IMG/VR virus record: IMGVR_UViG_3300046698_000051
Location: 1-32,129 of that record
Source: a virus
Direction: 5' to 3' (one strand)
DNA length: 32,129 nt
The stretch's first letter is position 1, and each line of letters starts with the position of its first letter. The notes under the pieces were generated by a model. The model did no database searches. It saw only the letters and a list, made by a program, of their open reading frames with translations, and was not told the DNA's origin. A program made the position numbers and the translations under genes. Positions 1-32,129 of this stretch are shown here, piece by piece.

Positions 1-68
1 CGGCGGCCCAGGCGGCGGCCCAGGCGGCGGCCCCGGCGGCGGGGCTGGCGGCGGCCCAGGCGGCGGCC
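1..68. repeat. 12-bp tandem repeat coding for AAAW units
   Basis: About 5.5 copies of a 12-base unit (cggcggcccagg and variants) run from base 1 to 68. On the minus strand each unit encodes four residues, mostly Ala-Ala-Ala-Trp, with Ser, Pro and Gly variants. The period is a multiple of three, so copy number can change by slippage without breaking the frame. The array may continue beyond the window. Confidence 0.9.
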
Positions 69-376
69 AACTCCTCGTCTGTCGCCTTACCCCACGCGTG
101 TCGCTCTGCCACCTCAACGGCGTTACGGCTGCAGTGGTCGGTCAGTAGATCCCAGACCTTGCGGCCATCGGCCAGAGGAGTATTGCGCACACACCAACAG
201 GCAAACAGTCGCCAGAGGCGCGGGGTGCCAAGTTTGGCTCTGCCCATGATCCACAACATCCAGTCGGGGTTTTTACAATTGGCCCACACGTCGGCCATCG
301 TCGTGTACTGTTTCGCCCATTCTCGGCCATCAGAACAGGCCGCGTGTTTTTTGCAGAAATCAGCTACTTCGCTCAT
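1..376 (-). CDS. Ala/Trp-repeat protein, putative Imm-5-like (3' end cut by window edge)
   Basis: An open frame begins at ATG 376, preceded by TTTTGGAGACGACA (a good SD), and stays open to base 1, so at least 125 codons are present and the C-terminus is missing. The N-terminal part is Cys- and Trp-rich (start MSEVADFCKKHAACSDG) and continues through LFACWCVRNTPLADG and a VEVAERHAWGKATDEEL stretch. It ends in a four-residue repeat rich in AAAW. From memory, proteins with this layout, a short alpha-helical head followed by Ala-rich AAAW/AAAR repeats, occur in many phages and bacteria and are sometimes annotated as putative immunity (Imm-5-like) proteins; I cannot confirm this without a search. 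It follows the VRR-NUC gene by 18 bases, so it is probably the next gene of the replication operon. Function unknown. Confidence 0.75.
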   Translation of the reverse strand, partial: MSEVADFCKKHAACSDGREWAKQYTTMADVWANCKNPDWMLWIMGRAKLGTPRLWRLFACWCVRNTPLADGRKVWDLLTDHCSRNAVEVAERHAWGKATDEELAAAWAAASPAAGAAAWAAAWAA

Positions 377-394
377 TGTCGTCTCCAAAATGAT

Positions 395-1069
395 TTAGGT
401 TCGCCCGTTGGGGCTATTCGCCGGGGCTGTCAGGAACGCCAGTAGATCGTCCACGTTGTCTCTCACCACAAGGATTACGCCGTAGTTCTCGCGGAAGCGG
501 GCGTGGAAGTCCACCTGCACGTCGCGGAGTTTGTCCGGGCCGACTTTACACTCCACGCCCAGCGGCTTGCCTCGCCAGATTCCGAGAATGTCCGGGGAGC
601 CAGGTTCGCCAAAAGTAACATATCGAGTTTTACCCTTGTACGTCGCGGGCAACGTGCCGGTGTTGTTTTTCCATGCGAATACGTGGTAGAGCTTCAACAG
701 GTTCAAACAGGCGTTCACCAATTCCGTGTGTGTGCGCCCGCTCTTTTGGATTCGCTTGCCGTCCTTGCGGGCCTGGAGGTTGGCCAGATCAGTTGACGAA
801 AAGCTCATATTTTTCTCCTCGCCCTCGCGGGCAGCCGGGCGGTGTCGTCGATTATCTGCCCGTTCGTCAAATCGCTCGCCATCCAAAGCCATAGTCACCA
901 ACCACGGGCGATTCGCCCGCTCCGTCGCGGCGTCGAGGGCGGCGAGTATGTAGGGCGTGGCCTCCTCGACAAAACTGTCAGGGGCGCAGTTGGGCCGGAA
1001 GATTTCAAGATTGTGTACAATCTGTTCTGCCGCCTGTGTCGCCCTCTGTTCGTTTGTCATGTTACTCAT
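395..1069 (-). CDS. VRR-NUC domain nuclease (PD-(D/E)XK), with possible internal start
   Basis: The C-terminal half (about residues 105-212 of 224) matches the VRR-NUC type of PD-(D/E)XK nuclease: E116, the P-D pair at 159-160 in GSPDILG, E173-C-K175, then Q185. In phages such nucleases usually act as Holliday-junction or structure-specific endonucleases during replication or recombination. The start at 1069 has the SD AAGGAGAGATTACACC and overlaps the previous stop as ATGA. The first 87 residues are unrelated to the nuclease. Met88 (position 808) is itself preceded by a strong SD (GGCGAGGAGAAAAAT), so a 137-residue nuclease may also be made separately. Its neighbours, Sak4-like and Cas4-like proteins, fit a DNA-processing module. 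Confidence 0.85.
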   Translation of the reverse strand: MSNMTNEQRATQAAEQIVHNLEIFRPNCAPDSFVEEATPYILAALDAATERANRPWLVTMALDGERFDERADNRRHRPAAREGEEKNMSFSSTDLANLQARKDGKRIQKSGRTHTELVNACLNLLKLYHVFAWKNNTGTLPATYKGKTRYVTFGEPGSPDILGIWRGKPLGVECKVGPDKLRDVQVDFHARFRENYGVILVVRDNVDDLLAFLTAPANSPNGRT

Positions 1070-1311
1070 GGTGTAATCTCTCCTTTCGTGTCACAGGCGG
1101 CAATCTGCTTAACCATCTTTATGGCATCCGCGAACAGTTGACATTTGGCTCGCACGGCGGATTCGAGGTCTTTCCCGTAATCCAACGGGTTTATGACTCG
1201 GCCATTGATCGTAGGCACCATCATGACCTCAATGCTACCATCGGAGCATGTCAGCTTGTCGCCCAGGTGATATTTGATCCGCTTAGCCTCTGCGATAATC
1301 TCGGGCGTCAT
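1066..1311 (-). CDS. hypothetical 81-residue protein
   Basis: The start at 1311 (MTPEIIAEAKRIKYHLGDK) is chosen because AAGGAGCAAGCACC lies just before it; the longer open frame upstream would overlap the previous gene. The protein is small and mixed helical, with two Cys and a KMVKQIAACD C-terminus. Its stop overlaps the start of the VRR-NUC gene as ATGA, so the two are probably translationally coupled. I do not recognise the family. Position suggests a role in, or simple co-expression with, DNA replication or recombination. Confidence 0.75.
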   Translation of the reverse strand: MTPEIIAEAKRIKYHLGDKLTCSDGSIEVMMVPTINGRVINPLDYGKDLESAVRAKCQLFADAIKMVKQIAACDTKGEITP

Positions 1312-1379
1312 GGTGCTTGCTCCTTGTGTCCGGGTTTCATCTTTGGGTGTTCGCCGCACACTCCCGTCCGCTGCGCCTG

Positions 1380-2165
1380 CTAGTACGGAATTGTCAGGTC
1401 GAGCAGCATGGCGTACCACTGCTCGCCGGTGATCGCATCCGTGTCGGTGGTCTTGAACCGCTCTTGGACCTTCGCCCAGAACTCGGTGGTCTGCGCCTCG
1501 TTGCTCTTGTCGGCGTTAAGCTCCTGGAACTTCGCCCAGACCGCCTCGACGGTGGACTTCTCGGCGGGCGCGGGGGCCGACGTTGTTGGCGGCGGGGGCA
1601 AAGGCGCGGCTGCGGCCTTGGGCGCCGGAGTCGGAAGCGGCAACGGCCGGCTCGACGGCTTGGGCAGGGGCTTGGCCGCTGCGGGCGCAGTCGTACCGCC
1701 GTTGGCTTTGACGGCCTGGCCGAACTTACTCTTGAGTGCGGCGAAGGCTCCGGTGTCGAGCTTCTTCACGCCGGCGGCGCGGTTGGGGTCGGCGTCGGCG
1801 GGGTCGATCCACGTCACCTTGCGGCGACTCTTGCCCTCGTAGGTCTCGGAGGCACAGGAGAACTGTATCAAGACGGTGTTGTAGTCGGTGTTATTCAGCG
1901 CTTCGATGTCCTGGCCGTCCCACTTGAACACTTCCTTGACCGAGTCGTAATTCTTGGTCAATTTGCCGTCGCCGCCCAGGAGGACGAGATACGCGGTGAT
2001 CGACTGGTCGTAGTCCTGCCACTCGATCCACGACTTGCTCGTCACGTCGTAGAATTCGGTTGCTCGTAGCGCCAACTCGAATTGCGGGAATCCGCCCTTG
2101 GATCCTGTAACGGCGCTAGCCGTCGGATATCCACGAAATCTTCCGTCTCGATCTACAAGGTTCAT
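1380..2165 (-). CDS. putative single-stranded DNA-binding-like replication protein
   Basis: The 261-residue protein begins MNLVDRDGRFRGYPTA after the SD ACGGAGCAATGAC. Residues about 25-130 look beta-rich and could form an OB-like fold. Residues about 165-205 are a Pro/Ala linker, followed by a C-terminal helical segment (WAKFQELNADK... and a second WAKVQERFK). It lies directly downstream of the Sak4-like ATPase. Sak4 recombinases are known to depend on an SSB, and phage SSBs are often encoded beside them. The SSB assignment therefore rests mainly on context: no diagnostic motif is visible, and the C-terminus (LLDLTIPY) is not the usual acidic SSB tip. It could instead be another annealing or recombination accessory. 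Confidence 0.6.
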   Translation of the reverse strand: MNLVDRDGRFRGYPTASAVTGSKGGFPQFELALRATEFYDVTSKSWIEWQDYDQSITAYLVLLGGDGKLTKNYDSVKEVFKWDGQDIEALNNTDYNTVLIQFSCASETYEGKSRRKVTWIDPADADPNRAAGVKKLDTGAFAALKSKFGQAVKANGGTTAPAAAKPLPKPSSRPLPLPTPAPKAAAAPLPPPPTTSAPAPAEKSTVEAVWAKFQELNADKSNEAQTTEFWAKVQERFKTTDTDAITGEQWYAMLLDLTIPY

Positions 2166-2195
2166 GTCATTGCTCCGTAAAGGGGTTAGGGGTTA

Positions 2196-3119
2196 TTACT
2201 TCTGCTCTTTGCTCGACGCGGTGATGGCTTCCCAGACGACGCCCCACATATCGGCGGGGTTGTCGGGCATGGTGATTTCGGGAGGCATATTGAAACGGTT
2301 GCCGGCGTCGAAGCTCGCGCCCGGCTCGGTGTAGATGATGCGGTTCTTGCCGCCGACGGCCTTGCCCTTCTTGAGTTCTTCCGGCCTGTTGCTCTTTTGG
2401 GTCGTGACTCGCAAGTCGAAAGTTCCGAACAGAATGCAGTCGGCCCAACCGTTCGTCGCCGCCCAAATCCGATCATCGACATCGGACGAAAAGCGGTCAT
2501 AGTCCGCGCCCAGTGGGTTGGGAGTCTTCTTCGTCTTGCAATGCGAAAGCAGCACCACAACAACATCCTGCTTCTCCTGCAATCTGTCGAGGGTTTGCAA
2601 GAGTAAGAACCACTCTCCAGCGGTCGCAAACAAACCCTTTTGGTACGAGCCAAAGCCCGTTTCCGTCATGTCCCCGCCAAAATCGCGGTCGCAAACATGC
2701 CGCCGGCAAAGGCGCTCGAATCCGCCGATTACATCCAAGCCCAGGACCTTAATGCCTTGCGGGTCAACAGTGAGGGCGTCGATCGTCGCTAAAAGGTCGG
2801 CCCATCGCTCCACCACGACGCACGGAATGGCGGGGGCCAAGTTGGCGCCTTGCAAGGTGGTAAGCCCGGTCTCGCCCTGCGCCATGAGGACGCCAGCGCC
2901 CGGTGCCCATGAGACAAACGAGGTCTTGCCCCACTTCTCCTTGGCGATGAGTAGAATGCGATGCTTCTGCCTTTGCGCCTGCGGCCGCGAAAGCTTCAAG
3001 GCCGTGCCCTGTGCAATGGGCGGCGGGGCGGCGGGCATGGGCGCCTTTGGCGGGAGCTTCAGGGGTGGTCTTGCCGCAACGGGCGGCGGTGCTAGCGGTG
3101 CTGCTGGTAACGTGGCCAT
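2196..3119 (-). CDS. Sak4-like RecA-fold ATPase / single-strand annealing protein
   Basis: The start at 3119 (MATLPAAPL) has SD AAGGAGAATAGC and comes one base after the preceding stop; the longer frame would overlap the nuclease. The 307-residue protein opens with a Pro/Ala-rich tail (about 1-38), then a P-loop around residues 59-67 (AKEKWGKTS, Lys65) and a Walker B strand ending in Asp129 (VLGLDVI). A later VVVVLLSHC strand carries a polar residue typical of RecA-fold sensors. This is the AAA_24/Sak4 pattern: short RecA-core proteins that promote strand annealing and recombination in phages. The neighbouring Cas4-like nuclease and possible SSB fit an exonuclease/annealase system. Confidence 0.85.
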   Translation of the reverse strand: MATLPAAPLAPPPVAARPPLKLPPKAPMPAAPPPIAQGTALKLSRPQAQRQKHRILLIAKEKWGKTSFVSWAPGAGVLMAQGETGLTTLQGANLAPAIPCVVVERWADLLATIDALTVDPQGIKVLGLDVIGGFERLCRRHVCDRDFGGDMTETGFGSYQKGLFATAGEWFLLLQTLDRLQEKQDVVVVLLSHCKTKKTPNPLGADYDRFSSDVDDRIWAATNGWADCILFGTFDLRVTTQKSNRPEELKKGKAVGGKNRIIYTEPGASFDAGNRFNMPPEITMPDNPADMWGVVWEAITASSKEQK

Positions 3120-3120
3120 G

Positions 3121-4377
3121 CTATTCTCCTTGGGTTGCGACGGCGGGACTATCCCGCGTCTCTGTGACGTAATCCTGAACCGTGTCCAGCCCCTCGGCAA
3201 GCTCTGGGTGGACAAACGCGATGCGCGTGTACTCTGGCGGCAACTCCGTCAGAGGGTCAAGCTGGTTGAAACAGATCCCGGTGTAGTCGCACTTGGCCGA
3301 GCCGCGGGCGATGCAGGAATCGGCGTTGCGGTAGAACCGCTTTGTGACCGTCATCTCATTGATCGTCTGCATGATCGACCATAGCTCATAGCGGAACGCT
3401 TCGAGGTCGGCTTCCGTGCGGGCGATATCGCGGCGGGCGAAGTAGTATCCGGGGCCTTTGTGCTTGTCGTCTTTCACATGCGTGATTTCGTCAAAGACGC
3501 GAGCGCCGAACATGCGCGGCGATTCTTTTATGGCGAACGGCCAATGCGGAGTAGGGTTGGCCTTCGTCGGTTTCGGCTCCGCGCCGATCTTCACTTCCAC
3601 TGGCAGGCCGTCAACCGTCACGGCCAGATCGCCGGCCTTGCATGAGCCGGTAACTGTCACTGGAAACGTCGCACCGTAGTACCTGCCGTCAACTACAAAG
3701 TCCTTGCTCTCGCCCTGTGTCAACATAGCTGGTTTGATTTGCGGCTTGTGCAGTACGTCGTAGTCCACGCCGTCCACGTCGTAGCCGGCCATGCGAGCCG
3801 CCAGGACGTAGAAGCTGATCTGGTTGTCCAGCCGCAGGCGCGACCAGTAATCGCTCGTCGGGTCGATGCTGTCGCTGGTGGTCTTGTGCTCGCGGACCTT
3901 GAGACGGCCATTAACGAGTACGATCTTGTCGATCTTGCCGCCCATTCGCCACTTGGTAGAGGCGTGGCCGGTGGCGGGGTTGTTGATCGAAAGATTGAAC
4001 AAGATTTCCGTGCGAACTACTTCCGTCGCGGGCTGCGCTTCGTTCCACCAAACGTACCCGGCCAGGCACGAGGCCAGCGTGTAATACTCGACTTGCCAAT
4101 CGGTCGCGTCGATATGGTCGGGGCAATGTTCGTAGGCGTCGTACAACGTGGCCAAGACCGCATCGAGCGTTTGGCCGTTGCCCAGAAGCTCAAGCCCCAG
4201 GTGCCAGTTGCCGCCAAAGCGGAGCGCCTTCTTTTCTTGCACCGACTGGATGCCAAGCTGATATCGCATGTAGTAGAGGAATGGGCACTTTTGGAACGCC
4301 TTGACGCTGCTGTTGGTGATTAGGTTTTTGCCGTCGCCCCAATCCGCTTGAGGCGGTGCTGTTGGTAACGTGGTCAT
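3121..4377 (-). CDS. Cas4/RecB-like PD-(D/E)XK nuclease with Fe-S cysteines
   Basis: In 418 residues the nuclease motifs are His59, Asp150 (GGKIDKI), Glu163-His-Lys165 (VREHKTT) and Gln186-x3-Tyr190 (QISFY). Cys31 near the N-terminus, with Cys355, Cys363 and Cys369 near the C-terminus, form the four-cysteine pattern that holds an iron-sulphur cluster in Cas4 and AddB-type nucleases. Such enzymes resect DNA ends, giving single strands for annealing; here the partner is probably the Sak4-like ATPase encoded next. The SD is AAGGAGAATAGAC, nearly identical to that of the following gene. It lies 111 bases after the small gene ending at 4489, and I see no gene in that gap. Confidence 0.9.
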   Translation of the reverse strand: MTTLPTAPPQADWGDGKNLITNSSVKAFQKCPFLYYMRYQLGIQSVQEKKALRFGGNWHLGLELLGNGQTLDAVLATLYDAYEHCPDHIDATDWQVEYYTLASCLAGYVWWNEAQPATEVVRTEILFNLSINNPATGHASTKWRMGGKIDKIVLVNGRLKVREHKTTSDSIDPTSDYWSRLRLDNQISFYVLAARMAGYDVDGVDYDVLHKPQIKPAMLTQGESKDFVVDGRYYGATFPVTVTGSCKAGDLAVTVDGLPVEVKIGAEPKPTKANPTPHWPFAIKESPRMFGARVFDEITHVKDDKHKGPGYYFARRDIARTEADLEAFRYELWSIMQTINEMTVTKRFYRNADSCIARGSAKCDYTGICFNQLDPLTELPPEYTRIAFVHPELAEGLDTVQDYVTETRDSPAVATQGE

Positions 4378-4488
4378 GTCTATTCTCCTTGAAGGTCGTT
4401 AAAGTTGGGCCGCTACTTGGCTGTTCGTCTGTCTCACCCTGTATCGGGTAGCGTTTACACGTCAGCGCCGTTCGCGGCCCGCGGCGTC

Positions 4489-4725
4489 CTATTTCTTCTT
4501 GGCGTCCTTGCCGCCCTGCTTCGCGCGTCCGTCGCGCGTCATTCCGGCTGTGATAGTGCTGCGCGCCGTCGGGGGCAGTGGTTGCATAAGGTATTCGCGG
4601 ATGATGTTGCGCACGGTGACTGCGAAAGTTTCCTCCCTGTCGTCGGCGATGCTCTGTAGCACTCGTGCCATCGTGCCGGTAAAGACCATCATCTTTTGCA
4701 GTTCTGGTTTCGTCGCTTTAGCCAT
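4489..4725 (-). CDS. hypothetical 78-residue basic protein, first gene of the replication operon
   Basis: Starts MAKATKPELQKMMVF with SD ATGGAGTAATCGAA. The centre could form two helices (about 12-50), and the C-terminus is a Lys-rich tail (GGKDAKKK). The size, basic charge and helical core would suit a small DNA-binding protein of ribbon-helix-helix or similar type, but no family motif is visible. It directly follows the sigma70-like promoter at 4755-4784, so it is likely the first gene expressed from that promoter. Confidence 0.75.
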   Translation of the reverse strand: MAKATKPELQKMMVFTGTMARVLQSIADDREETFAVTVRNIIREYLMQPLPPTARSTITAGMTRDGRAKQGGKDAKKK

Positions 4726-4754
4726 TTCGATTACTCCATAATTTGCTATACTTT

Positions 4755-4784
4755 ACTATAGAACACTATCGACGATATTGTCCA
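4755..4784 (-). promoter_or_regulatory. candidate sigma70 promoter for the replication module
   Basis: On the minus strand TGGACA (4784-4779) and TATAGT (4760-4755) are separated by 18 bases; each differs from the consensus by one base. The site lies in the 141-base AT-richer gap between the ejection-protein gene ending at 4867 and the gene starting at 4725, a natural boundary between virion and replication modules. Inferred from sequence only. Confidence 0.55.
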
Positions 4785-4866
4785 CGAAATTCCGGTAATT
4801 TTTCGCAGATTTTTTGGCGTGAGCCGGTAAGGGCTTGCGGTGTAAGTGGTTACGGCGTGGAAAAAG

Positions 4867-7800
4867 TTATCGAACCTTGCTCTTGCTATTGGTTTTTGGT
4901 CGTAGCATTCTCTGGAAATGCTGGTCTTCTTTGCGCTCTTGCTCTGTTGCTGGTACGGTGATAGGCGAAAAACGCCCATAGGATAGGTCGCCCGTTCCCG
5001 CCCACCGGCCAAAACCCGTCATTTGTTCAACCGCCGAATACAGGTTTTGCGTCATTTGCGATTCGCCCTGTTTGGCTCTGGGAGTGACATGATATCCATA
5101 TATATTTGTGCCGGTCGTAACCAGCAACGCAGTTGAGACGATTGGGCCATCCCACGCTTGCAAACCTGCTCCGGTGATAGCGTGTAGTGCTTTGTCTGCC
5201 GTCTGGTTCCATGCCTGGCCCTGTCGGTAGCCCTGTAATAATGCCTGTAATCCAAACTGGCGCATTCCCCTGCCGACGGGCGTCATACCGATAATATTGA
5301 CGTACTGTGGTCGTCCGGTCTTGGCGTCCTTGCCCCAGTAAGCACAGCCTATGGGGATTCGTGAATCACCGCCGTCTGCATGACCGGTCTTTGCATAATT
5401 CCAGATGGCCACGCCAGCCAATAATGCGGCGTAACGGCCCGCGATTCGCAGCCGCAGGTCTACGGCGGATTTCAGGCTGCTCGCCTTGGCTCCGGGGGAT
5501 AGTCCGCCGAAGACCGCTCGCGTGCCCATGCCGTAGAAGTTCATTGACGCGGTGGCAAATGGCGCTAACTGGTAATCTCGCATCATGCGCATGAAGGCGG
5601 GCTGCGCGGCTCGGTTGTACTGGCCGAATTGGTTGATGAAGTTCCGGCGGTTGCTCGTGGTGTTGAGGTAAGACAATTGGCCGCGATCAAGAATCAGGCC
5701 GCGCGTTTGGGAAAACACATCGTCCATCGTCAATCGTCCAACGTTATCAACAAACTGAATCAGGTTGCCGCCGTAGCGAGGCAAGTTGAACGCTTGCAAG
5801 AGGGCCTTTTTCCCTTGGCCCGGCTTGAATTGTGGGGGCCGGTGACCTTCTCGGAGCGTTCCTATCTCTGCCAATTCGACTAAGCGACCAAGGGTTTCGG
5901 GATCGCGGGCCATGAGCTTGCGGGCATTGTCGAACCAAGCCCCTGCCTTAAACCCAGGGGTATGGAACAATACGCTCATTTGGTTCGATAGGTGGGTAAT
6001 GCCTTCAGATAGCCCCCACAACGCGCAAGTATTCGTGAATTTGGCAATTTCTGATATAACCGGCTTACTAAATTCGGAACTCATTTGCAGGGCATCTTTG
6101 GTTTCATTCCACAATTCCTTTTTTACCCAATAGTTTTCTTGTTCCACGACATGTTCGCCCGCCGGGGTCACGACGACAACCTTCGTGAAGATGTCTCTCG
6201 GCAGCCGTTTATAATTCTCCGCGACCTGGGCGGACACATCCCGGCCGGCCCGCAATCTGAATCCCGCACCGCTGGTTTGAAGCTCGGCGAGGAATTGGTT
6301 CTTGAGCGCGGGGAAAATCTTCGACGCGAGCGAATCGTCCAAGATGTCCTTGATGTCGAACTTGTATGCTGTGGCCGTGCCCCTGGCCTCTTTGCTGTAT
6401 TTGGTGTACCCAGCCTCGCTGGTGCCGACGCCGGCGGGCGCGGGCTTGTTGATGCTTCCCTGTTCCAACTCCGCGTCTCGCCAGTAGGCGAGGCTGATCC
6501 GTATGCCGGTGTGGAAGCCGCGGGCACCCTTGGCGCGAAGATCATCCAGTGAGATGTTCTTGGCCGATGCGAAGTAATTGTCGATCTTGGGGTTGATAAT
6601 TTCCCTGAAAATCTTCGCGGCCTTCTTAAACTCGTCGGTATCCAGGTAATCGAGCCACTCCTTCTCCGTCTTGAACGGGCAATCTTTCGTGCCGATAATG
6701 CTCTTGGCGTCCTGCTTGAACAGGTTCAATTGCTCATTAAGGTTGGTGGTGAACTTGGCGGGATCGAACTCACCTTCATAGAACTTGTCGAATAAGCCGC
6801 TTTGGAGTTTGCCCATTGCCTCCTGGAATTCTTCATCGGTTAGGTCTCCAAACAACTCCCTTTGGTTCTCGGTCATCCACTTTGTAAAGTTGGCCTCGAC
6901 CGCCTGAGCGCTGAAGTCTTTGCCAAGCCCCAACGACATTTGTTCGCCCACAAACGTGTCAACCAAGCTCTTGCGATTGTTTCGCAGCGATAGCAGATTG
7001 TCTTCGACCAGGGCACAACCGATTCGCGTACGGAGCGCCCGTGCATTGTCTTTGTATGTCTTGGTCTGCCGCTCGAAGAATCCGGCCTTGGGCTCCAAGA
7101 GCGAAACAAAGTGATCGAGAGTCTGCGCCTGCAAGGCGCGGTACGAAACAAGAGACGCCGCCCTATCACCCAGCACGTCGCCTTCTCTGGTCAGAGCGGG
7201 GAACATCTGGCCAAACATCATATTCACTTCGTCGCCGATCTTTTGTGCGAGTTTAAGTGCCTTACCGCCCGTTTCGCGGAGCTTGCCGGTGTCAACATAC
7301 CCACCCTCGTCAGACAAGACTTCTTTGGCACCGGCAACGGTGGCTTCCAACAAGTCCATCGCAGGCCGTGGTTGACCAGGCAAGGGATCTTCCATACCGT
7401 CGAAGAGGTTGCCGCCCTTGGTCTGCCGGTCGAACGCTTCTCGGATTTCCGGCATGGGGTTGCCTGGATTATTCAAGAGGCCGTCCATATCGGCCTTGTG
7501 AGTTTCCTTTAGTGCCCAGAACAAATCTTCCGCGCTGGCGATACCGTTGGAGTCGTTGAACAAATCCGTCGCGGCATCGTGCAGGGCAGGCTTGATCGCC
7601 ACTTCGCCCGTCGCGGCCTCTGTAACTTCGCCTTTGCCAATGCCAAGATCGCCAGTCTTACCGCTGATCGGCTTCCCCTCGACCGGGCGGCCAAACAGGT
7701 CAGTCGGGGAAGACTCTTGGAGCATTTGCAATTCGCTTATCGCATTATCAATATCAAATCCCCCAGGCAATGCAACCGCCGCCCGCCCCTTCTTTCCAGC

Positions 7801-9981
7801 CATCATTTTTTCAATCTGGGCGATAAAGGCATCGGTGCCGATTTCGGACATGTAATCTTCGGCCCCGGTCCCTTTGTCCAAGTCGTTGCTGATCTGCACG
7901 ATCTTTCGCATTCGGAGTCTTCGCCCGCCCGTGAAGTGATCAAGCACCTCTGACGGTATTTTTTGGAAGAAGGTAAAGGATGGCGTGGCCTTGACCTGAC
8001 CGCTGTCATTGACGTTGTTGCCCCTGGTCGTAACGTCTTCATTATCGTAGAATTGCAGGATTTGTTGCTCTAACTTCTTGACTCGTAAAGAGACAAGACG
8101 CTCTGCATCCTTGGGGTCATTGTTCGAAAGTAACTTTTCAACTTCGGTGTGGAAGTCCTGCGAGTCCTTTTCTGCCGGCGTCGCCGGTTCCTTGTCGGCA
8201 ACTATGGCGGCAATCTTACCCGCCGGGACTTCCGCCTTCTCGCTTTCCACGGGCTTCTCCGGCGTTGCCGCTGGCGGCGTGGCTGGCTCCTCGGCCTTGG
8301 CCGGTGTCTCCGGGCCTTCCTTGGCGGTCGCGGCTCCTGGGGCTTCCTGGGCGTTTTCCTTTGGTGCCATCGCCGCAAGTGCCGCCCGGACAACTTTTCG
8401 GCCCGGTGTGACTTCTTCGTCGGGAACGGCGGTACCCTTCTTCTCCTCGACGGCTACTTTAACAAAACGGTCGAAGACCTGGCCACCGTCAAGGTTCAAG
8501 CGGTCGGCGTAGGCGAGGCTCAATCTCGCCAGTCCCCGCACTTCCTTGGGAGACAGGTTGGCCTTGACCTCTGGATTGTTCGCCCAAACCTTTGAGGATA
8601 CCCGCCAGACGCCCGGTTCAGTCAGTCCGATTCTGATTGCCTTCGGTGCTGCCGCTATTCCCTGCATGGCAAGCATGAACTCGCTCTGCTTCATGGCCTC
8701 GTCCACGTTGCCGGTGCCAAGGTAGGTCAAGCCGCCCATCCCTACAGCGGGGGCTAAGAACCGCGCCACGCCGGCGGGTATACCTTTGCCTGGTATCTTC
8801 GCCGCGCTGTGGAATACAGCACCCATAACAGCGCCTTGGCCAAGCGGGGCCTCACCGCCGCTGGATACCTGGCTGCCTGCTTCCCACGAAAGAATTGTGT
8901 TGGCAAGCGTTCCTTCGGCTGCGCCAAGTTCTGTGGCAAGGGGTCCTGCCACCTTCGCAGCGGACGCGAACAACATCAGGTTGCCACCCATGTCGGCTGC
9001 TTGCTCCCAAAAACCCTGCGCCATTGGGCTTATCGGTATACTGGCTATCTCGCTGTCGTCCTGAAGAAGAACCCGAACGACATTCCGAGCGCTGGAATGA
9101 TGGTAGAGCCATTGCTGACCGCCCGGCGAACCTTTGAGTGCCGCCATTGCCGCGACGAACCCCACTGGGTTGCCGAGAAAGTTCGACGCTTCATCGGAGT
9201 GAATGAATTTCAGGTCGTCTTCGCTGATCGTTTGGTGTCCGGCGGTAGCGTTAATGATGTTGACGTACCGAGTGAGGTAGGCTCTTTGGGCGTCGGTCGG
9301 CCTGGGTGCCAGTTGCGCCATTGCTGTGAGGATGTCATCGCCCGCCGGGTTGAAATCGGCGTCCAGAGAACCCATCGCTTTGCCCGCAAGATTGGCAAGA
9401 GGCCCCTTAACGGCATTAGTCGCACGTTGCATTAAGCCTGGCCTATTGGTCTCGGCGTCTTTCTCCCATGCGCGTCTCCGTTGGATCTTCTGCATAATGG
9501 GCGATTCGTCCAACAGCGCCTGCGATTCAGCTCGTGCGCTATCTGCCTTGGATTGCCGCCCTCTCCTTGCGGAGAGGGCGGCGTCTTCCGCCTTATTCTT
9601 AGCCTCGACCCATTGGCTGATCGGATGCTCCATGAAGGGCTTCTGTTCTTCTGACGTGGTGTTGGGTGCGATGTGGTCATAAAAGTAGCGGCTGCGGGCA
9701 AGATCGTAAGCGTCGGTAATCAAAATCTGGTCAGGGAACGCCTTTTGAATTTTGGTCGCGGCGGCGGCAATTTCCTTTTGCTGGATAGGATCGGGGTCCC
9801 AGGTATGCGGATTCTTGGGCGGCAGGCGAAGTTCCTTACGCTCCTGGGCGAACTCGTCCGTTTCGCCCAACCGCTTGCGGTAGCCGGTCTCCACGTTCTC
9901 TAATTCGTCAGTAGCCGCGGCGGCGCGCGTGGTGTCGGCGTCGTGGAACCGCGCGATGATTTGCTCGTCGGTCTCGGTCAT
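4867..9981 (-). CDS. giant inner-core/ejection protein (T7 gp16-like position)
   Basis: The 1704-residue protein is the last of three ejection-type genes. Its start ATG overlaps the previous stop as ATGA. It is mostly charged and helical. A Pro/Ala/Glu-rich linker occupies about residues 530-600, hydrophobic patches lie near residues 340-370, and a possible membrane helix lies near 1509-1530 (YAALLAGVAIWNYAK). In T7-like phages the largest core protein is ejected into the cell envelope and helps translocate DNA. I do not see the lytic transglycosylase motif that T7 gp16 carries at its N-terminus. The family assignment comes from size, position and composition rather than a specific motif; it could also be called a large polyvalent-type virion protein. 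Confidence 0.75.
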   Translation of the reverse strand: MTETDEQIIARFHDADTTRAAAATDELENVETGYRKRLGETDEFAQERKELRLPPKNPHTWDPDPIQQKEIAAAATKIQKAFPDQILITDAYDLARSRYFYDHIAPNTTSEEQKPFMEHPISQWVEAKNKAEDAALSARRGRQSKADSARAESQALLDESPIMQKIQRRRAWEKDAETNRPGLMQRATNAVKGPLANLAGKAMGSLDADFNPAGDDILTAMAQLAPRPTDAQRAYLTRYVNIINATAGHQTISEDDLKFIHSDEASNFLGNPVGFVAAMAALKGSPGGQQWLYHHSSARNVVRVLLQDDSEIASIPISPMAQGFWEQAADMGGNLMLFASAAKVAGPLATELGAAEGTLANTILSWEAGSQVSSGGEAPLGQGAVMGAVFHSAAKIPGKGIPAGVARFLAPAVGMGGLTYLGTGNVDEAMKQSEFMLAMQGIAAAPKAIRIGLTEPGVWRVSSKVWANNPEVKANLSPKEVRGLARLSLAYADRLNLDGGQVFDRFVKVAVEEKKGTAVPDEEVTPGRKVVRAALAAMAPKENAQEAPGAATAKEGPETPAKAEEPATPPAATPEKPVESEKAEVPAGKIAAIVADKEPATPAEKDSQDFHTEVEKLLSNNDPKDAERLVSLRVKKLEQQILQFYDNEDVTTRGNNVNDSGQVKATPSFTFFQKIPSEVLDHFTGGRRLRMRKIVQISNDLDKGTGAEDYMSEIGTDAFIAQIEKMMAGKKGRAAVALPGGFDIDNAISELQMLQESSPTDLFGRPVEGKPISGKTGDLGIGKGEVTEAATGEVAIKPALHDAATDLFNDSNGIASAEDLFWALKETHKADMDGLLNNPGNPMPEIREAFDRQTKGGNLFDGMEDPLPGQPRPAMDLLEATVAGAKEVLSDEGGYVDTGKLRETGGKALKLAQKIGDEVNMMFGQMFPALTREGDVLGDRAASLVSYRALQAQTLDHFVSLLEPKAGFFERQTKTYKDNARALRTRIGCALVEDNLLSLRNNRKSLVDTFVGEQMSLGLGKDFSAQAVEANFTKWMTENQRELFGDLTDEEFQEAMGKLQSGLFDKFYEGEFDPAKFTTNLNEQLNLFKQDAKSIIGTKDCPFKTEKEWLDYLDTDEFKKAAKIFREIINPKIDNYFASAKNISLDDLRAKGARGFHTGIRISLAYWRDAELEQGSINKPAPAGVGTSEAGYTKYSKEARGTATAYKFDIKDILDDSLASKIFPALKNQFLAELQTSGAGFRLRAGRDVSAQVAENYKRLPRDIFTKVVVVTPAGEHVVEQENYWVKKELWNETKDALQMSSEFSKPVISEIAKFTNTCALWGLSEGITHLSNQMSVLFHTPGFKAGAWFDNARKLMARDPETLGRLVELAEIGTLREGHRPPQFKPGQGKKALLQAFNLPRYGGNLIQFVDNVGRLTMDDVFSQTRGLILDRGQLSYLNTTSNRRNFINQFGQYNRAAQPAFMRMMRDYQLAPFATASMNFYGMGTRAVFGGLSPGAKASSLKSAVDLRLRIAGRYAALLAGVAIWNYAKTGHADGGDSRIPIGCAYWGKDAKTGRPQYVNIIGMTPVGRGMRQFGLQALLQGYRQGQAWNQTADKALHAITGAGLQAWDGPIVSTALLVTTGTNIYGYHVTPRAKQGESQMTQNLYSAVEQMTGFGRWAGTGDLSYGRFSPITVPATEQERKEDQHFQRMLRPKTNSKSKVR

Positions 9982-11825
9982 TGGTATCCCAGCCTTGCCT
10001 TCTCTTCCTTGTACTTACGAAGACGATTTTCAATGGAGATTTTCGGGTCAGCAGCCATGATGTCCTTGTCGATCGCGTCGGAGACCTTTTGGGGGATAGT
10101 GAAGTATTGCGTTCCGGCGAGGTGTTTCTTCCATTGGTCGGGGTAAGTGTCGGCCACGGCCTTGACCAGCGGATATTCATTCCGCCATTCCGCGCCGTGC
10201 TTCTCGATCAGCTCATTGACGATGTTTACATATTGAACGTTTTTCTTATCCTCGTCCGTCGCCCCAGCCAGCCACTCTGCAATCTTAGTAGGGTTGCGGT
10301 CGGCGGGCTTTAAGGGAGTGCGGGCGTTTACCGCGTCGAACAATTGCTGGTCAGACAATCGCTGGTCAGACGGCGCGAAGTGCGGGTGGCCAGGTGTTTG
10401 AATCATCCCCGCCTCGCGGCGAATTTCCTTTTGCTCTGTGGATTCTTTTTCTCTCTTGCCCACGTTGGCGGCAGTCTCTTGTTGGTTGAACCCCGCAATC
10501 ATGCCCGAAACTTCGGGCATTGCGTCGTCCGCCGACCATTCGGGGTGAGCGTCGAACAGTTTAATTGCCGCATCCTTAACTGTGCCCACCTTCTCCGTAA
10601 GGTCTGGGTACTTCACAATCATTTTGTCCACGGTAGATATGAGCAAACTTCGTTGTATTTGCCGCAACTGTTTGTCGTCTTTAGCCTCGGCCTTCTTGGC
10701 AGCGGCGGCATCGCGTTCATTACCCTCCGCGATGACATTCCATAGGGTGTGGTATTCCGGGCCGGTGCCTTCGATCATTTCGGGCGTGGATATTTGTTCC
10801 GCCTTTTGCGCCCAGGTCAGCTTCGGATCATGCACTATCGTCAGTCCCTTCGACCATATGAGTTGGTCGGGCTTCTCTCTTGGCTCGGGCGTCTGCTTGT
10901 GCTTGAGCGCGGCATTGATACCTCTATCCAACATTTCACGCTGTGTCGCGGTGAGTTCTTTGCCAGTGGCCATCGTAGCGGTCCGCTTCTTGGCATTGTC
11001 GGCGATTATCCCCGCCTCCGCTCCATCCTTGGCATTCATCACGTCAGATATAAGCTCGTGGCTCTCATCGTAATTCTGCTTTTGGGTCTGAACGAATTTA
11101 GAGTGAGCGCCCCGGAGCATCCTGTACCGGGTGTCCTGCTGCTCGGGCGTCATATTCTTGTCGTCCAGCCCCGCCAGCGCCGTTTTGGCGGCGTCCAGGT
11201 CGGCGGCGGTACCGCTCTCTAAACGACGCTGCGCCTGCACTAACGTCGCCTGCGCGGGTATGAACTGCTCTTGCGAATCCGCCCAACCCTTTTGCTTCAA
11301 CCCGACCGATTCCAGCTTATGGTTCATCGTGCTGGCACCCTTCAGGTCGCCCGACAGTAACGCCGCGTCATAGTTCTGCTGGTAATCCGCCTCAATCACC
11401 GTCTGCCTCTGCTTGAACAACTGGTGCTGGACGTGCTCGCCGATTTGCGGGATAGCCTCCGACTGCTCGTGCGCCCATACGTTCGCAACTCGGACGTTGG
11501 GTGATTGCATGTCCGCGATTTCCTGCATGACGCCCTGCGCGATCTTCTGATTGCCCTCCGGGTCGAGATTGCTGTCCATCGTCTGCTGGAGCACGGCGAG
11601 CTTCTCCGCCCGTTTGCGCCGGAGCGTGTCGATCTCCACCATATCAGAGGCGTCCTGGAGCTTCTTCTGTATCTGCATGGCCGTGTCAAACACGGCGTCC
11701 CCGCTCTTGGCGACCTGGCCCCAAAGGGCCTGTGCGCCGTTGTCGAAGTTGATGTGCCCCGCGACGGCCGGCCCTTGGTCGGGCGGTTGCTCTTGCGAAT
11801 ACGTGATGTCGAATGCTTTAGCCAT
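9978..11825 (-). CDS. inner-core/ejection protein (T7 gp15-like)
   Basis: The 615-residue protein starts MAKAFDITYSQEQPP and overlaps the preceding stop as TAATG. It is almost wholly alpha-helical and Gln/Lys/Asp-rich (for example MQIQKKLQDASDMVE near residue 50), with long coiled-coil-like stretches. It ends in an Arg/Lys-rich segment (RLRKYKEEKARLGYQ). The order after the gp14-like gene and before the giant gene is that of T7 gp14-gp15-gp16. In those phages gp15 forms part of the internal core and the trans-envelope tube. Assignment is by synteny and composition. Confidence 0.75.
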   Translation of the reverse strand: MAKAFDITYSQEQPPDQGPAVAGHINFDNGAQALWGQVAKSGDAVFDTAMQIQKKLQDASDMVEIDTLRRKRAEKLAVLQQTMDSNLDPEGNQKIAQGVMQEIADMQSPNVRVANVWAHEQSEAIPQIGEHVQHQLFKQRQTVIEADYQQNYDAALLSGDLKGASTMNHKLESVGLKQKGWADSQEQFIPAQATLVQAQRRLESGTAADLDAAKTALAGLDDKNMTPEQQDTRYRMLRGAHSKFVQTQKQNYDESHELISDVMNAKDGAEAGIIADNAKKRTATMATGKELTATQREMLDRGINAALKHKQTPEPREKPDQLIWSKGLTIVHDPKLTWAQKAEQISTPEMIEGTGPEYHTLWNVIAEGNERDAAAAKKAEAKDDKQLRQIQRSLLISTVDKMIVKYPDLTEKVGTVKDAAIKLFDAHPEWSADDAMPEVSGMIAGFNQQETAANVGKREKESTEQKEIRREAGMIQTPGHPHFAPSDQRLSDQQLFDAVNARTPLKPADRNPTKIAEWLAGATDEDKKNVQYVNIVNELIEKHGAEWRNEYPLVKAVADTYPDQWKKHLAGTQYFTIPQKVSDAIDKDIMAADPKISIENRLRKYKEEKARLGYQ

Positions 11826-12376
11826 TAGAGGGCCGCTCCCATCCCATTATTTGAGAACTGGAAAGGCTGTGTTTTCGGCGGCGGGGACATGAAGGCCCCC
11901 GTCATGTTCCCGTACTGGCCAAAACCCGTCAACAGCGACGTACCCGCGCCCAGCATTCCCGCCATCATGTCGTTGCCCGCCGCCTGGCCGTAAATCCCGG
12001 CCTGCATCTGCTGTAGCCCCGCCTGGCTCCGATACTGGCCCGCCTGAATCTGGCCCTGGTAGCCGATCATCAGGTTGTCCAACTCGCTCTGTGCCGCCTG
12101 GGTGCCCTGCAACTGAAGCGCTGTGCCTTCGTTGGGGACGGCGCCCGAGGCACCGAGATTCGCCCGCAAGGTGGACGCCTGGCGGTCTGCCGCCTCCGCC
12201 TGCTTCTGCTGCTTGTACAGCGTGGCCTTCTCGGTCTGCACCGCGTTCTGGTTGGCGACAGCGGCGTTGTAATTGGCCATGGCCTGCTCGCCCTTGGCCT
12301 GGGACGCCGCGGCACTGCCCTGCATAATCTGACCCACCGCGCCCAGCGCCAAGCCGCCTAAAATTACCCCTGCCAT
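11825..12376 (-). CDS. internal virion protein (T7 gp14-like)
   Basis: The 183-residue protein has a Gly/Ala-rich hydrophobic N-terminus (MAGVILGGLALGAVGQIMQG), a long Gln/Ala-rich helical centre, and a second Gly-rich hydrophobic stretch near 140-155 (AGMLGAGTSLLTGFG). This two-hydrophobic-end layout is typical of gp14-type ejection proteins, which form the outer-membrane portion of the DNA channel. The start has SD AGAGGTGTCCCA and lies inside the end of the acetyltransferase-like gene (13-base overlap). Confidence 0.8.
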   Translation of the reverse strand: MAGVILGGLALGAVGQIMQGSAAASQAKGEQAMANYNAAVANQNAVQTEKATLYKQQKQAEAADRQASTLRANLGASGAVPNEGTALQLQGTQAAQSELDNLMIGYQGQIQAGQYRSQAGLQQMQAGIYGQAAGNDMMAGMLGAGTSLLTGFGQYGNMTGAFMSPPPKTQPFQFSNNGMGAAL

Positions 12377-12804
12377 TGGGACACCTCTTTTGAAATCAGC
12401 ATCGTGTACAAGTAGCCGGGCTCCTCGCCAAAGAACATCGGCAGCGTGGCCTCCAATTTGAAGCCAAGATGCTCGACCGTGCGAACGGCCTCTTTGAAGT
12501 CACACTCGACCACGGCCATGAGCCGCCGGAGGTCGTGCGCCTTGGCGCAACAGCCTATCCACTCGCCGAGCATCTTGTACATGGTCTTCTTGTGCGCCAG
12601 CGCCGCCGCCGCCCAATCGAACCAGATAAGCCCGGTGGTAGGCCGCAGGAGTTGCATCCCGCCCACCGCCAGCACCACGCCGTCATGCTCGACCGCCCAC
12701 TCGAAGTAGACCGCCGGCGGAAGGGACTCTCGCTCGATGCCGCGGCTGATGGAGGTCTTGACAACTTCGGCGATGTCTTCGGCTGTCGCTGTTCGGATTT
12801 TCAT
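12364..12804 (-). CDS. GNAT-fold acetyltransferase-like protein (T7 gp13 position)
   Basis: The start at 12804 (MKIRTATAEDIAEVVK) overlaps the nozzle stop as ATGA; the longer frame lies inside the nozzle gene. The 146 residues show the GNAT order: an N-terminal RTATAEDI strand-helix, the VVLAVGGMQLL strand, the LRRLMAVVECDF region, and a terminal EAVRTVEHLGFKLEATLPMF-type motif common at the end of GNAT folds. The T7 equivalent in this position, gp13, is a non-structural protein needed for proper incorporation of the core. A true acetyl-CoA loop (Q/RxxGxG/A) is not evident, so catalysis is doubtful. Confidence 0.8.
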   Translation of the reverse strand: MKIRTATAEDIAEVVKTSISRGIERESLPPAVYFEWAVEHDGVVLAVGGMQLLRPTTGLIWFDWAAAALAHKKTMYKMLGEWIGCCAKAHDLRRLMAVVECDFKEAVRTVEHLGFKLEATLPMFFGEEPGYLYTMLISKEVSQWQG

Positions 12805-15800
12805 CTGCTTGTCTTCTCCGCTCTGGCCACAATCGCCCGCAGCGTGCAGGGCAATGGGTCGGTGCCGGTAATGGTGATCGGCGTGTCCGAGTCGAACCCG
12901 CCCGACGTGGTGACGATCGTATCGCCGGTGAAACAAACGCCCGTGGTGTCCTGTACCGGGAAAAGATGCTGTAGGTCATTCCCGTACTGGACGTTGCCGC
13001 TGTTGAGGAAGGATAAATCCAACTCCGCAATCGCCACCTTGGATCCTTGCGACGCCCCGCCGCCGCGTGAAGGCACCTGGAGGCGCATCGGCTCGACGAT
13101 GTACTGTGAGCCGAAACCGACAGCCACGGTGGACGCCTGGGTCGAAAGCGTGATCTGATTGCTGGACACAACCTGCGACGGCTGGACAACGCCGTCCGCA
13201 AGAATCTGGACGGCCTCATTATTCAGGACGGAGGGGACGGCAATTACCGTCGCGGGATTGCCGGAATACTGCGTCCCGCAGTTGACGAAGAAACTGTCGG
13301 CAATCCCGTTGAACAGGCGGGACGCCATGCGCTCAATGCACATGCTTGGCGTGTTCGTGCGGACTTCCCCGCCAAGCGTCCGATACACCGCCAGCCATAC
13401 TTCGTCTTCCTCGGCGCCGGGAATGACAGCCACGGAAACGACCTTGGAACCCGTCCGGCCAAGGCCGGTCTGCCACCAAGCCCATTGCTCGAAATACCCG
13501 ATGGCAAAGGGGTATACCACTACTTCGTCAATCGTGGCGGTTCGCCCAGCCGTCCGGTTGCAAATGTTCCAATACCATAAGGGGCCAGACACATTGCCGT
13601 TGAAGGCTGCGTCAATTGAGCAAGCGGAGTTGGACGGGTACTGCATCGCCGTAATCGAAGCGATCCCGTAACCGTCAAGGAACAGCAACATACTGTTGCT
13701 GCCATTCCAGACGCCAGTGAGACAGTGAGTGTTCCCGTCTCGCACGTCAGCCTGGATACTAATGTCTGCGGTAACAAAACATTGCTTGTTCGCGTCGTCA
13801 GTAACGCAGAACGTCGGCATTCCGTTTGACGCCACAGTCAGACTGATTTGGAAGTTTCCCGCCGACGTGATCGTATCGAAGATTGTGAAAGTTCCGCTTG
13901 ACTTGTCGCTTGTCTTGAACCACGCGGAGACGGAGACCCCTTGGCCGTTGATAAGGGTTGTGAGGTTGGGACTGGTACTCCAATATCCTTCCGCCCAGGA
14001 CTTCGTGCCGCCGCCGGAGAACGTGACCGCCGTGTTCCCCGAGCCGGGAACTAGGCCCGTAACGCCAAGCGTCGGCGGGCCGACGTACGCGCCGTTGTTC
14101 AACTTCTCTTGGTCGTAGGCAATTGTGCCGGACGCCTCGCCAAGCTGCCACCATGCGTAAGGGCCGATAGAAGCCACGGCCTCGTTGAAGGTCGCGCCGT
14201 AGTAGGAAATCGCCTTGTCCATCAAGGTTGTTCCGACGTAGTGCCGCGCCCATGCCGTTACGTTCTGATCGCGCTCGTAAGTGAATGAAAGCAACGTGCC
14301 GTCCCCGCGCACGCACCAAAGAATCTGATCGGGGTTCTTCTGCAATGCCGTCTGCGTAATGCCGCCAAGCGTGATATGCTCGGCCATTTGGCTCATGTCC
14401 GGGGCCGCGTATTTCTGCGCCGCGCCGTTGAAGGCGAACTCGCGGAGCTTTCGGCCAACGTAATCCACGAACAACACTGCCTGGCCCGCCTTCGTCGGCA
14501 TGAGCGGCATGACGCCGTCCGTGCCGATCTGAATGACCACGGCGTTATTGCCCGTAAGTGTTGTGGGGATAAGCCCGTTGACGGCGCCGGCCGTAACGAC
14601 CCACTCGCCGCCGGAGGTCCCGACGCACACGCAATCGAGGCTGTCCAGCCACAAGACGGTATCCGTCGCCAGCATGTCCTTCTCGAAAGAGTCGGCGTCC
14701 TCCACGCCCGCCTCGAAGTTCTGGTAATCGTCCGACGCGGAGAACCATACCGCCTGCGGCTGCCACGCGGAGCCGCCGTAGATGATTCGATCTTGGAAGA
14801 AGCCCACCGCCGCCGGGAAGCCACGGTACGCGCTCCATGAGCCTTCCGCCCAACGGGGCGTCGCTGTCGCGTTTACGCCGAGAGGCTCAGTCAGAGTAAC
14901 GTTGGCGATGGTTGTAGAGGTTATAGACGTAATCTGGACCACGCCTGTTATGTCACTGGTCTGAGCGACAAGGGTAAGCATGGCACCGGCCACGCCGCCC
15001 GTCCAGCCAGATACGACAGCGCGGTAAAAGACGTTCTGGGCATCCTCTACGAATGAAAAGAGAATGTTCACGTTTGATGTGCCACCCGAGTATGTGCCCG
15101 TCCATGATTGAATATCTATCCACGTCGCGCCATCGTCGTCCGATCTTTGGAGTGTGACAACCGCGCCCCAAATACCGGAAGATTGAAGTGTCCCCGTGCC
15201 AGTGATGAGTAAGACCGCCGTTGTGGCGTTTGTGGCGTTAATAGGACATTGGAATTGTGTAGGGATCTGCGGCAGTGTCAACGCCCACAACGACCCGACG
15301 TGCCCTGTATAGAACACCGGAGGCACAATCGTAATGTAGTTGGCTGTTGGCTGCGCAATCAGGAACGTGATGTAGTTGCCCGTGGTAGCCCCGGCAGTGA
15401 ACGTGACGGAATAATCCGTGCCAAGGGTCAAGATGGTATTACTGCCATTCGGAACATATGAATGCACAGCTATGTCAGTGTTGGCCTGGATTGCAAAGTT
15501 GAAGTACACCTGCTGGCCGATAGTATTCGTGCCAATCGCCGTCCACGTAGCACCCGCAGTCAGCGTCCCAGTCGAACCTATCTGCTCAAATGCGTCGAAT
15601 TGAGGACTGGTCGGGAAGGTCGCCGCCAATGTAGTTTTGGGGCCTGTCGGGTTCTGAAGGTCATTCCGCTTGTAGAACGGGCCGTTGGTGAATGTGATCG
15701 CTGTCAGCGTGAACGTGGGCACACCCGCCACGTCGGCCAGCTCCAGTTGCATGGGCGCGTAATCGCTGTGGACAAGCCACATCGTATCCCCCACCTGCCG

Positions 15801-16154
15801 GAATTGCAGCGAGGGGAGATCAGCCACCAGGTACGGCGTCACAACCTCCACGGGCGTCCCGCCCACTTGAAGCTGCGCGCCCTGGTAGTAGAACCGAATG
15901 TACAGGTTCCCAAACTCGCACACGTAGGCGATATTCTGTGAGTACACGAAAGGAATGAGTCGCACGTTCGCCGGCGTCAACTTCCCCTTGGCGACAAACT
16001 GCGTTCCCGGCGTCCGCGTTACCGTGCCATAGACCAGGGGCAGCATGTTGACAAGCTGGCGGCAAGAGGCCGCGTACTTCTCGATATCCGTCCGGGCGTC
16101 AAGCTGCGGTGAAACTTCGCCGTTTGAAAACGTATTAAGAGCCAGATCAACCAT
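12801..16154 (-). CDS. tail nozzle / tail tubular protein B (T7 gp12-like) with LamG-like insertion
   Basis: The opening LNTFSNGEVSPQLDARTDIEKY, later QLVNMLPLVYGTVTRTPGTQF, and the GFPAAVGFFQDRIIYGGS block are hallmarks of the gp12 nozzle family, which builds the end of the short tail and contacts the cell. The conserved halves TAWARHYVGT and KVVSVAVIPGAEEDEVWLAV are normally adjacent. Here about 225 residues (about 660-885) lie between them and read as a concanavalin/LamG-like sandwich (AWWQLGEASGT, VSAWFKTSD, DGYGI, NICNRTAGRTATIDEVVVY). At 1117 residues the protein exceeds T7 gp12 (about 790). The start has the strong SD GGAGGATAAGCCTTC and overlaps the adaptor gene by 8 bases. Confidence 0.92.
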   Translation of the reverse strand: MVDLALNTFSNGEVSPQLDARTDIEKYAASCRQLVNMLPLVYGTVTRTPGTQFVAKGKLTPANVRLIPFVYSQNIAYVCEFGNLYIRFYYQGAQLQVGGTPVEVVTPYLVADLPSLQFRQVGDTMWLVHSDYAPMQLELADVAGVPTFTLTAITFTNGPFYKRNDLQNPTGPKTTLAATFPTSPQFDAFEQIGSTGTLTAGATWTAIGTNTIGQQVYFNFAIQANTDIAVHSYVPNGSNTILTLGTDYSVTFTAGATTGNYITFLIAQPTANYITIVPPVFYTGHVGSLWALTLPQIPTQFQCPINATNATTAVLLITGTGTLQSSGIWGAVVTLQRSDDDGATWIDIQSWTGTYSGGTSNVNILFSFVEDAQNVFYRAVVSGWTGGVAGAMLTLVAQTSDITGVVQITSITSTTIANVTLTEPLGVNATATPRWAEGSWSAYRGFPAAVGFFQDRIIYGGSAWQPQAVWFSASDDYQNFEAGVEDADSFEKDMLATDTVLWLDSLDCVCVGTSGGEWVVTAGAVNGLIPTTLTGNNAVVIQIGTDGVMPLMPTKAGQAVLFVDYVGRKLREFAFNGAAQKYAAPDMSQMAEHITLGGITQTALQKNPDQILWCVRGDGTLLSFTYERDQNVTAWARHYVGTTLMDKAISYYGATFNEAVASIGPYAWWQLGEASGTIAYDQEKLNNGAYVGPPTLGVTGLVPGSGNTAVTFSGGGTKSWAEGYWSTSPNLTTLINGQGVSVSAWFKTSDKSSGTFTIFDTITSAGNFQISLTVASNGMPTFCVTDDANKQCFVTADISIQADVRDGNTHCLTGVWNGSNSMLLFLDGYGIASITAMQYPSNSACSIDAAFNGNVSGPLWYWNICNRTAGRTATIDEVVVYPFAIGYFEQWAWWQTGLGRTGSKVVSVAVIPGAEEDEVWLAVYRTLGGEVRTNTPSMCIERMASRLFNGIADSFFVNCGTQYSGNPATVIAVPSVLNNEAVQILADGVVQPSQVVSSNQITLSTQASTVAVGFGSQYIVEPMRLQVPSRGGGASQGSKVAIAELDLSFLNSGNVQYGNDLQHLFPVQDTTGVCFTGDTIVTTSGGFDSDTPITITGTDPLPCTLRAIVARAEKTSR

Positions 16155-16953
16155 GAAGGCTTATCCTCCGCGATTCAAGCCATGTCGGTTCTCGGCTTTC
16201 CCTGTTGGTCTCAATCGAGTTGACCAGCACGGCGTCACGAATCGTCTGTACCAACTCCTGCCCGATGGACTGCCGCAACACCTTGTCCTGTGATTGCGAC
16301 ATGACGATCTTGAGCGCCAGCGACAGTACGAACGCCTCGACAAAGAGCGCGTCAAACAAGGCTGGGTTGGTCACTTGGCCGATGTACTCAAGCGTGATCG
16401 ACTGGCAACTGGACAAGAGCATATTGCCCTGGAGCAGCCAATGGTGCCGGTCAATCTCCATGATCCGCAAGAGATTGGCCGGTAGCGCGTAGGCGTAGGT
16501 GTGGCACTTGGAGGGCGATAGGGCATAAGTGCTCGTGGCGTCGGGTGTGACGTTCCACGCGGGGCTTACCGTAACCACGGTTGCCGTGTTGCTCGTGATC
16601 TGCCCCTGTTGACCTTGGCCCGTGCCACCAGTAATCGTGACGTACCAGCCGGCGAAGGCATTCACCGTCCATGCTTGGGTGGTATCGCCAAGGGCTGTCG
16701 TGCCGGTGCCCGTCGCCGTGGCCGTGCCCGCGGTGCCCGCAACGGCCGCCAGGAGCGATTGTGTCTTGGCGAACTTCCACAGGTGCCGGCGCACGAGTGC
16801 ATCCCGCGTCTGGACGTAAAACAGCGTCATCGTCTGGGCGTCTGGCGAGTTGTCCGTGAAGGCCACGGGCGGGCCTGCGCTGTAACCGGCGAGATTCGCC
16901 TTGCCGCCCACGCGGGACAGGGCCATGTTCGCTATTTGAAGGTCAGTTTCCAT
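16147..16953 (-). CDS. tail adaptor / tail tubular protein A (T7 gp11-like) with beta insertion
   Basis: The N-terminus (METDLQIANMALSRVGGKA) and the FYVQTRDALVRRHLWKFAK block are typical of the gp11 adaptor, which joins the portal to the nozzle. The usual length is near 200 residues; this one has 268. The extra length is a Thr/Gly-rich segment at about residues 76-147 (TVNAFAGWYVTITGGTG, then NTATVVTVSPAWN), which looks like a small beta domain seen in many phage proteins. The C-terminal helices and the ESREPTWLESRR end look normal. SD is AGGAGTTTCGAC. It immediately precedes the nozzle gene, as expected. Confidence 0.9.
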   Translation of the reverse strand: METDLQIANMALSRVGGKANLAGYSAGPPVAFTDNSPDAQTMTLFYVQTRDALVRRHLWKFAKTQSLLAAVAGTAGTATATGTGTTALGDTTQAWTVNAFAGWYVTITGGTGQGQQGQITSNTATVVTVSPAWNVTPDATSTYALSPSKCHTYAYALPANLLRIMEIDRHHWLLQGNMLLSSCQSITLEYIGQVTNPALFDALFVEAFVLSLALKIVMSQSQDKVLRQSIGQELVQTIRDAVLVNSIETNRESREPTWLESRRISLHG

Positions 16954-16971
16954 GTCGAAACTCCTAAAGGC

Positions 16972-16995
16972 CCGGCGAAGCTGTCGCCCCGCCGG
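16972..16995 (-). terminator. GC-rich hairpin between decoration and adaptor genes
   Basis: On the minus strand CCGGCG (16995-16990) can pair with CGCCGG (16977-16972) across a 12-base loop, followed by GCCTTT. It lies in the 66-base gap after the stop at 17020. The short T run makes full termination uncertain; it may be a partial terminator or RNA processing site. Confidence 0.35.
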
Positions 16996-17019
16996 ACCGG
17001 GGTGCTAACCACTTAGGTG

Positions 17020-17838
17020 CTAGGAGCCAAGCTGCAAGTCCACGAACGGGGCGTTCGAGGAACCGCTGCTCGAAGCGTCGATGCAGTACCCGGCCAACTG
17101 GAAGACGGGGTGCGAGCCTTCGGTGATCTCGGTGCGGGAGTGAACCGAACCGTTGGGTCCGAAGTACACAGCGCGATCGCTGGCGGCGGCGGCGGTTAAG
17201 CCGTCCGACGTGATCCAGCACGGGCCGCGGTCCTGAACCCACGTCCACACGCCAGCGGCGCATGTCACGGCGGGCATTCCCAGGAATGTGACGTACGCGC
17301 TGTTAGTGACGTTGCCGCTGGTGAGATACCCGTAGGGGTTCATCATCGTTTCGATATTGGTCGTACCCACCGTCACGGCGGTCACGAGCGGGTCGTCCAA
17401 CGTCAGGGTGCAAGCACCGCCGCCAGAGGCCACGGAGGTATTGCAAAGAATGCAGCGGTTGTCGGGGTGCTGGTTGGTGCCGTTGCCGACAACAACTGTG
17501 CCGCCGATCAGTTCGTCAACGGCAATAATGCCGTTGCCGGCCACGCCGGCGGTCGCGCCGACGGTGATCGTCACCTGGAAGGAACCGGCTGTGCCGGCCT
17601 GCCCAACCTGCGCCGGGGCAACGGCATCGGGGATTGTCTTTTTGCTGTAGCAAGCGCCGAACTCCGATTGCAGGCCGCCCGTGCCGACAAAGGCATAGCG
17701 GAATCTGCGATTGCCCCGCTTGTACAGCTTTGTGCCGGCCACGAAGACCTGCGTGGTGCTGGTAACGTGCGGGTCGATCCGTCCGTCCGCCTCCCATTTG
17801 AAGGGAATGTTGCGAGAATTGGAAATTAACTCATTCAT
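17020..17838 (-). CDS. probable head decoration / minor structural protein
   Basis: The 272-residue protein starts MNELISNSRNIPFKWEADG with SD TAGGAGCTTCAC. It follows the major capsid gene after a strong hairpin, the usual place for decoration or head-fibre genes. The composition is Gly/Thr/Val/Ala-rich and beta-type, with six Cys, two of them close together (RCILCNTS). It includes a small VTITVGATAGVAGNGI segment. No enzyme motif is seen. The call is from position and composition; I do not recognise a named family. Confidence 0.7.
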   Translation of the reverse strand: MNELISNSRNIPFKWEADGRIDPHVTSTTQVFVAGTKLYKRGNRRFRYAFVGTGGLQSEFGACYSKKTIPDAVAPAQVGQAGTAGSFQVTITVGATAGVAGNGIIAVDELIGGTVVVGNGTNQHPDNRCILCNTSVASGGGACTLTLDDPLVTAVTVGTTNIETMMNPYGYLTSGNVTNSAYVTFLGMPAVTCAAGVWTWVQDRGPCWITSDGLTAAAASDRAVYFGPNGSVHSRTEITEGSHPVFQLAGYCIDASSSGSSNAPFVDLQLGS

Positions 17839-17877
17839 GTGAAGCTCCTATCTACCATTGCAAGAAAACCAGGTCCC

Positions 17878-17906
17878 GCCCCCGCCGGAACCAATCCGGC
17901 GGGGGC
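17878..17906 (-). terminator. perfect 12-bp hairpin after the major capsid gene
   Basis: GCCCCCGCCGGA (17906-17895 on the minus strand) pairs perfectly with TCCGGCGGGGGC (17889-17878), leaving a five-base loop. It lies 18 bases after the capsid stop. No T run follows, so it may act as a 3'-end stabiliser or RNase processing site rather than a classical terminator, which would help separate the abundant capsid mRNA from downstream genes. Confidence 0.6.
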
Positions 17907-17924
17907 AAAGACCATTAGTCGAAC

Positions 17925-18974
17925 TCAAGCACCGATACTGCCGAGGGTCGGCGTCGGGTGCGCCAGCAGTACGATCTTCGCCACGCCGGGGCCCTGGAGC
18001 CGAAGCGCGCCGAACGTGGTCTCCGCCCAAAGCTGGACGTTGAAGTTGGCGGTCGATTCCTCGGTGATCCGGGTTGTGAGGCCCTTGCCGTCGGTGCGGA
18101 GTAGTGCCGACTTCTGGAATGCCAGGCAGTCGATGCACTCGGTCGTGTAGGCTGCTTTGCCCGCGGCCTGCTCGACGGCGTTAATGCCGAACATCTGGGT
18201 CGGCAGCCAAACGAACGTAAAGCCCAGGAACCGGCCAATCTCGCCGTCGGGCAACGTCTTGACAACGTTGTAGAGGGAGTTGGTGGTTGCCTGCGCGGAC
18301 AAGAGCAGTTGCTTGTTGTCCGCGTTGGCGACGATGATCCGGTCCGTCGCCGGAACCGATGCATTATCCATGCTCAACGCCAACGCCTGGACCTTCGCCA
18401 GAGTCAGGCCGGTTGCGGTCTTGGTCGTCTCTTCGCCGGCGGTGGAATCGGCCGTCGCCGCTGTCTGTCCGTTGTCGCCAACGGCATTGGCCATACTGCC
18501 GTCGGAGTTCATTACGATGCACTCGCCGGGGTCGTAGTAGTTGACCGTGGCGATGTCGCCGGTGGTGCCGGGGGCGTCGTTGCCGATCAAGACCTGGGCG
18601 AACGCCTTTTGCAAAATCGCCTGGGTCTTGGCGCGATTGATCGCGGACATGCCGCTCTTGAGCATGGCCGACTGCGGATCCTTCAAAAGCTCGAACACGT
18701 CCAGCGGGTCGATCAGGTTGGGCGACCAGGTGTAGCTGTCGTTCATGTTCCAGCGCCGGGCGAACTTGATGTTGCTGTGCTGCGTCTGGCTGTTGCGGGC
18801 GCGGTTGACGACGACACCGGACTGCCCGATATAGTCCCATGCCTTCCACGTTGCCTGCTGCTCTTCGCCGCGAAGCATTCCGGAAAGGATGTCCTGCTCC
18901 TGCTGGAAGACCTGATCGAAGTTGTCCGAATATTGCCGACGCTGTGCCTCTGTGATACTTGCTTGCGGATTCAT
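17925..18974 (-). CDS. major capsid protein
   Basis: The start at 18974 (MNPQASITEAQRRQYSD) has SD TTGGAGAATTACA; the longer frame lies in the intergenic leader. The 349-residue protein has an N-terminal helical arm, a WNMNDSYTWSPNLIDPLDV segment, a long NRAKTQAILQKAFAQ helix, and an ATDRIIVANADNK block that resembles the A-domain core of HK97-fold coats. It sits between scaffold and decoration genes, as in BPP-1-like podoviruses. Hairpins lie on both sides (19103-19122 and 17878-17906), suggesting separate control of its mRNA level. Family placement is by synteny and general similarity. Confidence 0.85.
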   Translation of the reverse strand: MNPQASITEAQRRQYSDNFDQVFQQEQDILSGMLRGEEQQATWKAWDYIGQSGVVVNRARNSQTQHSNIKFARRWNMNDSYTWSPNLIDPLDVFELLKDPQSAMLKSGMSAINRAKTQAILQKAFAQVLIGNDAPGTTGDIATVNYYDPGECIVMNSDGSMANAVGDNGQTAATADSTAGEETTKTATGLTLAKVQALALSMDNASVPATDRIIVANADNKQLLLSAQATTNSLYNVVKTLPDGEIGRFLGFTFVWLPTQMFGINAVEQAAGKAAYTTECIDCLAFQKSALLRTDGKGLTTRITEESTANFNVQLWAETTFGALRLQGPGVAKIVLLAHPTPTLGSIGA

Positions 18975-19102
18975 TGTAATTCTCCAAAAATGCGCACTTT
19001 CTCTGCGTTGTTTTCGGAGAACTACCCGGAACACCCGGATTCTCCTGCGTTTAACATCCGGTCGATGTCACGTTTAAGGTTCGTCAACCCCGGACCCGTA
19101 AA

Positions 19103-19122
19103 GGCTCCCCGGCATTGGAGCC
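19103..19122 (-). terminator. hairpin between scaffold and capsid genes
   Basis: On the minus strand GGCTCC (19122-19117) pairs with GGAGCC (19108-19103) across an eight-base loop, followed by TTTAC. It begins six bases after the scaffold stop, in the 153-base gap before the capsid start. The short T run suggests an attenuator. In the rest of the gap I see only the capsid SD; no convincing promoter was found there. Confidence 0.5.
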
Positions 19123-19127
19123 GCCTT

Positions 19128-19988
19128 TTATTTGGCGGGGGTAATCTTCTTGTACAAATCCGTCAATTCGTTTGTGATTTCGTCCCGCTTCGCACGGGCC
19201 ATCGTGCCGTCGCCGTAGCCCGGAGTGGCGCGAAGCTCCTTAATCCGCTCTTCCACTGTGGCCGACGCCGCGCTATCCGGGTTGGCCGGCGAGTCCTCAA
19301 GGAACTTGCGGCCCACCTTGATGAGCAAGTCGGCAATCTGTGGATTGTCGTTAATCGCCTCCTGGATGGCCGGCAAGTCGCCCGCCTGCATGTTCTCGGC
19401 CAGGACGCGGTGGATAATGCCTTGCGCCTCTTTGAACTTGGGGCTGTTGACATCGCCGCCAATCCGCTTTTGTAATTCCTCAAGGCCCTTGGCGCGGCGG
19501 CCCTCAAGCTCGGCCTTCTGCGCGGCAAGGCCGGTAGTGAGCCGCTCGCCGTCCAGGGAGAGGACAACGTCCACCTGCTTCTGTGTCAGGCCGGCGGCGT
19601 GGAGCTTTGTCAGGGCGGCGCCCAACACCTTTTCGTCGTAGTGTTCTTTCAGTGCCTCCGGCAATACTACCTTGTAATCCGTCGCGGCTGCGGGGCGTCC
19701 GCCGGCGGCGTAGTACGCCTCCCAGTCTTCGGGCGTGGACTTGTCAGTGGGCTTCACGATCTTGTCTGCGCCGATCATCTTCTGCGCGTTGACAAGCTGC
19801 TTGGCCATGCCGGGCAAGTCACTAAACGTCAGGAGCGACTTTTCGCCCCGGATTTCCTCCGGCAGCGAATCCCGCCAAGTTTCCGAGAATTTGAGGTCGG
19901 CGCCAAGGATCGCCACGGGTGTCGCGTTCTGTGCGCCCTGCGCTCCCTGGCCTGCTTCGCCAGACGCGGAGGCAACTATGTCAACCAT
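19128..19988 (-). CDS. capsid assembly scaffolding protein
   Basis: The 286-residue protein is acidic and helical, with an N-terminal SETWRDSLPEEIRGEKSL motif and a PTDKSTPEDWEAYYAAGGRP segment. Both are characteristic of T7-like/podovirus scaffolds. The C-terminus carries a basic helix (RAKRDEITNELTDLYKKI) of the kind that binds the coat protein. It lies between the portal/Bbp19-like genes and the capsid gene, as expected. SD is TAGGAGTCTGAA. Scaffolds guide procapsid assembly and leave before DNA packaging is complete. Confidence 0.9.
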   Translation of the reverse strand: MVDIVASASGEAGQGAQGAQNATPVAILGADLKFSETWRDSLPEEIRGEKSLLTFSDLPGMAKQLVNAQKMIGADKIVKPTDKSTPEDWEAYYAAGGRPAAATDYKVVLPEALKEHYDEKVLGAALTKLHAAGLTQKQVDVVLSLDGERLTTGLAAQKAELEGRRAKGLEELQKRIGGDVNSPKFKEAQGIIHRVLAENMQAGDLPAIQEAINDNPQIADLLIKVGRKFLEDSPANPDSAASATVEERIKELRATPGYGDGTMARAKRDEITNELTDLYKKITPAK

Positions 19989-19997
19989 TTCAGACTC

Positions 19998-20243
19998 CTA
20001 TGTTGTCGAGGTCTCGGGGCGCGACGGAACGTCAGGGTTCGCCCTGACTAAATCTTCGATCCGCACCACGAAATCCCGCATTGCCGCTTTCACCAACAAC
20101 TGCCGATCGTCGGGCAACGGTCCAAACGACGGCAGCATTACACTGTCCACGCCCGCCTGCTCTTTCAAGTGAGCCAAGACGGCCTTGCCGGTCTCCGTGC
20201 CAAACGTCAGCTTGTATGCCGCGATGATGTCTTCTTTACGCAT
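19998..20243 (-). CDS. Bbp19-like small head-region protein
   Basis: The 81-residue protein (MRKEDIIAAYKLTFGTETG) resembles the Bbp19 family first named in Bordetella phage BPP-1: an N-terminal YKLTFGTETGKAVLAHLKE helix pair, a short linker, then a LVKAAMRDFVVRIEDLV helix. In those phages the gene lies between portal and scaffold, exactly as here. Its role in virion assembly is not well defined. The start overlaps the portal stop by 8 bases and has SD GGAAGGCGCC. Confidence 0.8.
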   Translation of the reverse strand: MRKEDIIAAYKLTFGTETGKAVLAHLKEQAGVDSVMLPSFGPLPDDRQLLVKAAMRDFVVRIEDLVRANPDVPSRPETSTT

Positions 20244-21921
20244 TGGCGCCTTCCATCACTTGCTGGGCCGCTGAACCGTCCTCAGGGGCCTTCGTGCCCG
20301 CCTTGTAGCCCTTGGCCGCTACGTCGGCGGTCTGCAATGCCTGTTGCCTCGCCATTTCTTTTTGCCGCTGTGCCCGCTTCTGGGCCACTTCCTCGTCGCT
20401 GGCAAGGGCATTGAGATTGACACCGAGTTTCTCGCCCAACTGACGGAAGCCTGTCTCGATATTGAGCAGGTCCATCACGCCCGGATAGAGCGGTGCGAGC
20501 TGCGCGCCCGCCTGCGCCAACTGCATGAAGCCCTGCGCCTGCTGGTTCTGCAGCGCCATGGCCATAGGACCTGTGTATTCGATACCAATCATGTCGGCGT
20601 TTATGTCGATCCGATTCTTGCCCTTCACCACAAGCAATTCCGGCGGCGGCATGGGTATCTGCTGATTGCGGATTAACAAGAAGAGCGACCGCATCATCAG
20701 CTTGGTCAGTCCTTCAAACTCCACGCGCATCGTCGAGGCACCAAGTAGAGACAAGCCCTCTTGCTTGCGGAACATAATCTCCGTCGTGGTTCGCCGGTCG
20801 CCTGTTAAATCCATAAACTGTGTGAAGAACTGTCGGTAGAACCGCTGATGGATCATGTCCTGGAGCAACTTAACAAAAGACTCCGTAGCGCTGGCGTTGC
20901 CACCAGCGTACTGCTTGACCGTGCGGACGGCCTTGTCCACGTCCTGCACGTAGGTCAATCCGCCAGGCTTCATATTGACGCCGTTTTCAACCAACTCAGA
21001 ATTGACCAGGAGCGACGGGTCGCCCTCTTGATTGAGAATTTGGATAAACCGCTTCCACACCGCCTGCATCATGCGAATGGTGGCCAGGCACTCCGTCGCG
21101 GCCCCACGGCCCATCTTCTCGTTGCCGCCTTTCATCCATCGAAACACCGGCAAGGGCAATTCATCAAAGCCGCTTTCGCTAACATACTCGGCGGTCTTCT
21201 TATCGACAACAACTGACTCCCACGGCATGTTCTTGCCGTCCTCCAGGAGTGGATTCAATTCCGTCCGCGGCCGCACAAGCCAAATGAACCCGTACTTCTT
21301 GCTCTCGGTTTCCAGTTTTTCGGCGTCAGCGATGATCGCTGCGGAGCATTTATCCTTGCCGAACTTCTGGACGGCCTGTCTTGCCGTCAGGTGATAAGAG
21401 ACCATAACCGTATCGACATTGCCGGATTCGTCTTCTTTGATAAGGAATTTGCCAATCGGATAATCCCGGAAATTCAAACTCTGCCTTGCCGAATTCCACT
21501 CCACAAAGGGGCAGGCCGTGCCAAATACCACGGCGCCACGGATCGACTCGCCAAACTGCATCAGGAAATTGGAGCCGTTCACCACGCGGTCATAGAGGAT
21601 TTCCGACGCCGTCATGCGCCAGCGCCAAACGCGGTCAATCTTATCAAGCTGACCATTCCTGACCTTAACCGCAAGACTGCGTGTTCCGTAGGGGAACCAC
21701 GCCGACAAGAGACCTGCCGCCATCATCTGCGAATCCTGAATCGCCGTGTCGTCCAGGACCTTGACGCTCTTGTCCTCGCCGATAGTGCCCTTGACGGCGA
21801 GCTGATCCTCACGCGGATAGGCGAAGTCGGCGGCGTCCTGGTAGATCGGATACCAGTAACCCTGCATCTTGCCGTGCTCGTCCTCGTACATCTTGATAAT
21901 GCGACGGCCTTCTTTGCTCAT
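20236..21921 (-). CDS. portal protein (head-tail connector)
   Basis: The 561-residue protein begins MSKEGRRIIKMYEDEHG, with a QDAADFAYPREDQ block and LLSAWFPYGTRSLAVKVRN, typical of the podovirus head-to-tail connector family (T7 gp8-like). Later parts include VNSELVENGVNMKPGGLTYV and the long QRFYRQFFTQFMDLTGDRRTTTEI helix region that lines the portal. Portals form the dodecameric ring through which DNA enters and leaves. The Gln/Ala-rich C-terminus (QKEMARQQALQTADV) is also common. The start overlaps the ATP-grasp gene stop as ATGA. Confidence 0.93.
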   Translation of the reverse strand: MSKEGRRIIKMYEDEHGKMQGYWYPIYQDAADFAYPREDQLAVKGTIGEDKSVKVLDDTAIQDSQMMAAGLLSAWFPYGTRSLAVKVRNGQLDKIDRVWRWRMTASEILYDRVVNGSNFLMQFGESIRGAVVFGTACPFVEWNSARQSLNFRDYPIGKFLIKEDESGNVDTVMVSYHLTARQAVQKFGKDKCSAAIIADAEKLETESKKYGFIWLVRPRTELNPLLEDGKNMPWESVVVDKKTAEYVSESGFDELPLPVFRWMKGGNEKMGRGAATECLATIRMMQAVWKRFIQILNQEGDPSLLVNSELVENGVNMKPGGLTYVQDVDKAVRTVKQYAGGNASATESFVKLLQDMIHQRFYRQFFTQFMDLTGDRRTTTEIMFRKQEGLSLLGASTMRVEFEGLTKLMMRSLFLLIRNQQIPMPPPELLVVKGKNRIDINADMIGIEYTGPMAMALQNQQAQGFMQLAQAGAQLAPLYPGVMDLLNIETGFRQLGEKLGVNLNALASDEEVAQKRAQRQKEMARQQALQTADVAAKGYKAGTKAPEDGSAAQQVMEGANA

Positions 21922-23186
21922 TCCACTTCTCCGATCATTCCGGCGTCATCAAGCTGCTCGATGCGTTGCTGTACGTCCTGCAAATTATCGATCCGATATT
22001 GACATTCTGGTATCTGTATTTGTGAAGCCATGCCGTACAGGTTGCCCCACATGGCCTCAAGCGACTCGTCCGCACCGGAGACTTCGCACACAATCCCGTC
22101 AAAGCCGGAACACACCAGCTTGTCGCCGTCCACCATAAGGTCCAGCGGCCACACGTTCTCATCCTCAAGATCGAGACCAAGAATCGGTATGCCTTCTGTC
22201 TCGGGGGCGTCTTCGCAGTGCGGGTACGGCGGCATCGTCAGGCGCAAGGCGCCAAGCCATTCGTCCGACGGCTCGAGGGCCGGCATCTGTCCCGCCGCCA
22301 TCGTTTCGAGGAACTCGCCCAGCGGCATGTTCAACCCTTCGAGCATGGCGTAGATCGCGCTGTAGCCGAAGCGCGGCGTCCATTCCAGCATCCAGGGCTT
22401 GCCGTCAGGGTCGATTATGCAGTTGATATCGAGCGGGCCGGAGTACCGGACCTGTTTGAGCCAAGGAAGCAATTTGCCGAAAGTAAGATCGTACAGTCGC
22501 GGACATAGGTTGAACTTAACCGTGCTTCCCATACATCCAGTGTTCGGCCCCTTATCGCCGGGCATAAGCCGTTTTTGTTCAAGAGTGTTGTTATAGGAGT
22601 TGGGCACGATAACGCCGTTGACGCACCACACTTCGCTGGAGACCTCGACGCCCTGGACAACTTCCTGGAGGACAAAGGACACGCTTCCTTTCCACAAGTC
22701 GGCGTAGTGCTCGAGCATCGCCGCCATTTGTTCCGACGACGTGCAGACCGTGGTGCGCACGCCATCCTTGTTGTCGTTAGGCTTGAACACCCAGCCGGCG
22801 TCGCTGTCGGCTATGTGCTCAATCGCCTTTTGAAAGTCCGTGAACTCCTCCGAAGGCGGAATCGCAATACCGTGATTGTCCGCGACAGACAAGCCAAAAG
22901 CCCGGTCGAGTTCCAGCGTATCCGCCAGTTCAGACCCGCCAATGACCTTGAAGCCCTTCTTCCGGCAGGCATCAGCTTCCTTTCCCATCTTGCTCATATC
23001 GAAGATCAGCACGGTGTCCTTGTCCAGTCCGGCCTTCCAGTCCTTGACCTGGGGCACGAGACCGCGGTAGAGGTTCTTCCCGCGCTCGTCATCAAGCCAA
23101 AAGTCAACCTCGTGGCCCTCGCTCTGGAGCAATCGCGCCAGGCCAAGGCCATCGCCACTGTGAGATATAAGCCTAAATCTGCTCAT
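21918..23186 (-). CDS. ATP-grasp enzyme, PurD (GAR synthetase)-like
   Basis: The start at 23186 (MSRFRLISHSGDGLGLARLL) overlaps the preceding small ORF as TAATG; a TTG at 23204 is less likely. The 422 residues match the length of phosphoribosylamine-glycine ligase. Visible elements are an N-terminal nucleotide-fold-like strand, an ATP-grasp lysine near 135 (WVFKPNDN), the GCMGS turn (217-221), LDINCIIDPDGKP (252-264), and Glu268-to-Arg272 (EWTPRFG), matching the ExNxR metal/ATP site but without the Asn. PurD joins glycine to phosphoribosylamine in purine synthesis, but a single purine gene between portal and terminase is odd. Another carboxylate-amine ligation is equally possible. Confidence 0.85.
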   Translation of the reverse strand: MSRFRLISHSGDGLGLARLLQSEGHEVDFWLDDERGKNLYRGLVPQVKDWKAGLDKDTVLIFDMSKMGKEADACRKKGFKVIGGSELADTLELDRAFGLSVADNHGIAIPPSEEFTDFQKAIEHIADSDAGWVFKPNDNKDGVRTTVCTSSEQMAAMLEHYADLWKGSVSFVLQEVVQGVEVSSEVWCVNGVIVPNSYNNTLEQKRLMPGDKGPNTGCMGSTVKFNLCPRLYDLTFGKLLPWLKQVRYSGPLDINCIIDPDGKPWMLEWTPRFGYSAIYAMLEGLNMPLGEFLETMAAGQMPALEPSDEWLGALRLTMPPYPHCEDAPETEGIPILGLDLEDENVWPLDLMVDGDKLVCSGFDGIVCEVSGADESLEAMWGNLYGMASQIQIPECQYRIDNLQDVQQRIEQLDDAGMIGEVE

Positions 23187-23287
23187 TATTCGCCATCTTC
23201 GCAAAAAGCCGTTGCGTCGTCCGCCCCATCGATGTCAGCAAAAATGTCATCGATCTCTGATAACGGTATGGGGCAATCTTTCGCCAT
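23186..23287 (-). CDS. 33-codon acidic ORF coupled to the ATP-grasp gene
   Basis: ATG 23287 is preceded by GGTGGATAAGACG and starts five bases after the previous stop. The stop TAA overlaps the ATP-grasp ATG as TAATG. The peptide (MAKDCPIPLSEIDDIFADID, then GADDATAFCEDGE) is very acidic, with two Cys. The overlap at one end and SD at the other make translation likely. Its function is unknown. It may serve mainly for translational coupling, or its product could be a partner or substrate of the ligase; the latter is speculation. Confidence 0.6.
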   Translation of the reverse strand: MAKDCPIPLSEIDDIFADIDGADDATAFCEDGE

Positions 23288-23291
23288 CGTC

Positions 23292-23486
23292 TTATCCACC
23301 AAGTAGGTTCTTTTTGCCCGTGCTCTGGGGGGCGAGGTCGCCCGTTACCAGCGTCTTCAAAAAACCGCTTCGCTTCTGCGCCTCGTTCATCGCCAAGTCG
23401 CTCGTGCTCTGCGAAGTCGGCACCGGCACTGGCGGGGGAATCGGGGGAGCCTTGGGACTTTTACCGCCGCCAAATAATCCTGCCAT
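23292..23486 (-). CDS. small Gly/Pro-rich virion-type protein
   Basis: The 64-residue protein (MAGLFGGGKSPKAPPIPPPV) has SD TAGGAGTACGGAT. A hydrophobic Gly-rich start, a Pro-rich spacer and a basic C-terminal tail (STGKKNLLGG) form a pattern found in short proteins of many podoviruses near the terminase or tail genes. No enzymatic role is expected. It lies between large terminase and the ATP-grasp pair. A small terminase role cannot be excluded, though its sequence does not suggest DNA binding. Confidence 0.75.
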   Translation of the reverse strand: MAGLFGGGKSPKAPPIPPPVPVPTSQSTSDLAMNEAQKRSGFLKTLVTGDLAPQSTGKKNLLGG

Positions 23487-23496
23487 ATCCGTACTC

Positions 23497-25131
23497 CTAC
23501 ACTAGTTGCAAATCACACTCCGACCGCGTTGGCCGGTTCTCGCCACGCCGATACGTCGACACGATTTTGCTCTTATCCGCCGCCAACACGAAGTAATTCA
23601 TCGCATGGCGGTAGTGATCGCCGAGGCTCTTGGGCCCGGCGTACTTGTAGCGGTACACCTGGGCGCCCGTCTTTTCGTTGGTCTCAAGCGTCTTGGCGAT
23701 GTTGCACACCTGGGCGATAAAGGTATCCACTGCCGGACAACGACGCGGCAAAACTGTCTTCTGATCGCTCAACAGCCGGTGCGTCTTGTCGCACATGTAC
23801 GTCCTGTCAACCTTCACGATCCCCATAACGTCCGAATAGTCGGCGTCAACTATGGAGTTGTCCAAATACTGATTGCGCCACACGCGGTACGGCTCTGCCT
23901 TCTGGAATTGCCGGACAAGCTCGCCCTCGGGCCGAGCGTCGATCACGGCAACCCGGACGTTGAACCGCCGGCCGAGGTCATGGACGTCATTCATGCTGGC
24001 GACTTGAGCGACATGGAGAATCTCGTACCGCTCCCGGTCGATCCGCCGGCCGACAACAACGTGCTTCACGTCCCCGATGTCCACGCCCATTACATTTGGG
24101 CCGTCGTCCCGGTCGGCCATCATGTCGTTACCGCAACACTGGCGAACAGTGCCGATGTCCAGCTTGCATGTCGAATCGACATAAGGCAAGCCAAGACGAT
24201 CCTTCATCACACGGCCAAGGTTGCCGTTGGGTGGATTGTTAAAGTCCCGCAACACGTCCATTGGGTCATTGAACACGCTCGTCAGGTGAGACCACTGGTA
24301 GCCGTGCATGTAACCGCTGTTGGACGGCACCTGTGCCCGCCATCCGCCGGGGTAGATCGGCAACGGCTTGCCGCAATGAGAACACGCGATGTACCCGCGG
24401 CCGTCGGGATATTCCTTAACACAGCCGGGGAAAGATAACTCCGCGCATGTCTCGTGGCCACAGCCGCACATCCTAAACCAATGACGCTGATCCGACAAAG
24501 CGAACTGTGCGTCAATCCCAACGTTGGGGAGCGTCGGGTTGGATAGGCAGCACTCTTCCTGGACAGCGCTATGGCGGATGCGCCCGTGCGCCATATCCCA
24601 AGCGCCTTCATCAAACAAATCTATCTCATCGCCCACGATCATGTCGACGTGATGCGAACGCAGGTTGCCCGAGTCGCCGTCTGTCATTCTGGCGCCAAAG
24701 AGCAACAGCATGGAGTTGCCAATCTGCTTTACGCGGTTGGTGTCCGTGCCCTTGCCGCCACTCTTAACCCACCGCCCTATGGAAAGCGGATTGCGGGTAA
24801 TCAGCGGTTTGAAACGAGTCTTGGAAAAATCATCAACGTGCGTATCGGTTGGGAAGAGATACATGGCACCAAGAGGATATCGGCCGTGGATCATCCCATG
24901 AAGCGTCATCAGCACCTTCAACTCTGTCCACCCGCCGCCAGTTGCCTTGCGGCAACACATCCGCTTTGCCTGCGAGCGCATCGGCTCGATCTGATACTCG
25001 TGGTTCTTGAACGAGAACTCGTCCGCCTGGAGCTTTATGGGAATGAGTCGAGTCGCCCAATAAGCGGGGTCGTTTGCCGCCTGCATTTCAGCGGCGCTCG
25101 GTGCAGCGGGTTGTGTCGCTACTGCGGTCAT
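23497..25131 (-). CDS. terL: terminase large subunit, lambda GpA-like
   Basis: The start at 25131 (MTAVATQPAAPSAAEM) is preferred over a TTG at 25167; its SD is weak. The ATPase has the GpA-type P-loop (RKATGGGWTE, with Lys at the front rather than the usual GKT) and Walker B VDMIVGDEIDLFDEG. A Cys-rich zinc-like segment follows (CGCGHETCAELSFPGC, then CSHCGK). The nuclease domain shows GVDIGDVKH, VAVIDARPEGE and HYRHAMNYFVLA. The enzyme cuts concatemeric DNA and drives it into the prohead through the portal. At 544 residues it is shorter than lambda GpA (641). No small subunit gene is recognised. Confidence 0.92.
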   Translation of the reverse strand: MTAVATQPAAPSAAEMQAANDPAYWATRLIPIKLQADEFSFKNHEYQIEPMRSQAKRMCCRKATGGGWTELKVLMTLHGMIHGRYPLGAMYLFPTDTHVDDFSKTRFKPLITRNPLSIGRWVKSGGKGTDTNRVKQIGNSMLLLFGARMTDGDSGNLRSHHVDMIVGDEIDLFDEGAWDMAHGRIRHSAVQEECCLSNPTLPNVGIDAQFALSDQRHWFRMCGCGHETCAELSFPGCVKEYPDGRGYIACSHCGKPLPIYPGGWRAQVPSNSGYMHGYQWSHLTSVFNDPMDVLRDFNNPPNGNLGRVMKDRLGLPYVDSTCKLDIGTVRQCCGNDMMADRDDGPNVMGVDIGDVKHVVVGRRIDRERYEILHVAQVASMNDVHDLGRRFNVRVAVIDARPEGELVRQFQKAEPYRVWRNQYLDNSIVDADYSDVMGIVKVDRTYMCDKTHRLLSDQKTVLPRRCPAVDTFIAQVCNIAKTLETNEKTGAQVYRYKYAGPKSLGDHYRHAMNYFVLAADKSKIVSTYRRGENRPTRSECDLQLV

Positions 25132-25216
25132 AATTACTTCTGATTCTCGCCAGCCCCCACACCCCACAAGACAGGCTGCCAGGACGATAGCCTAGCAGTC
25201 CGCCGGTGGGGTATCG

Positions 25217-25492
25217 TTAAGGCTTGCGAACGTCCAGGTTGGGCTTGCCAAGACCAAGAAAACGCTTCTTCCACTTGGCCAGCTTGCGGGCCTGGAGCTT
25301 GGTTTGGACGATCTGGCCTACCGTGTGGCCGCCCAGGAGGAAGCCCACCACGGCGTAGGCGATTGCCAGCCATACGGGGATCGGCACTTTGTCGGCAACA
25401 GCGGTGCCCATGCCGATGGTGAGGGCACCAAGAATCGTCGCTTTGGTTGCAGGGTTGGTTATCCACTGCCAAAAGATTTGAAGGTAGCTCAT
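25217..25492 (-). CDS. two-TM membrane protein, holin candidate
   Basis: The 91-residue protein begins MSYLQIFWQWITNPATKAT (SD TAGGAGCGAAC). It has two hydrophobic helices at about 18-33 and 39-57 (VWLAIAYAVVGFLLGG), then a strongly basic tail (RKLAKWKKRFLGLGK). This is the layout of class II/III holins: small, two TMs, basic cytoplasmic end. It lies just after the papain-like peptidase and before the terminase, as lysis genes often do. The 85 bases before the terminase start hold no gene. Function is inferred from topology and place. Confidence 0.7.
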   Translation of the reverse strand: MSYLQIFWQWITNPATKATILGALTIGMGTAVADKVPIPVWLAIAYAVVGFLLGGHTVGQIVQTKLQARKLAKWKKRFLGLGKPNLDVRKP

Positions 25493-25516
25493 GTTCGCTC
25501 CTAAAGTGCCGCCAGG

Positions 25517-26305
25517 TCAAGCGTTTTTCAGCAACTCGTTATCCGCGATAAGCTGTGCCAGGTCGAGGCCGAATTCGTCCATGCCGGAGGCCGTCAACTG
25601 CCCCGGCGCAATGATGCAGAATCGCTGTTTGACCGTGGCCGCGACAAAGCCGGGGTCACACTGGCGCTCGCCGCCCCATGTCACAATCTCGTTGGGGTTG
25701 TACCCCGCGCCATAAACGCAATGGTCGGCGTAGGACGGGGCCGGGTTGCCCGCGGTGATCGTAAACGTCCCGCCGGCGTCGAATTGATCGTCCATGTCTG
25801 GGGGGCAGCCCATACCGATCAGTAAGCCCTTGCCGATCATGAAGCCGGTCGGCACCATTGCCATGTTGTCGATCAGGCACCATGCGTCGATATAGCCCTT
25901 GTCACGAAGCCAATTGAGGCCCTGCACGGGGTCTGTGCCTTGATCGGTGGGGTTGTTGCCATGCGCGTCGGTCTGGGTCGGATCGTAGCCGGTGCAGGCC
26001 ATATAGAGGGCCACGGGGTCAAGGCCGGATGGTGGGAGGCCAAGGTCGGCGCGGGCCGCGTCAATCGCATGTACAAAGCCCACAAAGAAACAGCAACCGC
26101 ACCCGTAGGGGATGTTAGGGTACTTCGGGTCAGGGCCGTTGCCGCCCATACCCCAAGCGTTGACGCCGATGCTCTTGCCGAACAGGAGTGTCGATGGGGG
26201 CGTCGGCAGGCCGTTGGGCGCTGTCTTGCGCACGAGGTATCGGCCAAGGTGGAGCATGTCCGCGTTATGGTCGAAGGGCAGGAGTCCACGTTTGTATTTG
26301 CTCAT
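25517..26305 (-). CDS. papain-like cysteine peptidase-fold protein
   Basis: The 262-residue protein has SD TAGGAGCATCGA. A Cys near residue 70 lies in YGCGCCFFVGF at the start of a helix, followed much later by YADHCVYGAGYNPN (His) and IVTWGGERQ (Trp-Gly). This is the Cys-His-Trp arrangement of papain/C39-type folds found in phage virion and prophage proteins. It may cleave a host or virion peptide, or help penetrate or lyse the envelope. It stands where an endolysin might be expected, beside a holin candidate, but no peptidoglycan-binding domain is visible. Activity is unproven. Confidence 0.65.
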   Translation of the reverse strand: MSKYKRGLLPFDHNADMLHLGRYLVRKTAPNGLPTPPSTLLFGKSIGVNAWGMGGNGPDPKYPNIPYGCGCCFFVGFVHAIDAARADLGLPPSGLDPVALYMACTGYDPTQTDAHGNNPTDQGTDPVQGLNWLRDKGYIDAWCLIDNMAMVPTGFMIGKGLLIGMGCPPDMDDQFDAGGTFTITAGNPAPSYADHCVYGAGYNPNEIVTWGGERQCDPGFVAATVKQRFCIIAPGQLTASGMDEFGLDLAQLIADNELLKNA

Positions 26306-26314
26306 TCGATGCTC

Positions 26315-26395
26315 CTATCGAAAATAGAGCCGTTTGATGACGATGCTTCCAAAAACGCCCATAGCTATGCATACGATGGCTGCCAACTCGGTCAT
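26315..26395 (-). CDS. 26-residue single-TM micropeptide ORF
   Basis: ATG 26395 overlaps the lipoprotein stop as ATGA and has an upstream GGAGACG. The peptide begins MTELAAIVCIAMGVFGSIV and ends IKRLYFR: one hydrophobic helix and a basic tail. Its stop is ten bases before the peptidase start. Short one-TM peptides are common in phage lysis regions (for instance pinholin-like or holin-modulating peptides), but no known family is recognised. Confidence 0.55.
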   Translation of the reverse strand: MTELAAIVCIAMGVFGSIVIKRLYFR

Positions 26396-26718
26396 TTACT
26401 CGTCTCCGTAGTGGGCCGCGTGTTAGTTGTCAGGAATTCCCTGACAACTGGCCGCGTCTCGCCGATAAGGTGCGTCGCGTTCACCGTCACAGAGGGGTCT
26501 ACGGTCAACACAATCGCCCCAGAATCAACTTTAACTTTAACCGCGGGTTGGGTCGTAGAGCCAATCTGCACAGGGAACGTCGCGTAGAGGGTCACAACGA
26601 TGCTGCCGGGGGCGAAGTAGGCCGCCGGCTGGCTCTGGGACGCGCCGGTCACTGGCCCGCAGCCGATCAGGGCCGCAAGCGTCAGCGTCAGGATGATCGC
26701 GAGGAGGGCGGATTTCAT
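26392..26718 (-). CDS. small lipoprotein B
   Basis: The start at 26718 overlaps the zinc-finger gene stop as ATGA. Residues 1-20 form a lipoprotein signal (MKSALLAIILTLTL, then AALIGC) with the lipobox cysteine at 20, so the product is predicted to be lipidated and anchored in a membrane. The remaining 88 residues are beta-type, Thr/Val-rich (VVTLYATFPVQIG, GAIVLTVDPSVTVN) and end in a Thr-rich tail. A role as outer-membrane spanin is possible, but it could also be a superinfection-type surface lipoprotein. Its signal peptide is echoed in the chimeric ORF at 27447-27358. Confidence 0.8.
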   Translation of the reverse strand: MKSALLAIILTLTLAALIGCGPVTGASQSQPAAYFAPGSIVVTLYATFPVQIGSTTQPAVKVKVDSGAIVLTVDPSVTVNATHLIGETRPVVREFLTTNTRPTTETSK

Positions 26719-26906
26719 ACCGTCACCCATCCCTTCCCACCGCAACGTTCGCACTTGTGGTTGCCGCACGGTTGCTGATCGAGATAGTAGGTTTTGACCA
26801 TGCACGTCCCGTGGCACACTGGGCATGTGGCGTTGCTGCTCTTGGGGATTCCCGTTCCCAGGAACCCTCCGACAAATTCGCCTTTTTCGTTCTGCGTAAT
26901 GCCCAT
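26715..26906 (-). CDS. small CxxCxGxG zinc-finger protein B
   Basis: The 63-residue protein starts MGITQNEKGEFVGGFLGTG with SD GGGAGGGAGAAAAGACA. It carries two Cys pairs, CPVCHG near residue 28 and CERCGGKGWVTV at the end, of the DnaJ-type CxxCxG knuckle. It should bind one or two zinc ions. It is a paralogue of the gene at 27444-27653: the first 17 residues and the last seven are nearly the same. It is coupled by ATGA to lipoprotein B. Function unknown; in DnaJ such knuckles contact unfolded protein. Confidence 0.85.
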   Translation of the reverse strand: MGITQNEKGEFVGGFLGTGIPKSSNATCPVCHGTCMVKTYYLDQQPCGNHKCERCGGKGWVTV

Positions 26907-26920
26907 TGTCTTTTCTCCCT

Positions 26921-26933
26921 CCCGCCAAGCGGG
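26921..26933 (-). promoter_or_regulatory. CCCGC-hairpin leader of zinc-finger gene B
   Basis: A 5-bp hairpin with a three-base loop (cccgccaagcggg on the plus strand) lies 14 bases before the start codon and just upstream of the SD. Near-identical hairpins precede the genes starting at 27653 and 27925, so this is a shared leader element. Confidence 0.6.
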
Positions 26934-26998
26934 GGATACCTGATAAGCTCATTGCCGGGCAGGATACAATCTTGCGAGTCCCACTCACTTGTCCACAC

Positions 26999-27310
26999 TG
27001 GAGCCGGTGGGAATCGAACCCACGTCCCGTGAAACATTCATCGTCGCCTCACACGCTTCCCGGTTTTGCGGGCCGGATAACCGTACAACAGGGGCGAGCC
27101 GATTGCCCACCGTCCACCAGCGACCTTGCTGTGCCGCACAGTCCGATGCTTGCCCGGTCGTTATCGGAGTCACTTAGGGGCTGGCGGCCTAAGCCGCCTT
27201 GCGGTACGTATTGGCTGTTAAGCCGTGCCTGGAGGATTTAACGTGGCCTACCAGGCGTCCACGGCGTGTAGCGGTCGAATCGTGATTCCGGTCGAATCCA
27301 ATTCGGCCCC
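26999..27310 (-). ncRNA. ssrA: transfer-messenger RNA (tmRNA)
   Basis: The 5' end (27310) reads GGGGCCGAATTGGATTCGAC, the classic tmRNA start. The 3' end reads CGGCTCCA (27006-26999). The seven-pair acceptor stem GGGGCCG/CGGCTCC contains G3:U70, the alanine identity pair, and A73. The T arm is GTGGGTTCGATTCCCAC (5-bp stem, seven-base loop). No CCA is encoded. The tag frame is 27215-27189, and downstream GC-rich stems are consistent with pseudoknots. At 312 nt it is slightly shorter than E. coli tmRNA (363). tmRNA rescues ribosomes stalled on broken mRNA together with SmpB; no smpB is seen here, so host SmpB would be needed. Phage-borne tmRNAs are known but uncommon. Confidence 0.95.
27189..27215 (-). 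other. tmRNA tag-coding segment (A)ANTYRKAA-stop
   Basis: From the likely resume codon GCC (27215) the frame reads Ala-Asn-Thr-Tyr-Arg-Lys-Ala-Ala-TAG; a further Ala comes from the charged tmRNA. The stop codon lies in the loop of a 6-bp hairpin (GGCGGC, TTAG, GCCGCC), as in other tmRNAs. The Ala-Ala end fits the usual degron ending, but the preceding Arg-Lys is unlike the Leu-Ala-Ala type. Confidence 0.85.
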
Positions 27311-27327
27311 ATATTCAATTGTCAATC

Positions 27328-27359
27328 AGACCATTTCCGTGATGTCGGGAATATGGTCT
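27328..27359 (-). terminator. hairpin upstream of tmRNA, at the end of the chimeric ORF
   Basis: On the minus strand AGACCAT (27359-27353) pairs with ATGGTCT (27334-27328), and TTCC with GGAA inside, separated by one unpaired A, around a nine-base loop. It overlaps the TAG of the chimeric ORF and ends 17 bases before the tmRNA 5' end. No T run follows. It may end readthrough or guide processing of the tmRNA precursor. Confidence 0.45.
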
Positions 27360-27411
27360 ACTTCTTCTGGTGGCTGCGAATCACTGCCAGCCGCGCACGA
27401 ATGTCCGCCAG
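27334..27411. repeat. direct repeat copy 1 (78 bp, partner at 27960-28037)
   Basis: Bases 27334-27399 are identical to 27960-28025; with two mismatches the match extends to 27411/28037. In the partner this is the 3' end of lipoprotein A plus its downstream flank. Here it forms the 3' part of the chimeric ORF. Confidence 0.95.
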
Positions 27412-27447
27412 GGCCAGCGTCAGGATGATGGCGAGGAAGGGCTTCAT
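27358..27447 (-). pseudogene. chimeric lipoprotein remnant (29 codons)
   Basis: ATG 27447 overlaps the zinc-finger A stop as ATGA. The first 14 codons (MKPFLAIILTLALA) copy the signal peptide of lipoprotein B (MKSALLAIILTLTLA). The last 16 (ADIRARLAVIRSHQKK) copy the C-terminus of lipoprotein A (ADLRARLAVIRSHQKK). The lipobox cysteine and the whole mature region are missing. It is best explained by an internal deletion or recombination joining two lipoprotein genes. The ORF remains intact, so a short membrane peptide could still be made. Confidence 0.8.
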
Positions 27448-27653
27448 ACCGTCACCCAACCCTTACCCGCACACCCATGACAGGGCTTCATGCCTGGTGG
27501 GGCCGACGTTGACACGGCGTTAGGGTTAATGTGGGGCATAACTTGCCCCGAGCCAAGACAAACCGGGCAAAGTTGAGCACGAGGAGCAGGCTTTGTTTCT
27601 GTTCCCAGGAACCCGCCAACGAATTCGCCTTTTTCATTCTGCGTGATGCCCAC
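27444..27653 (-). CDS. small CxxCxGxG zinc-finger protein A
   Basis: A GTG at 27653 is taken as start because it aligns with the ATG of the paralogue at 26906 and follows GGAGAGTGAC; an ATG four codons upstream overlaps this SD. The 69-residue protein has CPVCLGSGQV and CHGCAGKGWVTV, two DnaJ-like zinc knuckles, separated by a longer spacer than in paralogue B. Its end overlaps the chimeric lipoprotein remnant as ATGA, in the same way as its paralogue overlaps lipoprotein B. This shows that a two-gene unit was duplicated. Function unknown. Confidence 0.85.
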   Translation of the reverse strand: MGITQNEKGEFVGGFLGTETKPAPRAQLCPVCLGSGQVMPHINPNAVSTSAPPGMKPCHGCAGKGWVTV

Positions 27654-27665
27654 GTCACTCTCCAT

Positions 27666-27678
27666 CCCGCCATGCGGG
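27666..27678 (-). promoter_or_regulatory. CCCGC-hairpin leader of zinc-finger gene A
   Basis: cccgc (27666-27670) and gcggg (27674-27678) form a 5-bp stem 12 bases before the GTG start. This is the second copy of the leader; its loop is one base different from the other two. Confidence 0.55.
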
Positions 27679-27679
27679 G

Positions 27680-27925
27680 CTACTTGCCAGCGGGCCGAAC
27701 GTCTAAGCCCTTTTCCTTGAGGATTGCCATTAGGTCATCGACATGCAGGCAGTCGCACATGCACGCGCCGACTGTGGCCGTCAAAATCGGTGCGATGGTT
27801 CCGTTGCAGAAATCGTTGCCAGGAGTGGCGTTAAACAACACGCCAACAGCATCGATCTTGCCGTCAAAACCGAGCTTGATAATTGTGTCGCCGTTCTTCG
27901 CTTCGCGTCCGTTCCTGTAGTGCAT
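27680..27925 (-). CDS. hypothetical 81-residue Cys-containing protein
   Basis: Starts MHYRNGREAKNGDTIIKL with SD GGAGAAGGAAAACAAAG. The N-terminal half (HYRNGREAKNGDTIIKLGFDGKIDAVGVL) looks like a small beta barrel, as in short phage proteins with a GREAKxGD opening. The C-terminal half holds three close cysteines (GACMCDCLHVDDL) and may bind a metal. It lies between lipoprotein A and zinc-finger A and carries the same hairpin leader as the zinc-finger genes. Function unknown. Confidence 0.8.
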   Translation of the reverse strand: MHYRNGREAKNGDTIIKLGFDGKIDAVGVLFNATPGNDFCNGTIAPILTATVGACMCDCLHVDDLMAILKEKGLDVRPAGK

Positions 27926-27940
27926 CTTTGTTTTCCTTCT

Positions 27941-27953
27941 CCCGCCAAGCGGG
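27941..27953 (-). promoter_or_regulatory. CCCGC-hairpin leader of the 81-residue gene
   Basis: cccgccaagcggg on the plus strand folds as a 5-bp hairpin 15 bases before ATG 27925. It is identical to the 26921-26933 copy, although the genes downstream are unrelated. Confidence 0.6.
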
Positions 27954-27959
27954 GTACCT

Positions 27960-28037
27960 TTTCCGTGATGTCGGGAATATGGTCTACTTCTTCTGGTGGC
28001 TGCGAATCACTGCCAGCCGCGCACGCAAGTCCGCCAG
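27960..28037. repeat. direct repeat copy 2 (partner at 27334-27411)
   Basis: Covers the last 18 codons of lipoprotein A and 24 bases after its stop. It is identical to copy 1 over 66 bases; the copies are 626 bases apart. The zinc-finger A gene and the 81-residue gene lie between them. Confidence 0.95.
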
Positions 28038-28439
28038 CTTCGCATTGAACGCTTCGTGCTTCGAGGCCGTCATTGCCGGATGCGTCTCGCCAAGGAACGG
28101 CGTTATCATCGGCATGATCTCGCCGATGATCTTTAGAACCGCCTCCGCGTCCAGGATCACCTGTTCCGTAGACGGCATGGCCTGCGCGTCCGCAATCGCC
28201 TTTTGGTCATCCGCAAGAAGTATTTGCGCATTGGCGGCAGCTTGCTTCGCGTCAGGCGGATTGGCCGTCTCATACGTCGGAAGTGCCTCTGTGATGAGAA
28301 TGGCCGCGTCCGTGCCTATCGCGGTAACGTCCGCCAACGGGGCACCGCATCCCGCGAGCATGACCGCCAGCACCAGCATCGCCGCAAGGCAGGGAACCAG
28401 GTTGAACAGCCGTCCGAGAATTGATCGAATCTTCGTCAT
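27984..28439 (-). CDS. lipoprotein A
   Basis: The 151-residue protein (SD AAAGGAAAACGC) begins with a basic stretch and a long hydrophobic segment leading to lipobox LAGC at Cys31, so it should be a membrane-anchored lipoprotein. The mature part is Ala-rich and helical (DAKQAAANAQILLADDQKA, later KLADLRARLAVIRSHQKK). It could be a periplasm-spanning helix of an o-spanin or u-spanin type, fitting the lysis-like region, but no spanin family motif is visible. Its last codons reappear in the chimeric remnant at 27447-27358. Confidence 0.8.
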   Translation of the reverse strand: MTKIRSILGRLFNLVPCLAAMLVLAVMLAGCGAPLADVTAIGTDAAILITEALPTYETANPPDAKQAAANAQILLADDQKAIADAQAMPSTEQVILDAEAVLKIIGEIMPMITPFLGETHPAMTASKHEAFNAKLADLRARLAVIRSHQKK

Positions 28440-28508
28440 CGCGTTTTCCTTTCAAAAAGTTGTTTCAAAAACAGCCCAGCCCGGCAGGGGGCGACCAGGC
28501 CAGGCACA

Positions 28509-28529
28509 CAGCGGGAACGGCGCCCGCTG
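28509..28529 (-). terminator. small hairpin after the 51-residue membrane protein gene
   Basis: CAGCGGG (28529-28523 on the minus strand) pairs with CCCGCTG (28515-28509), loop seven bases, seven bases after the stop at 28537. No T run follows, so termination is doubtful. The rest of the 97-base gap holds only the next SD. Confidence 0.35.
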
Positions 28530-28536
28530 CGGATCG

Positions 28537-28692
28537 TTACTTGTTCAGCCAGAACAGCACAAGACCAATAACCATGATGACCGCGCCGACGAAGATCAAA
28601 GCCTGGTCGTTTGGCTGCCCGCCAAAGACTCGCACCGCGGCGGGCACAGCCTCGATAAAAGTCAGTCCGCCCCAAAGTAGTTTCAAACCCAT
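28537..28692 (-). CDS. 51-residue membrane protein
   Basis: The start at 28692 (MGLKLLWGGLTFIEAVPAAV) has SD AGAAGGTTCAC; the longer frame overlaps the previous gene. A moderately hydrophobic N-terminal helix is followed by a strong TM segment (ALIFVGAVIMVIGLVLFWL) and a short NK end. This could be a small holin, an antiholin or another lysis modulator. It is one of four small membrane or membrane-anchored candidates in this region, so I cannot say which is the holin. Confidence 0.75.
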   Translation of the reverse strand: MGLKLLWGGLTFIEAVPAAVRVFGGQPNDQALIFVGAVIMVIGLVLFWLNK

Positions 28693-28721
28693 GTGAACCT
28701 TCTCTCTAGCGGTTGCCCGCG

Positions 28722-29072
28722 TTATTTGCCACACGCCGCGCAAGCAGAACAAAGTTTCTCCGCCACATGCACGATGCCCGCGCCAGCCGTCAAGATGAAG
28801 ACCAGTACGGCGATGATTTTGCCAAGGCTCCATTTGACGCCCATTGCAATTCCTTGTGCGTTGGCGATCCTATTCTCGATATCCTCGATGCGAGAGGGGA
28901 TATCGCAGTCAGCCTTGTGCTGCTGGACGGCGGCAACTCCCGCGTCCTGGGCGATCTTGGCCATGCGCTCGCCCTGCTTCTCTATGGCGTCGTAGACTCG
29001 CTGGAATTGCGGTTGCGTCGCCTCGGCCACAACGCCCTTCATCGCGAGCAAGTCTGTTTCGTTCATTGCCAT
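28722..29072 (-). CDS. 116-residue coiled-coil protein with C-terminal TM
   Basis: The first 75 residues are helical and charged (QFQRVYDAIEKQGERMAKI, then RIEDIENRIANAQG). A TM segment follows at about 82-100 (LGKIIAVLVFILTAGAGIV), and a Cys-rich tail ends in CSACAACGK. The layout of an N-terminal coiled coil and one C-terminal TM is seen in haemolysin XhlA-like phage proteins, which act with holins, though the family is not certain here. SD is GAGAGAAT. It follows the fibre-like gene by 11 bases. Confidence 0.75.
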   Translation of the reverse strand: MAMNETDLLAMKGVVAEATQPQFQRVYDAIEKQGERMAKIAQDAGVAAVQQHKADCDIPSRIEDIENRIANAQGIAMGVKWSLGKIIAVLVFILTAGAGIVHVAEKLCSACAACGK

Positions 29073-29083
29073 ATTCTCTCGTC

Positions 29084-30136
29084 CTATGTGTGCCAGCCGC
29101 CAAGAGTGCCCGTCACGCCGAACACACTGTCATTGGGCAGGACGTTGGTGATGCTGGGCACGTGGCCCATTCCAACGCCGTTCACGGCGGCCGAGGGGCT
29201 GGCGAGGACAGGCCAAACGGCAGGGGCCAGAATGATCGTCGTGCCCGTGGACTGATTGATGCTGAACGTCCCCGTCACGCTGACAGCGGGCAGGGCGTAT
29301 AGATTAATCGTCGCCGGGGTGGTCTGTGGCTCGGACGATGTGGAAACAACCGTACCTGTACCGACACTATTCCACCAGGCCTCATCAACAGGCGGGCTGC
29401 TGGACGATTGGCCATAGAAGACGGTGAATGGGGACACTAAATACCCTATGTACCAGACGGTCGACCACCAGATGAATAAGTTCGTGCCCGCCATCTGATA
29501 GTAGGCCTTGCTGGCCATGACACCGACATATGTGTATGTCCCGTTGCACACCGCCCCCGCCCCCGTTGCCCCGCTCACCACGATGTTCGCCGACAGTGCC
29601 GACAGCGTGATGTTGCCGAAGATGAGCGACTGCCCCGCCGCCGGTGCCGCGATGGTGATCCCGCTGGATGACGGGCTGGTGATCGTGATGTTCCCGCCCG
29701 CGTTCCCGCCGTTGACGAGCCAGCCAGCCGCAATACTCGTATTCGCAAAGCCCGTGATGTTGATGTCGCCAGCGCAGAGGAATAGGGCGGAAGCTCCCAC
29801 AAACCCAGCCGAGTTGTCTGGGCAGTTGAACGTCACGCCAGCCGCTACGGAACCTACGCTGATTGCCGTGCCCGTCTTGGAACTGTCGATCACGGAGACC
29901 GTGCCACCAGCCACATTTGCCAGTGTCAATCCCCCAGACACGCCGGAAATGTCCGCCGTGTTGTAGTACGTCGCCGTATCCCAATAGACCGTGTCGATAG
30001 GGACCGGCAGCCCGCCCGAAACTGCGATAGGCGTCCCATGGCCCGTATCGGTGAACCAGTACGTGTAGGTCGTACCGTTATTGGCACCCACCGCTACAGC
30101 CAGGTGCGTGTTGTTGTAGAAGTGCATCGACCGCAT
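29084..30136 (-). CDS. fibre-like structural protein
   Basis: The 350-residue protein starts MRSMHFYNNTHLAVAVG and overlaps the previous stop as TAATG (an ATG three codons later is also possible). It is rich in Gly, Thr, Ser, Val and Ala, with alternating beta segments (GNITITSPSSSGITIAAP, FGNITLSALSANIVV) suggestive of a beta-solenoid or fibre stalk. It ends with an ITNVLPNDSVFGVTGTLGG motif, a short end module I have seen in metagenomic phage and planctomycete-type proteins. Probable tail or head appendage; the receptor is unknown. Confidence 0.65.
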   Translation of the reverse strand: MRSMHFYNNTHLAVAVGANNGTTYTYWFTDTGHGTPIAVSGGLPVPIDTVYWDTATYYNTADISGVSGGLTLANVAGGTVSVIDSSKTGTAISVGSVAAGVTFNCPDNSAGFVGASALFLCAGDINITGFANTSIAAGWLVNGGNAGGNITITSPSSSGITIAAPAAGQSLIFGNITLSALSANIVVSGATGAGAVCNGTYTYVGVMASKAYYQMAGTNLFIWWSTVWYIGYLVSPFTVFYGQSSSSPPVDEAWWNSVGTGTVVSTSSEPQTTPATINLYALPAVSVTGTFSINQSTGTTIILAPAVWPVLASPSAAVNGVGMGHVPSITNVLPNDSVFGVTGTLGGWHT

Positions 30137-30375
30137 TATGCACCGCCCTTCGGCATGGCCTGGACGGCCGCGATAAGGGATCCGATTGCCGCCTGGTCAG
30201 CGGGCTGGAGCATCCCGATGATGTTGGTTGGCGATTGCAGCGTTGCCAGCAGTGCCGGGGCCATCTGTGCCGCCAGCTTGGCGACCAGGAATGTCTGGCG
30301 ATCCGTCGGGGCCGTCAACGACTCAAATGCCGTCTCGTCAGCGGGGGATAGGTTGATACTCACGGTGATGTTCAT
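30136..30375 (-). CDS. hypothetical 79-residue helical protein
   Basis: The start at 30375 (MNITVSINLSPADETAFESL) has SD TTGGAGAGTTGAAA; the longer frame lies inside the upstream gene. After a short beta strand the protein is helical and Ala/Leu-rich (LVAKLAAQMAPALLATLQ, then QAAIGSLIAAVQAMPKGG). It is translationally coupled to the fibre-like gene (TAATG). It may be a chaperone or a small structural partner of that protein; no family recognised. Confidence 0.7.
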   Translation of the reverse strand: MNITVSINLSPADETAFESLTAPTDRQTFLVAKLAAQMAPALLATLQSPTNIIGMLQPADQAAIGSLIAAVQAMPKGGA

Positions 30376-30508
30376 TTTCAACTCTCCAAACTGTCGTAGG
30401 GTATCTTCCTGCGGCCACAAGCGATTCAGACCAATCCAAAAACGCAAGCGATTCTGGAGCGGGCGGCGGTTGCACAACATGATTATTGCCATCGAATGTG
30501 ATCTGCAT
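30338..30508 (-). CDS. hypothetical 56-residue protein
   Basis: ATG 30508 overlaps the previous stop as TAATG, with GGGAGGCGACAATATA before it. The peptide starts MQITFDGNNHVVQPPPAPES and contains LAFLDWSESLVAAGRYPTTV. It has a mixed beta/Pro-rich start and a single helix, and it overlaps the next gene by 38 bases. It is probably translated, because of the start/stop overlap and SD. Function unknown. Confidence 0.65.
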   Translation of the reverse strand: MQITFDGNNHVVQPPPAPESLAFLDWSESLVAAGRYPTTVWRVENEHHREYQPIPR

Positions 30509-30876
30509 TATATTGTCGCCTCCCAATATGTCCCAAGCCATGTGAAGTATAAAAGCTGGCTGTTCGCGGCACAACTAACCGACGAAACCCCACTCGACGA
30601 GTAGTAGTAAATCAGGTTCCCGCTGCCAGCGGCCACGTTCACGGTCAGACCGTACGTCGCGTTGTTCCCCCAGAAGCCCACCCGATAACCCGTCCGCAAC
30701 CCGCTACCTAAAGGCAGCAGCGGCCCCAGCGCGCCACCCGCCGATTGATTGCTGAAAACATCCCCATCATTCGCCGATGTAAGCTGAAGCGAAGTCGTCA
30801 ACGCAACAATCGTCGAACCCTGCACGTTCCCGTTGGCGCCCGTGAGGGCAATGTTGCTCGGATGCGTTGGTTGCAT
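30508..30876 (-). CDS. beta-rich appendage-type protein, 122 residues
   Basis: The start at 30876 (MQPTHPSNIALTGANGNVQG) comes after SD GGAGAAAGGTTAAC and one base after the previous stop. The sequence shows repeated Gly/Ser/Thr strands (GSTIVALTTSLQLTSANDG, YGLTVNVAAGSGNLIYYYSS) and a TWLGTYWEATI end. This is typical of small baseplate/fibre-tip or head-fibre domains. Its neighbours are the other beta-rich genes of this cluster. The specific role is unknown. Confidence 0.7.
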   Translation of the reverse strand: MQPTHPSNIALTGANGNVQGSTIVALTTSLQLTSANDGDVFSNQSAGGALGPLLPLGSGLRTGYRVGFWGNNATYGLTVNVAAGSGNLIYYYSSSGVSSVSCAANSQLLYFTWLGTYWEATI

Positions 30877-30877
30877 G

Positions 30878-31204
30878 TTAACCTTTCTCCACAATCCAAA
30901 TCACAGATCCGTTGCCGAATAACAGCGACAACGACGACAACTTCGAGGACACGTCCGTCTGAGTATATGTGTCACCACTCAACACCGGGCTGCCGCTCGT
31001 CGCGCCTGCCGCCGCGTAATCCCAATTCACCAGTACCCCATTAGGCACGATGATATCAATCTGAATCGTCGACGACCCCAACGTCTTCCCCGCCGTCGCG
31101 TACAACTGAGACAACGTCCGGCTCGTCCCCGTGCCCGTCAAAGCCACCGGACCCGCCAACGTCGGTAAGCCCACCGGATAACCGTTCGAATCCTTCAACA
31201 TCAT
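30878..31204 (-). CDS. beta-rich small structural-type protein, 108 residues
   Basis: Starts MMLKDSNGYPVGLPTLAGPV, overlapping the previous stop as ATGA. It has a strand-rich pattern (SSTIQIDIIVPNGVLVNWD, LSLLFGNGSVIWIVEKG) and resembles the small single-domain proteins found near tail or capsid decoration genes. No motif identifies its function. It ends one base before the next gene. Confidence 0.7.
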   Translation of the reverse strand: MMLKDSNGYPVGLPTLAGPVALTGTGTSRTLSQLYATAGKTLGSSTIQIDIIVPNGVLVNWDYAAAGATSGSPVLSGDTYTQTDVSSKLSSLSLLFGNGSVIWIVEKG

Positions 31205-31386
31205 GGCGACACCCTTGCTTTCTCACTATAAGCCCCACAAGACGGATACCACGACGAAACAACACCACGGGTGCTGTCCTTCACGCAAAGACCAAAGCGA
31301 AACTTCTCACAAACACCACAACGATACTCAAAAAATACGTCGTGAGGACTCGAACCAGGAGACACCGTAGGCAATTCTTCTATCAT
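31201..31386 (-). CDS. Cys-rich mini-protein, putative zinc knuckle
   Basis: ATG 31386 has the near-perfect SD GGAGGTGATGGTAT and overlaps the previous stop as ATGA. The 61-residue protein contains CGVCEKFRFGLCVKD and a later SCGAY: four cysteines (CxxC, x7, C, then C) that could bind one zinc. Small proteins of this kind with a YRCGVCEKF-type start occur in phage head or tail clusters. Function unknown. Confidence 0.7.
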   Translation of the reverse strand: MIEELPTVSPGSSPHDVFFEYRCGVCEKFRFGLCVKDSTRGVVSSWYPSCGAYSEKARVSP

Positions 31387-32129
31387 ATACCATCACCTCC
31401 ATGCGTTGCCCCGGACGTATATCCAGAAATGACGCCCGTCGTGGTTTCGCCCCGTGCCCCTTGGGGGGTAACGGGGGGTACCTTGGCGATTTTTCGTCGG
31501 TGGACGGGGTAGGAACGTCGGTGGACGGGGTAGGAACGGCCGTTGGAGGCGAGCCACGTGGCCGGTGCAGGCGTGGCGCCCGCAGGCGTGGCAGCCACTG
31601 GCGACGGCGGCACTGGCGGCATGGCCGCTGTAGTGTGCGCCTGGGCGACGACGCCATCGGGCGTTATGCCGTCGTCGCTAGTGGCTGCGGGCAGTGCGCC
31701 TCCGGCGGTGGTGTACTCCGGCAGGGCGGGTGCCGCGGGCGTGGCCGCAATGGGCGTAGATATGTTGCCATTGCAATTACTAACGGGTGTTGATACGTCT
31801 AGTAACTCGTCCGCCGTGAGCAATGGCGTTGCCGCCACGGGCGTTGCCGTCGGCGGCGTCGCCGCTATGACGGTACTGTCTACATGCGTCGGCGCATCGA
31901 CGCCGAGACCCAACACGCGAAGATCGTTGAGCCGTGCCGTCTCCGCGGCGACCACGGCGTCATAACGCGCCACCTGCGCGATGCCCACTGTGAGGTTGTC
32001 GGAGTATGCGGAGTACGTGCGGCCTATCGCCTCGAGATGTTTGTATGCGTCGGCCTCCCTGCCTGCCAGGACGCAGGCGACATGTCGCGCCCAGTGGCGC
32101 TGCCGCAATGACGGGATATCGGTAGGGCA
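31383..32129 (-). CDS. Pro/Ala/Thr-rich protein (5' end cut by window edge)
   Basis: The frame is open through base 32129, so the N-terminus lies outside; the first internal start, a TTG at 32108, is probably not real. The visible 248 residues begin with a compact helical part (RQRHWARHVACVLAGREADAY, then GRTYSAYSDN). After about residue 80 comes a long low-complexity region with many ATP, VAATP and PAP repeats, and a basic SYPVHRRSYPVHRR tandem motif near the end. It may be a structural protein with a flexible linker. No domain is recognised. Confidence 0.7.
   Translation of the reverse strand, partial: CPTDIPSLRQRHWARHVACVLAGREADAYKHLEAIGRTYSAYSDNLTVGIAQVARYDAVVAAETARLNDLRVLGLGVDAPTHVDSTVIAATPPTATPVAATPLLTADELLDVSTPVSNCNGNISTPIAATPAAPALPEYTTAGGALPAATSDDGITPDGVVAQAHTTAAMPPVPPSPVAATPAGATPAPATWLASNGRSYPVHRRSYPVHRRKIAKVPPVTPQGARGETTTGVISGYTSGATHGGDGI
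31495..31536. repeat. 21-bp tandem repeat, two copies
   Basis: cgtcggtggacggggtaggaa is present exactly twice (31495-31515 and 31516-31536). It encodes two copies of a seven-residue SYPVHRR-type unit and keeps the frame. Confidence 0.9.

Follow-up and report, generated by a model that had tools for sequence, protein, structure and literature searches.

The presence of tmRNA genes in phages is already known, and the question raised by the locus described here is what kind of tmRNA is carried by a small phage whose virion genes are T7-like, where this RNA came from, and what its tag would do to the proteins that receive it. The locus lies in a metagenomic contig of 32,129 nucleotides from a short-tailed phage, hereafter the window. 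What is added here is a rare residue in the tag and a kinship with planctomycete tmRNAs.

A complete one-piece tmRNA gene

Positions 26999 to 27310 of the window are a complete one-piece tmRNA gene (Table 1). ARAGORN called a tmRNA at exactly this interval on the minus strand, with the tag ANTYRKAA*, and Rfam RF00023 matched positions 26996-27310 of the same strand over the full span of the model, with 81.1 bits (E 3.6e-30) against a gathering cut-off of 47 bits. RF00023 was the sole family match above cut-off in the Rfam scan of the window, and ARAGORN made no tmRNA call in 100 mononucleotide-shuffled windows. An initial annotation had named a tmRNA at these exact coordinates and had proposed Infernal with Rfam models and ARAGORN as a check; the two programs agree with it. 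The Rfam score is lower than the lowest of 139 bacterial tmRNAs of a planctomycete order (range, 95 to 195 bits), the phage RNA is ~35 nt shorter than the tmRNAs of that order, and the folding z-score of the entire phage RNA is -2.07.

Table 1. Features of the tmRNA gene and its immediate neighborhood (window coordinates)
Feature	Position	Strand	Basis
One-piece tmRNA gene (ssrA), complete, 312 nt	26999..27310	-	ARAGORN; Rfam RF00023
Acceptor stem, 5' strand GGGGCCG, G3 pairing U70	27304..27310	-	Positions computed; pairing read from sequence
Acceptor stem, 3' strand CGGCUCC + A73, then GTG (no encoded CCA)	26999..27006	-	
GGAUUCGAC block of tRNA-like domain	27291..27299	-	
T arm GUGGG-UUCGAUU-CCCAC	27007..27023	-	
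PK1, CGUGG:CCACG crossed by GCCUGG:CCAGGC	27227..27263	-	
UAACA immediately 5' of resume codon	27216..27220	-	Sequence
Tag frame GCC AAT ACG TAC CGC AAG GCG GCT TAG = ANTYRKAA*	27189..27215	-	
Stop-codon hairpin GGCGGC-UUAG-GCCGCC, 6 bp	27183..27198	-	
Probable PK2, UCCGAU:AUCGGA crossed by CGACC:GGUCG, hairpin CUGUG-CGG-CACAG between	27121..27168	-	Pairing by eye
Small ORF, copy B, weakly DnaJ-zinc-finger-like	27444..27665	-	Pfam match below curated cut-off
Small ORF, copy A of same cassette	26715..26906	-	
29-aa hybrid ORF MKPFLAIILTLALADIRARLAVIRSHQKK, start of one lipoprotein-like ORF + end of another	27358..27447	-	

Each part that had been claimed for this RNA, namely, the acceptor with G3:U70 and A73, the GGAUUCGAC block, the T arm, the tag frame, and the stop hairpin, was found. 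The acceptor is of the alanine-identity type, and the UAG of the tag frame sits in the loop of the stop hairpin. U and A at positions -5 and -4 relative to the GCC resume codon occupy the places of U85 and A86 of Escherichia coli tmRNA, the latter of which is critical for frame setting (PMC2481249). Both PK1 stems are fully paired and lie at the homologous position; in the chromosomal tmRNA of one Phycisphaerales genome (L054), the first stem is the same and the second, GCAUGC:GCAUGC, is different yet paired. Since the PK1 score alone was matched by 27 of 200 shuffles, the argument for PK1 rests on its homologous place and its motif. At -19.7 kcal/mol, the P2 helix is weaker than that of four bacterial relatives (-27 to -30 kcal/mol), and equally good values arose in 60 of 500 shuffles. 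No CCA is encoded after the phage tmRNA, GTG coming next, and no sigma-70-like promoter was found near the gene. The absent CCA had escaped the initial annotation, as had the Phycisphaerales kinship and the lysine of the tag described below.

Phage context and dependence on the host

The tmRNA gene is located between phage genes, all on one strand, in the window as well as in L003, an overlapping contig from another dataset. By their PHROG matches, the proteins encoded in the window include a head-tail adaptor, a major head protein, tail proteins, an internal virion protein, and a terminase; adaptor and tail protein are ~25 to 36% like their counterparts in Pelagibacter podophages. The large terminase (TerL) belongs to the GpA ATPase family, and the term T7-like thus fits the virion genes, not the whole genome. 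With this restriction, the sequence supports the earlier view of a complete phage-borne tmRNA alongside T7-like virion genes. Over 16.4 kb, L003 and the window are separated by 3 SNPs and one 6-bp deletion, which leave the tmRNA unchanged. The two contigs are assemblies of a single virus population, and their agreement is no demonstration of purifying selection on the tmRNA. The window holds only part of the genome, since L003 continues for a further 1,709 bases after position 32129.

SmpB is encoded neither in the window nor in L003, an incomplete contig, and the tmRNA would therefore need host SmpB, a dependence already deduced in the initial annotation and upheld by the SmpB search of both contigs. 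Likewise, host AlaRS would be needed, and, since CCA is absent from the gene, the CCA-adding enzyme of the host.

The tmRNA is surrounded by a duplicated cassette that pairs a lipoprotein-like ORF with one weakly resembling a DnaJ zinc finger (window 26673-28037). The position of the tmRNA between the two copies, together with the adjoining hybrid ORF of 29 amino acids, is a sign of local recombination. An 81-aa ORF at window positions 27680-27925 is 71% identical to L011:2743-2985; in L011, whose TerL is 44% identical to that of the window, this ORF is kept and no tmRNA lies between it and TerL. The higher identity of the ORF than of TerL suggests exchange or strong constraint. Upstream of TerL, no tmRNA was present in L006, L011, or L012, although these contigs reach far enough (L002 starts too near TerL), and tblastn of seven window proteins against the collected viral tmRNA loci gave no match. 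Repeats are found toward both contig ends: 12-nt GGCGGCCCAGGC-type repeats at window positions 1-80 and a perfect 21-nt tandem pair at 31495-31536.

Kinship with planctomycete tmRNAs

GTDB species genomes were scanned for loci sharing the acceptor and T-arm letters of the phage RNA; the 33 loci returned were mostly from Phycisphaerales or other Planctomycetota and also from Alcanivorax. The planctomycete examples have short tags and usually lack an encoded CCA. In a tree of tmRNA ends, whose sampling is dominated by one order, the phage RNA fell into a clade of 129 bacterial tmRNAs that contains no other viral one (support 0.953), and its top BLAST relatives were all within the bacterial clade set. 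Identity over the ends to any compared bacterial tmRNA was at most about 64%. BLAST with the whole RNA at E 1e-7 gave matches in 3 of 294 Planctomycetota genomes, in 0 of 299 genomes of the phylum of Alcanivorax, and in 0 of 150 genomes of the Gemmatimonadetes phylum. With Phycisphaerales chromosomal tmRNAs such as that of L054, the phage RNA has in common the GGGGCCGANNUGGAUUCGACCG 5' end, the CGGCUCCA 3' end, and the first PK1 stem, and it resembles them further in the usual lack of an encoded CCA and in a short A-N tag. It differs from them in being ~35 nt shorter, in having a weaker P2 helix, and in the tag, where Lys replaces Leu.

That the closest tmRNAs are found in Phycisphaerales is suggestive of a planctomycete origin of the gene and is not proof of a host, although the kinship perhaps also points to the host of this phage. 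TerL produced only distant matches, in 7 of 294 Planctomycetota genomes, and we therefore draw no host link from it. Three loci that matched the 5' pattern (L063-L065) proved to be protein-coding sequence, not tmRNA. On a contig binned as Dehalococcoidia, L025:3961-4307 is a tmRNA with the tag AERPYALAA, otherwise found here only in loci of Phycisphaerales or of the planctomycete order sampled; this contig is possibly mis-binned.

The ANTYRKAA tag

The phage tag ANTYRKAA corresponds to ANNYRLAA in L054. ARAGORN tag calls were obtained for 147 bacterial tmRNAs. The last three residues are LAA in 125 and MAA in 17; the remaining 5 calls, of unusual length and sequence, were taken to be miscalls, and 18 more bacterial loci gave no tag call. 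None of the 142 bacterial tags with a terminal AA thus had an antepenultimate lysine. The viral tmRNA sample comes from several pattern scans and is non-random. It holds, among the matches listed, at least 161 unique tmRNAs, at least 149 of which end in x-A-A (x being L in 108, M in 18, V in 10, I in 8, Y in 2, and A, F, and K in 1 each). Besides the window's own, the sole viral lysine among the matches listed (1 of 149) is that of L321, with the tag GNPMLKAA; all other tags of this set have a hydrophobic residue or Ala there. An IMG/VR-wide scan for K/R-A-A-stop at tmRNA spacing likewise recovered as real tmRNAs only this virus and L321; a further hit, L322, carries the pattern by chance and is not a tmRNA by ARAGORN or Rfam. 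The K/R-A-A pattern had no match in 294 Planctomycetota genomes, in a layout whose Leu/Met/Phe-codon version recovers 35 of the 147 bacterial tmRNAs. This layout is insensitive, and the absence of the lysine from bacterial tags is therefore carried by the ARAGORN survey. The lysine is not forced by the stem of the stop hairpin, in which only the third base of AAG pairs.

The second viral KAA-tag tmRNA, L321:4663-4958, has an encoded CCA, scores 136.5 bits with Rfam, and is located on an 80,753-base contig. A different tag type was seen in 41 of the 147 bacterial calls (the order of L191-L320): these tags have 17 to 23 residues and share the motif (G/A)R(I/V)GF in their interior, as in ANDNIAGRIGFAPARLAA; this conserved interior might be an adaptor site.

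For ClpX, the terminal Ala-Ala is the main determinant, and a change of the antepenultimate Leu leads to a modest rise in KM (PMC7652416). The C-terminal ClpX signal of MuA, RRKKAI, is itself basic (PMC8138137). Together, these data lead us to expect that ANTYRKAA is in most cases a weakened, not a dead, degron, and to give less weight to a reading in which tagged fragments are spared; the tag is probably a weaker degron rather than inert.

Possible roles of the phage tmRNA

We consider it likely that this is a functional phage-borne tmRNA of long-ago Phycisphaerales-like origin, acting in host-dependent rescue with a tag that is somewhat less efficiently degraded. The sequence itself shows the gene with its parts, its phage setting, and its tag; expression, charging, tagging, the fate of the tag, and the host are what we infer. 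As putative roles, the initial annotation had named rescue on cleaved mRNA and a swap of the host tag for a phage tag. The donor of the gene, in the distant past, would have been a planctomycete-like (Phycisphaerales) bacterium. In the infected cell, the RNA would receive its CCA and then be charged with alanine by host AlaRS, and host SmpB would bring it to ribosomes stalled on broken mRNA. These ribosomes would be freed and (A)ANTYRKAA added to the nascent fragments, which, with Ala-Ala kept and Lys replacing the Leu/Met of the relatives, would probably be degraded, if somewhat less efficiently. Counted against this explanation are the low Rfam score, the shorter RNA, and the weaker P2 compared to bacterial relatives, as well as the failure to find a sigma-70-like promoter nearby, thin host evidence, and tree sampling dominated by one order.

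It is also conceivable, if unlikely, that the altered tag lets ribosomes be freed without efficient proteolysis, so that tagged phage fragments remain in the cell or the tagging by the host is outcompeted; the RNA would then be the natural equivalent of tmRNAs engineered in the laboratory to add protease-resistant tags. Such a role would agree with the near absence of the lysine from other AA-ending tags, bacterial and viral, with the IMG/VR-wide recovery of only one other virus, and with a stem that does not impose it, but the supporting pattern scan is insensitive, Ala-Ala is retained, ClpXP is only modestly affected by the change of Leu, and ClpX recognizes the basic signal of MuA. The more specific proposal, that a change from Leu/Met-Ala-Ala to Lys-Ala-Ala keeps rescue while phage fragments are spared or passed to another protease and that the unrelated-looking L321 arrived independently at the same solution, appears quite unlikely.

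We find it improbable that the tmRNA is decaying or vestigial, with little activity. The low Rfam score, short RNA, and weak P2 might be read in this way, as might the rearranged neighborhood with its duplicated cassette and hybrid ORF; however, all landmarks tested (tRNA-like domain, PK1, frame-setting bases, and stop hairpin) are intact, and the tag still spans A-N to A-A-stop. A decoy that sequesters host SmpB or trans-translation has been proposed for mycobacteriophage DS6A, whose RNA consists of the TLD only (discussed in PMC4131195). Such a decoy would have no use for the full tag frame, stop hairpin, and PK1 found here, and we regard this role as very improbable. Capture of a host ssrA through assembly error or a prophage attachment site is scarcely credible, even though ssrA is often an integration site (PMC12656738), given a complete gene with phage genes on both sides in two assemblies, at most about 64% identity over the ends to the compared bacterial tmRNAs, and no integrase among the ORFs scanned, a subset of those of the window.

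Relation to known phage tmRNAs

Phages with a tmRNA of their own are a known, if infrequent, occurrence. The initial annotation overstated the rarity of phage tmRNAs, which also occur outside large mycobacteriophages: of 18,146 phage genomes surveyed in 2021, as cited in PMC9004378, 402 had a tmRNA gene, with 133 unique structures, and many IMG/VR contigs carry them. Those of mycobacteriophages (Bxz1 and Wildcat) and Bacillus phage G are listed in PMC4131195. The GenBank-annotated tmRNA of Streptomyces phage Faust is likewise a complete one-piece tmRNA with its own tag (ANSKNASAYALAA) and of similar size (298 nt), but its tag ends in LAA and not in KAA, and it resides in a 131-kb genome, in contrast to the T7-like virion genes here. 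From the known one-piece tmRNAs of phages, the present RNA is distinguished by its sequence kinship with planctomycete tmRNAs. The tmRNA of Melnitz, a methylophage of OM43, is also closer to bacteria of another lineage than to phages (PMC9004378); unlike the one described here, it is two-piece, permuted, and riboswitch-linked and belongs to a 141-kb myophage.

With this locus, a small phage whose virion genes are T7-like joins the known carriers of a tmRNA, and its tmRNA is tied to those of planctomycetes. Should the lysine weaken degradation, this phage could serve as a natural experiment on what phages want: ribosome rescue, fragment destruction, or both.
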